Shown: in pieces, positions 1 to 64,000 of the stretch | Layout of the letters: each line of letters starts with the position of its first letter | Position numbering within the stretch: position 1 is the first letter of the stretch | From: Thalassobius sp. I31.1 | GTDB taxonomy: Bacteria; Pseudomonadota; Alphaproteobacteria; Rhodobacterales; Rhodobacteraceae | DNA length: 64,000 nucleotides | Direction of reading: 5' to 3' | Assembly: GCF_003031585.1 (NCBI RefSeq) | Contig: NZ_PWAA01000053.1 | Location: 62,001-126,000, forward strand | The notes under the pieces: model-generated | What the model was told of the DNA's origin: nothing | What the model saw: only the letters and a program-made list of their open reading frames with translations | Database searches by the model: none | Position numbers and translations under genes: made by a program

Positions 1-44
1 ATCTGGAACGCAATGGCGCCCTTAATCTGATGCTGGAAGGATAA
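1..44 (+). CDS. C-terminal end of an upstream gene, probably glutaredoxin 3 (partial)
   Basis: Only the last 13 codons and a TAA stop (42-44) are present. The readable tail, LERNGALNLMLEG, resembles the final helix of GrxC-type glutaredoxins of Rhodobacteraceae, where grxC commonly precedes a nitrilase-family gene. The stop is followed immediately by the ATG of the next gene, so the two are likely co-transcribed. The active-site CPYC motif lies outside the window, so the identity is an inference from the tail and the neighbour only. Confidence 0.4.
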   Translation, partial: LERNGALNLMLEG

Positions 45-893
45 ATGATGCGCGCAGGGCTGATACAGCTGTCGTCTTCCGACGTGCCGGCGGATAATAT
101 TCCGGTCATTCGCGATTATATGCGTCAGGCGCATGCGGCAGGTGCGGGATTTATTCTGACGCCTGAGGTGACGAATTGCGTGTCAAACAGCCGTGCGCAT
201 CAGCATTCTGTGCTTCAGCATGAGGTCGATGACATCACCTTGGCGGCGCTGCGCGACGAGGCGGCGAAGCTGGGTGTCTGGCTGTTGATCGGGTCGCTTG
301 GTCTGAAAACAGGTGATGCCGATGGACGCTTTGCGAACCGGTCCTTTATGATCAGCCCGACGGGTGAGATCATGGCGCGTTACGACAAGATTCACATGTT
401 TGATGTGAATATCGACGCGCAGGAAAGTTTCAAAGAATCAGCAGGCTATCGACCTGGTGAGCAGGCGGTCGTGGCGCAAACGGATTTCGGCAAAGTCGGC
501 ATGACGATTTGTTACGATGTACGTTTTCCGCATCTGCACCGGGCGCTGGGCCATGCGGGGGCGGATATTATCACGGGGCCAGCGGCGTTTTCGCCGGTAT
601 CCGGCGCGGCACACTGGCATGTTTTGCTGCGCGCTCGCGCGATTGAAACTGGTTGTTTTGTTCTGGCGCCTGCGCAATGTGGCAAGCACCCGGTCAGCAC
701 GGGCAAGCCACGTTACACCTATGGGCACTCTCTGGCAGTTGCGCCCTGGGGCGAAGTCCTGGCGGATGGCGGCGAAGACCCCGGCGTGACCCTGGTGGAT
801 CTGGATATGTCAAAGATCGCCGAGGCCCGCGGGCGTATTCCGACGCTGTCGCACGATCGCGATTTTGCGAAACCGGAAGGAACATCTGCGTGA
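45..893 (+). CDS. Carbon-nitrogen hydrolase (nitrilase superfamily, Nit1/Nit2-like amidase)
   Basis: A 282-residue cytoplasmic hydrolase with the nitrilase-superfamily catalytic triad in order: Glu41 (LTPEVTN), Lys115 (YDKIHMFD) and Cys156 (ICYDVRFP). The length and the ICYD-RFP sequence around the nucleophile fit the Nit1/Nit2 branch, whose known members hydrolyse deaminated glutathione or alpha-keto acid amides. A repair role of that kind is the likely function, but substrate cannot be read from sequence. Two adjacent ATGs (45 and 48) could serve as start; the upstream stop touches position 44 and a GGAAGGA ribosome site lies just before. The stop overlaps the GTG of the following MarR gene by four bases. 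Confidence 0.85.
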   Translation: MMRAGLIQLSSSDVPADNIPVIRDYMRQAHAAGAGFILTPEVTNCVSNSRAHQHSVLQHEVDDITLAALRDEAAKLGVWLLIGSLGLKTGDADGRFANRSFMISPTGEIMARYDKIHMFDVNIDAQESFKESAGYRPGEQAVVAQTDFGKVGMTICYDVRFPHLHRALGHAGADIITGPAAFSPVSGAAHWHVLLRARAIETGCFVLAPAQCGKHPVSTGKPRYTYGHSLAVAPWGEVLADGGEDPGVTLVDLDMSKIAEARGRIPTLSHDRDFAKPEGTSA

Positions 894-1330
894 CCGACGG
901 TTCCGATCCCCTGGCAATCGCCTTGTTTTCCGAAGTCTTTATGACCGGACAGCTGGCGCGCAACCGGCTGTCAAAGGCTTTGCCAAAGGGGATGGAGCTT
1001 TCGCATTTCTCTGTGCTGAACCATCTGGCGCATGTCAGGGATGAAAAATCTCCGGTGCAGCTTGCCCGGGCCTTTCATGTGACGAAGGGGGCGATGACAA
1101 ACACGCTTTCGAAGCTTGAATGGGCGGGATACATCCATATTCGCCCGGATTGGGATGATGCGCGACGCAAATTTGTGTCGATCAGCCCGGCGGGTAAATC
1201 AGCCCGCGACGCGGCATTGCACGCGTTGACACCGGTGATCGGCGATGCGGTGCATGACATCGGGCCAGATAAAATCCGCGCAGCCCTGCCGGTGTTGCGG
1301 ACGCTGCGCGAAGAATTAGACGAAGATTAA
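890..1330 (+). CDS. MarR-family winged-helix transcriptional regulator
   Basis: A 146-residue protein with a winged helix: the recognition region includes [20 protein letters not shown], and the wing carries the [14 protein letters not shown] pattern typical of MarR proteins (acidic-Arg pair then beta-hairpin). I chose the GTG at 890 because it overlaps the preceding stop as GTGA and is preceded by GGAAGG at 874-880; a longer frame reading into the amidase gene has no family similarity. It is translationally coupled to the amidase gene. The ligand and target genes are unknown. Its stop overlaps the stop of ubiG, which runs on the other strand, by four bases. Confidence 0.82.
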
Positions 1331-2085
1331 GTTCGATTAACGCTGGCTGTGACGTAGTTCACGGACAGATCGCGATCGGAAATCGACCAGGACCAGAGCA
1401 GGGGATTGAACACAAATCCCTTGCGATCAACAGGCTCTATTTCAGCGTTTTTGATCAGTTCCACCAATTCATCCGGGGTGATGAATTTCTTCCAGTCATG
1501 GGTGCCTTTGGGCAGCCAGCGCATGATATGTTCCGCGCCAACAATCGCCACAGCAAAGCTTTTGGGATTGCGGTTGATGGTGGAGCACAGCAGCAACCCG
1601 CCGGGTTTCAGCAGGGTTTTGCAGGCGTGCAGGAAGGCCTGTGGGTCGGCCACATGTTCGATGACTTCCATATTCAGGACGACATCAAAGACTTCGCCCG
1701 CCTCTGCCAGATCTTCGGCCAGGCAATTGCGGTAATCAATCTCAAGCCCCATCTGGCGGGCGTGTGCCTGGGCCACTGGGATATTGCCGGCAGCGGCATC
1801 TGCGCCAATCACATCCGCGCCAAGCCGCGCCATCGGTTCGGACAGCAGCCCGCCACCACAGCCGATATCGAGGATTCGCAGGCCTTTGAACGGCAGTGTG
1901 TCGTTGAGATCACGATCAAATTCTGCGGCAATCTGGCGCGTGATGTAATCCAGGCGGCAGGGGTTAAGCATGTGTAAGGGCTTGAATTTCCCGTTGGGAT
2001 CCCACCATTCGGCGGCCATGGCCTCAAATTTGGCGACCTCATCCGCGTCAAACGTCGTGCTGTTCTCAGAAGGAGTGGCTTGCAT
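1327..2085 (-). CDS. ubiG: Ubiquinone biosynthesis O-methyltransferase
   Basis: A 252-residue class I SAM-dependent methyltransferase. It carries the glycine-rich motif [19 protein letters not shown] and the UbiG-type N-terminus with the [19 protein letters not shown] signature. UbiG performs both O-methylations of the ubiquinone ring at the membrane surface. The start MQATPSEN at 2085 is preferred because a GGGGG ribosome site sits seven bases upstream and homologues begin close to this point; an in-frame ATG lies 30 bases further upstream. The gene stands alone, converging on the MarR gene and diverging from the iminopeptidase gene. Confidence 0.93.
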
Positions 2086-2166
2086 TCTGGCCCCCATGTG
2101 GTTTTGTTGCCGCAAATTTCAGACATGCATATCGCCTGTTTGCCCAGGAAATGCTACAGGATTTCT

Positions 2167-3141
2167 ATGAATAAGACTTCAGGCCAAATCAGCGCAGATG
2201 CGCAGCTTTATCCCACAAGCGAGCCGTTTGACCGGCAGATGCTGGATGTGGGTGACGGGCATCAGATTTATGTAGAGCAATGCGGGCGGCGTGATGGCGT
2301 GCCGGTGATTGTTGTGCATGGCGGGCCCGGCGGCGGTTGCAGCCCGATGATGCGGCGGTTTTTTGATCCTGAGGTTTACCGTGTGATCCTGTTTGATCAG
2401 CGCGGCTGCGGGAGGTCGCGTCCTTTCGCGTCTGTAAAGAATAACACCACCTGGGATCTGGTGGCCGATATGGAAAAGATCCGGAATTCCCTTGGAATAG
2501 ACACCTGGGGCGTGTTTGGCGGTAGCTGGGGCGCGACGCTGTCGCTGGTCTATGCACAGACGCATCCGGAACATGTGTCAAAACTGTTCCTGCGTGGTGT
2601 GTTCCTTGCGCGGAAAGCTGAACTTGACTGGTTTTATGGTGGTGGGGCCGGGCAGTTCTGGCCTGAACAGTGGGATCGTTTTACCTCACTTGTACCGGTG
2701 GATGAACGCGGCGATTTGATCGGGGCCTATCACAAGCGCCTGTTTGGCGAAGATGGTGCGGCGCAGCGGCGGTTTGCTGTCAGCTGGGCGGTCTGGGAAA
2801 ATGCCCTGGCCTCTATGGGCAATAATGGCGCGATGGTGGATGTGCCCCAGAACTACGCCCTGGCTTTCGCCCGGCTGGAATGTCACTATTTCATCAATGG
2901 GGCTTTCCTTGAGGAAGGGCAGCTGTTGCAGGATCTGCATAAGATCGCCCATATACCGGCGGTGATTGTTCAGGGGCGGTATGATATGATCTGTCCGCCG
3001 ACATCCGCCTGGGCGCTGGCGCAGTCCTGGCCGAATGCCACATTGCAGATGGTGCCTGCTGCCGGTCACGCCCTGTCAGAACCCGGTATCATCCGGGCCC
3101 TTGTTCAGGCGACAAATGACTGGGCACAGGAGAAGGTATAA
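2167..3141 (+). CDS. pip: Proline iminopeptidase (peptidase family S33)
   Basis: A 324-residue alpha/beta hydrolase that removes N-terminal proline from peptides. The oxyanion-hole motif HGGPGGG, the DQRGCGRS motif and the nucleophile elbow GGSWGATL (Ser120) are the specific marks of the S33 iminopeptidase family; the catalytic His is in the C-terminal GHALSEPG segment. I start at MNKTSGQ (2167) because the 29 codons upstream lie in the ubiG promoter region and show no family similarity. It is cytoplasmic, with no signal peptide. It is followed by a promoter for the rimP operon rather than by a co-transcribed gene. Confidence 0.93.
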   Translation: MNKTSGQISADAQLYPTSEPFDRQMLDVGDGHQIYVEQCGRRDGVPVIVVHGGPGGGCSPMMRRFFDPEVYRVILFDQRGCGRSRPFASVKNNTTWDLVADMEKIRNSLGIDTWGVFGGSWGATLSLVYAQTHPEHVSKLFLRGVFLARKAELDWFYGGGAGQFWPEQWDRFTSLVPVDERGDLIGAYHKRLFGEDGAAQRRFAVSWAVWENALASMGNNGAMVDVPQNYALAFARLECHYFINGAFLEEGQLLQDLHKIAHIPAVIVQGRYDMICPPTSAWALAQSWPNATLQMVPAAGHALSEPGIIRALVQATNDWAQEKV

Positions 3142-3148
3142 ACAGGGC

Positions 3149-3177
3149 TTGCAGACTCAGGAAAGTTTGCCTATATG
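3149..3177 (+). promoter_or_regulatory. Sigma70-type promoter of the rimP-nusA-infB operon
   Basis: TTGCAG (3149-3154) and TATATG (3172-3177) are separated by exactly 17 bases, giving a start near 3184 and a leader of about 95 nucleotides before rimP. The dnaK promoter in this window has the same TTGCAG-17-TATAT form. The site is predicted from sequence only. Confidence 0.5.
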
Positions 3178-3230
3178 GGGTGTAACAACGGCGCGTTGGG
3201 GTCCAAACCTGACGCCCACCGGAATAATGC

Positions 3231-3254
3231 AACGGGCCGTGTGCCCGTTTTTTT
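3231..3254 (+). terminator. Intrinsic terminator-like hairpin in the rimP leader
   Basis: AACGGGC (3231-3237) pairs with GCCCGTT (3243-3249) around a five-base loop, followed by an unbroken T run to 3254. It lies downstream of the predicted rimP promoter and 25 bases before the GTG start of rimP. That position suits an attenuator within the leader as well as, or rather than, a terminator for pip. An upstream AACGG (3187-3191) could pair with CCGTT (3245-3249) and disrupt it. Confidence 0.6.
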
Positions 3255-3279
3255 GTGTTCTGACATCAGGGGAAAAACC

Positions 3280-3870
3280 GTGTCTGATCTTATTGCCAAA
3301 GCCGCGATTGACCGTCGCCTTCTCGAGCTGCTTCAGCCCGTGATCGAGGATATGGGATTTGAAATCGTGCGCATCCGCCTGATGAGCGGTAATGTTTCAA
3401 CGCTTCAGCTGATGGTGGAGCGCCCGGATGGGGGCATCGACGTTGATGAATGCGCCCAGATTTCCACCGCGGTGTCTGCCATTATGGATGTGGAAGACCC
3501 GATTGTGGAAAACTATTCCCTTGAGGTTTCAAGCCCTGGTATCGACCGGCCGCTGACACGCCTGAAGGACTTTGATACCTGGAACGGCTATGTCGCCAAG
3601 CTTGAAACAAGTGAGCTGATCGACGGTCGTCGCCGTTTCAAGGGCACACTTGCCGGAACGGAAAATGACGAAGTTCTGATCACACTTGATGCGAACAAAG
3701 GCGTTGAAGCTATGACCATTGGTCTGCGGTTTGAATGGCTTTCTGAAGCCAAGCTTGTGCTGACCGATGACCTGATCTCTGAAATGCTGCGCCAGCGCAA
3801 AGACGCGGGCATTGTTGACGAAGACCAATTTGATGAAATCCAGACAGAAGACGGTTCTGAGGAGGACTGA
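3280..3870 (+). CDS. rimP: Ribosome maturation factor RimP
   Basis: A 196-residue protein needed for 30S subunit maturation. It shows the two-part RimP fold: an N-terminal alpha/beta domain (about residues 10-85, with [10 protein letters not shown] and [12 protein letters not shown]) and a C-terminal SH3-like domain after the SSPGIDRPL motif. I chose the GTG at 3280 because AGGGGAA stands six bases upstream; a longer ATG-initiated frame would run through the terminator hairpin. It is the first gene of the rimP-nusA-ylxR-infB operon and ends three bases before nusA. Confidence 0.93.
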
Positions 3871-3872
3871 AT

Positions 3873-5489
3873 ATGGCGATTACCAGTGCAAACCAGCTGG
3901 AGCTGCTCCAAACTGCTGAGGCCGTAGCCCGCGAAAAGATGATCGACCCGGGTCTGGTTATCGAAGCGATGGAAGAAAGCCTGGCACGTGCGGCGAAATC
4001 CCGTTACGGCAGCGAAATGGATATTCGCGTATCCATCGACCGCAAGACCGGTAAGGCGACATTCACCCGCGTCCGGACTGTTGTTGAAGATGATCTGCTG
4101 GAAAACTATCAGGCTGAACTGACCGTTGAGCAGGCAAAACAGTATACGACTGATCCTGCGGTTGGTGATGAACTGACCGATGAAGTTCCGCCAGTCGAAA
4201 TGGGCCGTATCGCGGCACAATCCGCGAAACAGGTTATCCTGCAGAAGGTACGCGAAGCTGAACGTGATCGTCAGTTCGAAGAATTCCAGGACCGTGCCGG
4301 CACCATTATCAATGGTCTGGTGAAACGCGAAGAATACGGCAATGTGATTGTTGACGTAGGCCGCGGCGAAGCAATCCTGCGCCGCAACGAGAAAATCGGC
4401 CGCGAAAGCTATCGCCCGAATGATCGTGTGCGCTGCTACATCAAAGATGTGCGTCGCGAACAGCGTGGCCCGCAGATCTTCCTGTCCCGTACGGACCCGC
4501 AATTCATGGCGGAACTGTTCAAAATGGAAGTTCCTGAAATCTATGACGGCATCATCGAAATCAAAGCTGTGTCCCGTGATCCGGGTTCCCGTGCAAAGAT
4601 CGCTGTGATTTCCAACGACGGTTCTATCGATCCTGTCGGTGCCTGTGTTGGTATGCGCGGTTCCCGTGTGCAGGCCGTTGTGAACGAGCTGCAGGGCGAG
4701 AAAATCGACATCATTCCATGGAACGATGATCAGCCAACCTTCCTTGTGAACGCGCTGCAGCCTGCAGAAGTGACCAAGGTTGTTCTGGACGAAGAAGCAG
4801 AGCGCATCACTGTTGTTGTGCCTGACGAACAGCTGTCTCTGGCAATTGGTCGTCGTGGTCAGAACGTGCGTCTGGCAAGCCAGCTGACCGGTCTTGATAT
4901 CGACATCATGACTGAAGCTGAAGAGTCTGAACGCCGTCAGGCTGAATTCGCAACCCGCACCAAACTGTTCATCGACACGCTGGATCTGGATGAATTCTTT
5001 GCTCAGCTGTTGGTTTCTGAAGGGTTCACCAACCTTGAAGAAGTTGCATATGTCGAAGTTGACGAACTGCTGGTGATTGACGGTGTTGACGAAGGCACTG
5101 CGGGTGAACTTCAGACGCGTGCGCGTGAATTCCTGGATGCACAGAACGCGAAAGCCGTTGAAAAGGCACGTGAGCTGGGTGTTGAAGACAGCCTGTTCGC
5201 CTTTGAAGGTCTGACACCACAAATGATCGAAGCGCTTGCGGAAGATGGTGTGAAGACACTGGAAGATTTCGCAACCTGTGCCGACTGGGAACTGGCCGGT
5301 GGCTGGACTGTTGTCGATGGTCAGCGCGTGAAAGACGATGGTGTGCTTGAGAAATTCGATGTTTCTCTGGAAGAAGCGCAGGATCTTGTGATGACCGCGC
5401 GTATTCAGCTGGGCTGGGTGGATCCGGCGGATCTGGAAGCGGAAGCTGAAGAAGGCGACGCTGAACTTTCCGAGGAGGCTGAGGCCTGA
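3873..5489 (+). CDS. nusA: Transcription termination/antitermination factor NusA
   Basis: A 538-residue RNA-polymerase-binding factor controlling pausing, termination and antitermination. Visible domains are the N-terminal polymerase-binding domain (1-130), an S1 domain (about 136-200), tandem KH domains (about 230-345, with VGACVGMRGSRVQAVVNEL and IGRRGQNVRLASQL) and C-terminal helix-hairpin-helix acidic repeats (about 360-520). The extended acidic C-terminus is usual in alphaproteobacteria. The codons are biased (gaa, ctg, gtt), as expected for a strongly expressed gene. In E. coli NusA regulates its own operon, which makes the upstream leader hairpin noteworthy. Confidence 0.96.
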   Translation: MAITSANQLELLQTAEAVAREKMIDPGLVIEAMEESLARAAKSRYGSEMDIRVSIDRKTGKATFTRVRTVVEDDLLENYQAELTVEQAKQYTTDPAVGDELTDEVPPVEMGRIAAQSAKQVILQKVREAERDRQFEEFQDRAGTIINGLVKREEYGNVIVDVGRGEAILRRNEKIGRESYRPNDRVRCYIKDVRREQRGPQIFLSRTDPQFMAELFKMEVPEIYDGIIEIKAVSRDPGSRAKIAVISNDGSIDPVGACVGMRGSRVQAVVNELQGEKIDIIPWNDDQPTFLVNALQPAEVTKVVLDEEAERITVVVPDEQLSLAIGRRGQNVRLASQLTGLDIDIMTEAEESERRQAEFATRTKLFIDTLDLDEFFAQLLVSEGFTNLEEVAYVEVDELLVIDGVDEGTAGELQTRAREFLDAQNAKAVEKARELGVEDSLFAFEGLTPQMIEALAEDGVKTLEDFATCADWELAGGWTVVDGQRVKDDGVLEKFDVSLEEAQDLVMTARIQLGWVDPADLEAEAEEGDAELSEEAEA

Positions 5490-5512
5490 TCGCAGGTCTC
5501 AGAGCGTAGGAT

Positions 5513-6145
5513 ATGGCACGAGGTGGCCGCACAAAGGACCGTGAGGTCAGCGAGCGAAAGTGCATTGCAACAGGTGAGGTCCAGCCAAAAGCTGGCCTGA
5601 TCCGCTTTGTTGTGGGGCCAGAGGCACAAATTGTGCCTGATGTGCTTGAAAAACTGCCCGGGCGCGGCATATGGGTATCAGCAGACCCTGCCGCGCTTGA
5701 TAAAGCGGTCCAGAAAGGGCTGTTTTCCCGTGGCGCAAAGCAGAAAGTGCAGGTCAGCGATGATTTGCGGGATGAGGTTGAGGCGCTTTTGTTTCGCAAT
5801 CTGATCAATCTGCTGTCGCTGGCGCGCAAAGGCGGCTATGCGGTGCAGGGATATGAAAAAGTTAAGGGGCTTCTGGCGATGGATGCGGCAGAAGTTCTTG
5901 TGCAGGCCTCAGACGGGTCTGAGCGCGGAAAATCCAAGCTGCGTCGCCCTGACGGGGACGATAGTTTCATCGGTCTTCTGACCGCAAGTGAACTTGGTTT
6001 GGCTTTCGGGCGGGAAAATGTGATACATTGTGCGCTTGCATCTGGCGGACTCACGATACGTGTAGTACAGGAAGCCAGACGTCTTGCAGGCGTACGCGGA
6101 AACGGCGGTGACATGGGGTCGCCGGAAAGGTTTGAGAGCACATGA
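5513..6145 (+). CDS. ylxR: RNA-binding protein: YlxR domain fused to an L7Ae-like domain
   Basis: A 210-residue protein found between nusA and infB in many bacteria. The N-terminal part (about 1-85) is a YlxR/DUF448 domain with the [19 protein letters not shown] and [11 protein letters not shown] motifs. The C-terminal part (about 90-195) resembles the L7Ae/YlxQ fold with [18 protein letters not shown]. In many Gram-positive bacteria these are two separate genes; the fusion is usual in alphaproteobacteria. It probably acts in translation or RNase P/ribosome function, but this is unproven here. Its stop overlaps the infB start (6142-6145), implying translational coupling. Confidence 0.88.
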
Positions 6146-8634
6146 GCGATAATGACGGCAAAAAGACACTGGGCGTTCGGCCAGGCAATGTGAAGCAAAG
6201 CTTCAGCCATGGCCGCACGAAGAACGTCGTGGTGGAAACGAAACGCAAACGCGTTGTCGTGCCGAAGCCTGGTGCGGCTAAGCCCTCAGGCGCTGGTGGT
6301 GGTGCCGGCGGCAATCCTTCCCGTCGTCCGGCGGGTATTTCCGATGCGGAAATGGAACGTCGCCTGAAGGCAGTACGCGCGGCGAAAGCCAACGAAGCAG
6401 CTGAGGCTGAGAAGCGTAAAGCTGAAGAGGAAGCGCGTGAAGCGGCCCGTAAGGCGCGTCGTGAAGAGATTGAAGCGAAAGAACGCGAAGAGCGTGAACG
6501 CGAAGAGCGCGCCAAGGCGAAAGCGGAAGACGACGCCCGCAAGGTAAAAGAAGCTGCAGAAGCGAAGAAACGCGCTGATGTAGAAGCCCGGGCTGCGAAA
6601 TCCGCACCGAAGGCGACGCCGGCAGATGCCGAAGCTGCGGCCCGCGCTGCACCGAAGCCATCTTCTGCGCCACGCAAAACAGAACGCGAAACCCGTCAGC
6701 CAAAAGGCAACAAAGGTGGTCGTGATGACAACCGTCGTTCCGGTAAGCTGACCCTGAACCAGGCACTGTCCGGTGGTGAAGGTGGTCGTCAGCGTTCCAT
6801 GGCTGCAATGAAGCGTAAGCAGGAACGTGCCCGCCGTCAGGCTATGGGTGATGCTGTTGAGCGCGAAAAGGTTATCCGCGACGTGCAGGTGCCAGAGGCA
6901 ATCGTTGTTTCTGAACTTGCGAACCGTATGGCGGAACGTGTTGCTGACGTTGTGAAATCACTCATGAAAATGGGTATGATGCTGACGCAGAACCAATCCA
7001 TTGATGCGGATACTGCGGAACTGGTCATCGAAGAATTCGGTCATAAGATCGTTCGTGTTTCTGACGCTGACGTTGAAGACGTGATTGATACAGTGGAAGA
7101 CAAGGATGAGGATCTGCAAGGTCGTCCGCCTGTCATCACGATCATGGGTCACGTTGACCACGGTAAAACATCACTGCTTGATGCGATCCGTAAGGCGAAA
7201 GTTGTTGCTGGCGAAGCTGGTGGTATTACCCAGCACATCGGTGCTTATCAGGTGAAAACTGATGGCGGCGCAGTGCTGTCCTTCCTGGATACTCCGGGCC
7301 ACGCGGCCTTTACATCCATGCGGGCTCGTGGTGCGCAAGTAACTGACATCGTTGTACTTGTTGTTGCTGCGGATGACTCTGTGATGCCACAGACGATTGA
7401 AGCGATTAACCACGCGAAAGCGGCCGGTGTGCCGATGATCGTGGCGATCAACAAATGTGACCGTCCGGCTGCTGATCCTATGAAGGTCCGTACCGAATTG
7501 CTGCAACACGAAGTGATCGTGGAACAGCTGTCTGGTGACGTGCAGGACATCGAAGTTTCTGCCCACACGGGTCAGGGTCTTGATGCACTGCTTGAAGCGA
7601 TTGCGCTGCAGGCTGAAATTCTGGAACTGAAAGCCAACCCTGAACGTGCCGCTTCCGGTGCTGTGATCGAAGCACAGCTGGATGTGGGCCGTGGCCCTGT
7701 CGCGACTGTTCTGGTTCAGAATGGTACGCTGAAAAAAGGCGATATCTTTGTTGTGGGTGAGCAGTGGGGTAAAGTCCGCGCACTGATCGACGACAAAGGG
7801 AACCGCGTTGATGAGGCTGGTCCATCTGTTCCGGTTGAAGTTCTTGGTCTGAACGGCACACCAGAAGCAGGCGATGTTCTGAACGTGGTGGAAGCCGAAG
7901 CGCAGGCACGTGAGATTGCGGAATACCGTGAACAGGCAGCGAAAGACAAACGCGCTGCTGCGGGTGCTGCGACGACACTTGAACAGCTGATGGCGCAAGC
8001 CAAAGAGAACGAAAACATGTCAGAACTGCCAATTCTGGTAAAAGCTGACGTGCAAGGTTCTGCTGAAGCGATTGTTCAGGCGATGGAAAAAATCGGCAAC
8101 GACGAAGTTCGTGTGCGCGTACTGCACCATGGTGTGGGTGCGATTACCGAATCTGACATCGGCCTTGCCGAGGCATCTGGCGCGCCAGTTATGGGCTTTA
8201 ACGTGCGTGCAAACGCATCTGCCCGGAACTCTGCGAACCAGAAGGGCGTGGAAATTCGTTACTATTCCGTGATCTACGACCTTGTGGATGACGTGAAAGC
8301 GGCGGCTTCCGGTCTGTTGTCTGCAGAAATCCGCGAAAAGTTCATCGGTTATGCACAGATCAAAGACGTCTTCAAAGTGACCGGTGTTGGTCGCGTTGCA
8401 GGCTGTCTGGTGACCGAAGGCGTTGCACGTCGTTCCGCAGGTGTTCGCCTGCTGCGCGACAACGTGGTGATCCACGAAGGCACGCTGAAAACACTGAAGC
8501 GCTTCAAAGACGAAGTGAAAGAAGTGATTTCCGGTCAGGAATGCGGCATGGCATTCGAAGCCTATGATGATATCCGCGCTGGCGACGTTATCGAGATCTT
8601 CGAGCGTGAGGAAATTGAACGCAATCTGGACTAA
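6142..8634 (+). CDS. infB: Translation initiation factor IF-2
   Basis: An 830-residue GTPase that places initiator tRNA on the 30S subunit. The N-terminal 230 residues form a long charged Ala/Glu/Lys/Arg coiled region followed by an IF2-N module. The GTPase domain starts with the P-loop GHVDHGKTS (336-344), then DTPGHAAF and NKCD, followed by domains II-IV. The charged N-terminal part is repetitive, as usual for this protein. It is the last gene of the operon and is followed by a strong terminator. Confidence 0.97.
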
Positions 8635-8669
8635 TCAGATTGCGCATCCCGCGATAAGACAAAGAAAAA

Positions 8670-8695
8670 GAGGCGATGAAAATCGCCTCTTTTTT
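8670..8695 (+). terminator. Rho-independent terminator of the infB operon
   Basis: GAGGCGAT (8670-8677) and ATCGCCTC (8682-8689) flank a GAAA tetraloop and are followed by six T residues. An A-rich run before the stem could let it also work on the minus strand, where the tiny gene at 8714-8845 ends. Confidence 0.9.
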
Positions 8696-8713
8696 ATATT
8701 CCGGTGGTGAAAT

Positions 8714-8845
8714 TTATGCGTTGGCGACGGGTGTGCCGGAAAAATGCTGGGCCCCGACCCGTACAACAATGCGACCATTTTGCAGGTTGCGCACAAACAT
8801 CCCCTGAACAGAAATACAGTTACTCACAAGAATAGTCCGAAGCAT
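8714..8845 (-). CDS. Very small conserved-looking protein of unknown function (43 residues)
   Basis: A 43-residue frame starts at ATG 8845 with a GGGGGG ribosome site about seven bases upstream; an in-frame ATG at 8860 would add five residues. The readable sequence includes MLRTILVSNCISVQGMF, then VRNLQNGRIVVRVGAQ and FSGTPVANA. The alternating hydrophobic pattern and the G-RIVVRVG turn suggest a small beta-rich fold. I recall similar unannotated tiny proteins in Roseobacter-group genomes but cannot confirm this. It ends next to the infB terminator, which may serve both strands. No function can be assigned. Confidence 0.55.
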   Translation of the reverse strand: MLRTILVSNCISVQGMFVRNLQNGRIVVRVGAQHFSGTPVANA

Positions 8846-8965
8846 AGTTTTGCCCCCCATGGCATCTGACCTAGTTAGATTGCGTGAAGACTGGAAATGG
8901 GGAAATGATTACGAGAACCAGCTTAGGAAAGAATTAGTAGCCTGTAAATGCCGGATTTATGAAGA

Positions 8966-9364
8966 TTATAGCCAATCCCGCAGGATGGGTATCAGCGGTA
9001 CATCGGCTGCTGGCATCGGATAATTGCGAAGTTCGTTTGATTTCACCCACTTAAGACTTTGGCCTTCGCATGGTTTAACAATACCGTTCCACTTGCGGCA
9101 GGCAAACAGTGGCATCAGAAGGTGGAAATCTTCATAAGAATGACTGGCAAAGGTTAACGGCGCGAGGCATGATTCCCAGGTTTCAATGCCCAGTTCTTCA
9201 TGCAATTCGCGGATCAGCGCGGCTTCTGGTGTTTCGCCAGATTCGATTTTTCCGCCTGGAAATTCCCAAAGACCGGCCATGGATTTGCCTTCCGGGCGCT
9301 GCGCAAGCAGCACACGCCCGTCGGTGTCAATCAGTGCAACAGCAGAGACCAGAACTGTTTTCAT
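8966..9364 (-). CDS. mutT: 8-oxo-dGTP diphosphatase, Nudix family (MutT)
   Basis: A 132-residue Nudix hydrolase. The Nudix box runs from Gly38 to about residue 60 with GKIESGETPEAALIRE then LHEELGI, matching the GX5EX7REUXEEXGU pattern; the Glu cluster binds the metal. The N-terminal VSAVALIDTDGRVLLAQRP and GLWEFPGGK match MutT rather than other Nudix groups. It cleans oxidised guanine nucleotides out of the pool. Its start overlaps the argJ stop (9361-9364), so it is translationally coupled to argJ; this pairing recurs in Rhodobacteraceae. Confidence 0.92.
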   Translation of the reverse strand: MKTVLVSAVALIDTDGRVLLAQRPEGKSMAGLWEFPGGKIESGETPEAALIRELHEELGIETWESCLAPLTFASHSYEDFHLLMPLFACRKWNGIVKPCEGQSLKWVKSNELRNYPMPAADVPLIPILRDWL

Positions 9365-10581
9365 GACCGGTAATCCGCGTTAATTTCAATGTAGCGTTTG
9401 GTGAAATCACAGGTCCAGACCGTGTCTGTCGCGTCACCCAGGCCCAGATCCACAGAAATCACGATGTTTTCGCCTTTCATATAGGCGGCGCCATCGTCTT
9501 CCGTGTAGCTTTCGGCGACCCAGCCTTTTTCAGCAACCAGTATGTCACCAAAGCGGATGGACAGCAGATCGCGATCTGCCTTTGCGCCGGATTTACCGAC
9601 GGCCATCACCACGCGGCCCCAGTTCGGGTCTTCGCCGGCAACTGCGGTTTTGATCAGGGGGGAATTGGCAATCGCCATAGCACAGCGACGGGCATCAGAG
9701 GCGCTGTCAGCGCCGTGTACCTGTACTTCGACGAACTTTGTCGCACCTTCGCCGTCTTTCACGACCTGATGGGACAGGTCCAGCATGACTTTGTGCAGGG
9801 CATCGCGGAAGTCAGCGTAATCCTGGCTGTCCGCGGTGATTTCAGGGGCGTCAGACTGACCGGTGGCGCCCAGAAGCAGCGTGTCGGAGGTGGACGTATC
9901 GCTGTCGACTGTGATCGCGTTGAAAGTCTTGTCGGTCAGGTCTGACAGCAGAGATTGCAGCAGGGCCTGGTCGATTTTTGCATCGGTGAAGATATACACC
10001 AGCATGGTCGCCATATCGGGCGCGATCATGCCGGATCCTTTGGCAATCCCCGCGATTTTCACGCCAGATTGTGTTTCGGCGGCACATCCTTTGGGGAAGG
10101 TGTCGGTGGTCATAATAGCGTCAGCCGCGCCTTTGATATCACCCGCAGACAGATTTTCAGCCAGTTCGCCAACTTTCGCAGTGATGCGATCATGGGGCAG
10201 GCGTTCACCGATCACCCCGGTGGAGGATGTGAATACACGTGCTTCCGGCAGGCCACAGGTGGCGGCGACAGCGTCGCAGATGGCTTTCACTGAACCTTCA
10301 CCAGCCTTACCGGTGAAGGCATTTGAGTTGCCGGAATTTACAATAATCGCTGCGCCCGCATCCGTGTTTTCACCCATTTTTTCCTGACAATCCAGGACAT
10401 TGGCAGATCGTGTGGCGGAACGTGTGAACACACCCGCCACAGCAGATCCGGGGCAAAGTTCCGCTAGCATCACGTCTTTTCGCCCCTGATATCGGACCCC
10501 GGCTTCAAGGGCGGCAAAGCGCACACCTTTGATTTCGGGAAGGGATGGAAAGCCGTTTTTCGGTGCCAGCGGAGAGATCAT
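9361..10581 (-). CDS. argJ: Bifunctional ornithine acetyltransferase / N-acetylglutamate synthase
   Basis: A 406-residue Ntn-type enzyme of the cyclic arginine pathway, moving acetyl from acetylornithine to glutamate. The self-cleavage site is visible in KGSGMIAPDMATML: cleavage between Ala191 and Thr192 leaves Thr192 as the catalytic N-terminal nucleophile of the beta chain. I prefer the ATG at 10581, which follows the parvulin stop by four bases; a longer frame would run into parvulin. It sits between the parvulin gene and mutT in one minus-strand operon. Confidence 0.95.
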   Translation of the reverse strand: MISPLAPKNGFPSLPEIKGVRFAALEAGVRYQGRKDVMLAELCPGSAVAGVFTRSATRSANVLDCQEKMGENTDAGAAIIVNSGNSNAFTGKAGEGSVKAICDAVAATCGLPEARVFTSSTGVIGERLPHDRITAKVGELAENLSAGDIKGAADAIMTTDTFPKGCAAETQSGVKIAGIAKGSGMIAPDMATMLVYIFTDAKIDQALLQSLLSDLTDKTFNAITVDSDTSTSDTLLLGATGQSDAPEITADSQDYADFRDALHKVMLDLSHQVVKDGEGATKFVEVQVHGADSASDARRCAMAIANSPLIKTAVAGEDPNWGRVVMAVGKSGAKADRDLLSIRFGDILVAEKGWVAESYTEDDGAAYMKGENIVISVDLGLGDATDTVWTCDFTKRYIEINADYRS

Positions 10582-10585
10582 AGTG

Positions 10586-11434
10586 TTATTCCATATCCAG
10601 GGTAACAGTGGACAGAAGATCAGGTGTGATGGCCTCATCTTCGGTATGGGTGATGGTTGCAGCTTCGGTCAGGGTGGACAGCGCCTGGCCAATCGCAACC
10701 TGTTCAACGCCTGCTGCCAGTTCGTCCCGCACGTCTTCCAGCGCAGGGGCGTCTTTCACACGGGTTTCGTTCAGTTTGACAACATGCCAGCCGAATTGTG
10801 TTTCCACAGGTGCGGAAATCTGACCGACTTCCAGTGTCAGGACGGCTTCTTCAAAAGAAGGAACCATCATGCCTTTGCCGAACCAGCCAAGTTCGCCGCC
10901 ATTCGGGCCGGATGGGCCTGTGGATTTTTCACGGGCGAGTTCTGCGAAATCTTCACCAGCTTCAAGACGGGTTACGATTTCTGCGGCTTCTTCTTCGGTT
11001 TCAACCAGGATGTGGGATGCGTTGAATTCGGCTTCGGGTTCTGCACCTTCATATTGCGCAGCATAGGCCATTTCGATGGCTTCGTCGGTGACAGCTACTT
11101 TGATCGCGTTATCAATCACGTGGTCTGCGCGCACGGCACGTGCCTGGTTTTCAAGGGTCAGGGTCACGGACAGCGGCAGATCATCGCCCGCAGCGTCAGA
11201 CAGAACAACCTGCTGGATCAGCTGATCCAGGATGCCCTGAAACAGAACTTCGTCCGGCAGTTGGGCGTATTGCGGTGGCAGGGTCTGCTTGGTGGCGATC
11301 ATGTGACCAAGCGTGATGTCGGTGCCGTTGACGGCGGCAACAATCGTAGAGGCATCCGGGCCTTCAGCAAAAGCAGGGGTGGAAAGCGCACAAACAAGCG
11401 CCGTTGCGGTCAAAAACTTAGTGCGAAAAAACAT
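10586..11434 (-). CDS. Periplasmic parvulin-type peptidyl-prolyl cis-trans isomerase
   Basis: A 282-residue exported protein. MFFRTKFLTATALVCALSTP then AFA is a clear signal peptide with an AFA cleavage site. A SurA/PpiD-like helical N-terminal region is followed by a PpiC rotamase domain (about 135-230), with SHILVETEEEAAEI, GPSGPNGGELGWFGKGMMV and TQFGWHVVKL. It should assist folding of outer-membrane and periplasmic proteins. The start at 11434 has AAGGAACA upstream; an earlier frame start lacks a signal sequence. It is the first gene of the parvulin-argJ-mutT operon and diverges from secA. Confidence 0.93.
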   Translation of the reverse strand: MFFRTKFLTATALVCALSTPAFAEGPDASTIVAAVNGTDITLGHMIATKQTLPPQYAQLPDEVLFQGILDQLIQQVVLSDAAGDDLPLSVTLTLENQARAVRADHVIDNAIKVAVTDEAIEMAYAAQYEGAEPEAEFNASHILVETEEEAAEIVTRLEAGEDFAELAREKSTGPSGPNGGELGWFGKGMMVPSFEEAVLTLEVGQISAPVETQFGWHVVKLNETRVKDAPALEDVRDELAAGVEQVAIGQALSTLTEAATITHTEDEAITPDLLSTVTLDME

Positions 11435-11472
11435 CTGTTGTTCCTTTGAGTTCCACGCAACGTGGCGTGACG

Positions 11473-11501
11473 TTGACACATGCCGGTCGCCCGCTTACAT
11501 C
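11473..11501 (+). promoter_or_regulatory. Possible secA promoter
   Basis: A perfect TTGACA (11473-11478) is followed after 17 bases by TACATC (11496-11501), a weak -10. It lies about 115 bases before the secA ATG in the 181-base divergent region between the parvulin gene and secA. Confidence 0.35.
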
Positions 11502-11615
11502 ACCTTTGGTCATTGGGGTTATGACATCTTCTGACAAACCTTCTATGGCGCGGCGCAGGCCTGTTCAAGGCGGCATGTGGCGCATTTTATCAAGAACGCA
11601 TCAGGCGGAGAAAAT

Positions 11616-14318
11616 ATGCTCGGACTCGGCACCATTGCCAGAAAAATCTTTGGCACCCCGAATGATCGGAAGATCAAAGCAGCCCGCGTGATTGTGGGCA
11701 AGGTCAACGCGCTGGAGCCGGAGTTCGAAAAGCTTTCCGACGACGAACTGATTGCGAAAACCCGCGAACTTCAGGAACGCGCCAAAGGTGGCGCAAGCCT
11801 TGATGATCTGCTGCCGGAAGCTTTCGCAAACTGTCGTGAAGGGGCGCGCCGTGCCCTTGGTTTGCGGGCGTTTGACACACAGCTGATGGGTGGCCTGTTC
11901 CTGCATCAGGGCAATATTTCAGAAATGAAAACCGGTGAGGGTAAAACGCTTGTGGCGACTTTCCCGGCTTATCTGAACGCGCTGATCGGGCGTGGCGTGC
12001 ATGTTGTGACGGTGAACGATTACCTGGCAAAACGTGACGCCGAATGGATGAGCAATGTGTTCGACGCCCTGGGCATGACCTGCGGCGTGATTTTTCCGAA
12101 CCAGCCTGACAATGAGAAAAAAGCCGCCTACGCCTGTGACGTGACCTATGCCACGAACAATGAGCTTGGCTTTGACTACCTGCGGGACAACATGAAATCT
12201 GAGCTGTCTCAGATGTTCCAGCGCGATCATAACTTTGCCATCGTCGATGAAGTTGATTCGATCCTGATCGACGAAGCCCGTACACCGTTGATTATTTCCG
12301 GCCCTGCCGCCGACCGCAGCGATCTTTATGTCACCATCGACAAGCTGATCCCGCGTCTGCAGGACGACCACTACACGCTGGATGAGAAAACCCGCAACGT
12401 CACCTTCACTGATGAAGGCAATGATGCGCTGGAAGAAATCCTGCATGGTGAAGGGGTCCTGCCGCAGGAACAATCCCTTTATGCGCCGGAAAGCACCACG
12501 ATTGTGCATCACGTGAACCAGGGTCTGCGTGCGCATAAACTGTTTACCCGCGACAAAGATTACATCGTGCGTGGTGAGGAAATTGTTCTGATCGACGAAT
12601 TCACCGGCCGTATGATGTCTGGTCGTCGTCTGTCTGATGGTCTGCACCAGGCGATTGAAGCCAAAGAAGGCGTAGCGATCCAGCCGGAAAATGTGACACT
12701 GGCCTCTGTGACCTTCCAGAACTACTTCCGCCTGTATGACAAACTGTCCGGCATGACCGGTACCGCTTTGACCGAAGCGGAAGAGTTTGACGAGATCTAC
12801 AAACTTGGCGTGGTCGAAGTGCCGACCAACCGCCCGATTGCCCGTAAGGACGAACATGACGCGGTGTATCGCACGGCGAAGGAAAAGTTCGACGCGATTG
12901 TTGAGGAAATCAAAACGGCGCATGAGGCAGGCCAGCCAACCCTGGTTGGGACGACGTCGATTGAGAAATCCGAATATCTGTCAAAGCTGCTGAATGATGC
13001 AGGCGTGAAGCACAATGTTCTGAACGCCCGTCAGCACGAACAGGAAGCACAGATTGTTGCTGACGCCGGGAAACTGGGCGCTGTGACCATCGCAACCAAC
13101 ATGGCTGGTCGCGGGACCGATATTAAGCTTGGCGGCAATGTTGAGTTTAAGATCATGGAAGCCATTGCCGCCGATCCGGACGCCAACCCGGATGAGTTGC
13201 GCGCGAAGATCGAAGAAGGCCACAAAGCCGATGAAGAGGCTGTAAAAGCCGCCGGTGGCCTGTTTGTTCTGGCGACAGAACGCCATGAAAGCCGCCGCAT
13301 CGACAACCAGCTGCGCGGTCGTTCCGGTCGTCAGGGGGATCCGGGCCGGTCTGCGTTCTTCCTGTCGCTGGAAGACGACCTGATGCGCATCTTCGGGTCT
13401 GAACGCCTTGATAAGATGCTGTCGCGTCTTGGCATGAAAGAAGGCGAAGCGATTGTGCACCCATGGGTGAACAAATCCCTTGAGAAGGCTCAGGCGAAAG
13501 TTGAAGGGCGTAACTTCGACATTCGGAAACAGCTTTTGAAGTTTGACGATGTGATGAACGATCAGCGGAAAGTTATCTTTGCGCAGCGCCGTGAAATCAT
13601 GGAAGCCCAGGACCTGTCCGAAATCGTTCAGGACATGCGCCATCAGGTGATCGACGATCTGGTCACACAATACATGCCGCCGAAATCCTATGCCGAACAG
13701 TGGGATACCCAAGGGCTGTACGCCGCTTGTATCGAACATCTGGGTATTGATGTGCCGGTGATTGACTGGGCTGCGGAGGAAGGCGTGGATGACGAAGAAA
13801 TTCGCGAACGTCTTGAAAAAGCTGCGGATGAATTCATGGCTGCGAAAGCCGCGCAATTCGGCCCCGATGCGATGCGCAACATTGAAAAGCAACTGCTGTT
13901 GAACACAATCGATGGCAAGTGGCGCGAACATCTTCTGACGCTGGAACATCTGCGGTCTGTGGTTGGGTTCCGTGGCTACGCCCAGCGTGATCCACTGAAC
14001 GAATATAAGACCGAAAGCTTCCAGCTGTTCGAAAACCTGCTGGATACGCTGCGTGAGCAGGTGACACAGCAACTGGCCCAGATCCGCCCTCTGACCGATG
14101 AAGAGCAAGCCCAGATGCGGGCGCAGTTCGAAGCGCAACGTGCGGCACAGCTTGCCGCTGCGGGTGTGGCTGCGGCACCAGTCGTTGCTGATGCTGCTGC
14201 ACCGAAGGAAGGTTTTGTTGAAGATGATCCTTCCACCTGGGGTGAACCGTCACGCAATGACGCCTGCCCCTGTGGGTCCGGTAAAAAGTTCAAGCACTGT
14301 CACGGCGCGCTGAACTAA
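11616..14318 (+). CDS. secA: Protein translocase ATPase SecA
   Basis: The 900-residue motor of the Sec export pathway. Walker A GEGKT lies at about residues 107-111 and Walker B/DEAD-type [15 protein letters not shown] near 210-222; the second ATPase half carries [14 protein letters not shown] and [14 protein letters not shown]. The C-terminus ends with the zinc-binding [14 protein letters not shown] motif that contacts SecB. The ATG at 11616 is preceded by GGCGGAG; a 13-codon longer frame is less likely. An exported protein of unknown function follows closely. Confidence 0.97.
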
Positions 14319-14336
14319 AGCTGAAGGCTGCAGAGA

Positions 14337-15182
14337 ATGCGCCCGGCTTGTCAGATTATCGCTTTATTGGTCTGCCCCTTCATTTTGATGGGGCAGACCG
14401 TTTTTGCTGAGATACCGGATTTTCCCCCTGCGGAAGATTTGTCTTTGGCTGTGCCGGAAGTCGCGCCGGTTATGGATCAGGTGCCTCTGACCCCAGGTGT
14501 GATTTACAGCGCAATGGGGCAATCCTGTGAAACCACCCTGGCTGTCGCGCCCGGGGGTGATGCCGGAACGATGCGCCTTGATCTTCAGTCGCCGTGCAGA
14601 CGTGGGCAGCAGGTCGATCTGACATGGTCCGGCCTGACAGCCAGTTTTTTGACATCTGTGACGGGGGCATTGCAGGTGGATCTACCGGTGTTTGAACCGG
14701 AGAACACCCTGCAAGCGGCGTTTCCGGATGGTACGTTTCATCAGGTGCAACTGACTGAAGACGCGCCCATTGCGTTTACCGGTGTTGGTCTGACCTGGCG
14801 GAGCAGCGTGGCGACATTCTTACATGTTCTTGAAAACGGTGCAGATTTTGGCGGTGTTGGCCATCGTCATGCTATACGTCCCGTCGGGGCAGCGGGTGGG
14901 CAGATTTTCACCCTGGGCGACCCGCGCATTCCGGATGGCTGGTTCAGCCAGGTGTATCTGGTCGCAAAAGCGCAGGGGCCTTTGGTAAGCCGGACCTTCA
15001 CAGAGATACCGATAACGGCGAACAATTGCGGTGGCACGCAGGATGTCACATTGCACCAGTTTTCAGTAACCGGGTCCTGGATGTCGTTGCCATTTGAAAT
15101 TTCCGTGCCACCCTGCGAAAAGACGGGGCAATCCGTCATGTTGGGCAGTCCTCTGCGTGATCTTGTGCTGACTGAGGAATGA
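14337..15182 (+). CDS. Exported protein of unknown function encoded beside secA
   Basis: A 281-residue protein with an N-terminal signal peptide (hydrophobic stretch to about residue 24, ending VFA). The mature part has several Cys residues that could form disulfides, including QSCETTLAV, QSPCRRGQQ, ANNCGGTQD and VPPCEKTG, and is predicted beta-rich by its alternating pattern. I recognise no catalytic motif. It lies 18 bases after secA and one base before the OmpA-fusion gene, so the two exported proteins are probably made together. Homologues beside secA have sometimes been labelled translocase by position only; the sequence gives no support for that. Confidence 0.75.
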   Translation: MRPACQIIALLVCPFILMGQTVFAEIPDFPPAEDLSLAVPEVAPVMDQVPLTPGVIYSAMGQSCETTLAVAPGGDAGTMRLDLQSPCRRGQQVDLTWSGLTASFLTSVTGALQVDLPVFEPENTLQAAFPDGTFHQVQLTEDAPIAFTGVGLTWRSSVATFLHVLENGADFGGVGHRHAIRPVGAAGGQIFTLGDPRIPDGWFSQVYLVAKAQGPLVSRTFTEIPITANNCGGTQDVTLHQFSVTGSWMSLPFEISVPPCEKTGQSVMLGSPLRDLVLTEE

Positions 15183-15183
15183 C

Positions 15184-16710
15184 ATGAAGATCCGTTTTAC
15201 ACGATATTGGCTGAACGTCCTCTGCATGATTTTGGGCCTGTGCCTTGCACCGGCAGCCCACGCCCAGGATGTTGCCCTTACATCGGCTGACGGATCCCTG
15301 ACAGTCGAAGGGCGCCTGTTGGGTTTTGACGGTGAATATTATCAGATCCGTTCCGCCTATGGCGATCTGACGCTGGATGGCAGTGGTGTTGTCTGTTCCG
15401 GGCCTGCTTGTCCGTCGCTTGATGCGTTTGTGGCCCGCGCGCGTTTTGCCGGTTCAGCGGTTCTGGGTCAAAACCTGATGCCCGTGTTGCTGGAAGGTTT
15501 TGCCCGTGAAGAAGGCCTGTTGCTTAGCCTGACATCCCGGGACGATCTGAATTTCACCTATGTATTGTCAGATGACGAAAGCGGCCTGCCTGTGGGCGAA
15601 TTCGTTTTTTTCCTGAATGACAGTCAGGACGGGGCCCGGGCTTTGGAAAAAGAAGAGGCGGATTTTGCGCTGACGCGTTTTGCGATTGATGTGCCAGATT
15701 TGCCCGCCCCACGTGTTCTGGCGCTGGATGCGCTGACGCTGTCGGTGTCGCAGGATAATCCTGTGCGCGCTGTTCCCCTGACCGCGCTTACAAGGATCGC
15801 GACGGACAAAATCACAAACTGGAATGAACTCGGCGGTCCGGATCTGGAATTCTTCGCTGTCGGTAAGGCCGAAGACGCGATCTCGCTTAACCAGATCCTG
15901 AATGCCCATGATCAGGTTGTAACCGGACGTGCTGTCATGGATCAGGTGCAGGATGACAGTCTGGTGCTTGGATTTACACGTTTGTCGGAACCTGGCACAG
16001 CTGTGCCTTTGCGGCTGTCCGGTGCCTGTGGTGCGGATTTTGTGCCGTCAGCTGAGAACCTGAAAACGCGGGATTATCCGCTGACCTCGCCCCAGTATCT
16101 GTACCAAAGCAAGCAGCGTAAACCGCGTCTGATCCGGCAGTTCCTGCGGTATCTGGCGACAGATGCCGCCGCACGTGATGTCGGTTTTTCCGGGTTTGTC
16201 AGTCCTGGCCTTGATGTGGTGCCAATGGCTGCGCAAGGGGACAGAATTACAAATGCCGTGTTGCAGGCCGGTACCGATACCAGCCTTGAGGACCTGCAGA
16301 CCATGTTGCAAGGGCTTGCCGGCGCTGCGCGTATGACGATGACATTTCGGTTCCAGGCAGGTTCCAGTCGTCTTGATGCACAGTCTGTTGCTGAAATGGA
16401 TGTTCTTATTCAACAGCTTGAAACCGGACGGTTTGATGGGAAAGAGCTGATCTTTGCGGGGTTCTCAGATGGGGAAGGCGGGGCAGATGCCAACCGGCGT
16501 ATCGCGTTGCGTCGTGCGTCTTCTGTGCGGGATGCATTGCGGCGCGGGTCTGACATGCTGGATGAAGCGGGGGTTGCCCTGACCGTTTCCGGCTTTGGTG
16601 AGGCGATGCCGCTGGCCTGTGATGATACAGAGGCTGGGCGTCAACTGAACCGCCGGGTGGAGCTTTGGGTGCGGGACGTTCCTACAAATACCCTTCCGAC
16701 CGAAAACTAA
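15184..16710 (+). CDS. PstS-like substrate-binding domain fused to a C-terminal OmpA domain
   Basis: A 508-residue exported protein. A 28-residue signal peptide (ending AAHAQ) leads into a short beta region (about 30-75, TVEGRLLGFDGEYYQIRS), then a phosphate-binding-protein-like domain (about 88-345, with ADFALTRFAID, TRIATDKITNWNELGG and a C-terminal ATDAAARDVGFSGF segment). The last 120 residues are an OmpA/MotB peptidoglycan-binding domain (GSSRLDAQSV, FSDGEGGADANRRIALRRA, LNRRVELW). It would be tethered to peptidoglycan and bind a small anion or peptide, but the ligand is unknown. Its end overlaps the convergent radC gene by 29 bases. Confidence 0.85.
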   Translation: MKIRFTRYWLNVLCMILGLCLAPAAHAQDVALTSADGSLTVEGRLLGFDGEYYQIRSAYGDLTLDGSGVVCSGPACPSLDAFVARARFAGSAVLGQNLMPVLLEGFAREEGLLLSLTSRDDLNFTYVLSDDESGLPVGEFVFFLNDSQDGARALEKEEADFALTRFAIDVPDLPAPRVLALDALTLSVSQDNPVRAVPLTALTRIATDKITNWNELGGPDLEFFAVGKAEDAISLNQILNAHDQVVTGRAVMDQVQDDSLVLGFTRLSEPGTAVPLRLSGACGADFVPSAENLKTRDYPLTSPQYLYQSKQRKPRLIRQFLRYLATDAAARDVGFSGFVSPGLDVVPMAAQGDRITNAVLQAGTDTSLEDLQTMLQGLAGAARMTMTFRFQAGSSRLDAQSVAEMDVLIQQLETGRFDGKELIFAGFSDGEGGADANRRIALRRASSVRDALRRGSDMLDEAGVALTVSGFGEAMPLACDDTEAGRQLNRRVELWVRDVPTNTLPTEN

Positions 16711-17443
16711 GTTCGCAACTTTTGCCGATAATAAGGTGGTCATGTAGCGTCAGGCCAAGCACTTGTGCGGCATCCTGAATCTGGTGGGTCATGGTAATAT
16801 CCGCATCTGACGGGGTCGGGTCGCCGGATGGGTGGTTGTGGACCAGAATAAAGGCGCTGGCGTTCAGTTCCAGCGCGCGTTTTACGATTTCGCGGGGGTA
16901 AACCGGCACGTGATTCACTGTGCCGTTGGCCTGTTCTTCATCGGCAATCAGGATGTTTTTGCAATCCAGATACAGCACCCGGAACTGTTCAGTTTCTCGA
17001 TGCGCCATAGAAGTATGGCAATAATCAATCAGCTGATCCCAGCTGGACACGATCGGTTTCTGCATGATGGCAGACCGGGCCATACGTTGCGCTGCGGCCT
17101 CAACAATCTTCAGTTCCTGGATCACGGCGCTGCCCACACCGGGGATTTCGGCCAGACGTTTGATGGGGGCGGAAATCACGCGGTTAAAGTCACCAAACGC
17201 ATCCAGCAATTCAAAAGCCAGGGGTTTGACGTCGCGGCGGGGTATGGCGCGGAACAGGATCAGTTCCAGCATTTCGTAATCTGGCACGGCCTTTGCACCA
17301 CCATCAAAGAAGCGCTGGCGCAGGCGTTTTCTGTGATCCTTCAGGTAAGAAGGCACAGCCGCGGGGGGCGTTGTGGTGACAACGGCTTCGTCCCCTTCAA
17401 AAAGAGGCAGCGGCATTTCAGAAAAGTGACCAATGTTTCCCAT
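16682..17443 (-). CDS. radC: RadC-family JAB1/MPN-domain protein
   Basis: A 253-residue protein with an N-terminal UPF0758 helix-hairpin-helix region (LAEIPGVGSAVIQELK, about 92-107) and a C-terminal JAB/MPN metal site HNHPSGDPTPSDADI near residue 205. The historic link to DNA repair through the name radC has not held up; biochemical function is unknown. The ATG at 17443 has AAAGAA upstream. It is separated from dnaJ by a strong terminator, so it has its own promoter. It overlaps the 3' end of the convergent OmpA-fusion gene. Confidence 0.9.
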   Translation of the reverse strand: MGNIGHFSEMPLPLFEGDEAVVTTTPPAAVPSYLKDHRKRLRQRFFDGGAKAVPDYEMLELILFRAIPRRDVKPLAFELLDAFGDFNRVISAPIKRLAEIPGVGSAVIQELKIVEAAAQRMARSAIMQKPIVSSWDQLIDYCHTSMAHRETEQFRVLYLDCKNILIADEEQANGTVNHVPVYPREIVKRALELNASAFILVHNHPSGDPTPSDADITMTHQIQDAAQVLGLTLHDHLIIGKSCELSFRSEGYL

Positions 17444-17521
17444 ATGTTCTTTATTTGAATGATTCGCTGAAGAATTCGTTAAGCAGGCTGTTAACGTGAC
17501 GTGCGATCACATGGGGAAAAG

Positions 17522-17551
17522 AAAAAGGCGGCCCTGAAAGCCGCCTTTTTT
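17522..17551. terminator. Bidirectional Rho-independent terminator below dnaJ
   Basis: AAGGCGGC (17525-17532) and GCCGCCTT (17540-17547) form a stem around a seven-base loop, with A5 before and T6 after it. It can terminate dnaK-dnaJ transcripts on the minus strand and works equally in the other direction. Confidence 0.88.
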
Positions 17552-17561
17552 ATATAGAGTT

Positions 17562-18716
17562 TTAGCTTTTCATGCCTTCCCAGAAGTTTTTCACTTTTGA
17601 GAAAAAGCTGGAACTTTCCGGGTTGTTATCGGCGGCGATCTCATCGAATTCGCGCAGAATTTCCTTCTGGCGGCTTGTCAGGTTCACAGGTGTTTCCACT
17701 GCAAGTTCGATATACATGTCGCCAACACCACCACCACGCAGGCGTGGCATGCCTTTGGAGCGTAGGCGCATCTGACGGCCAGACTGGCTGCCAGCCGGGA
17801 TTTTGACCCGGGACCGGCCACCATCAATGGTGGGCACTTCGATATCACCACCAAGCGATGCAGAGGCCATAGGAACCGGCACACGGCAGTAAAGATGTTC
17901 ACTGTCGCGCTGAAAGATATCGTGTTCCCGCACTTCGATGAAGATATAAAGGTCGCCGGATGGACCGCCACGCAGGCCTGCTTCGCCTTCGCCGGACAGA
18001 CGAATGCGTGTGCCTGTTTCCACACCTTTCGGGATGTTCACAGAAAGCGAACGTTCCTTTTCCTGACGCCCGGCACCATGGCAGGACTTGCAGGGATTGG
18101 TGATCTTCTGGCCCGCACCGTTACAGGTCGGACAGGTGCGTTCAACGGTGAAGAACCCCTGCTGGGCGCGTACCTTGCCCATACCGGAACATGTGGGGCA
18201 GGTGACGGGTTCAGCGCCGCTTTCCGCGCCGGTGCCACTGCATTCGCCACAGGACACAGAGGTGGGCACAGAAATGGTTTTCTGCAGGCCGGCCCAGGCT
18301 TCTTCCAGGGTGACACGCAGGTTGTAGCGCAGATCAGAACCACGTGTGGCGCGTGAACGCCCACGGCCTGGCCCCTGACCGCCGAAACCACCGCCGCCGC
18401 CGCCAAAGAGATCTTCGAAGATATCAGAGAAGGCAGACCCAAAGTCACCCTGTCCACCAGGATGACCACGGCCACCGCCGCCCATGCCACCTTCAAAGGC
18501 TGCATGACCATAGCGGTCATAGGCAGCTTTCTTGTCGGCATCTTTCAGAACTTCATAGGCCTCGTTGGCCTCTTTGAACTGATCTTCGGCGGCCGGGTTA
18601 TCGGCGTTGCGATCCGGATGCAGTTCTTTGGCTTTCTTACGATAGCCTTTTTTAATTTCGTCCGCAGAGGCGCCTTTAGAGACCCCGAGCGTTTCGTAAT
18701 AGTCGCGCTTTGACAT
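17562..18716 (-). CDS. dnaJ: Chaperone DnaJ (Hsp40)
   Basis: A 384-residue class A J-protein that delivers clients to DnaK and stimulates its ATPase. It has the J domain with HPDRN (residues about 33-37), a Gly/Phe-rich linker (about 75-125), four CXXCXGXG zinc repeats ([32 protein letters not shown]) and the C-terminal substrate-binding domains. Two adjacent ATGs (18719 and 18716) follow AAAGGGG; I prefer the second for spacing. It lies 70 bases after dnaK, separated by a hairpin, and is followed by a terminator. Confidence 0.96.
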
Positions 18717-18741
18717 CATATTTCCCCTTTGGGAACGCAAA

Positions 18742-18769
18742 AGCCGGCCCGGACATTTCCAGGCCGGCT
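18742..18769 (-). other. Intercistronic hairpin between dnaK and dnaJ
   Basis: AGCCGGCC (18742-18749) and GGCCGGCT (18762-18769) form a perfect 8-bp stem with a 12-base loop. On the minus strand only a short T run follows, so it may lower dnaJ expression relative to dnaK by partial termination or protect the dnaK message. Confidence 0.55.
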
Positions 18770-18785
18770 AACAGAGCGAATGCCC

Positions 18786-20711
18786 TTAGGAGCGTTTGTT
18801 GTCTTCGTCGAGGTCTTCGAAGTCTGCATCAACGATGTCATCATCGCCGCCAGCAGCCATCTCATCCGCGCCTGCAGGCTCTTCTTCGCCTGCTTCTTCT
18901 GCGGATGCTTTGTAGATCGCTTCGCCCAGTTTCATCGCAGATTCAGTAACGTTCTGAACGCCTGCTTTGATTTTCTCAGCGGTCGCATCTTCTTTATCAA
19001 GATCGTCTTTCAGAGCAACAATAGCCAGTTCGATCGCCTCAATGGTGGTCGGGTCGACTTTTTCTTTGTGCTCTTCCATGGACTTTTCGGTGCTGTGGAT
19101 CAGACTTTCGGCCTGGTTCCGTGCTTCGATCAGTTCCTTACGCTCTTTATCGGACTCGGCGTTTTCTTCCGCGTCTTTCACCATTGCTTCGATGTCTTCA
19201 TCGGACAGGCCGCCAGACGCCTGAATGGTGATTTTCTGTTCTTTACCAGTGCCTTTGTCCATCGCGCCAACGGAAACAATGCCGTTTGCGTCAATGTCAA
19301 ATGTCACTTCGATCTGTGGCAGACCGCGTGGCGCTGGTGGGATTTCTTCAAGGTTGAACTGACCCAGGATCTTGTTGTCCGCAGCCATTTCACGTTCACC
19401 CTGGAAACAACGGATTGTCACAGCGTTCTGGTTGTCTTCCGCAGTGGAGAAAACCTGAGACTTCTTGGTTGGGATGGTTGTGTTGCGGTCGATCAGACGG
19501 GTGAACACGCCACCAAGAGTTTCAATGCCCAGGGACAGTGGTGTTACGTCAAGAAGAACAACGTCTTTCACGTCGCCCTGCAGAACGCCGGCCTGGATTG
19601 CTGCGCCAGAAGCAACAACTTCGTCAGGGTTCACACCTTTGTGTGGCTCTTTGCCGAAGAATTTGGTCACTTCTTCGATCACTTTAGGCATGCGGGTCAT
19701 ACCACCAACGAGAACAACCTCGTCAATGTCGCCAACGGACAGGCCAGCATCTTTCAGCGCATCTTTACAAGGCTTGATGGATGCTTTGATCAGGTCAGCA
19801 ACAAGGCTTTCCAGTTTCGCACGTGTCAGTTTCAGAACCATGTGCAGTGGTGCACCGTCAGAACCCATAGAGATAAACGGCTGGTTGATCTCAGTCTGGC
19901 TTGCGGAAGACAGTTCGATCTTCGCTTTTTCCGCAGCTTCTTTCAGACGCTGCAGGGCCATCTTGTCTTTGGTCAGGTCGACGCCGTTTTCTTTTTTGAA
20001 CTCATCCGCAAGGTAGTTCACGATGCGCATGTCAAAGTCTTCACCGCCAAGGAACGTGTCGCCGTTGGTGGATTTAACTTCGAACAGGCCGTCGTCGATT
20101 TCCAGGATGGTTACGTCGAAGGTACCGCCGCCAAGGTCATAAACCGCGATGGTCTGGGTTTCTTCTTTATCAAGGCCATAGGCCAGCGCAGCTGCTGTTG
20201 GCTCGTTGATGATACGCAGAACTTCGAGGCCAGCGATTTTACCGGCGTCTTTTGTCGCCTGACGCTGAGCATCGTTAAAGTACGCAGGAACGGTGATAAC
20301 CGCCTGTGTCACTTCTTCGCCGAGATAAGATTCAGCGGTTTCTTTCATTTTGCCGAGGATGAATGCAGAAACCTGGCTTGGAGAATACTTCTCACCCTTG
20401 GCTTCAACCCATGCGTCGCCATTGCCGCCATTGATCACAGAGAACGGCAGGTTCTTCAGGTCTTTCGCGAGAGCCGCGTCGTCAAACCGACGACCGATCA
20501 GGCGCTTTACACCGAAAATGGTGTTGTCCGGGTTTGTCACAGCCTGGCGTTTTGCAGGCTGGCCAACCAGACGTTCGTCGTCAGTGAAAGCGACGATAGA
20601 TGGGGTTGTGCGCGCACCTTCTGCGTTTTCGATAACGCGGGGCTGCGACCCATCCATGATTGCGATACAGGAGTTTGTAGTCCCGAGGTCAATACCGATG
20701 ACTTTTGCCAT
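18786..20711 (-). CDS. dnaK: Chaperone DnaK (Hsp70)
   Basis: A 641-residue ATP-dependent chaperone. It opens with the phosphate-binding motif [15 protein letters not shown], contains [14 protein letters not shown] and [12 protein letters not shown] of the actin-like ATPase domain, the linker [11 protein letters not shown], and ends with the acidic tail ending DLDEDNKRS. The ATG at 20711 follows GAAGGA; a longer frame reads into the leader. A promoter lies 150 bases upstream and a hairpin sits in the leader. dnaJ follows in the same operon. grpE is not in this window. Confidence 0.97.
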
Positions 20712-20747
20712 ACTGTTCAATTCCTTCTCATAGGCGATATAGTGGTG

Positions 20748-20773
20748 CCTGGATCCGTGAATAGGCATCCAGG
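20748..20773 (-). promoter_or_regulatory. Hairpin in the dnaK 5' leader
   Basis: CCTGGAT (20748-20754) and ATCCAGG (20767-20773) form a 7-bp stem with a 12-base loop, extendable by a GG/CC pair beyond two mismatches. It lies about 40 bases before the dnaK start. It might affect heat-dependent translation or mRNA stability; that is a guess from position. Confidence 0.4.
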
Positions 20774-20857
20774 TGCCGATCCCAATTGTTCAGACCAGGG
20801 TGTTTGTTGCTGTTACTTTGCACAGGAAACGGAACGCCCTGATCCGGCTTCGCAGGG

Positions 20858-20887
20858 TATATAAGGTTCACGTGTTTGTGCTGCAAG
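20858..20887 (-). promoter_or_regulatory. dnaK promoter (sigma70 or heat-shock sigma32 type)
   Basis: On the minus strand TTGCAG (20886-20881) and TATATA (20863-20858) are 17 bases apart. The -35 is part of CTTGCAG and the -10 part of CCTTATATA, which also resembles the alphaproteobacterial RpoH pattern (CTTG, then C-TATAT). The transcript would start near 20851 with a leader of about 140 bases. Confidence 0.5.
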
Positions 20888-20974
20888 CGTTCAGATCGCG
20901 GATTCTCGCGAAAACGGGAACAATGCGGTGTTTTTTGCCAGGAAACTGGTAATATCAGAGTTAACAGGATGTAA

Positions 20975-21613
20975 ATGACAGAAAACCCCGGGAATATGAT
21001 GTTTCAGGAAAGCGCGCCTCTGATCCTGCGGGGGTTTCAGGTGTACAAAGCGTTTCTGGGCACTGATGCACAGCAGATGTTGCTTGGACAGCTGCGTGAG
21101 GTTGCCCGCGTTGCGCCTGTTTTTACCCCACAGATGGCAAGCGGCCGGAAGATGTCTGTTCGGATGACATCGGCCGGGGATGTTGGCTGGTTTTCAGATG
21201 TTAACGGGTATCGATACATTGAAGAACATCCGACCGGCACCGCATGGCCTGATATCCCACAAAGCCTGCTGGATCTCTGGGATGCCGTTTCAGGTTGCAG
21301 GCGCAGGCCTGACAGTTGTCTGGTCAATTTTTATGGTGAAGACGCACGTATGGGGATGCATCAGGACAATGATGAAGCGGATCTGACCTGCCCGGTTGTA
21401 TCGGTGTCTCTGGGGGATGATGCATTGTTTCGGGTTGGTGGCGTTGCGCGCGGCGGTAAGACCGAAAGTATCTGGCTGAATTCGGGGGATGTGGTGGCGT
21501 TCGGGGGCGACGCCCGCCTTGCCTGGCATGGGGTGGATAAGATCCGCTTCCGTTCCTCTGGTTTGTTACCCAAAGGCGGACGGATCAATATCACCCTGCG
21601 CGTGGCGCGTTAA
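20975..21613 (+). CDS. alkB: DNA oxidative demethylase AlkB
   Basis: A 212-residue Fe(II)/2-oxoglutarate dioxygenase that removes 1-methyladenine and 3-methylcytosine from DNA. The iron ligands are visible as His129 and Asp131 (MHQDNDEAD) and His185 (AWHGVD); the 2-oxoglutarate-binding arginines are in RINITLRVAR (Arg203, Arg209). The ATG at 20975 has ACAGGA eight bases upstream. It is a single gene transcribed away from dnaK; its stop overlaps the convergent exported-protein gene by four bases. Confidence 0.93.
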   Translation: MTENPGNMMFQESAPLILRGFQVYKAFLGTDAQQMLLGQLREVARVAPVFTPQMASGRKMSVRMTSAGDVGWFSDVNGYRYIEEHPTGTAWPDIPQSLLDLWDAVSGCRRRPDSCLVNFYGEDARMGMHQDNDEADLTCPVVSVSLGDDALFRVGGVARGGKTESIWLNSGDVVAFGGDARLAWHGVDKIRFRSSGLLPKGGRINITLRVAR

Positions 21614-22263
21614 GGCAGGTTCAGACTGCAGCAACCATAGTAGGTTTCATTGGCATGCATATTGCCGGGGTCATCCACGGACAGGGTGATTTGCGCCGAA
21701 ATGCCAAAGCTCTGGTCGCTCATTCCGTCGCCACAGGTGGTTGTGTTCAGGACGGCAACGGCGCGGCGGTCAGTGTTTACGAAATTTGCAATAATGCCCT
21801 TCGGGCTATCCGGGGTGCCGCCCCCGGTATCATCGCGCAGCCAGTCATATTGAAAATTTTGTGTATCCATGTCCAGGCCGGAAAACTCCATGCCGCCAGA
21901 TGTATCTGCATCAATGATCGCGTGCCAGAAAGGTTCTGTGCCGGAACAGAACAAAGGCCTGCGCAATTCCCACCAGGGCGGGTTCCCCAAATCCTGCATA
22001 TATCGCATGGCAACCCAGCCGGAAAACTCATGAAAATTTACCTGGCCCCAACGCATATCAGCAGATGTGGCCGTGACTTCGATGTGCATGAAATCCGGGG
22101 CAATACCCCCGATGATTGCACTGCTGGCATCGGGTGTTTCACGGACATTCAGAACGTCATCCGCAGCAACACCCGTGACCTGGTAAAGTCGTGGGAAATC
22201 ATCCGCAATGGCGGGTGTGTATAATGTCAGAAGTGAAAAGAAGCATAAAAACAGAATGCGCAT
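21610..22263 (-). CDS. Exported SH3-domain protein with a COG3650-like C-terminal domain
   Basis: A 217-residue protein starting with a signal peptide (MRILFLCFFSLLTLYTPAIA). Residues about 25-85 form a bacterial SH3 domain (ADDVLNVRETPDASSAIIGG, then SGWVAMRYM) of the kind that binds peptidoglycan or protein ligands. The C-terminal part begins PLFCSGTEPFWHAII and resembles the COG3650 family of periplasmic/lipoprotein-like proteins; its Cys residues may be disulfide-bonded. ATG 22263 is chosen because GAAGGAT precedes it and it begins the signal peptide. It follows the ABC permease gene by 16 bases on the same strand. Function unknown. Confidence 0.75.
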   Translation of the reverse strand: MRILFLCFFSLLTLYTPAIADDFPRLYQVTGVAADDVLNVRETPDASSAIIGGIAPDFMHIEVTATSADMRWGQVNFHEFSGWVAMRYMQDLGNPPWWELRRPLFCSGTEPFWHAIIDADTSGGMEFSGLDMDTQNFQYDWLRDDTGGGTPDSPKGIIANFVNTDRRAVAVLNTTTCGDGMSDQSFGISAQITLSVDDPGNMHANETYYGCCSLNLP

Positions 22264-22279
22264 GCGTAATCCTTCTGTG

Positions 22280-23107
22280 TCAGCGCCTCGCGTTCCAGCT
22301 GAGTGATGCATATCTTCTGGTGTAAAATTCGCCCAGCATGCCAATGACGATAAGTGCCAGGGAGACATAAAGAGGATAGCTTACAGAGGTGTGGCGCGGG
22401 GTGTAGTTGATAAATGCGAACCCCCGGGACTGATCGATGACGTGAAACAGCGGGTTCCAGTCAAACATAGCAATCATCCAGCCAGGCAGTGAGTTTGCGA
22501 CAAACATTTTCCCAGAGGTGAACATATTCGCACGGGTGTAAATTTGTGACAGCATCCCCGCAAGGCCCGGCATCCAGGGTTTGAGGCCCAGGAACAAAAG
22601 CCCGACAGCGCATCCGGAAAACCAGGCGACAACCAACATTGCCGCAACGCGCAGGGGTTCTTCGAAATGCACGGGTGCAAATCCGACATGATACACGAAT
22701 AACATCACGACAATTGTCAGGGACTGAAGGTACAGGCAGGACAATGCAGAGGCGGAGATCGTAATTGCGGTGTTCATCGGGGCGTGCTGCATCATCGGGG
22801 ATTGCGGCCCTTCTGCCCCCATAACTGACATGACGGCTTTATTATGTACAAGAAACAGAAAAATACCTGTCATCAGATACAACATAAAATCTGCGCCGGG
22901 GATTTTTGCCATTCCGACGCCCAGAAATGTGAACATGAGGTAAAAAACCCCAATGAAAATAAGGGCCTGGGACATGCTGATCAGAATTGCAAACAGGGCG
23001 TTCCCATGCTGCGATCTGGCGATCCGGACGGTGCTCACATAAATGAGGCCAAGTATCTGAAAAGCGGTGTACAATATACCGGCTTTTTTCTTTCGTGCTT
23101 CAAACAT
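22280..23107 (-). CDS. ABC-2 type permease, polysaccharide export (KpsM/Wzm-like)
   Basis: A 275-residue integral membrane protein with about six hydrophobic segments and the ABC-2 membrane-domain layout: cytoplasmic N-terminal amphipathic region, then helices ending with PLYVSLALIVIGMLGEFYTRR. The NPLFHVIDQSRGFAF segment is typical of capsule/O-antigen export permeases. I start at ATG 23107, with GGAG 11 bases upstream; a longer ATG start at 23182 lacks a ribosome site. No ATP-binding partner is encoded in the window. Neighbouring kdsB, cysQ, galU and galE fit surface-polysaccharide export. Confidence 0.82.
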   Translation of the reverse strand: MFEARKKKAGILYTAFQILGLIYVSTVRIARSQHGNALFAILISMSQALIFIGVFYLMFTFLGVGMAKIPGADFMLYLMTGIFLFLVHNKAVMSVMGAEGPQSPMMQHAPMNTAITISASALSCLYLQSLTIVVMLFVYHVGFAPVHFEEPLRVAAMLVVAWFSGCAVGLLFLGLKPWMPGLAGMLSQIYTRANMFTSGKMFVANSLPGWMIAMFDWNPLFHVIDQSRGFAFINYTPRHTSVSYPLYVSLALIVIGMLGEFYTRRYASLSWNARR

Positions 23108-23254
23108 GCTGAAATCGTGCTCCGGCCGGACAAAACAAAAGGTGAGAACGGACTTCTTGCTGTTCTCACGTCCTGGCATCATAAAGCGTTCAGAGGTAAT
23201 TTACAATTAACGGCAGCGTTACGTTGTCAGATATGTCCTGGAGTGACCTGAGAT

Positions 23255-24052
23255 ATGAACTACGAACAACTTATTCCGGTCATTCGCCGGCTGGCCCTTG
23301 AGGGTGGCGCAAAGATCATGGAAATCTACAACGGCCCGGATTTTGACGTTAAGCTAAAGTCTGACGAAAGCCCGGTGACCGTGGCGGATGAAGCTGCAGA
23401 TGCAATTATTTCGGATGGCCTGCGTGCGGCGTTTCCTGATGTTATGCTGGTTACGGAAGAACAGGCAGACAGCCATGGCCTAACCGGGGATACGTTCCTG
23501 ATTGTTGATCCACTGGATGGTACAAAGGAATTCATTCATCGCCGCGGCGATTTCACAGTGAACATTGCGCTGGTTGAAAACGGTGTGCCAACACGTGGCG
23601 TCGTCTATGCGCCGGCGAAAGAACGCCTGTTTTATACAACAGCCGATGGGCAAAGCGTCGAAGAAACAGGGCCCTTTGGCCTGGACGCAGCTGGTGAAAC
23701 AAAGCCGATTTCCGTTTCCGAACCCGATAACGCTGCCCTGCTGATTGTGGCTTCGAAATCTCACCGGGATCAGGCGACGGAAGACTACATTAATAAATAC
23801 AGCGTTTCTGATAGTAAAAGTGCGGGATCTTCACTGAAGTTCTGCCTGGTCGCCACAGGCGAAGCGGATCTGTATCCGCGTGTTGGCCGCACGATGGAAT
23901 GGGATACAGCGGCTGGTCATGCGGTTGTAACCGGGGCAGGCGGGAAAGTGGTTCGTTTTGATGATCACACGGATCTGCAATACGGGAAAGCAGGCTACGC
24001 AAACCCATTCTTTATTGCGACCGCACCGGGCGTGAAGCTGGAGAAAGCCTGA
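23255..24052 (+). CDS. cysQ: 3'(2'),5'-bisphosphate nucleotidase CysQ
   Basis: A 265-residue member of the inositol-monophosphatase superfamily. It carries the metal-binding motifs VTEEQ, DPLDGTKEF and WDTAAGHAVV. CysQ clears 3'-phosphoadenosine 5'-phosphate formed in sulfur assimilation or sulfotransferase reactions. The length and the DPLDGTKEFI context favour CysQ over SuhB. Its TGA is followed directly by the kdsB ATG without any gap, so the two are one translational unit. Confidence 0.9.
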   Translation: MNYEQLIPVIRRLALEGGAKIMEIYNGPDFDVKLKSDESPVTVADEAADAIISDGLRAAFPDVMLVTEEQADSHGLTGDTFLIVDPLDGTKEFIHRRGDFTVNIALVENGVPTRGVVYAPAKERLFYTTADGQSVEETGPFGLDAAGETKPISVSEPDNAALLIVASKSHRDQATEDYINKYSVSDSKSAGSSLKFCLVATGEADLYPRVGRTMEWDTAAGHAVVTGAGGKVVRFDDHTDLQYGKAGYANPFFIATAPGVKLEKA

Positions 24053-24859
24053 ATGTCTGTACTGATCGTCGTCCCGGCGCGCTATGCGTCAACACGTTAT
24101 CCCGGCAAGCCCCTTGTTGAAATTCAGGGGGCAACTGGCGAGAAAAAGACCTTGATCCAGCGCAGCTGGGAGGCGGCGAAATCCGTTTCCGGCGTGGCGC
24201 GCGTTGTTGTCGCCACGGATGATGACCGTATCCGGACCGCCGCCGAAGCCTTTGGTGCAGAAGTTGTGATGACGCCGGAAAGCAGCCGGAACGGAACAGA
24301 ACGCACGGCTGCCGCTTTGGATACGCTGGGCGCTGAGGCGGATCAGTATGAAATCGTTGTGAACTTCCAGGGGGATGCCCCACTGACCCCTTCCTGGTTC
24401 GTTGAGGATCTGATCGCTGCTCTGCGTGCAAACTCGGATGACATGATGGCGACGCCGGTTCTGCGTACTTCGGAAGAAGCCCTTGCCGGGTTTCGCCGTG
24501 ACCGTTCAGAGGGCCGCGTTGGCGGGACCACCGCCCTGATGAACCGGCATGGTCATGCGATTTATTTTTCAAAAGAGGTGCTGCCATATGGCGGTGATGC
24601 AGGCCCGGAGGCCAAAGCGCCGGTGTTTCATCACGTGGGTGTCTATGCATTTCGCCCGGAAGTGTTGCAAAAATATCTATCCTGGCCTGAAGCTGTTCTG
24701 GAAAAAACTGAAGGCCTGGAACAATTGCGCTTTGTTGAAAATGGAGAGCGCATTACCTGCGTAGAGGTAGACGGACGGGGCAAACACTTCTGGGAATTGA
24801 ATAATCCCGAGGACTTACCGGTGATTGAAGCTGTTTTGGCCGATGAAAAAGTGGCTTAG
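24053..24859 (+). CDS. kdsB: 3-deoxy-manno-octulosonate cytidylyltransferase (CMP-KDO synthetase)
   Basis: A 268-residue nucleotidyltransferase that activates KDO with CTP for lipopolysaccharide inner core or KDO-capsule synthesis. The N-terminal VVPARYASTRYPGKPLVEI is the nucleotide-binding signature; VVNFQGDAPL holds the metal-binding Asp; HHVGVYAFRPEVLQKYL is the family signature near the C-terminus. The pairing with cysQ and, divergently, with an export permease fits a surface polysaccharide context. Confidence 0.93.
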   Translation: MSVLIVVPARYASTRYPGKPLVEIQGATGEKKTLIQRSWEAAKSVSGVARVVVATDDDRIRTAAEAFGAEVVMTPESSRNGTERTAAALDTLGAEADQYEIVVNFQGDAPLTPSWFVEDLIAALRANSDDMMATPVLRTSEEALAGFRRDRSEGRVGGTTALMNRHGHAIYFSKEVLPYGGDAGPEAKAPVFHHVGVYAFRPEVLQKYLSWPEAVLEKTEGLEQLRFVENGERITCVEVDGRGKHFWELNNPEDLPVIEAVLADEKVA

Positions 24860-24880
24860 CCCAAAACATGCCATAAATAT

Positions 24881-24919
24881 AACTCCTTTGCTCATCATAA
24901 TGTGATGCGTGAAGGAGTT
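24881..24919. other. Inverted repeat between kdsB and galU
   Basis: AACTCCTT (24881-24888) and AAGGAGTT (24912-24919) are perfect complements, and inside them CATCA (24893-24897) pairs with TGATG (24903-24907). No T run follows, so it is a poor terminator in this direction. It could be a regulator site or an RNA fold with exposed AAGGAG. Confidence 0.45.
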
Positions 24920-24998
24920 GATTCATCTTCCTGGACTAGTAACAGAGAGCATAATTTTCTTGCGGACCTGTTGTCTGTGATCTGGAAGGAGAATACTA

Positions 24999-25058
24999 AT
25001 GTCGGTAATGGGCTATTGTTGCTTATTTTGTTCAGGAGTTAAGATAAATGCCGCGTAA
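24999..25058 (+). CDS. Possible 19-residue leader peptide overlapping the galU start
   Basis: ATG at 24999 is preceded by a strong GGAAGGAG site (24984-24991). The frame MSVMGYCCLFCSGVKINAA ends with TAA at 25056-25058, eight bases past the first base of galU at 25048. galU has its own CAGGAG site inside this short frame. Such an overlap could couple or modulate galU translation. It is too short to judge by coding statistics. Confidence 0.35.
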   Translation: MSVMGYCCLFCSGVKINAA

Positions 25059-25941
25059 GGTCACGAAGGCTGTATTTCCCGTCGCAGGGCTTGGTACCCG
25101 ATTTCTCCCTGCCACGAAGGCAATCCCAAAAGAGATAATGACACTGGTCGACCGGCCATTGATCCAATACGCTATTGATGAAGCACGTGCCGCAGGGATC
25201 AAAGAATTCATCTTTGTGACGTCCCGTGGCAAGAGTGCGCTGGAAGATTATTTCGATCATGCGCCGGAACTTGAAAACTCTCTGCGCCAGAAAGGCAAAG
25301 ATGAGCTTCTGGATGCGCTGAAATCTACCAACATGGAAAGTGGCGCGATTGCTTATATCCGCCAGCATCAGGCCCTGGGGCTTGGTCACGCTGTGTGGTG
25401 TGCGCGCCGTCTGATTGCGAATGAACCTTTTGCAGTTATCCTGCCGGATGACGTTATTGCAGCGGAAAAACCCTGCCTGCAGCAGATGGTTGAAGCTTAT
25501 GAAGAAACCGGTGGTTCTATGGTTGCGGCTATGGAAGTTCCAAAAGATAAGACGTCCTCTTATGGCGTGCTCGATCTGAAGGAAGACATGGGTTCTATGG
25601 TCTCTGTAAAGGGGATGGTCGAGAAACCAGCTGTGGAAGATGCGCCGTCAAACCTTGCTGTGATTGGTCGCTATATTCTGGCGCCGCGGGTTCTGCAGAA
25701 CCTGAGTAAGATTAAACGTGGTGCTGGTGGTGAGATTCAGCTGACAGATGCGATCGCAGAGGAACTGAAAAACGGCCACGATGTCTTTGGTTATCGTTTC
25801 CGTGGTCAGCGTTTTGACTGTGGTTCTAAGGCGGGCTTCCTTCAGGCAACAGTTGCCTTTGGCCTGTCTCGTCCGGATCTTCAGGATGAATTTTCTGAAT
25901 TCCTGAATGAAATGACAATGTCGCGGCAAGCCGCACAATAA
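25048..25941 (+). CDS. galU: UTP-glucose-1-phosphate uridylyltransferase
   Basis: A 297-residue enzyme making UDP-glucose. It has the nucleotide-binding signature VFPVAGLGTRFLPATKAIPKE, the sugar-binding VEKP context (KGMVEKPAVEDAP) and the GFLQATVAFGL C-terminal region of GalU. galE follows 12 bases later, so UDP-glucose made here can go straight to UDP-galactose. The 188-base upstream region holds an inverted repeat and a possible leader peptide. Confidence 0.96.
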   Translation: MPRKVTKAVFPVAGLGTRFLPATKAIPKEIMTLVDRPLIQYAIDEARAAGIKEFIFVTSRGKSALEDYFDHAPELENSLRQKGKDELLDALKSTNMESGAIAYIRQHQALGLGHAVWCARRLIANEPFAVILPDDVIAAEKPCLQQMVEAYEETGGSMVAAMEVPKDKTSSYGVLDLKEDMGSMVSVKGMVEKPAVEDAPSNLAVIGRYILAPRVLQNLSKIKRGAGGEIQLTDAIAEELKNGHDVFGYRFRGQRFDCGSKAGFLQATVAFGLSRPDLQDEFSEFLNEMTMSRQAAQ

Positions 25942-25953
25942 CAGGATAACACA

Positions 25954-26937
25954 GTGCGAAACGTTCTGGTTACAGGTGGTGCGGGTTACATCGGATCACA
26001 TGCATGTAAGGTATTGAAATCTGCCGGGTATAATCCGGTAACTTTCGACAATTTCATTACCGGATGGCGTGATGCCGTGAAATTCGGGCCCCTGGCTGAA
26101 GGTGATCTTCTGGATCGCGACAGTATCAAGTCTGCATTTGATACCTATCAGCCCGTTGGCGTCATGCATTTCGCGGCCCTCAGTCAGGTCGGCGAAAGCA
26201 TGCAGCAGCCTGAAAAATACTGGCTGAACAATGTTATGGGGTCCCTGAACCTGATTGCCGTCGCGGCAGAAGCCGGGTGTAAGAATTTCGTCTTTTCATC
26301 CACCTGCGCCACCTATGGTGAGCAGGATAACGTGGTTCTGAATGAGGATTGCGCGCAGTATCCGATCAACGCTTATGGCGCTTCTAAGCGGGCGATTGAA
26401 GATATCCTGGAAAACTTCGGCCAGAGCCACGGTCTGAACAGCGTGATCTTCCGATATTTCAATGTCGCAGGTGCCGATCCCGAAGGGGAAGTCGGGGAAT
26501 TCCATCAGCCGGAAACACATCTGGTGCCCCTGATGTTGGATGCGATCAGCGGAAAACGTGATGCGCTGACGGTGTTTGGCACGGATTACGACACGCCGGA
26601 TGGCACCTGTATTCGCGATTATGTGCATGTGATGGATCTGGTCGAAGCCCATGTTCTGGGTTTGAAATGGCTTGAGGATGGCAAAGGCAGCCGTGCGTTT
26701 AACCTTGGTACCGGCACAGGTTATTCTGTGCGCGAAGTTATTGATCAAAGCCAGGCTGTGACCAACAAACCTGTGCCGCATACGGAAGGCGCGCGTCGCC
26801 CTGGCGACTGCACGAAACTTGTTTCCGGCAGTCAGCGTGCGATGGATGAACTGGGTTGGACCCCGGATCGTTCTAACCTGCAGGAAATGATCCGCGATGC
26901 CTGGCGCTGGCACCAGAACGGCCATTATAACCGCTGA
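25954..26937 (+). CDS. galE: UDP-glucose 4-epimerase
   Basis: A 327-residue extended short-chain dehydrogenase. It has the NAD-binding TGGAGYIGSH, the catalytic SSTCATYG serine region and the YGASKRAIE (Tyr-X3-Lys) motif. It interconverts UDP-glucose and UDP-galactose for surface polysaccharides. The start is GTG at 25954, following ACAGGATAACAC. Directly downstream of galU, same operon. Confidence 0.95.
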   Translation: MRNVLVTGGAGYIGSHACKVLKSAGYNPVTFDNFITGWRDAVKFGPLAEGDLLDRDSIKSAFDTYQPVGVMHFAALSQVGESMQQPEKYWLNNVMGSLNLIAVAAEAGCKNFVFSSTCATYGEQDNVVLNEDCAQYPINAYGASKRAIEDILENFGQSHGLNSVIFRYFNVAGADPEGEVGEFHQPETHLVPLMLDAISGKRDALTVFGTDYDTPDGTCIRDYVHVMDLVEAHVLGLKWLEDGKGSRAFNLGTGTGYSVREVIDQSQAVTNKPVPHTEGARRPGDCTKLVSGSQRAMDELGWTPDRSNLQEMIRDAWRWHQNGHYNR

Positions 26938-26983
26938 CGTTTCGGGGGTTTTAGCTCTCTCTGATCCGGGTTAACTTTGTGTA

Positions 26984-28054
26984 TTGTTACATGGGACACT
27001 CCGTTTGCGCCGTTCAGATACATATGGGAAATTTTCACCTGTCCGGGATTGGGCTTACGCCTATAAATTACGTATGCGCAGGCGTCGGCTGCTGCTGCGG
27101 GCGGTGCGCAAAAGCCGGGAACTTGATTGCCTGACAGACCGGACAGATCAGATAAAGCCCGGGGACATTCTGGCGACGGCCACGATCCGTAATGAACGTG
27201 ACCGATTGCCGGGCTTCCTTGATCACTATCGCAGGATGGGCGTGTCTCAATTCCTGGTGGTTGACAATGGCAGTGATGACGGAAGCACAGAAATGCTGAT
27301 GTCTCAGCCTGATGTTTCCGTCTGGTCGACGCCGCACAGCTATAAGGCGTCACGATTTGGCATGGATTGGCTGGCCTATCTGAAAATGCGCTATGCCCAC
27401 GGCCATTGGTGCGTCACGGTCGATGCAGATGAACTGCTGATCTATCCGGGCCATGGCGACAAACCCCTGCACAGTCTGACCGATTGGCTTGATCAGCAGG
27501 GGGCGGATTTCTTTTCTGCGATCCTGCTGGATATGTACCCCCGGGAAGCGCTGGGCCAACAAGGCGCGGATCCCTCAGATGATGTGGTCAGCCAGCTGCC
27601 CTGGTTTTCCGGCTATGAATATTCCTGGGAATGGCGTCCCAAAACCAAAAGTATTTCTGTGCGCGGCGGGCCACGGGAGCGGGTGTTTTTCACAGAGAAT
27701 CCCGATTTCACGCCCCATCTGAATAAGACACCTCTGGTGAAATGGTCGCGGCGGTATGTTGATTTTCACTCAACCCACACGCTGTTGCCCCGACGTCTGA
27801 ATGCAGGCCTGGATCGAAGGCTGAACCTGCCTTCTGGTGTGCTTCTGCATACGAAGTTTCTGGATTCGATTCTTGAGAAATCCTCAGAAGAAAAAGAACG
27901 GCGGCAGCATTTCACTTATACGGATCGCTATGACGATTATTACGATCAGATCATGGCGCAACCGGTGTTGTGGGATGCGCAGCAGTCGGTAAAATATGAA
28001 GGCTGGCAGCAGCTGGAAGAGCTGGGCCTGATCACGCGAGGTGGCTGGCAGTAA
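26984..28054 (+). CDS. Family 2-like glycosyltransferase (Glyco_tranf_2_4 type)
   Basis: A protein of up to 356 residues with a GT-A fold: TIRNERDRLPGFLDHYRRMG at the N-terminus, FLVVDNGSDDGSTEML and the divalent-metal motif VDADELL. This group is widespread in Roseobacter genomes and is presumed to act on surface glycans; substrate is unknown. The start is uncertain: the longest frame begins at TTG 26984 without a clear ribosome site, and the first in-frame ATG is at 27074. It follows galE by 46 bases and may use UDP-sugars from that pathway. Confidence 0.78.
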   Translation: MLHGTLRLRRSDTYGKFSPVRDWAYAYKLRMRRRRLLLRAVRKSRELDCLTDRTDQIKPGDILATATIRNERDRLPGFLDHYRRMGVSQFLVVDNGSDDGSTEMLMSQPDVSVWSTPHSYKASRFGMDWLAYLKMRYAHGHWCVTVDADELLIYPGHGDKPLHSLTDWLDQQGADFFSAILLDMYPREALGQQGADPSDDVVSQLPWFSGYEYSWEWRPKTKSISVRGGPRERVFFTENPDFTPHLNKTPLVKWSRRYVDFHSTHTLLPRRLNAGLDRRLNLPSGVLLHTKFLDSILEKSSEEKERRQHFTYTDRYDDYYDQIMAQPVLWDAQQSVKYEGWQQLEELGLITRGGWQ

Positions 28055-28055
28055 A

Positions 28056-29516
28056 TCACGTGCCGCAGAAGGTGCGGTAAGGGGCGCTGTCCTTTGGTGC
28101 TGGTCGCGTGTAATTTTCAGCGTCGCGTTGTTCGGTAAACGGATTTGACAGCACGTCGATCAGGCGTCTGGCCTGGGTCGGATCACCTGTGTCTGTTGCT
28201 TCTTGCAGGGCGCTTTCAACCATATGATTGCGCGGGATATACAGCGGGTTTACCGTATTCATTGTGGTGTAAACTACGTCAGTTGACCGGCTTTCCTGCG
28301 CGATACGGTTTTGCCAGCGTGCATGCCAGGCCGTGATAGCGGAAGGTTCAGCGAACAGGGCAGCCGTCTGTTCTGCATCTGGCAGATTGCGGAAGAAGAA
28401 CGTGTAATCAACATCGGCACCTTCCAGAAGCTGAAACAGATCAGACAGAAGTTTCTGATCATCATCCCCCTGGTCGTGCAGCCCGATCTTTGCGCGTATC
28501 AGATCCTGCCAGTACCGCAGGTGTTTCCCCATGAAATCATTCACAACATCCCCGGCCAGTTGAATGGCTTTATCCGCATCATCCGGCGCGATCAGATCCA
28601 GCAGGCTTTCGGCAAAGCGCGCGAGGTTCCATTGCGCCATCAGGGGTTGGCGGCCATAGGCGTAACGCCCGGCGTGGTCGATGGAGCTGAAAAGCGTCTG
28701 CGGATCATAGGCATCCATGAACGCGCAGGGGCCGTAATCAATGGTTTCGCCGGAAATCGTCATATTGTCGGTGTTCATGACGCCATGCACAAAACCCACC
28801 GCCATCCATTGGGCCAGCAGCTTTGCCTGCCGGTCTGCCACACGGATCAGCAGTTGCAGATAGCGATCTTCCTGTCCGGCCAGGTCGGGATCATGACGCG
28901 CGATCGTATAATCCGCGAGCTGTTTCAGGCGATCGGCCTCCTGGCGGGCGGCGAAAAACTGGAAGGTGCCAACGCGGATATGGCTGGATGCGATCCGGGC
29001 CAGCACGGCACCGGGTTCCCGCCCGTTCTGACGCAGGATGTCTTCACCGGTGGTGCAGGCGGCAAGGGCGCGTGTGGTGGGGATGCCAAGGGCGTGCATG
29101 GCTTCGCCCATGATGTATTCCCGCAAAACCGGGCCAATCACGGCCTTGCCATCACCCCGGCGGGAAAATGGCGTTTTTCCGGACCCTTTCAGATGCAGAT
29201 CAACACGCTGACCATCTTTCATCACCTCACCCAGCAGCAACGCACGACCATCCCCCAGCTGGGGGGAGAAATTCCCAAACTGATGCCCGGCATAAGTCAT
29301 GGCGAGGGGTTTGGACGTGGGCAGGGCTTTGGCACCAGTCAGGATCTGCGCACCTTCAGGAGAATTCAGCGCTTCAAGCCCCAGTTCCGCGGCAAGCGCA
29401 TCATTGAACAGGGCGATTTCGGGCTTTGGCACCATCTCACCGCTCCAGGAGACGGAAAATCCGGGCAGGTCTTCGGCATAGCTGTTTTCCAGCGGTATAT
29501 TCAGGGCGTCAGTCAT
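28056..29516 (-). CDS. selO: Protein adenylyltransferase SelO (YdiU family)
   Basis: A 486-residue pseudokinase-fold enzyme. SelO proteins transfer AMP from ATP to Ser/Thr/Tyr residues of proteins, protecting against oxidative stress. Visible marks are AGHQFGNFSPQLGDGRA, LHLKGSGKTPFSRRGDG and the active-site VHGVMNTDNMTISGETIDYG. The C-terminus ends FCGT with cysteine rather than selenocysteine, as in most bacterial forms. Its start overlaps the stop of arfB by eight bases, so the two are co-expressed. Confidence 0.93.
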   Translation of the reverse strand: MTDALNIPLENSYAEDLPGFSVSWSGEMVPKPEIALFNDALAAELGLEALNSPEGAQILTGAKALPTSKPLAMTYAGHQFGNFSPQLGDGRALLLGEVMKDGQRVDLHLKGSGKTPFSRRGDGKAVIGPVLREYIMGEAMHALGIPTTRALAACTTGEDILRQNGREPGAVLARIASSHIRVGTFQFFAARQEADRLKQLADYTIARHDPDLAGQEDRYLQLLIRVADRQAKLLAQWMAVGFVHGVMNTDNMTISGETIDYGPCAFMDAYDPQTLFSSIDHAGRYAYGRQPLMAQWNLARFAESLLDLIAPDDADKAIQLAGDVVNDFMGKHLRYWQDLIRAKIGLHDQGDDDQKLLSDLFQLLEGADVDYTFFFRNLPDAEQTAALFAEPSAITAWHARWQNRIAQESRSTDVVYTTMNTVNPLYIPRNHMVESALQEATDTGDPTQARRLIDVLSNPFTEQRDAENYTRPAPKDSAPYRTFCGT

Positions 29517-29928
29517 CCGGGTTCACCTTTCCGCGCAGGTTCTTCACCGAACCGCGTCGTGTCTTGGCATCCATGCGGCGGCGTTTTGAACCCAGTGTGG
29601 GTTTCGTCGCGATCCGTCGTTTGGGGCATTCAAGGGCTTTGATAATCAGTTCCGCCAGACGTTCGCGGGCGATGTCACGGTTGCGGGCCTGGCTGCGCGT
29701 ATCTTCCACGCGCAGGATCAATGCACCTTCCAGCGTCCAGCGCCGCCCGGCCAGGCGTTTCAGTCGGGCCTTCACCGGGCCAGGCAGATTGGGGCTGCTG
29801 GCGGCTTCAAAGCGCAGTTCTACAGCTGTTGAAACCTTGTTCACATTCTGCCCGCCGGGGCCGGAAGACCGCGTGAAGCTTTCAGAAAGTTCCCAGTCGG
29901 CAATGGTTATATCGTCATTGATACGCAT
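29509..29928 (-). CDS. arfB: Alternative ribosome-rescue peptidyl-tRNA hydrolase ArfB (YaeJ)
   Basis: A 139-residue protein with the class I release-factor catalytic motif SSGPGGQNVNK (GGQ) and a basic C-terminal tail (PTLGSKRRRMDAKTRRGS, then VKNLRGK) that enters the empty mRNA channel of stalled ribosomes. It releases nascent chains on non-stop ribosomes. The length and the basic tail distinguish it from peptide release factors. It lies upstream of selO with an eight-base overlap. Confidence 0.93.
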   Translation of the reverse strand: MRINDDITIADWELSESFTRSSGPGGQNVNKVSTAVELRFEAASSPNLPGPVKARLKRLAGRRWTLEGALILRVEDTRSQARNRDIARERLAELIIKALECPKRRIATKPTLGSKRRRMDAKTRRGSVKNLRGKVNPDD

Positions 29929-29960
29929 TTCGTTAACCTAAAGGGCAGACCCCGGAAATG

Positions 29961-29994
29961 AAAGAGCCCCCGCGGGAACATCGCAGGGGCTCTT
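29961..29994 (-). terminator. Terminator-like hairpin between the structured RNA and arfB
   Basis: AAGAGCCCC (29962-29970) and GGGGCTCTT (29986-29994) form a perfect 9-bp stem with a 15-base loop. On the minus strand it is followed by TCATTT, a weak T tract. It separates the region below the transporter gene from arfB. Confidence 0.65.
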
Positions 29995-29998
29995 CTCG

Positions 29999-30137
29999 AG
30001 AAGTGGAGGTGGCAAGCAGGGCCAAAAGGCGCCCGGAGCCGGGTTGAACTGCGTCAGGTTTGCCTGACGCAAGCGCCCCCGTTCGTAACCTTTACCAGCT
30101 GCTCCTGTTTCCCAATAATCATTGGCACCTCCTTTCT
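29999..30137 (-). ncRNA. Candidate structured RNA with an SD/anti-SD closing helix (unassigned)
   Basis: The 262-base gap between arfB and the transporter gene holds no convincing protein gene but a clear fold. A closing helix pairs 29999-30015 with 30122-30137 (AGAA/TTCT, GGAGGTG/CACCTCC and CAA/TTG, 14 pairs with two small mismatched spots). Inside are a 9-bp hairpin (30050-30058 with 30063-30071), a short hairpin (30032-30043), and a helix 30028-30032/30073-30077. The inner helix extends by G-U pairs only if the minus strand is the RNA. The minus-strand arm AGAAAGGAGGTG is a perfect Shine-Dalgarno followed by ATG at 30122. I matched it to no known RNA family. Confidence 0.45.
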
Positions 30138-30190
30138 GGTTGTTATTCACACCATCAGGTTGCCACAGATTTTGTGTTTGTCAAAACTTT

Positions 30191-30832
30191 TCACGCAGCA
30201 TTTGGTGAAACTTTTGTGATGAACAGGCGGAAAGGGATCAATGCGATTAACGCGATAGTAACCTTTACCAGCCAGTCAGCCACCGCCAGTGTCACCCAAA
30301 GCGGCGCTTCAGGACCGGCCATCAGGAAGGGCGCAGGGCCCCAGGCCCAGTTGATCGCCGCATCGGCATTTTCACCAAAGAAGGTGATCGACGCGGAAAA
30401 TGCGATGGTAAAGAACAGCGCAGTGTCCACGATGGATCCGATAAAGGTTGACGCCAGCGGCGCGCGCCACCAGCTGCCTTCGCGCAGACGATCAAAGATC
30501 GCAACATCCAGCATCTGCGCACAGAAAAAGGCGATGCCGGACGCAACAGCCACACGCAGCGGCACGGCGGCAAATTCAAAGCCGTCGCCCTGCAACATGA
30601 TCTGACTGCCAATCAGGGAACAGATCACACCGGTGATGAAACCCACCAGCACAACTTTGCGGGCGGCAGGGGCCCCGTAGATGCGGTTCATCAGGTCGGT
30701 GACGAGGAAAGCGAAAGGATAGGTGAAGGCACCCCAGGTCAGCAGGCCGTCAAGCAGCAGGAACTGAACCAGGATGTTAGAGGCAACCACAATGGCGGCC
30801 ATGGCAATGATGCCAGGAATAAGACGTGTCAT
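30191..30832 (-). CDS. yhhQ: Queuosine precursor transporter (VUT family, YhhQ-like)
   Basis: A 213-residue membrane protein with six likely transmembrane segments and the family marks ASNILVQFLLLDG, FAFLVTDLMNRIYGAPAARK and AQMLDVAIFDRLR. Members take up 7-cyano- or 7-aminomethyl-7-deazaguanine for queuosine tRNA modification. ATG 30832 is preferred, with GGGATC upstream; a longer frame would use TTG. No queuosine synthesis genes are present in the window. Confidence 0.88.
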   Translation of the reverse strand: MTRLIPGIIAMAAIVVASNILVQFLLLDGLLTWGAFTYPFAFLVTDLMNRIYGAPAARKVVLVGFITGVICSLIGSQIMLQGDGFEFAAVPLRVAVASGIAFFCAQMLDVAIFDRLREGSWWRAPLASTFIGSIVDTALFFTIAFSASITFFGENADAAINWAWGPAPFLMAGPEAPLWVTLAVADWLVKVTIALIALIPFRLFITKVSPNAA

Positions 30833-30919
30833 GATTTGATCCCGTTTTATCAAGGTAGCGGAGAACTCGGCCCCATCTCATACGGGACGGCGCGCTTTAG
30901 CATGCCACGCGCAGATAAA

Positions 30920-31813
30920 TCAAGGGATCATGTATTCAGCGAATGCGGTGCGCTGCAGGATGAAATAATTGTTGTCAGACACCATGGTGATGCGGATCCG
31001 CCCCTGATCGTCGCGCCAGAGGGCGATACCTTCCAGGTTGTCATGTTCGCCGGGGTGCGTTTCCAGAATGGTTTCGCCTGCGCTGATCTGATTGCCTGAA
31101 ATGGTGAAACGACGAACACGGCTGGCAAACCCCAGTAGGGCAAAGTGGCGTTCCAGCAGGTAAAACATACCGTCAGGCCCGAAATCTGCGCCAACCGGCA
31201 GGAAAGGCCCAAGCCGGGGAATGCTGAAAGGCTGATCCCATTCACTGCCATCGAACCGCCAGACCGGGAAATCGCTGCCATCGTGGGTGTCTTCGGGAAG
31301 GGTGTAAAATATACCAGCACCGTCCACCGCCAGGGCTTCGAGCGATGCATTCTCAGGCATTTTTCGGAACGCATCCGGGCGCGGAAAACGGTGCAGATTG
31401 ATCTGATCTGGTTGCTTTTCCGGCACAAGCGACAGGCGCGGGATGCCTTCAAAGGAAATCAGAAGATCGCCAGTTTCAGACAGGGCCAGCCCTTCGCTAT
31501 CGCCAGATTTACCCCGGAAAACCTGACCTTCGCTATCGCGCAATTGCCAGGGGGGTCGCACCAATGCATCGATGATGATTCCTTCGGTGCGGGAAAACTG
31601 GCCTTCAAACAGCAGGCTGCGATCACTGAGGGCGAAAAAGGCAGTCCCGTCAGAACTGATTTCCAGCCCTGACAAACCGCCAAACCCGGCAATCAGATTG
31701 CCGGGCAGGTAAGTGTTCACAAGGATTGCCGAGTTTGCGTGCTGTTGCGGGGCCTGCGCCAGGGCAGCCGCTGCAACCAGCAGGCTTAACGCGATTCCAA
31801 CACGCCGGAACAT
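30920..31813 (-). CDS. Exported esterase-like protein of the phytase family
   Basis: A 297-residue protein with a signal peptide (hydrophobic to about residue 19, ending ALA). The mature part is a beta-propeller-like repeat protein of the esterase-like/phytase family: GFGGLSGLEISSDGTAFFAL, GDSEGLALSETGDLLISFEG, SLEALAVDGAGIFYTLPED and HDNLEGIALWRDDQGR. Acidic and SxGL-type repeats could bind calcium. Substrate is unknown. The start lies inside the 3' end of mepA (28-base overlap), so translation is probably coupled. Confidence 0.82.
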   Translation of the reverse strand: MFRRVGIALSLLVAAAALAQAPQQHANSAILVNTYLPGNLIAGFGGLSGLEISSDGTAFFALSDRSLLFEGQFSRTEGIIIDALVRPPWQLRDSEGQVFRGKSGDSEGLALSETGDLLISFEGIPRLSLVPEKQPDQINLHRFPRPDAFRKMPENASLEALAVDGAGIFYTLPEDTHDGSDFPVWRFDGSEWDQPFSIPRLGPFLPVGADFGPDGMFYLLERHFALLGFASRVRRFTISGNQISAGETILETHPGEHDNLEGIALWRDDQGRIRITMVSDNNYFILQRTAFAEYMIP

Positions 31814-32661
31814 TGTTGAGGCAGGTCCGCCAATATCAGCTCGCCGCGTCGGCGCGGGGCTGGTGCGTTGGGGGCACGGGGTTGTGGGGGCGGTGGGTTC
31901 AGGATGTTATCAACCCAGGTCTGCGCGTCGGCGCAGCCATCACCGCGTGGCGGCGCATCCTGGTTTTCGCAGTTCCGCGATCCTCGCTGACAGCGCAGGC
32001 GCACGTGGAAATGATAGTGATGTCCCCACCAGGGGCGCACTTTGCGCAGCCAGCTGCGATCGCCGGTTTCATCGTTACACATCTGCACTTTTGCACCAGG
32101 AAAGACAAAGATCCGGGCAACTTCAGGGTCCTGGGCAGCAGCGCGGATGATCGCGTGATGTTCCGGGGTCCAGTTGTCATTCACATAAGCCCCGCCAGCG
32201 CGGCGCATGGAAATGGAGCTGATGTTTTCGCGGCGATTGCGTGACAGGTTCAGGTTCATCGCCGGGCGCATCCAGATATCGACATCCAGGCCGATCTGAT
32301 GTGAACGGTGACCGGACAGCATCGGGCCGCCACGGGGTTGGGAAATATCCCCGATATAAAGACCATTCCAGCCGATACGGTCGGCATCACGTGACAGGCG
32401 CTGAATGAAATCAACGGTGCGCGGATGTCCCCAGTTGCGGTTGCGCGACAGGCGCATGGCCTGCCAGGTGGGGCCGGTTTCCGCCAGTTCTTCGCCACCG
32501 GCAAGACAGCCGCGCGCATAAGATCCATGGGACCGTCCACGCTGGCGCGAGCCATCATCATGGGCGCCGAACAATTGTTTGGCGGGTGTGTTTTGTGCCT
32601 GAACCGTGCCGGGCAGGGCGGTGGCCAGAGCCAGAATAGCTGAAAGCAATAGATGTTTCAT
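31786..32661 (-). CDS. mepA: Penicillin-insensitive murein endopeptidase (peptidase M74)
   Basis: A 291-residue periplasmic zinc endopeptidase that cuts D-Ala-mDAP cross-links of peptidoglycan. A signal peptide ends VQAQ near residue 23. The zinc ligands are in MLSGHRSHQIGLDVDIWM and the HYHFHVRL motif; disulfide cysteines (RGCLAGG, QMCNDE, RLRCQR, DGCADA) are in place. The final 50 residues are Pro/Arg rich and likely unstructured. It runs into the esterase gene by a 28-base overlap. Confidence 0.93.
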   Translation of the reverse strand: MKHLLLSAILALATALPGTVQAQNTPAKQLFGAHDDGSRQRGRSHGSYARGCLAGGEELAETGPTWQAMRLSRNRNWGHPRTVDFIQRLSRDADRIGWNGLYIGDISQPRGGPMLSGHRSHQIGLDVDIWMRPAMNLNLSRNRRENISSISMRRAGGAYVNDNWTPEHHAIIRAAAQDPEVARIFVFPGAKVQMCNDETGDRSWLRKVRPWWGHHYHFHVRLRCQRGSRNCENQDAPPRGDGCADAQTWVDNILNPPPPQPRAPNAPAPRRRGELILADLPQQCSGVLESR

Positions 32662-32673
32662 AAAATAACCTCG

Positions 32674-34008
32674 TTACGGGTACTCTTCGCCATCCGGTTT
32701 AACCCAGATGAGCAGCACAAGACCAATCAGGAACAGTGCGATAAGCGGAGTAATGCCCAGGACCTGGCTGCCGGTTGCGCTGGTGACAAAGAAAATCAGG
32801 AAAGGGGCCAGGAACGACGTCGCCTTACCTGCCAGGGCATAAAGCCCGAAGGCTTCGGTCATGCGGTCCGGGTTGGCCTGGCGCACCATCATCGTGCGGC
32901 TGGCTGATTGCAGCGCGCCGCCTGCCGCGCCAATGGTGCCACCCAACACATAGAAGGCGATGTCGGGCAGGCTGGATGTTTCATCGACGGCAATCCCAAA
33001 CACGCTTTCGCGGTTCACAAAGACCACAAGGATGGCAACCACTGTCAGGATCAGAACGCAAATGGCAATAACCGGTTTTGGGCCATATTTCTGATCGGCG
33101 CGCCCACCAATCCAGGCAAAGATTGCGCCGGTGATGATGGCGAGAATGCCGAAGATCCCGGTATCAACCACGCTCCACTCGAGGACGCCAGCGGCATAGA
33201 GGCCACCAAATGTGAAAATCCCGTTCAGTGCATCGCGGTAGAACATGGATGACGCAAGATAGGCGGCCAGGCTGCGCTGGGAAGGCAGTTGCGACAGGGT
33301 CTGACGAAGGGATTTCAGAGCATCAGTGATTTTAAATACAGAGACAGTGGTTTGCTTTGGGTCTTTGACCCAGAGGAAGAAGGGGATCATGCCAAGAACA
33401 AACCAGATCGCGGTCAGCGGCCCAACGAAACGCGTGCCTTCGCGTTGCTCCGCATCAAACCCGAACAGCGGATCAATACCGATCAATGTTTTGCCATTGC
33501 CCTGTTCTGCAAAGCACAGCAGCATAATAACCAGGGCAATCAGTCCGCCGATATAGCCAAAGGCCCAGCCGTTACCGGAAATACGCCCGACTTCTTCACG
33601 TGGGCCAAGATCTGGCAACATAGAATTGGTAAAGATGGTGGCAAATTCCATCCCGATCAGACCAACAATAAAGAAGGTCATCACAAGGTTGATGTTCAGC
33701 GCATCCGGCGCCGCGATCCAGAGACCGGCAGATCCGACAACATACATCGCAGAAAACAGCCAGATCCAACGCACGCGGTTGCCCGAATTATCAGCGATTG
33801 CGCCCAGAACCGGTGCTGTGAAGGCGATGATCAGCCCGGCCATGCCGACATACCAGCCCCAAAGCGCCTGGGCTTCGGCACCATCGCCGACGATGGATTT
33901 GATGTAGGGGCCGAAAATAAAGGTCAGCAACAGGGTGTTGTAAGGCTGACTGGCCCAGTCAAAAAAGAACCAGCCCCAGATTTTCTTGCGCAATGAAATT
34001 TCGGCCAA
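32674..34008 (-). CDS. MFS transporter, UMF1 (Atg22-like) family
   Basis: A 444-residue membrane protein with twelve likely transmembrane helices. The N-terminus WGWFFFDWASQPYNTLLLTF is the hallmark of the UMF1 family, and ALQSASRTMMVRQANPDRM with EAFGLYALAGKATSF is the second-half signature. Fungal Atg22 proteins export amino acids from vacuoles; the substrate of bacterial members is unknown. It is followed by mepA 12 bases downstream, and could be co-transcribed with it. Confidence 0.87.
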   Translation of the reverse strand: MAEISLRKKIWGWFFFDWASQPYNTLLLTFIFGPYIKSIVGDGAEAQALWGWYVGMAGLIIAFTAPVLGAIADNSGNRVRWIWLFSAMYVVGSAGLWIAAPDALNINLVMTFFIVGLIGMEFATIFTNSMLPDLGPREEVGRISGNGWAFGYIGGLIALVIMLLCFAEQGNGKTLIGIDPLFGFDAEQREGTRFVGPLTAIWFVLGMIPFFLWVKDPKQTTVSVFKITDALKSLRQTLSQLPSQRSLAAYLASSMFYRDALNGIFTFGGLYAAGVLEWSVVDTGIFGILAIITGAIFAWIGGRADQKYGPKPVIAICVLILTVVAILVVFVNRESVFGIAVDETSSLPDIAFYVLGGTIGAAGGALQSASRTMMVRQANPDRMTEAFGLYALAGKATSFLAPFLIFFVTSATGSQVLGITPLIALFLIGLVLLIWVKPDGEEYP

Positions 34009-34086
34009 ACCGTCGCCCCTGTTTTACTGTTTCAGCGATAAGACAGGGAAATGGTTAAAGAGGCAAGGCCCGCGTTCATTGCTTCC

Positions 34087-34638
34087 TTAGGGGCGTGTTT
34101 CATGTGGGTTTGGCTCTGGTGGCCAGGGACGTTCGGCGTCCGCCGCAATCCAGGATTGAACCCAGGCGGGCAGGTCCGGGCTTTGCAGATCAATGCCCAT
34201 GGCTTCGGGTACTTTTTGCGGCGCAACAATCCCGTTTTTATCGGTCACGGCCGCGCGCAGCAGCATATTGCAGGTGCATTCACCTTTGCGCCACAGGCTT
34301 TGTTCCATGTAAACAAAACGTTCATCCCAGCCAATCAGACGCGTGTGCATTTCAACTTTGTGAAAGGCGCGTACCCGTTTGCGATAGCGTACAGAAACGC
34401 CTGCAACCGCCATGGCCCAGCCTTTTCTGCGCACCAGCCCAATGATACCGATCCGGATCGAATGCGGGACACGGCCAAGGTCAAACAGCGTCAATGTGCG
34501 GCCATTGTTCAGTTCAAACCAGAAATCCAGATCCCAGGGCCAGCAGATGTGATGGGAAACATGCGTGTCAAAAAAGTCGAGTTTCTCAGCGCGCAAACTT
34601 TGGGCTACGCCTTTTATCATTCGGAAAATAGGATACAT
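34087..34638 (-). CDS. Acyl-CoA thioesterase-like protein (hotdog fold)
   Basis: A 183-residue protein resembling the THEM6/4HBT_2 hotdog thioesterases: FFDTHVSHHICWPWDLDFWF near residues 22-41, ELNNGRTLTLFDLGR and FHKVEMHTRLIGWDERFVYM. The active-site residue cannot be read with confidence. ATG 34638 is preceded by CAGGAG; a longer frame has no support. It diverges from yggT. Function in lipid or CoA metabolism is inferred from the fold only. Confidence 0.75.
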   Translation of the reverse strand: MYPIFRMIKGVAQSLRAEKLDFFDTHVSHHICWPWDLDFWFELNNGRTLTLFDLGRVPHSIRIGIIGLVRRKGWAMAVAGVSVRYRKRVRAFHKVEMHTRLIGWDERFVYMEQSLWRKGECTCNMLLRAAVTDKNGIVAPQKVPEAMGIDLQSPDLPAWVQSWIAADAERPWPPEPNPHETRP

Positions 34639-34759
34639 CGGAAACTCCTGCTGCTTTCCCCTGTCGTTAACGCGAAATGCGGAAACTTCCAGCATAACCT
34701 TGCGTGAGGGCCTGAGATTGCCTAACTGCATATGGAACAAATTACAGGAGCCGGATGAA

Positions 34760-35047
34760 ATGATAATTTATGACTTGCTGCAGCTGATCCTTGGTGTCGT
34801 CTGGATGATCATGATTGCGCATATTATCATGTCCTGGCTGATCAGTTTTCAGGTCCTGAACACGCAACAACCGTTTGTCTGGCAGCTTTGGGCCGGTCTG
34901 AACCGCCTTCTGGAACCAGTTTATGCGCCAATTCGCCGGGTTCTGCCGGATACGCGCCCGCTTGATCTGGCACCTCTGGTGGCCTTTATCGGACTGATTG
35001 CGCTGCGTTCTATTATCCTGCCTGCGATCTTCGGCCTGCGTTACTAA
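34760..35047 (+). CDS. YggT family membrane protein
   Basis: A 95-residue protein with two hydrophobic segments flanking the conserved NRLLEPVYAPIRRVLPDTRP and DLAPLVAFIGL motifs of the YggT family. Members are linked to osmotic stress and cell division in various bacteria; the role here is unknown. ATG 34760 is preceded by CAGGAGCCGG. It is followed 61 bases later by recQ. Confidence 0.88.
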   Translation: MIIYDLLQLILGVVWMIMIAHIIMSWLISFQVLNTQQPFVWQLWAGLNRLLEPVYAPIRRVLPDTRPLDLAPLVAFIGLIALRSIILPAIFGLRY

Positions 35048-35108
35048 GCTTGCTGCCGAATCCTGCCTGTGTGATAACCGGCTAAACACCAGATAAAACA
35101 CACGGGCA

Positions 35109-37157
35109 ATGCAGGCGCTTCGCGATCAACTTTCTTCTGTTTTCGGCTTTGCTGATTTCCGCCCCGGTCAGGCCGAGGTGGTTCAAGCTGTGTTTGAAGG
35201 TGAAAACACCCTGGCGATTATGCCAACGGGTGGTGGGAAGTCCCTTTGCTTTCAATTACCTGCCCTCTGTCGCGATGGCGTGACGGTGGTGATTTCACCA
35301 CTGATTGCGCTGATGCGGGATCAGGTACGTGCCCTGCGCGAAGCGGGCGTCGAGGCGGGTGCGCTGACCTCGCAAAACACCGATGAAGAAACCGACGCTG
35401 TGTTTGATGCCTTGCGTGATGGGCGTCTGAAGCTGCTTTACCTTGCGCCGGAACGGCTGGCATCGGGCGCAACGCAGAATATGTTGCAACGTTCAAACTG
35501 CACCATGATTGCGGTGGACGAAGCCCATTGCGTCAGTCAGTGGGGTCATGATTTTCGCCCGGATTACCTGCGTATTGGTGAGCTGCGGAAATCTCTGAAC
35601 GTGCCGGTGGCGGCGTTCACAGCAACAGCAGATGAAGAAACCCGGGCTGAAATTGTCACACGCCTGTTTGACGACGTGCCCCCGAAAACTTTCCTGCATG
35701 GGTTTGACCGGCCAAATCTGCACCTCGCGTTCCGGGCAAAAAATCAGCCACGCAATCAGATCCTGGAATTCGCGGCTGCGCGCAAAGGGCAATCTGGTAT
35801 CGTTTATTGCGGTACGCGGGCAAAGACAGAATCCCTGGCGAAAGCTTTGAACGATGCCGGGCATGTAGCCTGCCATTATCATGGCGGCATGGAAGCCGAA
35901 GATCGCCGCAGTGTGGAAAATCGCTTTCAGCGGGAAGATGGCCTGGTTGTTGCGGCGACGGTGGCTTTTGGTATGGGGGTTGATAAGCCCGATGTGCGTT
36001 GGGTTGCGCATGCGGATTTGCCGAAATCGATTGAGGCCTATTATCAGGAAATTGGCCGGGGCGGACGGGATGGTGCGCCTGCGGAAACTCTGACGCTATA
36101 TGGTGCGGATGATATCCGGTTCCGCCGCACGCAGATTGACGAAGGCCTGGCCCCGGCCGAACGCCGCATGGCGGATCACGGGCGGTTGAATGCTTTGCTG
36201 GGGCTTGCGGAATCGCTGGGCTGCCGGCGGGTGAAATTGCTGGCTTATTTTGGGGAAGGTGCAGAGCCCTGCGGCAATTGTGACCTGTGCCAGACGCCGC
36301 CGGAAACTTTTGATGGGACCACAGCCGTGCGCAAGGCGCTGTCGGCGATTCTGCGCACCGGGGAATATTTTGGATCTGATCATCTGATCGAAATTCTTCT
36401 GGGTAAAACCACCGATAAGATCGAACATCATGGGCATGACAAGCTGCCGACCTTTGGTGTCGGGCAGGAATATTCACGCCAGCAATGGCAGGGAATTTTC
36501 CGCCAGATGATGGGGCATGATCTGGTGCGGCCGGATCGCGAACGCTTTGGTGCCCTGCGCATGACAGAGGCTGCGCGCCCCATTCTGCGGGATGAAGCGA
36601 CGATCGAATTGCGCAAAGATGCGATTAAGAAATCGACGTCCCGCCGCCCGGCGGTGAAAACCCTTGTGTCTGAAGAAGATGCGCCTTTGCTATCTGCGCT
36701 GAAAGCCAAGCGCCGCGCTCTGGCAGAGGCCGCGAATGTGCCAGCCTATATTATTTTCAATGACCGTACCCTGATTGAAATGGCTGAGTTGCGCCCTGGG
36801 GATATGGATCAGATGGCGCAGATTTCCGGGGTCGGGGCAAAGAAGCTGGACAGTTATGGTGCGGACTTCCTTGAGGTGATCGCTGGTGAAAAGCCCGCGC
36901 CAATGCACCCGGCGCGTCAGGCGCTTGCCGGACGTCCTTCGGGCGAATTGTTTGATCGCCTGTCCGAGGTACATATTTCCCTGCAACGCGGTGAGACGGG
37001 CATTGATAAGCCTCTATCCTGTTCGCAAAGCACCCTGCGCCATATTGCTGAACGCCGCCCGGATACGATCGCGGCGCTGTCCAGCGTGCCCGGAATGGAT
37101 GGTGCACGTGCGGATCGGTTTGGCGCGGCATTCCTGGAAGCCATTCACGCGGATTAA
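35109..37157 (+). CDS. recQ: ATP-dependent DNA helicase RecQ
   Basis: A 682-residue superfamily 2 helicase acting 3' to 5' in recombination repair. Walker A is MPTGGGKS (38-45), the DEAH box is Asp137-His140 (VDEAHCVSQWGHDFRPDY), and motif VI is QEIGRGGRDG. The RecQ zinc-binding cluster (CGNCDLC, about 388-394), winged helix and an HRDC domain (about 535-605) follow. The C-terminal 65 residues look like a second HRDC-like module (LSCSQSTLRHIAERRPDTI). Its stop abuts that of the convergent kinase gene. Confidence 0.96.
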   Translation: MQALRDQLSSVFGFADFRPGQAEVVQAVFEGENTLAIMPTGGGKSLCFQLPALCRDGVTVVISPLIALMRDQVRALREAGVEAGALTSQNTDEETDAVFDALRDGRLKLLYLAPERLASGATQNMLQRSNCTMIAVDEAHCVSQWGHDFRPDYLRIGELRKSLNVPVAAFTATADEETRAEIVTRLFDDVPPKTFLHGFDRPNLHLAFRAKNQPRNQILEFAAARKGQSGIVYCGTRAKTESLAKALNDAGHVACHYHGGMEAEDRRSVENRFQREDGLVVAATVAFGMGVDKPDVRWVAHADLPKSIEAYYQEIGRGGRDGAPAETLTLYGADDIRFRRTQIDEGLAPAERRMADHGRLNALLGLAESLGCRRVKLLAYFGEGAEPCGNCDLCQTPPETFDGTTAVRKALSAILRTGEYFGSDHLIEILLGKTTDKIEHHGHDKLPTFGVGQEYSRQQWQGIFRQMMGHDLVRPDRERFGALRMTEAARPILRDEATIELRKDAIKKSTSRRPAVKTLVSEEDAPLLSALKAKRRALAEAANVPAYIIFNDRTLIEMAELRPGDMDQMAQISGVGAKKLDSYGADFLEVIAGEKPAPMHPARQALAGRPSGELFDRLSEVHISLQRGETGIDKPLSCSQSTLRHIAERRPDTIAALSSVPGMDGARADRFGAAFLEAIHAD

Positions 37158-39044
37158 CTATTCAAGCGCCTCGCAGCCTTCCGGCAATGCATCATGGATT
37201 TGTTCCAGGATCAGCGTTTTTTTCAACGGTTTGGTCAGATAGTGGGTGACGCCTGCGGCAAAGATTGAATCTGCATCGCCGTCCATCGCATGGGCCGTAA
37301 CAGCGACGACAGGCACAGGATCAATACCGGCCTCTGTTTCCAGCTTTCGGATCTCGGTGGTGGCTTGTTTGCCGTCCATTTTAGGCATGGAAATATCCAT
37401 GAAGACCAGATCAGGCTGGAATTCCTGCCAGTATTCAACCGCTTCTAACCCGTTTTCAGCAAACTTCAGATCAATGTTCAGCGTCTTCACCATTTTACTG
37501 AACACAAGGCGATTGGTTTTATTGTCTTCTGCGGCCAGCACACGCATCTGACGCAGCGCAGAGGGTTCCGGTTCTGCAGATGTGGGCGTGATTTCTTCGA
37601 TGATCTCTGCCGTTTCTTCCGAAGCGGGTTCCGGCCCAACAACAGGGGCATCCGTGGGGAGCTTTGTATACAGGCCGGCAATAATCCGGTTGTTGCTGGG
37701 TTCCGGGGGGATGAAGGGCAGGGGGATTTTCAGGCCAAAACAAGACCCTTCGCCAACAATAGAATCAACCCAGATTTCGCCGCCCATCAGTTCCACCAGC
37801 TCCCGTGTGATCGCAAGCCCAAGCCCCGTGCCATCAAAGCTGCGGCTGTGTTCATCTTCGGCCTGGTTAAATTCCCCGAAAATATGTTCAAGCTGATCCC
37901 GTTTGATGCCGATGCCTGTGTCTTCGACTTCAATGCGCACCAGAATTTGTTCCGGATCGGCCATTTCGATGCCACCGACCTTCAGGGTGACTTTGCCTTC
38001 CAGCGTAAATTTGATCGCGTTGCCCAGAAGGTTGACCATGACCTGACGGATCCGCCCGGGATCCGCGATGAAACGATCGGGCAGGCCTTCTTCCCAGATC
38101 AGATCCAGGTTCAGGCCTTTTTCCTTCGCGGTGGGGCGCAGTAGGGTGCAGATTTCATCCACGGCCTGATGCAGGTTAAAGGTTTCCGGGGACAGTTCCA
38201 GTTTGCCGGCTTCGACCTTGGAATAATCCAGCACATCATTGATGATCACCAGCAGGGCTTCGCCCGAGGATCTGATTGTGTCGACGTAAAGTTTCTGTTC
38301 TTCGTTCAACTCGCCATCATCAAGAAGCTGCGCCATGCCGACAACGCCGTTCATCGGTGTGCGCAACTCGTGGCTCATGTTTGCGAGGAAGGATGATTTG
38401 GCGCGATTGGCCGCCTCAGACCGGTCACGGGCTTGCTTTAATTCTTCTTCATAGCGGATGGTCGCGGTAATATCATGGGCCAGGGTAACCGTGTCACCAT
38501 TTGCCGCGCGGCGGTCGATAACTTTAATAAATCTTTGATTCCAAAGTTTTACCGTGATGTCAGGTGGGCTGGGCAACAGCCAGCGTTCCAGCATTTCCGC
38601 CTGCCATTCTGAAGGGTGCTTTATGCCAATATCAATCGCACCTTCTTCCGCCAGCAGTTCAATTAACCGGCCATACGTCGCGCCGGGGCTGGCTTCTTCG
38701 AGCCCGTCAAAAATCTGAATAAAGTTGTCATTGGCTGTCACAAGGCGCTGGGCGCTGTCGAACACGGCAAATCCGTCCTGGATTGTCTGAATTGAATTCC
38801 AGAGCCGCTGTTCTGCGGTGTTCAGTTCAGAGCGGACCTGGGTATTTTCGCCTTTCAGGTGTTCAGCTTCTTCGCGAAAGTAGTCAGCTTCTTCACGCTT
38901 TTCGATGATCTGATCTGACAGTTCCAGGGCATGATCGCCCAGGCGTTTGTTGGCATCAAACAATTCCACCTGCTTCAGCTCAAGCAGACGTTCGGCGGCC
39001 AGGCGGCCGCGACGTTCATGTGCAAGCTTATCAGAAAGGTTCAC
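37158..39044 (-). CDS. Hybrid sensor histidine kinase with receiver domain
   Basis: A 628-residue cytoplasmic signalling protein without transmembrane segments. An N-terminal coiled coil (about 1-80) is followed by a PAS domain (about 82-195), HisKA with phospho-acceptor His225 (NMSHELRTPMNG), an HATPase with N-box Asn342, DTGIGI (375-380) and GTGLGL, a Pro/Glu linker (440-495), and a receiver with Asp550 (FMDISMPKMDG). It has no Hpt domain, so a separate phosphotransfer partner is needed. Input signal and partner are unknown. Its stop directly abuts recQ's. Confidence 0.9.
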   Translation of the reverse strand: MNLSDKLAHERRGRLAAERLLELKQVELFDANKRLGDHALELSDQIIEKREEADYFREEAEHLKGENTQVRSELNTAEQRLWNSIQTIQDGFAVFDSAQRLVTANDNFIQIFDGLEEASPGATYGRLIELLAEEGAIDIGIKHPSEWQAEMLERWLLPSPPDITVKLWNQRFIKVIDRRAANGDTVTLAHDITATIRYEEELKQARDRSEAANRAKSSFLANMSHELRTPMNGVVGMAQLLDDGELNEEQKLYVDTIRSSGEALLVIINDVLDYSKVEAGKLELSPETFNLHQAVDEICTLLRPTAKEKGLNLDLIWEEGLPDRFIADPGRIRQVMVNLLGNAIKFTLEGKVTLKVGGIEMADPEQILVRIEVEDTGIGIKRDQLEHIFGEFNQAEDEHSRSFDGTGLGLAITRELVELMGGEIWVDSIVGEGSCFGLKIPLPFIPPEPSNNRIIAGLYTKLPTDAPVVGPEPASEETAEIIEEITPTSAEPEPSALRQMRVLAAEDNKTNRLVFSKMVKTLNIDLKFAENGLEAVEYWQEFQPDLVFMDISMPKMDGKQATTEIRKLETEAGIDPVPVVAVTAHAMDGDADSIFAAGVTHYLTKPLKKTLILEQIHDALPEGCEALE

Positions 39045-39143
39045 GTCTTTCTCCGGCAGGTGTTTCGCGCCAGACTGTCAGAACAGGGTGAACAAGCTGT
39101 TAAGACTTACGCGCGAAACGCCGGGGATTTTCGTAAATTATTG

Positions 39144-39169
39144 CGCGGGCATCCGGGGGGATGCCCGCG
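39144..39169 (-). terminator. Strong hairpin terminator below the thiolase gene
   Basis: CGCGGGCATCC (39144-39154) and GGATGCCCGCG (39159-39169) form a perfect 11-bp stem around GGGG. On the minus strand it follows the thiolase stop by six bases and is followed by CAATAATTTA rather than a clean T run. Confidence 0.65.
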
Positions 39170-39174
39170 TGAAA

Positions 39175-40350
39175 TCAGAGCTTTTCAATCGCCAGAGCAA
39201 TGCCCTGACCGCCGCCGATACACATGGTGATCAACGCGCGTTTGCCGCCGATACGTTCCAGTTCATACAGCGCTTTGATCGTGACGATTGCACCGGTCGC
39301 GCCAACAGGGTGGCCCAGCGCAATTGCACCGCCATTTGGGTTCACTTTTGCCGGATCAAGGCCCAGTTCTTTGTTCACAGCAATCGCCTGGGCGGCGAAG
39401 GCTTCGTTGCTTTCAATCACGTCGAAATCTGCGATGCTCATCCCGGTTTTTGCCAGCAGGTTCTGCACCGCAGGCACCGGACCAATGCCCATAACTTCCG
39501 GGCGTACACCAGCGTGTGCGTATCCCAGAATGCGGGCTTTTGGCTTCAGGCCGGCCTTTTCAGCGGCATCAGCGGTGGCCAGAACCAGGGCTGCCGCACC
39601 ATCATTGATGCCGGACGCATTACCGGCCGTTACCATCCCGTCTTTCTTAAAGGCCGGGCGCAGACCTGCCAGGGCCTCGGCTGAGGTGGCTTTCGGGTGT
39701 TCATCGGTATCAAACGGCACCATGTCACGTTTTACCCGCACTTCAATCGGGGCGATCTGGCTTGTGAAATAGCCTGCCTCAATCGCGGCCTGGGCGCGGG
39801 TCTGGCTGGACAGTGCGAATGTATCCATGTCCAGGCGGCTGACATCATGTTCGCCCGCCACATTTTCCGCAGTAACCCCCATATGACCGCTGCCAAAGGG
39901 GCAGTTCAACGTGCCCAGCATCATATCAAGGGATGTCACATCCCCCATTTTCTGGCCAAAGCGGGCGGCGGGCATAATATAAGGCGCACGGGACATGCTT
40001 TCAGCACCGCCAGCCAGGGCAAAATCAGCATCCCCCAGCACCAGCGACTGAAATGCAGAGACAATCGCCTGCGCACCAGAGCCACACAGACGGTTCACGT
40101 TCATCGCAGGCACGCTGTCAGGTACACCGGCCCCCATGGCAGAGATACGCGACAGATACATGTCTTTGGGTTCGGTGTTTATCACGCTGCCATAGACCAC
40201 ATGCCCGATCTGCGCGCCGTCCACGCCGGAACGTTCCAGCGCTGCTTTGGCCACATGTGTGCCAAGGTCGGTTGGGGACAACGCGGCAAGGCTGCCGCCG
40301 AATGTGCCGATTGCGGTGCGCGCGCCATCTAGGATTACGATATCTGTCAT
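39175..40350 (-). CDS. Acetyl-CoA C-acyltransferase (beta-ketothiolase)
   Basis: A 391-residue thiolase. The acylated cysteine is Cys89 (NRLCGSGAQA), the catalytic histidine His347 (GGAIALGHPVGATG) and the second cysteine Cys377 (CIGGGQG). It splits or forms 3-ketoacyl-CoA. Its position near the homogentisate genes, beside a MarR regulator, fits degradation of acetoacetyl-CoA or another ring-cleavage product, but acetyl-CoA C-acetyltransferase and BktB-type specificity cannot be told apart here. A strong hairpin terminator follows. Confidence 0.93.
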   Translation of the reverse strand: MTDIVILDGARTAIGTFGGSLAALSPTDLGTHVAKAALERSGVDGAQIGHVVYGSVINTEPKDMYLSRISAMGAGVPDSVPAMNVNRLCGSGAQAIVSAFQSLVLGDADFALAGGAESMSRAPYIMPAARFGQKMGDVTSLDMMLGTLNCPFGSGHMGVTAENVAGEHDVSRLDMDTFALSSQTRAQAAIEAGYFTSQIAPIEVRVKRDMVPFDTDEHPKATSAEALAGLRPAFKKDGMVTAGNASGINDGAAALVLATADAAEKAGLKPKARILGYAHAGVRPEVMGIGPVPAVQNLLAKTGMSIADFDVIESNEAFAAQAIAVNKELGLDPAKVNPNGGAIALGHPVGATGAIVTIKALYELERIGGKRALITMCIGGGQGIALAIEKL

Positions 40351-40418
40351 GTGAACCTCCGAAACTGTTGCCTTGTGTTTAAAGGCGATTGGCGGCGGTG
40401 AAAGAATAACGCTTCGTC

Positions 40419-40435
40419 ACGACATATCCTGTCGT
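40419..40435. promoter_or_regulatory. Inverted repeat between the MarR and thiolase genes
   Basis: ACGACA (40419-40424) and TGTCGT (40430-40435) form a 6-5-6 dyad in the 92-base gap upstream of the thiolase start. It could be an operator for the adjacent MarR protein or a weak RNA hairpin. No T run follows. Confidence 0.35.
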
Positions 40436-40442
40436 TGGGTTA

Positions 40443-40886
40443 TCAAGTGTTCTTTGAACGGCCCAGACCGGTCAGCAAGCGGGCAAATTCGCCGGCGTCA
40501 TTGCCAAGATCAGCCAGAAGTTCAGCCTGATAGTCCTGCGCCAGCGGGGCAAGTTCAGCGACCATCTGTTGTCCCTGCGCTGTCAGGGTCAGTTCCAACA
40601 GGCGGCGATCCGTGGGGTGGGGGTCTTTGTTCAGAAGGCCGCGATCTTCCAGGCGGCTGGCGGCGCGGCTGATCTTGGATTTATCCATATCCACGCGCTG
40701 ATGAATTTCCCGCACCGATACTTTGCCTGACACACTAAGATGCGCCAGCACCCGCCATTCCGGCATATTCAGCCCGAACCGTTCCTGGTAGATCTTTTCA
40801 AATCGCCGCGACACCCGGGTGGAAGCCACCGCAAGTTTATAGGGGATGAAATCTTCAAGCGTGAAAGGGGGCTTTGTATCAGTCAT
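40443..40886 (-). CDS. MarR-family transcriptional regulator
   Basis: A 147-residue winged-helix regulator: MPEWRVLAHLSVSGKVSVRE, the recognition helix region MDKSKISRAASRLEDRGLL and the wing HPTDRRLLELTLTAQG. I start at MTDTKPPF (40886), where similarity to the family begins; a longer frame upstream is Pro/Ser-rich and unlikely. In Roseobacter-group bacteria a MarR gene commonly accompanies the homogentisate genes, so it is a candidate regulator of hmgA and the thiolase gene. Direct evidence is lacking. Confidence 0.88.
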   Translation of the reverse strand: MTDTKPPFTLEDFIPYKLAVASTRVSRRFEKIYQERFGLNMPEWRVLAHLSVSGKVSVREIHQRVDMDKSKISRAASRLEDRGLLNKDPHPTDRRLLELTLTAQGQQMVAELAPLAQDYQAELLADLGNDAGEFARLLTGLGRSKNT

Positions 40887-41042
40887 GGCGATCAAATGCG
40901 CATGTTTCGCCGGATTGTGCAAGATTGGGAAAGAAAAGGGGGTAGGGCAGGAAAAATGGTCTGGTGCTAAAATAAAAACCCCGAAGGATCTGCCCTCCCC
41001 CACTGGCGTACTAACCAAACCTGGCCACAAGGAGGAGTTGTC

Positions 41043-41077
41043 TTGCGTGAATAACGCGATATTTTGCGCGAATAACC
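41043..41077 (+). promoter_or_regulatory. Direct repeats upstream of the LytTR gene
   Basis: TTGCGTGAATAACG (41043-41056) is repeated as TTGCGCGAATAACC (41064-41077) with a 21-base period, two turns of the helix. LytTR proteins generally bind paired direct repeats of about this spacing. The repeat lies 23 bases before the LytTR start, which suggests autoregulation. Confidence 0.45.
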
Positions 41078-41099
41078 GATTCAGCAGGCGGACAACAGC

Positions 41100-41894
41100 G
41101 TGACAGACAGAATTCAGCTTCCCGAAGTAAACTGGGGTGCAAAGGCAATCGTTATTCTGTCAGCTATTGCTGTGCTGACTGCCACCGGCCCCTTTGGGAC
41201 CTATCAGATATTGGATTTCACCCCGCGCCTTCTTTACTGGGCTGGTGCTGTGATGGGCGTTGGTCTGATTATGAATTTGATGGCGCTGTTTTCATTGCAT
41301 TTAAAAATTGTGCAGCGAAGCTCCTGGTTCATGCGTGTGGTGGCCTGGGTTCTGATCGGTGCCGTGCCCGGGTCATTTCTGATGCTGGCGCTGGGCGTGG
41401 TTTTCCTGGATCATGAAGGCGTGTTTTCTTATCCGTTTCACAGGATGTACTTTAAGATCTGTGTGATCAGCACGATGATATGCATTGTGGATCTGCGTGG
41501 GATGGCGTTCTGGGCCGGGGATAAAGGGAACGCAACGCCTGTCGATGACGCACCATCCCAGGCCGCCGATAAAAACGAATTGCGCCAGTTTCTTAATCAG
41601 CTGCGCCATGAGGTCGGGGATGATGTAATCTCGATCTCGACGCAGGATCACTACCTGGATGTGACCACAACGCAGGGCAGTGACCTTATTCATGGCAAGC
41701 TTTCCGCGGCGGCTGAACAGCTGGCGTCTTTGCCGGGTGTGCGACTGCATCGGTCCCATTGGGCAGCGGTTGGGCATATTCAACGGCTGAAGCGCAAAGA
41801 TTCGGGGCATATTGTGTGTCTGTCTGATGGGCGTGAATTGCCTGTCAGTCGTAGCCAACTGCCTGCTGTGCGCGCCGCGTTGGGCCTGTCCTGA
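41100..41894 (+). CDS. Membrane-bound LytTR-domain transcriptional regulator
   Basis: A 264-residue protein with four hydrophobic segments (about 15-35, 43-66, 78-102, 112-130) and a C-terminal LytTR DNA-binding domain (about 165-260: DVISISTQDHYLDVTTTQGS, GVRLHRSHWAAVGHI and DGRELPVSRSQLPAVRAALG). It therefore binds DNA from the membrane and has no receiver domain. The start is GTG at 41100, overlapping the TGA of a possible 18-codon upstream frame (41047-41103), preceded by AAGGAGG. It lies upstream of hmgA; regulon unknown. Confidence 0.88.
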   Translation: MTDRIQLPEVNWGAKAIVILSAIAVLTATGPFGTYQILDFTPRLLYWAGAVMGVGLIMNLMALFSLHLKIVQRSSWFMRVVAWVLIGAVPGSFLMLALGVVFLDHEGVFSYPFHRMYFKICVISTMICIVDLRGMAFWAGDKGNATPVDDAPSQAADKNELRQFLNQLRHEVGDDVISISTQDHYLDVTTTQGSDLIHGKLSAAAEQLASLPGVRLHRSHWAAVGHIQRLKRKDSGHIVCLSDGRELPVSRSQLPAVRAALGLS

Positions 41895-41928
41895 AAACCT
41901 GATTTATCGACCACCTGGTCGGCTGTTG

Positions 41929-41958
41929 TTGACTTCGTTGCATTTGCAACGATATACC
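41929..41958 (+). promoter_or_regulatory. hmgA promoter with an embedded palindromic operator
   Basis: TTGACT (41929-41934) and ATATAC (41952-41957) are spaced by 17 bases. The spacer holds CGTTGCA and TGCAACG (41936-41951), a perfect 7-2-7 dyad. A repressor bound there would block polymerase. It is a good candidate site for the nearby MarR protein. Confidence 0.55.
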
Positions 41959-42000
41959 AGAGCCAGCTAACAGATGCATTCCGGCTTAAGGGAGGCCCCG

Positions 42001-43353
42001 ATGACACAGCAAACCCGTATGAATGTTGCTCCTTCACTTCCTGGTGCACATGAAGGTTACATGCCAGGATTCGGCAATGACTTTGAAACAGAAGCCTTGC
42101 CAGATGCCCTGCCGCAGGGGATGAACAGCCCGCAGAAGTGCAATTACGGCCTTTATGGGGAACAGTTGACAGGCACCGCCTTTACGGCACCCAGCCATCA
42201 GAATGAACGTACCTGGTGTTACCGTATCCGCCCATCCGTGAAGCATTCCGCGCGTTACACAAAGATCGACATGCCTTACTGGAAGTCCGCGCCAAACGTG
42301 GATCCGGATGTGATTTCCCTGGGGCAGTACCGTTGGGATCCCGTGCCGCATACGGATGAAAAGCTGACTTTCGTGACTGGTATGCGTACCATGACCACAG
42401 CAGGTGATGTGAACACACAGGTTGGCATGGCGACACATGTGTACCTGGCGACTGAAAGCATGGAAGATGATTACTTCTTCTCCGCTGATTCCGAGATACT
42501 GGTTGTGCCGCAGGCGGGTAAGCTGCGTTTTTATACCGAACTGGGCATCATCGACCTCGCCCCGCAAGAAATCGCGATTATTCCGCGTGGTCTTCTGTAC
42601 CGTGTAGAGGTTGTCGAAGGCCCGGTCCGTGGTTTTGTCTGTGAAAACTATGGTCAGAAGTTTGAACTGCCCGGTCGTGGCCCGATTGGTGCGAACTGTA
42701 TGGCGAACCGCCGTGATTTCAAATCACCGGTTGCCGCTTGGGAAGATCGCGAAGTGCCGTCTACCGTGACCATCAAGTGGTGTGGTCAATTCCATAAGAC
42801 AGAGATCAACCAGTCTCCGTTGGATGTTGTGGCCTGGCACGGGAATTACGCGCCGGTCAAATATGATCTGCGCACCTATTGCCCGGTGGGCTCCATCCTG
42901 TTTGATCACCCGGATCCGTCTATCTTCACCGTGCTGACCGCGCCGTCCGGCCAGCCGGGGACTGCGAATATTGACTTTGTTCTGTTCCGGGAACGCTGGA
43001 TGGTGATGGAAGATACCTTCCGTCCGCCGTGGTACCACAAGAACATCATGTCCGAACTGATGGGCAACATTTATGGGGAATATGACGCCAAACCACAGGG
43101 GTTCATCCCGGGAGGCGTGTCCCTGCACAACATGATGATCCCACATGGTCCGGATAATGACGCGTTTGAGAAAGCGTCGAATTCTAATCTTGGGCCTGAG
43201 AAGCTGGAAAACACCATGTCGTTCATGTTCGAAACCCGTTTCCCACAACATATCACGGCGTTTGCCGCGAATGAGGCACCTTTGCAGGATGATTATATCG
43301 ACTGCTGGAACGACATCGAGAAGAAGTTCGACGGCACGCCGGGTAAAAAGTGA
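42001..43353 (+). CDS. hmgA: Homogentisate 1,2-dioxygenase
   Basis: A 450-residue Fe(II) ring-cleavage dioxygenase converting homogentisate to maleylacetoacetate. Family marks include [20 protein letters not shown] near the N-terminus and the metal region [16 protein letters not shown] and [18 protein letters not shown] near the C-terminus, which contain the His/Glu iron ligands. ATG 42001 follows AAGGGAGG. First gene of hmgA-maiA-fahA; the stop lies at the start of maiA. 4-hydroxyphenylpyruvate dioxygenase, which makes homogentisate from tyrosine, is not in the window. Confidence 0.97.
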
Positions 43354-43358
43354 TCGCA

Positions 43359-43988
43359 ATGAAGCTTTACAGTTATTGGCGCTCAACCACGTCTTACCGT
43401 GTGCGTATTGCGCTGCACTTGAAAGGCCTGGCGTTCGACACCATCCCTGTGGATCTGGTGAAGGGCGAACAGCGGGCAGACGCTTATCAGGGTGTGAATC
43501 CTGGCAAAGGTGTACCCACGCTGGTTCTTGATGATGGCACGGTGCTGACCCAGTCTCTGGCGATCCTGGAGTATCTGGATCAGGCCCACCCTGACCCCGC
43601 GCTTTTGCCTGCGGACCCGGTGGAGCGTGCGAAAGTGCAGGCCGCCGCCCAGGTGATCGCCCTGGATGTGCATCCGGTGAACAATCTGCGTGTGGGGCAA
43701 AAGCTGAAGGCGATGGGGCATGACCAGGATGATGTGGTCGCCTGGATGAACCACTGGATGTGTGAGGGTTTCACTGCGTTTCAGGCTATGATCCGCCCGG
43801 ATACAAAGTTCTGCTTTGGGGATACCCCCGGGCTTGCGGATCTCTGCCTTGTGGCGCAGCTTTACAATGCGCACCGATGGGGCACCAACCTGACCCCGTT
43901 CAAACGGCTGACAGAGATCGAACAGCTTTGTCTTGCCCTTCCGGCATTTGATGCCGCCCGCCCTGAAAACCAGCCCGACGCGGGTTAA
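43359..43988 (+). CDS. maiA: Maleylacetoacetate isomerase (zeta-class glutathione transferase)
   Basis: A 209-residue glutathione transferase of zeta class: the start MKLYSYWRSTTSYRVRIAL contains the active-site SSCX-like Ser region (STTSYR), and LTQSLAILEYLDQAHP and GLADLCLVAQLYNAHRWG are zeta-class signatures. It isomerises maleylacetoacetate to fumarylacetoacetate. A GTG at 43350 overlapping the hmgA stop (GTGA) could add three residues; I take the ATG at 43359 as in homologues. Confidence 0.93.
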   Translation: MKLYSYWRSTTSYRVRIALHLKGLAFDTIPVDLVKGEQRADAYQGVNPGKGVPTLVLDDGTVLTQSLAILEYLDQAHPDPALLPADPVERAKVQAAAQVIALDVHPVNNLRVGQKLKAMGHDQDDVVAWMNHWMCEGFTAFQAMIRPDTKFCFGDTPGLADLCLVAQLYNAHRWGTNLTPFKRLTEIEQLCLALPAFDAARPENQPDAG

Positions 43989-44009
43989 GACTTTAATAAG
44001 GAAACGCGA

Positions 44010-45296
44010 ATGTCCGAACTGATGAAATCCTGGGTCGAGAGTGCGAACTCTGCCGATACCCAGTTCCCCCTGAACAACCTGCCCTACGGCGTATTCACCA
44101 CCGGCGAAGAAGATCCGCGCTGTGGTGTGGCCATTGGTGATATGATCCTTGATGTGGCCTACCTGGAAGAAGAAGGCGTGATTGCGCTGGATGACGACGG
44201 TGATCCACTGCTTGACCTTCCCTTCTGGAACGAAGTCATGGAAGCGGGTCGCGAGACCTGGGACGCCCTGCGCGCCCGTCTGATAGAATTGCTGGCAGAA
44301 GATGGCGACGCTGTTCTGCGCGATGACGCTGACATGCGCACCCGTGCCCTGGTGCCGCTGGCGGATGCTGAAATGCACATGCCGTTTGTTGTCTCTGAAT
44401 ACACCGATTTCTATGCTGGCAAGCAACACGCTCAGAACATGGGTGCGATCCTGCGTGGCTCCCCCGATCTGCCGGCCAACTGGCTGCATATCCCAATCGG
44501 TTACAATGGTCGCGCGTCTTCTGTTGTGGTGTCCGGCACCGACATTCACCGCCCGCTTGGTCAAAGCAAAGCGCCAGATGCAGAAATGCCGTCTTTTGGC
44601 CCTTGCAAACGCCTTGATATCGAACTTGAGATGGGCGCGATTGTTGGCACCTCATCCGAGATGGGCCAGCCGATCACCGTTGATCAGGCCGATGATATGA
44701 TCTTTGGTTATGTCCTGCTGAACGACTGGTCTGCACGTGACATTCAAGGCTGGGAATATCAGCCGCTGGGTCCGTTTCAGGGCAAAGCCTTTGGCACAAC
44801 CATCAGCCCCTGGATCGTGACTTCGGCCGCGTTAGAACCTTTCCGCACGGAAACACCGGCGCGTGATAAGGAACTTCTGCCCTACCTCGCGGAAAGCAAA
44901 CCGGGTCTCTATGACATCGCGCTTGAGGTCACCATGCAGCCGGAAGGTGCCGACAAAGCAACCACCGTTGCGCAGACCAACTACAGCCGCATGTATTATT
45001 CTGCCGCGCAGCAGCTGTGTCATCATGCGGTGGGTGGTGTGCCAATGAACGGCGGTGATTTGCTGGGATCAGGCACGATTTCTGGCCCATCGAAATCTGA
45101 ATATGGGTCTCTGATGGAACTGTCATGGGCTGGGCGTGAACCCTTTACCCTTGATACCGGCGAAACACGGACCTTCATTGAAGACGGTGACACACTGACC
45201 CTGAAAGGTGCCGCCAAAGGTGATGGCTATCAGATTGGTTTTGGCGATTGCGAAGGCAAAATTTTGCCTGCAATCACCAATTTTCCAGCTAAATAG
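44010..45296 (+). CDS. fahA: Fumarylacetoacetase
   Basis: A 428-residue hydrolase giving fumarate and acetoacetate, the last step of homogentisate breakdown. The metal-binding and catalytic region is visible in YTDFYAGKQHAQNMG, ELEMGAIVG and LLNDWSARDIQGWEYQPLG. The length is typical of the full FAH enzyme. It follows maiA by 21 bases with an AAGGAAACG ribosome site. It closes the hmgA-maiA-fahA set; a minus-strand UPF0314 gene then interrupts the plus-strand cluster. Confidence 0.96.
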   Translation: MSELMKSWVESANSADTQFPLNNLPYGVFTTGEEDPRCGVAIGDMILDVAYLEEEGVIALDDDGDPLLDLPFWNEVMEAGRETWDALRARLIELLAEDGDAVLRDDADMRTRALVPLADAEMHMPFVVSEYTDFYAGKQHAQNMGAILRGSPDLPANWLHIPIGYNGRASSVVVSGTDIHRPLGQSKAPDAEMPSFGPCKRLDIELEMGAIVGTSSEMGQPITVDQADDMIFGYVLLNDWSARDIQGWEYQPLGPFQGKAFGTTISPWIVTSAALEPFRTETPARDKELLPYLAESKPGLYDIALEVTMQPEGADKATTVAQTNYSRMYYSAAQQLCHHAVGGVPMNGGDLLGSGTISGPSKSEYGSLMELSWAGREPFTLDTGETRTFIEDGDTLTLKGAAKGDGYQIGFGDCEGKILPAITNFPAK

Positions 45297-45341
45297 GGTC
45301 ACATGCTGGTGTTAACACATAATAAGGATCTTTCCCCCGCA

Positions 45342-45917
45342 TCACTGCAGCGGGGGGATCGCTGCCTGCCATTCCTTCACGATGTCCAGGGGATATGTCA
45401 GCATCAGCACATTCAGCGCCAGACCATCGCGGATCATATACATGGTGAAGATTTCAAACCCGATGACAATGGCAAGGCTGGCCCAGATCGGCAGACGTCG
45501 CGCCAGCCAGAACCCCAGCAACATCGCGCCAATATCAGTCACGGAATTGATGACACTGTCACCAAAGTAATCCAGCGAAATCGTCACTGTGCGGTAATGT
45601 TCGATCACAGCGGTGGTGTTTTCGGAAATCTCCCAGGCGGCTTCAATCAGGGTGGCAATCACCAGGCGCCAGCCAACAGACAGGCGGCGGGCAACAAGCC
45701 AGAGAAAGCCAAAGAAAATAAAGCCGTGGATCAGATGGCTGGGCGTGTACCAGTCGGTCAGGTGCTGCGAGCCTTCAGAACTGAAGGTCTTACCCCACCA
45801 AAGCTTGACGGTGCCACATTTACAAATCGGCTCTCGCCCCATCCACAAAAGGATGATCGCGGTCGCCAGGACCACAAACGCGGTCACGAGAAGGGGAATA
45901 TGTTTTTTCTGTATCAT
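45342..45917 (-). CDS. UPF0314 (DUF2585) membrane protein
   Basis: A 191-residue membrane protein with about five hydrophobic segments. The family pattern ICKCGTVKLWWG, then SQHLTDWYTPSHLIHGFIFF and EAAWEISENTTAVIEHYRT, is clear. Function is unknown; the paired Cys and conserved His/Glu/Asp in or near the membrane could hold a metal or be part of an enzyme. I start at ATG 45917; a TTG 12 bases upstream is also possible. It lies on the opposite strand inside the aromatic-degradation cluster, so it is probably unrelated to it. Confidence 0.85.
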   Translation of the reverse strand: MIQKKHIPLLVTAFVVLATAIILLWMGREPICKCGTVKLWWGKTFSSEGSQHLTDWYTPSHLIHGFIFFGFLWLVARRLSVGWRLVIATLIEAAWEISENTTAVIEHYRTVTISLDYFGDSVINSVTDIGAMLLGFWLARRLPIWASLAIVIGFEIFTMYMIRDGLALNVLMLTYPLDIVKEWQAAIPPLQ

Positions 45918-45969
45918 GCTGCCAATCAATCACACGACCACCAGGTTGTAAAATAAGGAAATCCATACC

Positions 45970-46920
45970 ATGGCCAAAGCATTCGCGTCGCAAGGCGACA
46001 TGGAAGACAAGAACATCAGCTTTACTGAAATCGGTGACGGGCTTTATGCGTTTACCGCTGAAGGTGACCCGAATTCAGGCGTTATCATCGGTGATGAAAG
46101 CGTTATGATCATCGAAGCGCAGGCAACGCCACGTTTGGCCAGCAAGGTGATCGAAGAGGTGCGCAAGATCACCGATAAGCCGATCTCACACCTTGTTCTG
46201 ACCCATTATCATGCTGTGCGCGTGCTGGGTGCATCTGAATTTAATGCGCCGCAGGTCATCATGTCCGAAGATGCGCGTTCCATGGTTGTTGAACGTGGTC
46301 AGGAAGATTGGGACAGCGAATTTCAACGCTTCCCGCGTCTGTTCCAAGGGCATGAAAGCATCCCTGGCCTGACATGGCCCACCACCACTTTTGACGGCAT
46401 GATGACGGTTTACCTTGGTAAACGCCGCGTTGATATCATGCAGCTGGGCCGCGCGCATACCGCCGGTGATGCTGTGGTCTGGGTGCCGGATGCAGAAGTC
46501 ATGTTCACTGGTGACATCGTTGAATATCATTCTGCTTGTTACTGTGGTGATGGCCATTTCTCTGACTGGGGTGAAACGCTTGATAACATCGCGTCCTTTG
46601 ATCCGGTCTGTATTGCGCCTGGTCGTGGTGATGCACTGGTTGGTCGTGAGATGGTCGAAGCCGCGATCGAGAACACCCGTGACTTTGTCGAAAGCACCTA
46701 TCGTCCGGCTGCAAAAGTGGCTGCACGTGGTGGTTCCCTGAAAGAAGCATGGGATGCCGTGCGCGCAGAATGTGACCCTAAATTTGCAGAATACGCGATT
46801 TATGAACACTGCCTGCCGTTCAACGTCGCCCGTGCATTTGACGAAGCCCGCGGCATTGACACCCCCCGGATCTGGACCGCACAGCGCGATCTGGACATGT
46901 GGGCTGATCTGCAAAGCTGA
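45970..46920 (+). CDS. MBL-fold metallo-hydrolase with altered metal motif
   Basis: A 316-residue protein of metallo-beta-lactamase fold. Recognisable are NSGVIIGDESVMIIEAQATP, LTHYHAVRVLG in place of the usual HXHXDH, GRAHTAGDAVVWVP and MFTGDIVEYHS. In the second motif only the first two His are kept (HYHAVR), so the second metal is probably lost or differently held. The protein sits with the FAD-monooxygenase and DUF2783 genes, and the trio is likely one aromatic-degradation unit; substrate unknown. Start at 45970 follows AAGGAA. Confidence 0.82.
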   Translation: MAKAFASQGDMEDKNISFTEIGDGLYAFTAEGDPNSGVIIGDESVMIIEAQATPRLASKVIEEVRKITDKPISHLVLTHYHAVRVLGASEFNAPQVIMSEDARSMVVERGQEDWDSEFQRFPRLFQGHESIPGLTWPTTTFDGMMTVYLGKRRVDIMQLGRAHTAGDAVVWVPDAEVMFTGDIVEYHSACYCGDGHFSDWGETLDNIASFDPVCIAPGRGDALVGREMVEAAIENTRDFVESTYRPAAKVAARGGSLKEAWDAVRAECDPKFAEYAIYEHCLPFNVARAFDEARGIDTPRIWTAQRDLDMWADLQS

Positions 46921-46981
46921 CCCTGCCTTCCCTTTGGGGTGTTGACGCGCCCCAAAGATACGACACCCGTCGGAGAGAGAC

Positions 46982-48568
46982 ATGACCAAGATATTCGAAA
47001 AGCCACTTTATCCATATGAACGCAGCCCGGATCAGGATGCGACAACGCCCGTGCGCCACAAGGTTGTGGTGATCGGTGCCGGCCCTGTTGGCCTTGCCGC
47101 TGCGATTGATCTGGCCCAGCACGGCATTCCCGTGGTTGTGGTGGATGAGAATGACAAAGTTTCTCATGGTTCCCGCGCGATCTGTTTCTCCAAACGTATG
47201 CTCGAAATCTCTGATCGTCTGGGCATCGGTGATCGCCTGGTTGAAAAAGGCGTGACCTGGAACAAAGGCCGTGTGTTTAACGGTGAAGACGAAGCTTATG
47301 CCTTTGATCTGCTGCCCGAAACCGGCCATAAACGCCCGGCCTTTATCAACCTTCAACAGTATTATCTGGAAGAATACCTGGTTGATCGTGTGCGCGAACT
47401 TCAGGCCGAAGGGGCTGATATTGAGCTGCGAGGCGGCAATAAGGTGTCCGCCATCGGCACCCATGAAACCCACGTTTCCCTTGAAATAGACACTGCTGAG
47501 GGTTCGTATAACATCGAAACCGAATGGGTCATCCCTTGCGATGGCGCAGGTTCCCCGACCCGCAAAATGCTGGGCTGTGATTTCGGCGGGCGTGTGTTCG
47601 AAGACAACTTCCTGATTGCTGATGTGATCATGCAGGCAGATTTCCCGACAGAACGCTGGTTCTGGTTTGATCCGCCCTTCAACAAGGGGCAATCCGCGCT
47701 GCTACACAAGCAGCCCGACGATGTCTGGCGCATTGATTTGCAGCTGGGCTGGGGCATTGACCGCGACAAGGAAATGCAGCAGGAAAATGTCATTCCCCGT
47801 CTGAATGCGATGCTGGGTGAAGATGTGAAATTCGATCTGGAATGGGTTTCTGTCTATACGTTCCAGTGCCGCCGCATGGAAAAATTCCGTCATGGGCGTG
47901 TGCTGTTTGCCGGGGATGCCGCCCATCAGGTCAGCCCGTTTGGTGCGCGTGGGGCGAACTCCGGCCTTCAGGACACGGACAACCTGTGTTGGAAGCTGGC
48001 CGCTGTGATTAAGGGTGAAGCACCGGAAAACCTGCTTGATACCTACAATGACGAACGGGTTGAGGCAGCGGATGAAAACATCCTGAATTCCAGCCGCTCT
48101 ACCGATTTCATCACGCCAAAATCCGGTATTTCCCGCATCTTCCGGGATGCGGTGCTGGATCTGGCGGAAGAGAATGAATTTGCCCGTCCTCTGGTGAATT
48201 CCGGCCGTCTGTCTGTGCCTGCAGTGCACAGTGATTCATCGCTGAATTCACCCAAAACAGGGTCTTTTCCTGCACGCACGCGTCCGGGGGCGTCAGCTGC
48301 TGACGCGCCAACGGATGAAGGCTGGCTGCTGGATCGGGTCGGTGGCGAATTCGCGGTTATGACAGCGGGTTTCGCTGCACCTGAGGTGCCAGCAGGCGTA
48401 AAGCAGATCCATATCGCGAACCCTTCACCGGAACTGAAGGCGCGATATATGGGTGATGCTGGTGGTGTGACGGTGCTGTTCCGGCCTGATCAGCATATCG
48501 CCGCACGTTGGGCTGCGCCTTCTGCCAATGACATCACCGCCGCAATTGCGCGCGCAAAAGGAGCCTGA
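46982..48568 (+). CDS. FAD-dependent aromatic monooxygenase (class A)
   Basis: A 528-residue flavoprotein hydroxylase of the PHBH/MhpA type. The dinucleotide motif is VVIGAGPVGLAAAIDLA (Gly32, Gly34, Gly37); the FAD ribityl site is VLFAGDAAHQVSPFGARGAN. A C-terminal thioredoxin-like domain follows (about 430-528). Located after hmgA-maiA-fahA, it may form homogentisate from 2- or 3-hydroxyphenylacetate, or act on a related phenol. This is inferred from context; the sequence does not fix the substrate. Confidence 0.85.
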   Translation: MTKIFEKPLYPYERSPDQDATTPVRHKVVVIGAGPVGLAAAIDLAQHGIPVVVVDENDKVSHGSRAICFSKRMLEISDRLGIGDRLVEKGVTWNKGRVFNGEDEAYAFDLLPETGHKRPAFINLQQYYLEEYLVDRVRELQAEGADIELRGGNKVSAIGTHETHVSLEIDTAEGSYNIETEWVIPCDGAGSPTRKMLGCDFGGRVFEDNFLIADVIMQADFPTERWFWFDPPFNKGQSALLHKQPDDVWRIDLQLGWGIDRDKEMQQENVIPRLNAMLGEDVKFDLEWVSVYTFQCRRMEKFRHGRVLFAGDAAHQVSPFGARGANSGLQDTDNLCWKLAAVIKGEAPENLLDTYNDERVEAADENILNSSRSTDFITPKSGISRIFRDAVLDLAEENEFARPLVNSGRLSVPAVHSDSSLNSPKTGSFPARTRPGASAADAPTDEGWLLDRVGGEFAVMTAGFAAPEVPAGVKQIHIANPSPELKARYMGDAGGVTVLFRPDQHIAARWAAPSANDITAAIARAKGA

Positions 48569-48571
48569 GCC

Positions 48572-48763
48572 ATGTTGAACACCAAAGCCAATATCGCAGA
48601 TCACGATGGTTTCTATGCGCAGCTGATTGAGGCGCATGAAGGCCTGAATGATGCGCAATCCCAGGCCCTGAACGCTCGCCTGATCCTGACGCTTGCCAAT
48701 CACATTGGTGATAATCAGGTGCTGTCACAGGCGATTGACCTGGTGAAATCCGTCTCTGAATAA
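48572..48763 (+). CDS. DUF2783 small protein
   Basis: A 63-residue all-helical protein (DGFYAQLIEAHEGLNDAQSQ, then ALNARLILTLANHIGD) of the DUF2783 family. It begins three bases after the monooxygenase stop with an AAAGGAG site, so it is tightly coupled to it. DUF2783 genes are repeatedly found beside such monooxygenases in Roseobacter-group bacteria, suggesting a partner or stabilising subunit. No function is established. Confidence 0.85.
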   Translation: MLNTKANIADHDGFYAQLIEAHEGLNDAQSQALNARLILTLANHIGDNQVLSQAIDLVKSVSE

Positions 48764-48797
48764 GGGATTTTACCCACTTTCAGATTTCCTTTACCTT

Positions 48798-48827
48798 CAT
48801 GGGCAGAGATGTAATTCTCTGCCCATG
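48798..48827 (+). other. Perfect 12-bp inverted repeat covering the next gene's start codon
   Basis: CATGGGCAGAGA (48798-48809) and TCTCTGCCCATG (48816-48827) are perfect complements around a six-base loop. The ATG of the next gene (48825-48827) is part of the right arm, and no Shine-Dalgarno precedes it. It may terminate the upstream operon weakly (AATTTT follows) or mask the start codon. Confidence 0.6.
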
Positions 48828-50384
48828 AATTTTGAGACATTTCAACCGATCTCCTCCGCTGAAACCCGTCTTCTGGATGGGCTGGCCCTGCCGGAACGTA
48901 CCGTGTTTGCAGGTGGTGACCTGCCAGAAGACAGCAGCGAAGATTGCCTGATACGTGCAGAATTTCTGCGTGCCGTCCTGTTGGATCCCGATGCAAATGT
49001 TGATGTTAAAGGGATTCGCCTGCGCGGAGCCTGGGTAAAAGGTGCCCTGGATCTACAGGGCGGGGATCTTGGATTTGATCTGACATTCTCGAACTGCCAT
49101 TTCACGGATGAACTGAACCTTGTGAACGCGCGGCTTCGGGGTGTACATTTCTCGGGCTGCCATCTGACAGGGGTTTCGGCGGACAATGCCCGGTTCACAG
49201 GGTCATTGTATTTGCGCAATGACAGCCTGGTGGAAGGTGAAGTCGCGCTTGCCGGTGCGCGCATCGAAGGCGATCTGCAATTCTGTGGTGCGCGTATCGC
49301 AAGTGAGGGGCAGGATGCGATCTTTGCGCCGGGGTTGCGTGTTGATGGTTCTCTTTATCTGGGGAATTACCCTTATTCAGATACGGATTCTTCGTTGATC
49401 TGCGAAGGGGCGATTTTTCTGTCCTCCGCACGGGTGACGCATGATGTGTTCATCACCCGAACCGCGATTTCACGGATGGATGAGGTCAGCAATGCGGTCT
49501 TTGGCGCAACAGAAGAACATGGCGCGGCGATTGCCTTATCTCTGGCGCGCGCACATGTGCATGGGATCCTTTATCTTTCTGATAATCAGATCAGCTCCGG
49601 TATCGTAAATCTGGCTGGGGCACAGGTCGCGCGGTTGCGGGATGAACCTGCGGGGCCCGGGGCATCTTACCCATTGCGTCTGGATGGCTTCATCTATTCC
49701 GATTTCTCACGTCACACCGATACATCGGTTTATGCACGTCTTGACTGGCTGGCGCGTCGCCCGGACGATATGCCCTTTTCCGCGCAGCCTTATGAACATC
49801 TGGCCTCTGTTCTGTCGACGCTCGGGCATCGTGCGGATGCAAAGACGGTTCTTATGCGCAAAGAGCAGCTTCTGCGCGCTGAGAACAGAAGGTTAATGCA
49901 GGCAAGTGGTTCCTGGCTGAAATACGTGATTTCCACCGTAACAGAGCCTGTTTTGAGGTTTACTGTTGGCTATGGATATCGTCCGGCACGCGCTTTGTTT
50001 GTCTCAACCCTGCTGATCCTGTTTCTGGGCTGGTATTTTGGCAAAGCCTGGGAAGCTGGTGATATGGCCCCGGATGCAGCGCCCTTGTTGGTTTCTTCCG
50101 GATGGGTTTCGGCCACAGAAACACATCCGGACAATCCTGCGATGTTCTGGTCTGCGCCGGGGCAGGCCGGGCAGGATTATGAAACCTTTCATCCCTTTGC
50201 CTACGCGGCTGACCTGATGGTTCCGATCGTGAATCTTGGCCAGGAAAGCGCCTGGGCCCCGTCCACATCGCGCAGCCCCTGGGGATGGCATGGATGGTGG
50301 ATCAGATGGTTTGCAAAGCTGGCAGGCTGGGTGATCACGGCGCTGGCCGCTGGGGCGCTGACAGGCGTGATCCGCAATGATTAG
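48825..50384 (+). CDS. Membrane-anchored beta-helix (pentapeptide-like) protein
   Basis: A 519-residue protein. Residues about 55-300 show short repeated turns of hydrophobic and small residues (LRGAWVKGALDLQGGDLGFD, LNLVNARLRGVHFSGCHLTG, LAGARIEGDLQFCGARI) typical of a solenoid resembling pentapeptide or bactofilin-like beta-helices. A helical segment (about 330-370) leads to a transmembrane helix (about 390-405) and a second at the C-terminus (about 500-515), with a Trp-rich extracytoplasmic stretch between. No enzymatic motif. It may be a membrane scaffold. The start codon is buried in a perfect inverted repeat. Confidence 0.7.
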   Translation: MNFETFQPISSAETRLLDGLALPERTVFAGGDLPEDSSEDCLIRAEFLRAVLLDPDANVDVKGIRLRGAWVKGALDLQGGDLGFDLTFSNCHFTDELNLVNARLRGVHFSGCHLTGVSADNARFTGSLYLRNDSLVEGEVALAGARIEGDLQFCGARIASEGQDAIFAPGLRVDGSLYLGNYPYSDTDSSLICEGAIFLSSARVTHDVFITRTAISRMDEVSNAVFGATEEHGAAIALSLARAHVHGILYLSDNQISSGIVNLAGAQVARLRDEPAGPGASYPLRLDGFIYSDFSRHTDTSVYARLDWLARRPDDMPFSAQPYEHLASVLSTLGHRADAKTVLMRKEQLLRAENRRLMQASGSWLKYVISTVTEPVLRFTVGYGYRPARALFVSTLLILFLGWYFGKAWEAGDMAPDAAPLLVSSGWVSATETHPDNPAMFWSAPGQAGQDYETFHPFAYAADLMVPIVNLGQESAWAPSTSRSPWGWHGWWIRWFAKLAGWVITALAAGALTGVIRND

Positions 50385-50387
50385 AGA

Positions 50388-51140
50388 CTAAATAAGTGGA
50401 AAGTGAGGATTCTGATGTGGAAGCGGCACGCGACCAGCAGCCGTCAGAAGCCAGGCTTTGCGTTCCTCAATGACAACCGCTGATAAGTCATGGCCCCAGG
50501 CGGCACCGCTATCAACATTAATACGGTTACCGTAATGGGTGGCAGCCTTCACAGGCGTATGCCCGTGAATGATCAGCGCGTCATGTGGGTCGGGGTGATT
50601 GTGAAACTCGCCCCTGATCCAGATCAGATCATCTTCGGTCTGTTGATTTAACGGAACTTCAGGGCGGATGCCGGCGTGTGCGAAGAACAACCCATCACGT
50701 GTATAGTGATTGGGCATCGCGCTTAGGAAATCTACGTGGTCATCCGGCACCAATGCACGGGCTTGTTTGTGCATATCAGCTACAGAGGCATCGATATCCA
50801 CACCATAAGACGCAAGTGTTGTCAGGCCGCCAATGCGGTCGTGCAGCCAGGTGTATTCCGATTTCAGAACCGGATCGCGGCGTTCGGGATCTTCCAGCCA
50901 CCAGAGAAACTGCCGGTCGTGATTGCCAAGCAGCGTGACCCAGGGTTCGCCCCGGATCACGCCTTCTATCATAAATTCGATCACGCCCTTTGAATCCGGG
51001 CCGCGATCAACAAGATCACCGATCTGCACCACGGGTGCTTTTGGGTCATTCACACGGTCGCGATCTCGCGCAATCAACGCCATGGCTGATTGCAGTTTGT
51101 CCAGATGTCCGTGCACATCCCCAATCGCGTAGTGGCGCAT
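50388..51140 (-). CDS. Serine/threonine-type metallophosphatase
   Basis: A 250-residue calcineurin-like phosphoesterase with all family motifs: GDVHGHLDKL, GDLVDRGPDS, LLGNHDRQF, and IIHGHTPV. It resembles PP1/PrpA-type bacterial phosphatases and diadenosine-tetraphosphate hydrolases; the RGPDSKGVIEFM and HAGIRPEVPL segments favour the former. ATG 51140 follows AAGGA by six bases. It lies immediately downstream of serA on the same strand (nine bases), so they may share a transcript. Confidence 0.88.
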   Translation of the reverse strand: MRHYAIGDVHGHLDKLQSAMALIARDRDRVNDPKAPVVQIGDLVDRGPDSKGVIEFMIEGVIRGEPWVTLLGNHDRQFLWWLEDPERRDPVLKSEYTWLHDRIGGLTTLASYGVDIDASVADMHKQARALVPDDHVDFLSAMPNHYTRDGLFFAHAGIRPEVPLNQQTEDDLIWIRGEFHNHPDPHDALIIHGHTPVKAATHYGNRINVDSGAAWGHDLSAVVIEERKAWLLTAAGRVPLPHQNPHFPLI

Positions 51141-51149
51141 GATCAATCC

Positions 51150-52745
51150 TTAAGCGACGTCAAATTCCAGCGGTTTAATGCTTTGGAACATGCCGGTTTT
51201 GTTGAGGTTCTCAATCACTGCATCGTCAACCTTATGATCGATGTACAGCAATGCGATCGCTTCGCCGCCAACTTCTGAACGGCCAAGGGTAAAGTTCGCG
51301 ATGTTCACGCCGTTTTCGCCCATGGTCTGGCCCAGGGTGCCGATGATGCCCGGCACGTCTTCATTGGTGGTGTACAGCATATGACGCCCGATTTCGGCAT
51401 CAACCTGAATGCCTTTGATCTGGATGAAACGTGGTTTTCCATCACTAAACACGGTGCCTGCAACAGAACGTTCGCGTTTTTCGGTCACGACAGTGACTTT
51501 GATATAGCCGTCAAACGCACCGGATTTCGCCTGATTGGTGGTGGAGATCTGAATGCCGCGTTCACGTGCAACCACAGGCGCAGAAACCATGTTCACATCA
51601 GGATTTGCACGTTTCATGATGCCCGCGATAACGCCACAGTTCAGGGCTTCAAGGTTCATTTCAGCCACATTACCGTCGTACAGAATATTGATCGCCTTCA
51701 CCGGTTCATCGGTCATCTGGCCAACGAATGCGCCAAGGTGACCAGACAGTTGCAACCACGGACCCATGACTTTGGCTTCTTCCGCGGTGACAGATGGCAT
51801 GTTCAGGGCGTTGGTTACCGCACCGGTCAGCAGGTAATCGGACATCTGTTCCGCAACTTGCAAAGCAACGTTTTCCTGCGCTTCAGATGTGGCCGCACCC
51901 AGGTGCGGGGTGCAGACGACATTGGGCAGGTTGAACAGCACGTTTTCTTTGGCAGGTTCTTCTGCGAACACATCCAAAGCAGCACCAGCCACGTGACCAG
52001 ATTGCAGCATTTCAGCCAAAGCGGCCTCGTCAATCAGGCCACCACGGGCACAGTTGATGATCCGCACGCCCTTTTTGGTCTTCTCAAGGTTTTCACGGGA
52101 CAGAACATTGCGGGTCTGATCGGTCAACGGCACGTGCAGGGTAATGAAATCAGCACGTTTCAGCAGCTCGTCTAGTTCAACCTTTTCAACACCCATATGC
52201 TTGGCTTTTTCTTCGCCAAGGAAGGGGTCATAGGCCACAACTTTCATCTTCAGACCGCGGGCACGGTCGCAAACGATACCACCGATGTTCCCGGCACCAA
52301 TCACGCCAAGGGTTTTGCCGGTTAGCTCGACCCCCATGAATTTGGATTTTTCCCATTTGCCGGCATGGGTAGATGCGCTGGCCTCAGGGATCTGGCGTGC
52401 AACCGCGAACATCATGGCAATTGCGTGTTCGGCGGTGGTGATCATATTGCCGAAAGGTGTGTTCATCACGATCACACCTTTTTTAGACGCGGCATCTTTA
52501 TCGACGTTATCGGTGCCGATACCAGCACGTGCGACGACTTTCAGGTTTTCAGCGGCAGCAAGGATGGTTGGCGTGACTTTGGTGGCAGAGCGGATTGCAA
52601 GACCGTCATATTTGCCAATCAGTTCCGCAAGCTTTTCTTTGTCTTTGCCAAGGTCAGGCATGAAATCAACGTCGATGCCGCGATCGCGGAAGATCTGCAC
52701 AGCGGTTTCGGAAAGTTTGTCAGATACGAGTACTTTAGGGGCCAT
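51150..52745 (-). CDS. serA: D-3-phosphoglycerate dehydrogenase
   Basis: A 531-residue NAD-dependent enzyme, first step of serine synthesis. The Rossmann motif is LGVIGAGNIGGIVCDRARG; the substrate and catalytic regions are NCARGGLIDEAALAEM and TPHLGAATSEAQENVA. The long form carries an intervening domain and a C-terminal ACT domain (about 458-531, with DVPGIIGTLGQTMGENGVNI) for serine feedback. It follows serC by 63 bases with a small hairpin (52778-52795) in between and AAAGGACC upstream of the start. Confidence 0.96.
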   Translation of the reverse strand: MAPKVLVSDKLSETAVQIFRDRGIDVDFMPDLGKDKEKLAELIGKYDGLAIRSATKVTPTILAAAENLKVVARAGIGTDNVDKDAASKKGVIVMNTPFGNMITTAEHAIAMMFAVARQIPEASASTHAGKWEKSKFMGVELTGKTLGVIGAGNIGGIVCDRARGLKMKVVAYDPFLGEEKAKHMGVEKVELDELLKRADFITLHVPLTDQTRNVLSRENLEKTKKGVRIINCARGGLIDEAALAEMLQSGHVAGAALDVFAEEPAKENVLFNLPNVVCTPHLGAATSEAQENVALQVAEQMSDYLLTGAVTNALNMPSVTAEEAKVMGPWLQLSGHLGAFVGQMTDEPVKAINILYDGNVAEMNLEALNCGVIAGIMKRANPDVNMVSAPVVARERGIQISTTNQAKSGAFDGYIKVTVVTEKRERSVAGTVFSDGKPRFIQIKGIQVDAEIGRHMLYTTNEDVPGIIGTLGQTMGENGVNIANFTLGRSEVGGEAIALLYIDHKVDDAVIENLNKTGMFQSIKPLEFDVA

Positions 52746-52808
52746 GGTTTGGTCCTTTATAGAATGGGGAAGGGGAGGCGCCCGAGAAAAGGCGCGCTCA
52801 GAAATGCT

Positions 52809-53954
52809 TCAGAGAGATGCGATCTCGGCTTCGAAAGCCCATTTGATCCAGGGCAGCAGGGCCTCAACATCGCTGGTTTCAACCGTGGCACCACACCAGA
52901 TCCGCAGACCTGCCGGGGCATCACGATAAGCGCCCATATCAAACGCCACGCCTTCATTTTCCAGACGCTTTGCAACGGCTTTGGCGAAGGTTGCGCCATC
53001 CGTGATGCGTGCGTCTGTGAATTTCAGACAGACAGAGGTGTTTGAACGCGTTGCTTTGACCTCGGCCAGATTTTCAATCCAGTCATGCGCTGCACAAAAA
53101 GAGTCTATTGCGGAGGAATTCGCATCAGCACGCGCAATCAAGCCGCGCAGGCCACCAACAGAACGGGCCCAGGACAGGGCAAACAGATAGTCCTCAACGC
53201 ACAGCATAGAAGGTGTGTTGATGGTGGCGCCGGTAAAGATCCCATCGATCAGTTTGCCGCCTTTGGTCAGGCGAAAGATCTTTGGCAGCGGCCATGCCGG
53301 GGCATAGTTTTCCAGACGTTCCACAGCACGCGGAGACAGGATGATCATCCCATGCGCGGCTTCACCGCCCAGCACTTTCTGCCAGGAATAGGTGGTCACA
53401 TCCAGTTTGTCCCAGGGCAGATCCATCGCAAACGCAGCACTTGTCGCGTCACAAATCGTCAGGCCGTCACGGTTATCTGCAATCCAGTCGCCATTTGGCA
53501 CGCGCACGCCGGATGTGGTGCCGTTCCAGGTGAAAACAACGTCATTGGTGAAATCAACCGATGCAAGATCAACGATCTGCCCGTAATCAGCGGTTTTGAC
53601 GGTGGCGTCGATCTTCAGTTGCTTCACAACATCGGTGATCCAGCCGGCACCAAAGCTTTCCCAGGCCAGCATTTCAACCGGGCGTGCGCCCAGCAGGTTC
53701 CACAGGGCCATTTCTACAGCGCCAGTGTCGGATGCGGGCACAATGCCGATCCTGTAATCTGTGGGGATGTTCAGCAGCTCGCGCGTCTCATCAATGGCGG
53801 CTTTCAGCTTGGCTTTGCCAACAGCTGCACGGTGTGAACGGCCCAGGGGCGCATCTCGCAATACATCCAGATTCCATGTGGGGGGTTTGGCGCAAGGGCC
53901 AGAAGAAAAACGCGGATTGGCCGGCCGCGTGGCCGGGTGTGCAATATCAGTCAT
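52809..53954 (-). CDS. serC: Phosphoserine aminotransferase
   Basis: A 381-residue PLP enzyme converting 3-phosphohydroxypyruvate to phosphoserine. The Schiff-base lysine is Lys193 ([14 protein letters not shown]). The N-terminal [11 protein letters not shown] and [11 protein letters not shown] mark the alphaproteobacterial type of SerC. ATG 53954 is preceded by GGAAGGAT. The leader shows stacked hairpins matching the position of the serC RNA motif. With serA it forms an operon opposite serB, completing the pathway. Confidence 0.95.
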
Positions 53955-54008
53955 GATATCCTTCCAGATATAAGCCCTTCGTTGGGGAAGGGTGTCCCAC
54001 CTTTGGGA
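53955..54008 (-). ncRNA. serC-type RNA leader motif upstream of serC
   Basis: The minus-strand leader folds into TCCCA/TGGGA (53995-53999, 54004-54008), CCCTTC/GAAGGG (53975-53980, 53987-53992) and ATATC/GATAT (53955-53959, 53967-53971) with the ribosome site GGAAGG in its loop. A serC RNA motif of tandem hairpins is known upstream of alphaproteobacterial serC; this fits in place and shape. A covariance-model search was not possible here. Confidence 0.5.
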
Positions 54009-54086
54009 ATAGCAGCGTTTTTTTCTGGCGCAAGTAAAAAATTGTCGTTATGCGGCCAAACAGATGACAGATACGACAGGTGCCCG

Positions 54087-54956
54087 ATGTTCACAGCCAC
54101 AATGATCGCAAAACCCGGAATGCTGGATCCCGTATTGGCGGGCAGTATTCAAAGCGCCTGGGGCGGATCTGAACTGCGCTGGTTGTCTGCGGCAGAGGCG
54201 GCGGAATTTGATATTCCGGCCATGCCGGACAATCGCTGGAACGTTTGGGCAGAACTTCAGAAATTGTCCGTTGATCTGGTTGTTCAGCCAACAGAGGGGC
54301 GCAAAAAATCTGTCCTGGTCGCGGATATGGACAGCACAATGATCGCGCAGGAATGCATTGACGAACTGGCTGCCGAGGCCGGGATTGGCGATCAGGTTGT
54401 GCAAATCACAGCCCGTGCGATGAATGGCGAGATTGATTTTGAAGACGCGCTGAATGAACGTGTGGCTTTGCTGAAAGGGTTGAAAAGTGCTGTAATAGAC
54501 ACTGTTTTGGCCAATCGCATCACGCTAGTGCCCGGTGGACGGGCGCTTGTGCAAACGATGAAGGCGAACGGTGGTTACGCTGCGCTGGTTTCTGGTGGGT
54601 TCACCGATTTTACCGCGCATGTGGCGGGGGAGCTGGGCTTTGATGAAAATCGTGCGAATACGCTGTTGCATGCCGATGGCGCACTGACCGGCGCGGTTGG
54701 AATGCCGATCCTGGGACGCGAGGCAAAGATCACCGCTGTGAACGAAATCACAGCGCGTCTGGGCCTGACGCCTGAGGATGCAATTGCGGTGGGTGACGGG
54801 GCCAATGACCTGGGAATGTTGCACCTGGCGGGCACGGGTGTTGCGGCCCATGCGAAACCTTCGGTGCAAGCGGAATGCGACGTGCGGATCAATCACGGGG
54901 ATCTGACAGCCCTGCTGTATCTTCAGGGCTATCAGAAGTCAGAGTTCAGCGAATAA
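54087..54956 (+). CDS. serB: Phosphoserine phosphatase
   Basis: A 289-residue HAD-superfamily phosphatase, last step of serine synthesis. The nucleophile Asp80 and acid Asp82 are in VADMDSTMIAQE; VSGGFTDFTAHVA carries motif II and VGDGANDLGML motif III/IV. The N-terminal 70 residues form an ACT-like domain typical of the longer SerB. ATG 54087 has ACAGGTG upstream; a longer frame is in the intergenic region. It diverges from serC with a 132-base shared control region. Confidence 0.95.
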   Translation: MFTATMIAKPGMLDPVLAGSIQSAWGGSELRWLSAAEAAEFDIPAMPDNRWNVWAELQKLSVDLVVQPTEGRKKSVLVADMDSTMIAQECIDELAAEAGIGDQVVQITARAMNGEIDFEDALNERVALLKGLKSAVIDTVLANRITLVPGGRALVQTMKANGGYAALVSGGFTDFTAHVAGELGFDENRANTLLHADGALTGAVGMPILGREAKITAVNEITARLGLTPEDAIAVGDGANDLGMLHLAGTGVAAHAKPSVQAECDVRINHGDLTALLYLQGYQKSEFSE

Positions 54957-54962
54957 CAGACC

Positions 54963-55958
54963 CTATTTCAGGGGATCTGCAGCTTTGATCGTGCCGCAGT
55001 TGACCTTGTTCCAGTTCAGGATCGGCGCGTTCAGGCGTTTCTGTGTTGCCGGATGGGCCGGGTTCAGCACGCCCAGTTTCACAAGGATCGCGGCAATCGT
55101 GCATTCTGACGCCCGTGTCGCCCCGTCAGAAATCTTCAGGGCGATGCCCAGCTTTTTCTCTGGGATGATCGCGGTGAAAACACCGTCCGCGCCGGTTTTG
55201 ATGGCTACTTTATGATCCATCGCACGCATCAGTTCTGTACAGGCGCGGGTTTCACCAGCGACCAATTCCGGATGTGTTGCCATCGCGCGGTGCAGGCGCA
55301 CAGCCGCTTTTTCCCGTGCAGATCCATCTTCTGAAGCACCGGCGAAGAACGCCATAGAACGTGCAAGCCCCGCAACAGAGGTTGCGAAATTCGGGGCGGA
55401 ACAGCCATCAATGCCATACCCCGGCGTGGTTTCCCCGGTCACATCTTCGAAAGCTTCCTTAATCGCGACCTGAAGCGGGTGGGACGGATCGTGATAATCT
55501 GCGCTATGCCCCATATGTTTGTTCCAGGTCAGAAAACCGGAATGTTTGCCGGAACAGTTGTTGTGGTACTGACAGGGCGAATCATCGGTTTTCACCAGGG
55601 CATTGCGCGCCGGAATGTCGGCTGGTTCCTGTGCGCCGCACCGCAGATCACTTTCGCCCAGATCAAGACCAGACAACCACTTGGAAACCCGATCTGTATG
55701 GATCGCGGCGCCCTGATGTGATGCACAGGCCAGGGCCAGGTGTTCGCTGTTCAGCCCGTAAGCATCCGCAGCACCGCTTTCGATCAGCGGCAGGGCCTGA
55801 ATCATTTTACAGGATGATCGGGGATAGGTGATGTGATCGAGGTTGCCCCAGGCTTCTACAATATCGCCTTTGTGGTCACAAATCACCGCATGGCCGGTGT
55901 GAACAGATTCAAGAATGTCGCCACGCCAGATCTCTGTCAGAATTTCGGGTGCTGTCAT
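54963..55958 (-). CDS. L-asparaginase (Asparaginase_II family, PF06089 type)
   Basis: A 331-residue protein of the Rhizobium-type (thermolabile) asparaginase family, unrelated to the classical AnsA/AnsB fold. Marks are YPRSSCKMIQALPLIESGAA, ACASHQGAAIHTDRV, CQYHNNCSGKHSGFL and GYGIDGCSAPNFA. The Ser/Lys and the Cys residues in these stretches include the presumed active site. ATG 55958 follows CGGAGA; a longer frame is possible. It converges with serB, the stops lying six bases apart. Confidence 0.88.
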   Translation of the reverse strand: MTAPEILTEIWRGDILESVHTGHAVICDHKGDIVEAWGNLDHITYPRSSCKMIQALPLIESGAADAYGLNSEHLALACASHQGAAIHTDRVSKWLSGLDLGESDLRCGAQEPADIPARNALVKTDDSPCQYHNNCSGKHSGFLTWNKHMGHSADYHDPSHPLQVAIKEAFEDVTGETTPGYGIDGCSAPNFATSVAGLARSMAFFAGASEDGSAREKAAVRLHRAMATHPELVAGETRACTELMRAMDHKVAIKTGADGVFTAIIPEKKLGIALKISDGATRASECTIAAILVKLGVLNPAHPATQKRLNAPILNWNKVNCGTIKAADPLK

Positions 55959-56131
55959 TGGTCGTCTCCGGGTAAAGCTGCGCAGTTTTTCGCCAGGACC
56001 GGCGGAAATTGGGGTTTCAAACAACTGCATTTTTTGATTAGTGTAAAGCTATCGGGTAAATGAGATGCGCAGATCCGGAAATAACGGGTCGCTGACATCA
56101 AAGAGGCAACACAGCTGGAGGCTGTTTCAAC

Positions 56132-56671
56132 ATGAAATCTTCTGTTCTTCGCGGGTTTATTGGCGCTGCATCACTGGCAGCATGTGTTGTGACGGGCGCG
56201 TATGCCCAGGAAACCACTGACAATCGCGTGGCCGCGCAAACGGACTGGAGCGTCTTTGTCGACGACGATCCGACACAGTGCTGGGCGGTATCCGGCCCGA
56301 AAGAGACTGTGAACACCGATTCTGACGGTCGCCCGAAAGCCGTGCGTCGTGGTCAGATCCTGATGTTTGTCACCTGGAACCCATCTTCCAGTGTTGCTGG
56401 GCAGGTGTCTTTCACCGGCGGTTATCCTTTTGCCAGCGGATCTACCGTGCAGTTGGATATCAGTGGCAACACGTTCGAGTTGTTCACAACCGGCGAAAAC
56501 GCCTGGGCCGCAAGCCCGGGGGATGACGCCCGGATCATCACTGCAATGAAGCGCGGCGCATCGGCCCTGCTGACAGCGCGCTCTGGCCGTGGCACCATCA
56601 CCAAAGATACATTCTCTCTGCTGGGCTTCACCGCAGCTGTGGAAGAAGCCGAAACACGCTGCGGCGGTTGA
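56132..56671 (+). CDS. Exported protein of the invasion-associated locus B (IalB) family
   Basis: A 179-residue exported protein. The signal peptide ends GAYAQ near residue 26. The mature part carries WSVFVDDDPTQCWAVSGPKE and FVTWNPSSSVAGQVSFTGGY then DDARIITAMKRGASALLTAR, matching IalB. The family was named from Bartonella invasion but occurs widely in free-living alphaproteobacteria. Function is unknown; probably a periplasmic or envelope protein. A TGGAGG site precedes the ATG by nine bases and a terminator follows, so it is a single-gene unit. Confidence 0.88.
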   Translation: MKSSVLRGFIGAASLAACVVTGAYAQETTDNRVAAQTDWSVFVDDDPTQCWAVSGPKETVNTDSDGRPKAVRRGQILMFVTWNPSSSVAGQVSFTGGYPFASGSTVQLDISGNTFELFTTGENAWAASPGDDARIITAMKRGASALLTARSGRGTITKDTFSLLGFTAAVEEAETRCGG

Positions 56672-56691
56672 TTTCACGGCGATCGGAATTG

Positions 56692-56721
56692 AAAGGGGCA
56701 TGTTTCCATTGCCCCTTTTTT
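56692..56721 (+). terminator. Rho-independent terminator after the IalB-like gene
   Basis: AAAGGGGCA (56692-56700) and TGCCCCTTT (56710-56718) form a 9-bp stem, and T continues to 56721. It separates this gene from rlmN. Confidence 0.88.
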
Positions 56722-56757
56722 GCGTTATGAGGCACCCTTGTTTCATCGGAGCCAGTG

Positions 56758-57966
56758 ATGTCTGACAAAAAACCAGCCGCCCCCGCAGCAGCGAAAGCTG
56801 TTACACCTGATATGCTGACCGTGCCGCGCAAAGAGGCGCCCTCTGACCTGATCAATCTGGTTGGGCTGACCCGTGACGCGATGCGGACCGCGCTGATCGA
56901 AGCCGGGACACCTGAAAAACAGGCAAAGATGCGCACGGGGCAAATCTGGCAGTGGATCTATCAAAAAGGCGTACGGTCCTTTGATGATATGACCAATCTG
57001 GCGAAACCTTTCCGCGCGATGCTGTCTGAAAAGTTTGAAGTGCGCGTGCCAGAGGTTATCACCCGTCAGGTTTCTGAGGATGGCACACGCAAATATCTGG
57101 TGCGCATCGCGGGCGGGCATGAGGTAGAGATCGTCTATATCCCCGAAACAGATCGCGGCACGCTGTGTATTTCTTCGCAAGTCGGCTGCACGCTGACCTG
57201 TACCTTCTGTCACACGGGTACCCAGAAACTGGTGCGTAACCTGTCTGCCGGTGAAATCATCGGTCAGGTGATGGTGGCACGCGATGATCTGGACGAATGG
57301 CCGGAACCCGGTCGCAACCCGAATGACGAAGCGAAACGCAAGCTGTCTAACATTGTTCTGATGGGCATGGGCGAGCCGCTGTATAACTTTGAAAACGTAC
57401 GCGACGCGATGAAGATCGCGATGGATCCTGAAGGGATTTCCCTGTCACGCCGTCGCATCACCCTGTCGACATCCGGCGTTGTGCCTGAGATGGCGCGCAC
57501 GGCTGAAGAAATCGGCTGTCTGCTGGCGATTTCCTTCCATGCTACGACTGATGAAGTGCGCGATGTTCTGGTGCCGATCAACAAACGCTGGCCGCTGGAA
57601 AAGCTTGTAGAAGCTTTGCGCAGCTATCCCAAAGCGTCGAACTCTGAGCGCATTACCTTTGAATATGTCATGCTGAAGGGCGTGAATGATACGGATGAAG
57701 ATGCGCACCGTCTGGTGGAGCTGATCAAAGGGATCCCGGCCAAAGTGAACCTGATCCCGTTTAATGAATGGCCCGGTTCGCCTTATGAGCGGTCTTCAAA
57801 TAACCGCATTCGCGCGTTCTCTGAGATTATCTATCAGGCGGGTTATGCCTCGCCCGTGCGCAAACCGCGTGGGGAAGATATTATGGCGGCCTGTGGTCAG
57901 TTGAAATCAGAAACCGAACGTGCGCGCAAAAGCCGGAAGCAGATTGAGGCTGAGCTTAAGGGTTAA
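56758..57966 (+). CDS. rlmN: Dual-specificity rRNA/tRNA adenine-C2 methyltransferase RlmN
   Basis: A 402-residue radical SAM enzyme that methylates A2503 of 23S rRNA and A37 of some tRNAs. The cluster-binding CX3CX2C is Cys144, Cys148, Cys151 ([12 protein letters not shown]); the methyl-carrying Cys379 is in IMAACGQLK. The [10 protein letters not shown] and [11 protein letters not shown] motifs agree. It starts at ATG 56758 after GGAGCC; a GTG codon lies just before. It is followed 13 bases later by a ribbon-helix-helix gene. Confidence 0.96.
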
Positions 57967-57979
57967 GAGTTGATTCATC

Positions 57980-58426
57980 ATGTTCGGAGTAACTTCCGGT
58001 ATGATGAAAGAAACTGTAACTCTTCAGATCGATCCGGTGATGCTACAGGCGCTGTCAGAAATTGCGTTGTCGGAAGATCAGACGATTGGTCAGATTGTAC
58101 GCGAGGCGCTTAAGCGGGATTTGCAACGCAGACACAAAGCGAAGACGTCCGTTAGGGCGGATGAGCGGCTCGTCGCTCCCTTGCGGGCGCTTCTCGCTGA
58201 TGATCTGGCCTACGCGAAATCGTGGTCTGAATTACAGGATAGGCTTTCCGCGAAAGGGTATATTTTGCAAGAAGCAGGTGGCGGGCTTATCCTATGTGCG
58301 CGCAAAGATATGCAGCGCCTCTGTAAAGCTTCTGAACTTGGCTACTCTCACGCGAAACTTGTCCAACGCTTTGAGCATCCGTTTCCTGGCCACAGGACAT
58401 ACCCCATGGCCAGAAATGTCGTATAA
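57980..58426 (+). CDS. Ribbon-helix-helix protein with a relaxase-like C-terminal segment
   Basis: A 148-residue basic protein. Residues about 12-50 form an RHH/CopG-type DNA-binding unit (VTLQIDPVMLQALSEIALSE, then IGQIVREALKRDLQRR). The C-terminal half (SWSELQDRLSAKGYILQEAG, LCKASELGYSHAKLVQRF) resembles a segment common at the C-termini of mobilisation relaxases. It contains codons less used nearby (tta, agg, ctc), and may be of mobile origin. The start is uncertain: ATG 57980 or the pair at 58001/58004. Its stop abuts that of the LOG gene. Function unknown. Confidence 0.7.
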   Translation: MFGVTSGMMKETVTLQIDPVMLQALSEIALSEDQTIGQIVREALKRDLQRRHKAKTSVRADERLVAPLRALLADDLAYAKSWSELQDRLSAKGYILQEAGGGLILCARKDMQRLCKASELGYSHAKLVQRFEHPFPGHRTYPMARNVV

Positions 58427-59272
58427 TTAACGCCCAGGCAGCGCGTCGCGGGCGTTGCCGTCGCCCCAGGCATCAATTGCGTCAATCGCTTCTTGTGCTG
58501 TATCAACAAACTGGAACAGGTCCAGATCTTCGGCGGCGATGGTGCCTGCGTCTGACAGCGCGTTCCAGTTGATGATCTTTTCCCAGAAGTCTTTGCCAAA
58601 CAGCAGGAAGGGAACGCGGTCCATGCGGCCGGTCTGGATCAGGGTCAGGGCTTCGAACAGCTCATCCAGGGTGCCAAAACCACCCGGGAACACGCAGACC
58701 GCCTTGGCGCGCATCAGGAAATGCATCTTGCGGATCGCGAAGTAATGGAAGTTAAAGCACAGATCGGGTGTCACATATTCATTTGGTGCCTGCTCGTGCG
58801 GCAGCACAATGTTCAGCCCGATGGATGCCCCACCAGCATCGACAGCACCGCGGTTGCCCGCTTCCATAACGCCAGGGCCACCACCGGTGACAACCACATC
58901 TTCGCGCCCGTTGCTTTCCATGCTGCGCAGAGTCATCAGGCGGGCAAATTCACGGGCTTCGTCATAGAAGGCTGACAGATCGGCAAGGGTTTGCGTCCGG
59001 GCTGTGTCTTTTTTCGCGGGTTCTGGAATACGTGCGCCGCCAAACATTACGATTGTGCTTTCAATGCCATGTTCTTCCATGGCCATTTCGGTTTTCAACA
59101 GTTCCAACTGCAGGCGCACCGGGCGCAGGGCGGGCTGACACATGAAATCTTCGTCACTGAACGCCAGGCGATATGCAGGCGCACGGGTTTGCGGCGTATC
59201 CGGAATGTCTTTTGCTTTTTCCACATCCTGATGGGCGTGGCGCATCGGGTGCTTTGGGTTCTTATCACTCAT
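58427..59272 (-). CDS. LOG family protein (TIGR00730-type)
   Basis: A 281-residue Rossmann-fold protein with the LOG motif PGGFGTLDELFE and the VVTGGGPGVMEAGNRGA nucleotide-binding region. Plant LOG proteins release cytokinin bases from nucleotide monophosphates; the larger bacterial form with an N-terminal extension like this one may act as a nucleosidase such as PpnN, but specificity is not resolved by the sequence. No partner is adjacent: it converges on the RHH gene and diverges from dapD. Confidence 0.88.
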   Translation of the reverse strand: MSDKNPKHPMRHAHQDVEKAKDIPDTPQTRAPAYRLAFSDEDFMCQPALRPVRLQLELLKTEMAMEEHGIESTIVMFGGARIPEPAKKDTARTQTLADLSAFYDEAREFARLMTLRSMESNGREDVVVTGGGPGVMEAGNRGAVDAGGASIGLNIVLPHEQAPNEYVTPDLCFNFHYFAIRKMHFLMRAKAVCVFPGGFGTLDELFEALTLIQTGRMDRVPFLLFGKDFWEKIINWNALSDAGTIAAEDLDLFQFVDTAQEAIDAIDAWGDGNARDALPGR

Positions 59273-59357
59273 AAATCGCGTTTCCTTGCGTGAAATTTGT
59301 TTGTTTTAACAGCTACAGCCAGATCCGGCCGAATACCAGTCACCTGTTTTCAACACA

Positions 59358-59389
59358 TTGCGACGCGCCTGTTTTCGCTGGCGTCGCAA
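59358..59389. promoter_or_regulatory. Large inverted repeat upstream of dapD
   Basis: TTGCGACGC (59358-59366) and GCGTCGCAA (59381-59389) are perfect complements separated by 14 bases. It lies about 70 bases before the dapD start in the region shared with the LOG gene. It may be an operator or an RNA stem-loop; no T run follows. Confidence 0.45.
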
Positions 59390-59459
59390 ACTGAGGATGA
59401 CGCAGGGGGTATCTTCGGGTAAGAAGCGCCAACTTTGTATCTTCCGGGAGCCTGAAACC

Positions 59460-60287
59460 ATGTCTAATGCCCAGCTTGAAACCGCCATCGAGGCCGCGTG
59501 GGACGCACGCGATACCATCAGTTCTGCCACCACTGGTGAAATGCGCGATGCGATCGAAGACACGCTGAACGCGCTCGACAGTGGCAAACTACGCGTTGCC
59601 GAACCACGTGAAGACAGCAATTGGCATGTGAACCAATGGGCGAAGAAAGCTGTTCTTCTGGGCTTCCGTATCAAAGATATGGAACAGCACGAGGGTGGCC
59701 CGCAGGGCGCTGGCTGGTGGGATAAAGTCGACAGCAAGTTTAAGGGCTGGGGCGATGCGGAGTGGAAAGAAGCCGGTTTCCGTGCTGTTCCAAACTGTGT
59801 TGTGCGCAAATCTGCTTTTGTTGCCCCTGGCGCGGTTCTGATGCCGTCTTTCGTGAACATCGGCGCATACGTTGGCGAAGGCACGATGGTTGACACCTGG
59901 GCGACTGTTGGCTCCTGCGCGCAGATCGGCAAAAACGTGCACCTGTCCGGTGGCGTTGGCATTGGCGGCGTTCTGGAACCCATGCAGGCTGGCCCGACCA
60001 TCATTGAAGATAACTGCTTCATCGGTGCGCGTTCCGAAGTTGTCGAAGGCTGCATCGTACGCGAAGGGTCCGTTCTGGGCATGGGCGTGTTTATCGGTCA
60101 GTCTACTAAGATTGTGGATCGTGAAACCGGCGAAGTCATGTATGGCGAAGTGCCATCCGGTTCCGTGGTTGTTGCGGGTTCCATGCCCAGCAAAAACGGC
60201 GTGAACCTGTATTGCGCGGTGATCGTGAAGCGTGTGGATGCACAGACCCGTTCCAAGACGTCTATCAACGATCTGCTGCGCGACTGA
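59460..60287 (+). CDS. dapD: Tetrahydrodipicolinate N-succinyltransferase
   Basis: A 275-residue trimeric acyltransferase of the lysine/diaminopimelate succinylase branch. The C-terminal part is a left-handed beta helix with isoleucine-patch hexapeptides ([60 protein letters not shown]). ATG 59460 follows GGGAGCC. It is separated from the other dap gene, dapE (61968), by a receptor gene on the opposite strand and a small conserved gene. A terminator follows. Confidence 0.95.
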
Positions 60288-60310
60288 TCCACAGATCAAA
60301 AGCTGAATTT

Positions 60311-60343
60311 AAAACCGCCGGGCCATCATCGCCCGGCGGTTTT
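60311..60343. terminator. Bidirectional terminator between dapD and the receptor-like gene
   Basis: AAAACCGCCGGGC (60311-60323) and GCCCGGCGGTTTT (60331-60343) form a 13-bp stem with a seven-base loop. A and T runs on both sides let it serve both convergent genes. Confidence 0.9.
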
Positions 60344-60347
60344 TGTT

Positions 60348-61451
60348 TCAGCGTACGCCAAACCATTTCGTGTAAATGGCGTCATACCGCCCGTTTTCCC
60401 GGATGGTCAGCAGGGCGCGGTTGACAGATTCACGCAGCGGGCTGTTCTGACTAAGGGCGATGCCGTAATTTTCCGGATGAAAGACCCGGTCCAGCAGGCG
60501 CACTTTGCCGGGGGGCTGATTTCGTACATACCAGGACAGCATGGGCTGATCGAAGAAGATGGCGTCAAATTCACGGTTTTCAAACCCGGTGATAAGAGTG
60601 GTGTAGTCTTTCGTTGTGAAATGCTGGATTTCACGCGTGGTCAGAAAATCGGATGCTGTTGAACCTTCGGTGGTTGCAACGCGGTGTTCTTCGATATCAG
60701 ACAGTGAGTTGATCTCTTCTGTGATTGCGCCAAGCGTAATCGCAGCAGTAATCTTCGCGACAAACACCGATACGATGAACAGGGACGAAATCACAAGAAT
60801 GACGGAAAACACACGCCCTGGCCGGGATTGCGGCACCCGTTCTTCAAAGCCGCCGTTTACAACCAGGTTCAGAGCCCACCAGAACGACGGAAAGAAAGCC
60901 TCTGCCATGGGGCGATCAAAATAAGGCTGACTTTTACGTTCAAAATACCACATGACCAGGCCGCCAAGCGCCAGCAGGCCGAACGCGGCAAGTATTGCGA
61001 ATAGAATATCAAGATTGAAGATCGCCTCAAAAACAGGGCTGCCGGGGTTATCATCATGCAGCATAACCTGAAGGCCCGAAGCGATAATGGGCTGTGAGAA
61101 ATCCAGGATCTGTTCGCGGGATGACGTGATCGAGATATTGGCAACGGCCCCGTCCGCCGCGCCGCTTTGAACGGCTTCGAACATTTCACTGAAGCTGCCA
61201 TAGGGGTGAAACTCAACGCGCAATTTCATCTCAGTTGCGATTTCACGCATCAGATCTATTGAAAAGCCTGCAGGTTCTGTCCCTGTATGCATAGCAAAGG
61301 GTGGACGCTCCACCGTGGCGAAGCGCAATGTTCCGTCAGAACTGATCTGACTGTCCGGGTTCTGAGCCTGAGCAGGAAAGTTTACACATAACAAAAAAAT
61401 CAGAACCAGTTTCCGGATCAGGAAGGACAAGGTTGAGGATTGTTGCCTCAT
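60348..61451 (-). CDS. Ionotropic glutamate receptor-like protein (binding domain with inserted channel)
   Basis: A 367-residue exported membrane protein. A signal peptide (to about residue 29) precedes a substrate-binding domain split in two: lobe 1 (about 40-140, TLRFATVERPPFAMHTGTEP, GFSIDLMREIATEM) and lobe 2 (about 250-367). Between them lie a helix (148-169), a re-entrant pore-like segment (186-204, FFPSFWWALNLVVNGGFEER) and a second helix (213-240, ending with FVAKITAAITLGAI). This order, binding lobe, M1, P-loop, M3, binding lobe, is that of GluR0-type prokaryotic receptors. The filter lacks TVGYGD; NGGFE occupies its place. Ligand and ion selectivity are unknown. Confidence 0.82.
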   Translation of the reverse strand: MRQQSSTLSFLIRKLVLIFLLCVNFPAQAQNPDSQISSDGTLRFATVERPPFAMHTGTEPAGFSIDLMREIATEMKLRVEFHPYGSFSEMFEAVQSGAADGAVANISITSSREQILDFSQPIIASGLQVMLHDDNPGSPVFEAIFNLDILFAILAAFGLLALGGLVMWYFERKSQPYFDRPMAEAFFPSFWWALNLVVNGGFEERVPQSRPGRVFSVILVISSLFIVSVFVAKITAAITLGAITEEINSLSDIEEHRVATTEGSTASDFLTTREIQHFTTKDYTTLITGFENREFDAIFFDQPMLSWYVRNQPPGKVRLLDRVFHPENYGIALSQNSPLRESVNRALLTIRENGRYDAIYTKWFGVR

Positions 61452-61596
61452 TGTGTTCTATCCTGCGAAAATGGTGAGGTTACTAAAAGTTCTGAAACGC
61501 AGGAATGTAAAGGAAAGATTGACCTGAGACTGGATATTTTTGCCGAAACCAGGCATAGCGAATGTGACATTCCCAGCATCGCAGAAAGGGCAGGCG

Positions 61597-61947
61597 ATGA
61601 GCGCTAAAGAGAAAAAAGAAAAGAAGCCGCAGCAAGTCTATACGCTGTTGGTCGAAGTTGGCCGCAAAGACGGTGACGGTCTGCCCGATGGCGCGGATGG
61701 CGCGGCATTGATGTGTTATGCCTCTGGCGTGGACGAAGCCGAAGCCGTACGCGAAACCGTGGCGATCCTGAAGCAGGCGGATATGGCGCCGCTGGATGTG
61801 ACGGGATACGGCACGCTGGATGAACGGATTGAACAAGGCCATGAGATTGGCGAAGACGAACGCGAACTGATGCAGCGTGCTCTGGATGAAAATTCCGTCA
61901 TTGTCGCCCAGATGACCCCATTCTTTGACGGCAAGCCCGCGCATTAA
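61597..61947 (+). CDS. Small conserved protein of unknown function upstream of dapE
   Basis: A 116-residue cytoplasmic protein beginning with a Lys-rich stretch ([20 protein letters not shown]). The rest is charged with no transmembrane segment: [55 protein letters not shown]. It has no motif that I recognise. A gene of this kind is seen between dapD and dapE in several Rhodobacteraceae. ATG 61597 is preceded by AAGGGCAGG. It lies 20 bases ahead of dapE, so it is probably co-transcribed. Confidence 0.75.
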
Positions 61948-61967
61948 GTTTCTGTAAAGGAAATCAC

Positions 61968-63119
61968 ATGGCCCATACCCCGATTGACCCCGTTGAACTG
62001 ACTGGCGACCTGATCAAATGCCCCTCTGTTACGCCTGTGGAAGGCGGTGCGCTGGTGCTGCTGGAAGATATGCTGTCAGCGGCGGGCTTTGAATGTACGC
62101 GCATTGATGTCGAAGGCACCTGCAACCTCTTCGCTCGCTGGGGTGCAAAGGGTGCAAACCGGTCTTTCGGCTTTAACGGCCACACCGATGTTGTGCCCGT
62201 GGGTGATGCAGACGCCTGGAGCTTCGATCCCTTCAGCGGTGAAGTTGTCGATGGCATTATGCAGGGGCGTGGCGCGACAGATATGAAATCCGGCGTGGCG
62301 GCCTTTGTCGCGGCAGCGATTGATCTGGTGCAGGACACACCGCCCGACGGTGCAGTGGTGATCACCATCACCGGCGATGAAGAAGGCCCGGCGCTGCATG
62401 GCACCACGGAAATCCTGAAATGGATGGGCGCGCAGGGTGAAGTCATGACTGATTGTCTTGTCGGCGAACCCACCTGCCCGGATAAAATGGGCGAGATGAT
62501 CAAGATCGGTCGTCGCGGATCGCTGAAGGCGCATTTTACCGCGCGGGGTAAGCAGGGCCATTCCGCCTATCCGCATCGCGCCCTGAACCCGCTGCCGGCC
62601 ATGGCGCGTCTGGTGGATCGCCTGTCGTCCCATCAGATTGACGCGGGCAGTGATCATTTTGATCCGACAACGCTGGTCGTTACCGCGATTGAAACCGGGA
62701 ATGACGCCAGCAACGTGATCCCCGCACAATGCCGTTGCGCGATTGATATTCGCTTTTCCGATGTGCAGACCTCCGCGCTGATCATTGCCTGGCTTGAACG
62801 CGAGAAAGCAGTGATCGAGGCAGAGACAGGCGTTGAGCTGGAACTGAAGACTAAAGTCACCGGCGAATCTTTTATAACGCCCCCTGGTGCGCTGTCTGAT
62901 CTGGTCGCGAAATCCGTGAAGGATGAAACCGGCGTTGATCCGGTGCTGTCCACCTCGGGCGGCACGTCGGACGCACGTTTTGTGCGTGCCCATTGTCCTG
63001 TTGTCGAATTTGGTCTTGTGGGCAAAACCATGCACCAGGTGGATGAACGGGTGGAAGCCGAACAGATCACCCAGCTGAAGGGCATTTATTCCCGTATTCT
63101 GAAGGATTATTTCGCATGA
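61968..63119 (+). CDS. dapE: Succinyl-diaminopimelate desuccinylase
   Basis: A 383-residue M20 metallohydrolase that removes succinate from N-succinyl-LL-diaminopimelate. The metal-site motifs [35 protein letters not shown] and the C-terminal [11 protein letters not shown] are visible; a dimerisation domain occupies about 180-295. It starts at ATG 61968 after AAAGGAAATC and its TGA overlaps the next gene's ATG (63116-63119). Confidence 0.95.
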
Positions 63120-63538
63120 GCCTGATCATCAGCCAGACCATGGACATCGCCACCTGCCACCAGCTGCGCCGCAAAGTGTTTATCGAAGAACAGGCGGTGC
63201 CTGAGGCGGAAGAAGTCGATGGCGAAGACAATGAGGCCCTGCATTTCCTCGCAGAAAAAGAAGGCCTGCCCATTGGCTGCGCGCGCATTCTGCTGAAAGG
63301 CGATGCGGGCAAGATCGGGCGTGTCTGTGTGCTGAAAGAAGGGCGCGGGGCCGGGGCTGGTGCAGCACTGATCAAGGCCTGCGTTGAACATCTTCGCACC
63401 TTAGATGGCATGAAAATTGCTGTATTAGGGTCTCAGTGCCATGCAATCCCGTTTTATGAGGCGTTGGGTTTCACTGCCTTTGGTCCGGTCTATGATGATG
63501 CGGGGATTGATCACCGCGATATGGAACTGACCCTATGA
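63116..63538 (+). CDS. GNAT-family N-acetyltransferase
   Basis: A 140-residue acetyltransferase. It has the acceptor loop [19 protein letters not shown] typical of ElaA-like GNATs and the acetyl-CoA-binding region [20 protein letters not shown], then the C-terminal [14 protein letters not shown]. Acceptor substrate is unknown. It overlaps both neighbours by ATGA (63116-63119 and 63535-63538), a tight translational unit with dapE and the DUF2064 gene. Confidence 0.85.
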
Positions 63539-64000
63539 TTTCATACCGCCCGCGCCTTGTGGTGATGCTGAAAGAACCACATCCGGGGCGCGTGAAAACC
63601 CGGTTGGGGCGCGACATTGGCCTGACACGTTCCGCCTGGTGGTTTCGTCACCAATCTGCTGCCCTGATCCGTCGCCTGCGTGATCCGCGCTGGGATCTGA
63701 TCCTGGCAGTTGCGCCTGATCAGGAAGGATTGCAAAGCCGCGTCTGGCCCGCAGATCTGCCCCGTGTGCCCCAGGGGGGCGGCGATCTTGGTGACCGTAT
63801 GGCGCAGCAGTTTCACAGCGTTGCGCCCGGTCCTATGTGCATCATCGGCGCGGATATCCCCGACATCAACCGCACGCGTATTGCAGAAGCGTTCAAGGCG
63901 CTGGGCGATCATGATGCGGTTTTCGGCCCTGCGGATGATGGCGGGTACTGGCTGATTGGTCTGAAACGTATACGCCCGGTGCCGCCCGGCCTGTTTACCG
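63535..64000 (+). CDS. DUF2064 / CofC-like glycosyltransferase family protein (partial)
   Basis: The first 155 codons of a protein that runs past the window end. It begins RLVVMLKEPHPGRVKTRLGR, the nucleotide-binding signature of the TIGR04282/DUF2064 group with a GT-A fold, and contains GPMCIIGADIPDI and FGPADDGGYWLIGL. This group is related to guanylyl- and other nucleotidyl-/glycosyltransferases; the substrate is unknown. It is coupled to the GNAT gene by an ATGA overlap. Confidence 0.8.
   Translation, partial: MISYRPRLVVMLKEPHPGRVKTRLGRDIGLTRSAWWFRHQSAALIRRLRDPRWDLILAVAPDQEGLQSRVWPADLPRVPQGGGDLGDRMAQQFHSVAPGPMCIIGADIPDINRTRIAEAFKALGDHDAVFGPADDGGYWLIGLKRIRPVPPGLFT

Follow-up and report, generated by a model that had tools for sequence, protein, structure and literature searches.

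Glutamate receptor channels of prokaryotes were surveyed in 2010 by Croset et al., who in the accessible part of their paper report 23 receptors in 971 prokaryotic genomes (PMC2924276), and by Ger et al., who listed 22 prokaryotic channels, assigning 12 to Group 1 for their K+ filter and 10, whose P regions were not recognised, to Group 2, which they describe as nearer to eukaryotic receptors (PMC2950845). Group 1 includes GluR0 of Synechocystis (slr1257), which, according to the accessible portion of Zhang et al. 2026, has a lobe-pore-lobe architecture and a K+ pore, is active as a K+ channel, and sits in the membrane the opposite way round to K+ channels (PMC13099474). GluR0 is also treated as a bacterial model in the available excerpts of two other papers (PMC6385376, PMC12226733). 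In the literature that we found, this K+ channel is the prokaryotic receptor with channel data and the model of the ancestor. Some of the Group 2 accessions in the 2010 list we take to be those of roseobacters.

Here, we describe a Group 2-like gene in a window of 64,000 nucleotides, the whole stretch of DNA that was analysed, from Thalassobius sp. I31.1. Its product shares with Group 2 the S1-M1-P-M2-S2 topology, the lack of a recognised K+ filter, the conserved Arg and Asp, and the absence of an ABC domain. Since prokaryotic receptors without a K+ filter have been in print as Group 2 since 2010 (PMC2950845), the kind itself is already known, and the original prediction went too far in calling the pore loop unusual. 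What is new is the size of the subfamily, its near-fixed loop, and its location at a dap locus. While the 10 members of Group 2 are identical in 2 of 120 columns of the channel region, the sequences studied here form one subfamily with a near-fixed NGGFEE. The main text of Ger et al. 2010 describes neither such a loop nor a dap linkage, and its Data S4 alignment may show such a loop. Among the matches listed in our literature search, mainly titles and the beginnings of abstracts, none names a Rhodobacterales filter or the dap linkage; since subscription papers lay mostly outside the search, this is weak evidence of absence.

Domain architecture and predicted structure

The whole gene occupies positions 60348..61451 on the minus strand, exactly as predicted, and encodes an iGluR-type channel subunit of 367 aa with an ATG start, as identified from the open reading frame, Pfam, and sequence matches. 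All of its parts are read from the minus strand. Residues 1-30 (61362..61451) resemble a signal peptide, judged by eye from a basic start, a hydrophobic core (hydropathy 1.98 at residues 7-25), and AQAQ at residues 27-30. The two ligand-binding lobes, placed by Pfam and by sequence and structure matches, are lobe 1 (S1, residues 40-133, 61053..61334), which includes R112, and lobe 2 (S2, residues 249-366, 60354..60707), which includes S264, T265, and D301. Between them lie the M1 helix (residues 147-171, 60939..61013), drawn from the AlphaFold2 model and hydropathy; the pore helix or P-helix (residues 182-198, 60858..60908), which ends in FWWALNLVV and is drawn from the model and conservation; and the M3 helix (residues 210-243, 60723..60824), which is taken from the model and lines up with the GluA2 helix that contains SYTANLAAF. 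At the filter position, where TVGYGDxxP would be expected, alignments and conservation place NGGFEERVP (residues 199-207, 60831..60857), confirming that the K+ signature has been lost; in the model, the loop between the P-helix and M3 comprises residues 199-209. Calculated in windows of 19 residues, hydropathy peaks at 2.61 (residues 149-167) and 2.81 (residues 214-232) and reaches at most 0.87 in those starting at residues 173-200. These two peaks with a weak middle segment fit a pair of membrane helices and a single re-entrant loop.

The three Pfam families named in the original prediction all score above their curated cut-offs: SBP_bac_3 (E 5e-30, split across residues 44-365), Lig_chan (PF00060; E 5e-11, residues 159-258), and Lig_chan-Glu_bd (PF10613; E 3e-10, residues 41-132). 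The top NCBIfam model, glutamine-binding GlnH, lies far below its cut-off (121 bits versus 303). Together with the conservation in 96 orthologues, the Pfam scores put the architecture beyond chance, and Pfam, model, and hydropathy agree on the GluR0-type order of lobe 1, M1, re-entrant loop, M3, and lobe 2. PF00060 has one match in the genome of the window, and a 99% identical copy of the protein is present in Paenihalocynthiibacter styelae, which NCBI places in Rhodobacterales. In contrast to animal AMPA and NMDA receptors, the chain lacks the amino-terminal domain and M4 and stops after lobe 2. No soluble output domain other than the lobes is present in the 367-aa protein, so ion flow would be the obvious output.

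The AlphaFold2 alignment had 16 rows, comprising four channel sequences and twelve binding proteins without a pore part. The resulting single-chain model (pLDDT 81, pTM 0.64) contains M1, pore helix, loop, and M3, and thus the re-entrant loop that had been predicted between the two helices. The binding lobes are modelled with high confidence and the membrane part with less (pLDDT about 51-76), the latter resting on the four channel sequences; these alone gave a poor model (pLDDT 55). Searching the PDB with Foldseek, we obtained 1889 matches, the best 50 of which all fall on chains of AMPA receptors (top E 4e-22), with 359-372 aligned columns (366 for the top match), TM-scores of 0.53-0.62 by query length, and rmsd of 8-13 Å, values which imply that the arrangement of the lobes relative to the membrane part is not fixed by the model. 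As modelled, then, the protein has the chain order and fold of AMPA receptors over its whole length, with the domains spread differently.

The best VIA-align match is the NpGluR0 binding core (Z 30.6, rmsd 1.4, 212 residues, 40% identity), closely followed by amino-acid-binding proteins and the GluR0 core (1ii5, Z 28.1); the VIA-align rows are taken up by the binding domain and have no bearing against the pore. The core of NpGluR0 from Nostoc punctiforme (2pyy), solved with L-glutamate, is also the best solved match by sequence (E 8e-42), a likeness limited to the binding domain, as 2pyy is the binding core only. Next come glutamine-binding and similar proteins and then animal and plant receptors, the matches to AMPA, NMDA, and plant GLR chains spanning lobe 1, pore, and lobe 2. 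Thus, the earlier description of the protein as GluR0-like holds for the architecture but is imprecise, since its closest solved relative is NpGluR0.

Homologues and phylogeny

With the window protein itself as the query, so that distant receptors are under-sampled, 160 distinct ORFs matched at E<=1e-15, and removal of 17 without a pore region left 143. Of these, 96 belong to the window subfamily, 19 carry T[VI]GYG as their filter, and 28 have other loops. In the order of the window, 106 of 390 surveyed genomes have a match (E<=1e-25); leaving out 18 more distant ones, 88 of them contribute orthologues, to which six further relatives and two named records were added to give the 96. Ninety of these were chosen by the NGGFEE/NGSFEE motif and six variants by hand after their neighbours were known, so the conservation and synteny counts for the 96 are not fully independent of the choice. 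This circularity is countered by a tree without pore columns, which keeps the subfamily as one clade, and by the dap-locus neighbours found for 89 of the 90 motif-picked sequences.

Trees were built by a quick search from the 143 sequences thinned to 97. In this thinned set, the subfamily forms one clade (SH-aLRT 98) whether or not the pore columns are included. Changes between K+ and non-K+ filters number at least three on the tree with pore columns and at least four on the tree without; well-supported branches alone force one and three changes, respectively. Across the phylum, 77 of 398 genomes have a Lig_chan match at E<=0.001, and the family cut-off is exceeded in only 22. One family in this survey includes many smaller genomes with weak, below-cut-off Lig_chan matches in frames of mostly ~170-270 aa. 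A scan of viral contigs by pattern gave 59 matches, no relative among them.

Outside the subfamily, the same architecture carries further loops, including TNASFTIFTP, FQGQGNPFEL, TKGPFNYFEF, TQADQMP, and SGKxxxRKNLFGW, in several well-supported clades. A homologue on plasmid pA of the cyanobacterium Kovacikia minuta (2848-4116 of the fetched stretch) has a shortened loop, LIGQDVTMP; a segment combining part of lobe 1 with the pore matches animal AMPA receptors at E 1e-20 (best AMPA match of the window protein, 4e-17), and NpGluR0 is matched by the binding core at E 6e-60. In one genome, an NGGFEE channel coexists with a related protein that carries a K+ filter, TVGYGD. Plasmids of Agrobacterium, Rhizobium, Roseibium, Salmonella, Photobacterium, and others encode 21 homologues below 60% identity, of which 20 cover at least 80% of the query, despite being annotated, where annotated at all, as "transporter substrate-binding domain-containing protein"; pore loops were taken from four of the 21.

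Genomic context

The channel gene lies between a dapD-like gene (59460..60287, start codon inferred), recognised by THDPS_N_2 and Hexapep in a scan from 59448, and a small gene (61540..61947) that Pfam assigns to no family at E 1e-5; beyond the small gene lies a dapE-like gene with Peptidase_M20 (61968..63119). All three neighbours are on the plus strand, opposite to the channel gene. Within the flanks examined, mostly 1.5-2 kb, at least one of dapD, dapE, and the small gene is found beside 95 of the 96 orthologues (small gene 90, dapD 57, dapE 51) and beside none of 47 other, non-subfamily homologues. When eight neighbours from the window were compared, the dap-locus genes recurred most widely beside orthologues. 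The small gene is opposite in strand to the channel gene in all 90 cases; relative to the small gene, the channel gene is downstream in 61 and upstream in 29.

The small gene is kept at the dapD-dapE locus whether or not the channel gene is there. It is present in 44 of 81 genomes, all 44 being among the 49 from the family of the window, and the channel gene is absent from the stretch examined at 19 of 30 small-gene loci, in one of which dapE, the small gene, and dapD are direct neighbours. Since the small gene occurs both with and without the channel, the locus is fixed, and the channel gene is one that may be present there or absent. The linkage to these lysine genes, dapD and dapE, may tie the channel to lysine/diaminopimelate or may merely mark a quiet insertion site.

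Conservation and identity of the pore

The exact NGGFEE loop is found in 89 of the 96 orthologues and is therefore the norm in this Rhodobacterales subfamily; the other seven loops are NGSFEE, NGGFEQ, SGGFGQ, ISSAHEEE, and three of the ISGDY type. Residue by residue, the counts are 91 for N199, 92 each for F202 and E203, 93 for E204, and 96 for P207. Scored on 64 non-redundant orthologues (below 85% identity, thinned from the 96), FWWALNLVVNGGFEER is the most conserved 16-residue stretch of the protein, with a mean commonest-residue frequency of 0.95 versus 0.65 and 0.63 for the lobes. Synonymous codons change freely within the loop (N199, AAT 47 and AAC 44; E203, GAA 50 and GAG 42), so that it is the protein that is under selection. 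With these two observations, a decayed pore was set aside as the leading idea.

Several residues of the lobes are also conserved: R112 and D301, which align with NpGluR0, are present in 96/96 orthologues, as is R49 of lobe 1, which precedes a conserved Pro-Phe. S264 and T265, each found in 95/96, presumably correspond to ligand-holding residues of known receptors. In such receptors, the amino-acid ligand is held by an Arg in S1 and an Asp in S2 (PMC2950845), to which R112 and D301 correspond.

A receptor that has retained the pore fold for assembly or for signalling through a partner, with the altered filter shut, is the foremost alternative. It draws on the departure from the K+ signature, on the few clade members whose loops have changed further (ISGDY and ISSAHEEE, for example), and on the literature searched, in which we found neither functional data nor a recording from any subfamily member. 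However, the conservation of the loop, the highest in the protein, amid varying codons, the lack of a cytoplasmic signalling domain, and the predominance of dap-locus genes among the recurring neighbours all speak against it. The original suggestion that the pore may not conduct is thus disfavoured by loop conservation, and we consider it unlikely while still granting it a place.

A second alternative is that the channel selects K+ despite its altered filter and works like GluR0. NGGFEE aligns without gaps with the TxGYGD of K+ channels, with the first Gly of the filter retained and an aromatic residue where Tyr would stand, and Ion_trans_2 matches 39 of the 41 orthologous pore pieces scanned, while Lig_chan matches all 41. 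A profile built from the pores of 41 orthologues, taken from the 90 that were motif-picked, scores GluA2 at 25.7 bits and KCNQ2 at 24.8 bits, which is practically a tie. In single-sequence searches with the pore, K+ channels come slightly ahead of GluN1 (3t4z at E 0.06 and GluN1 at E 0.08 in one search; a cyclic-nucleotide-gated K+ channel at E 0.02 and GluN1 at E 0.07 in another), none of these matches being significant. Nevertheless, Glu replaces the second filter Gly and Asn-Gly replaces Thr-Val, and the TVGYGD-type relatives lie outside the subfamily clade. We therefore regard K+ selectivity as improbable.

The same comparisons limit how closely the pore can be likened to that of animal receptors. 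In the profile alignment, N199 stands opposite the first Q of the GluA2 motif MQQG, which we take to be the Q/R site. It likewise falls, without gaps, opposite the N of LLNSG in GluN1 (construct 5uow), a pore match that is not significant alone. According to the accessible part of a review, the Q/R/N site of glutamate receptors overlaps the K+ filter (PMC3483616). By sequence score, the pore is statistically no closer to animal receptors than to K+ channels, the two being tied, and the idea that it is clearly animal-like was not upheld. Since the single-sequence matches are not significant, the ground for the term "NMDA-like" is one residue together with its neighbours.

Finally, a membrane-anchored ABC substrate-binding protein or other ordinary binding protein, suggested by the GlnH-like binding domain and by the annotation of the distant plasmid homologues, is rejected as highly improbable, because M1, P-helix, and M3 interrupt the lobes, Lig_chan exceeds its cut-off, a Pfam scan of seven neighbouring ORFs in the window revealed no ABC component, and homologues with the complete architecture carry pore loops while ABC binding proteins match the lobes only.

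Proposed function and implications

The architecture, binding-domain homology, ligand residues, conserved non-K+ filter, clade, and dap linkage are computed results, and with them we consider it probable that the protein is an amino-acid-gated, non-K+-selective cation channel, a prokaryotic iGluR without a K+ signature of the Group 2 type. For its tetrameric assembly, orientation, gating, conduction, ion preference, and ligand, we infer the following scheme. After export, an alpha-amino acid would be bound in the periplasm between the two lobes, which would act as a clamshell whose closure pulls on the M3 helices of the assumed tetramer. A central pore, whose loop would enter from the cytoplasmic side, would then open. 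Unlike the K+ pore of GluR0, this pore should not be K+-selective, since NGGFE takes the place of TVGYG. Given the asparagine at the tip of the loop and the acidic residues directly behind it, cations would most likely pass non-selectively, perhaps including divalents.

A bolder proposal is that the subfamily has an NMDA-receptor-like asparagine filter in a widespread, vertically kept Rhodobacterales channel that responds to periplasmic amino acids with a depolarising current, possibly one that carries Ca2+. This seems to us doubtful, if somewhat less so than a shut pore. If it is true, bacteria would possess, or would have evolved on their own, a glutamate-gated pore ringed by asparagine.

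A conserved subfamily with a non-K+ filter raises the direct question of whether bacterial glutamate receptor channels can have animal-like selectivity, and bears on how selectivity changed within the glutamate-receptor fold. More broadly, the bacterial homologues, with many pore loops on one architecture, offer a natural set for studies of selectivity.
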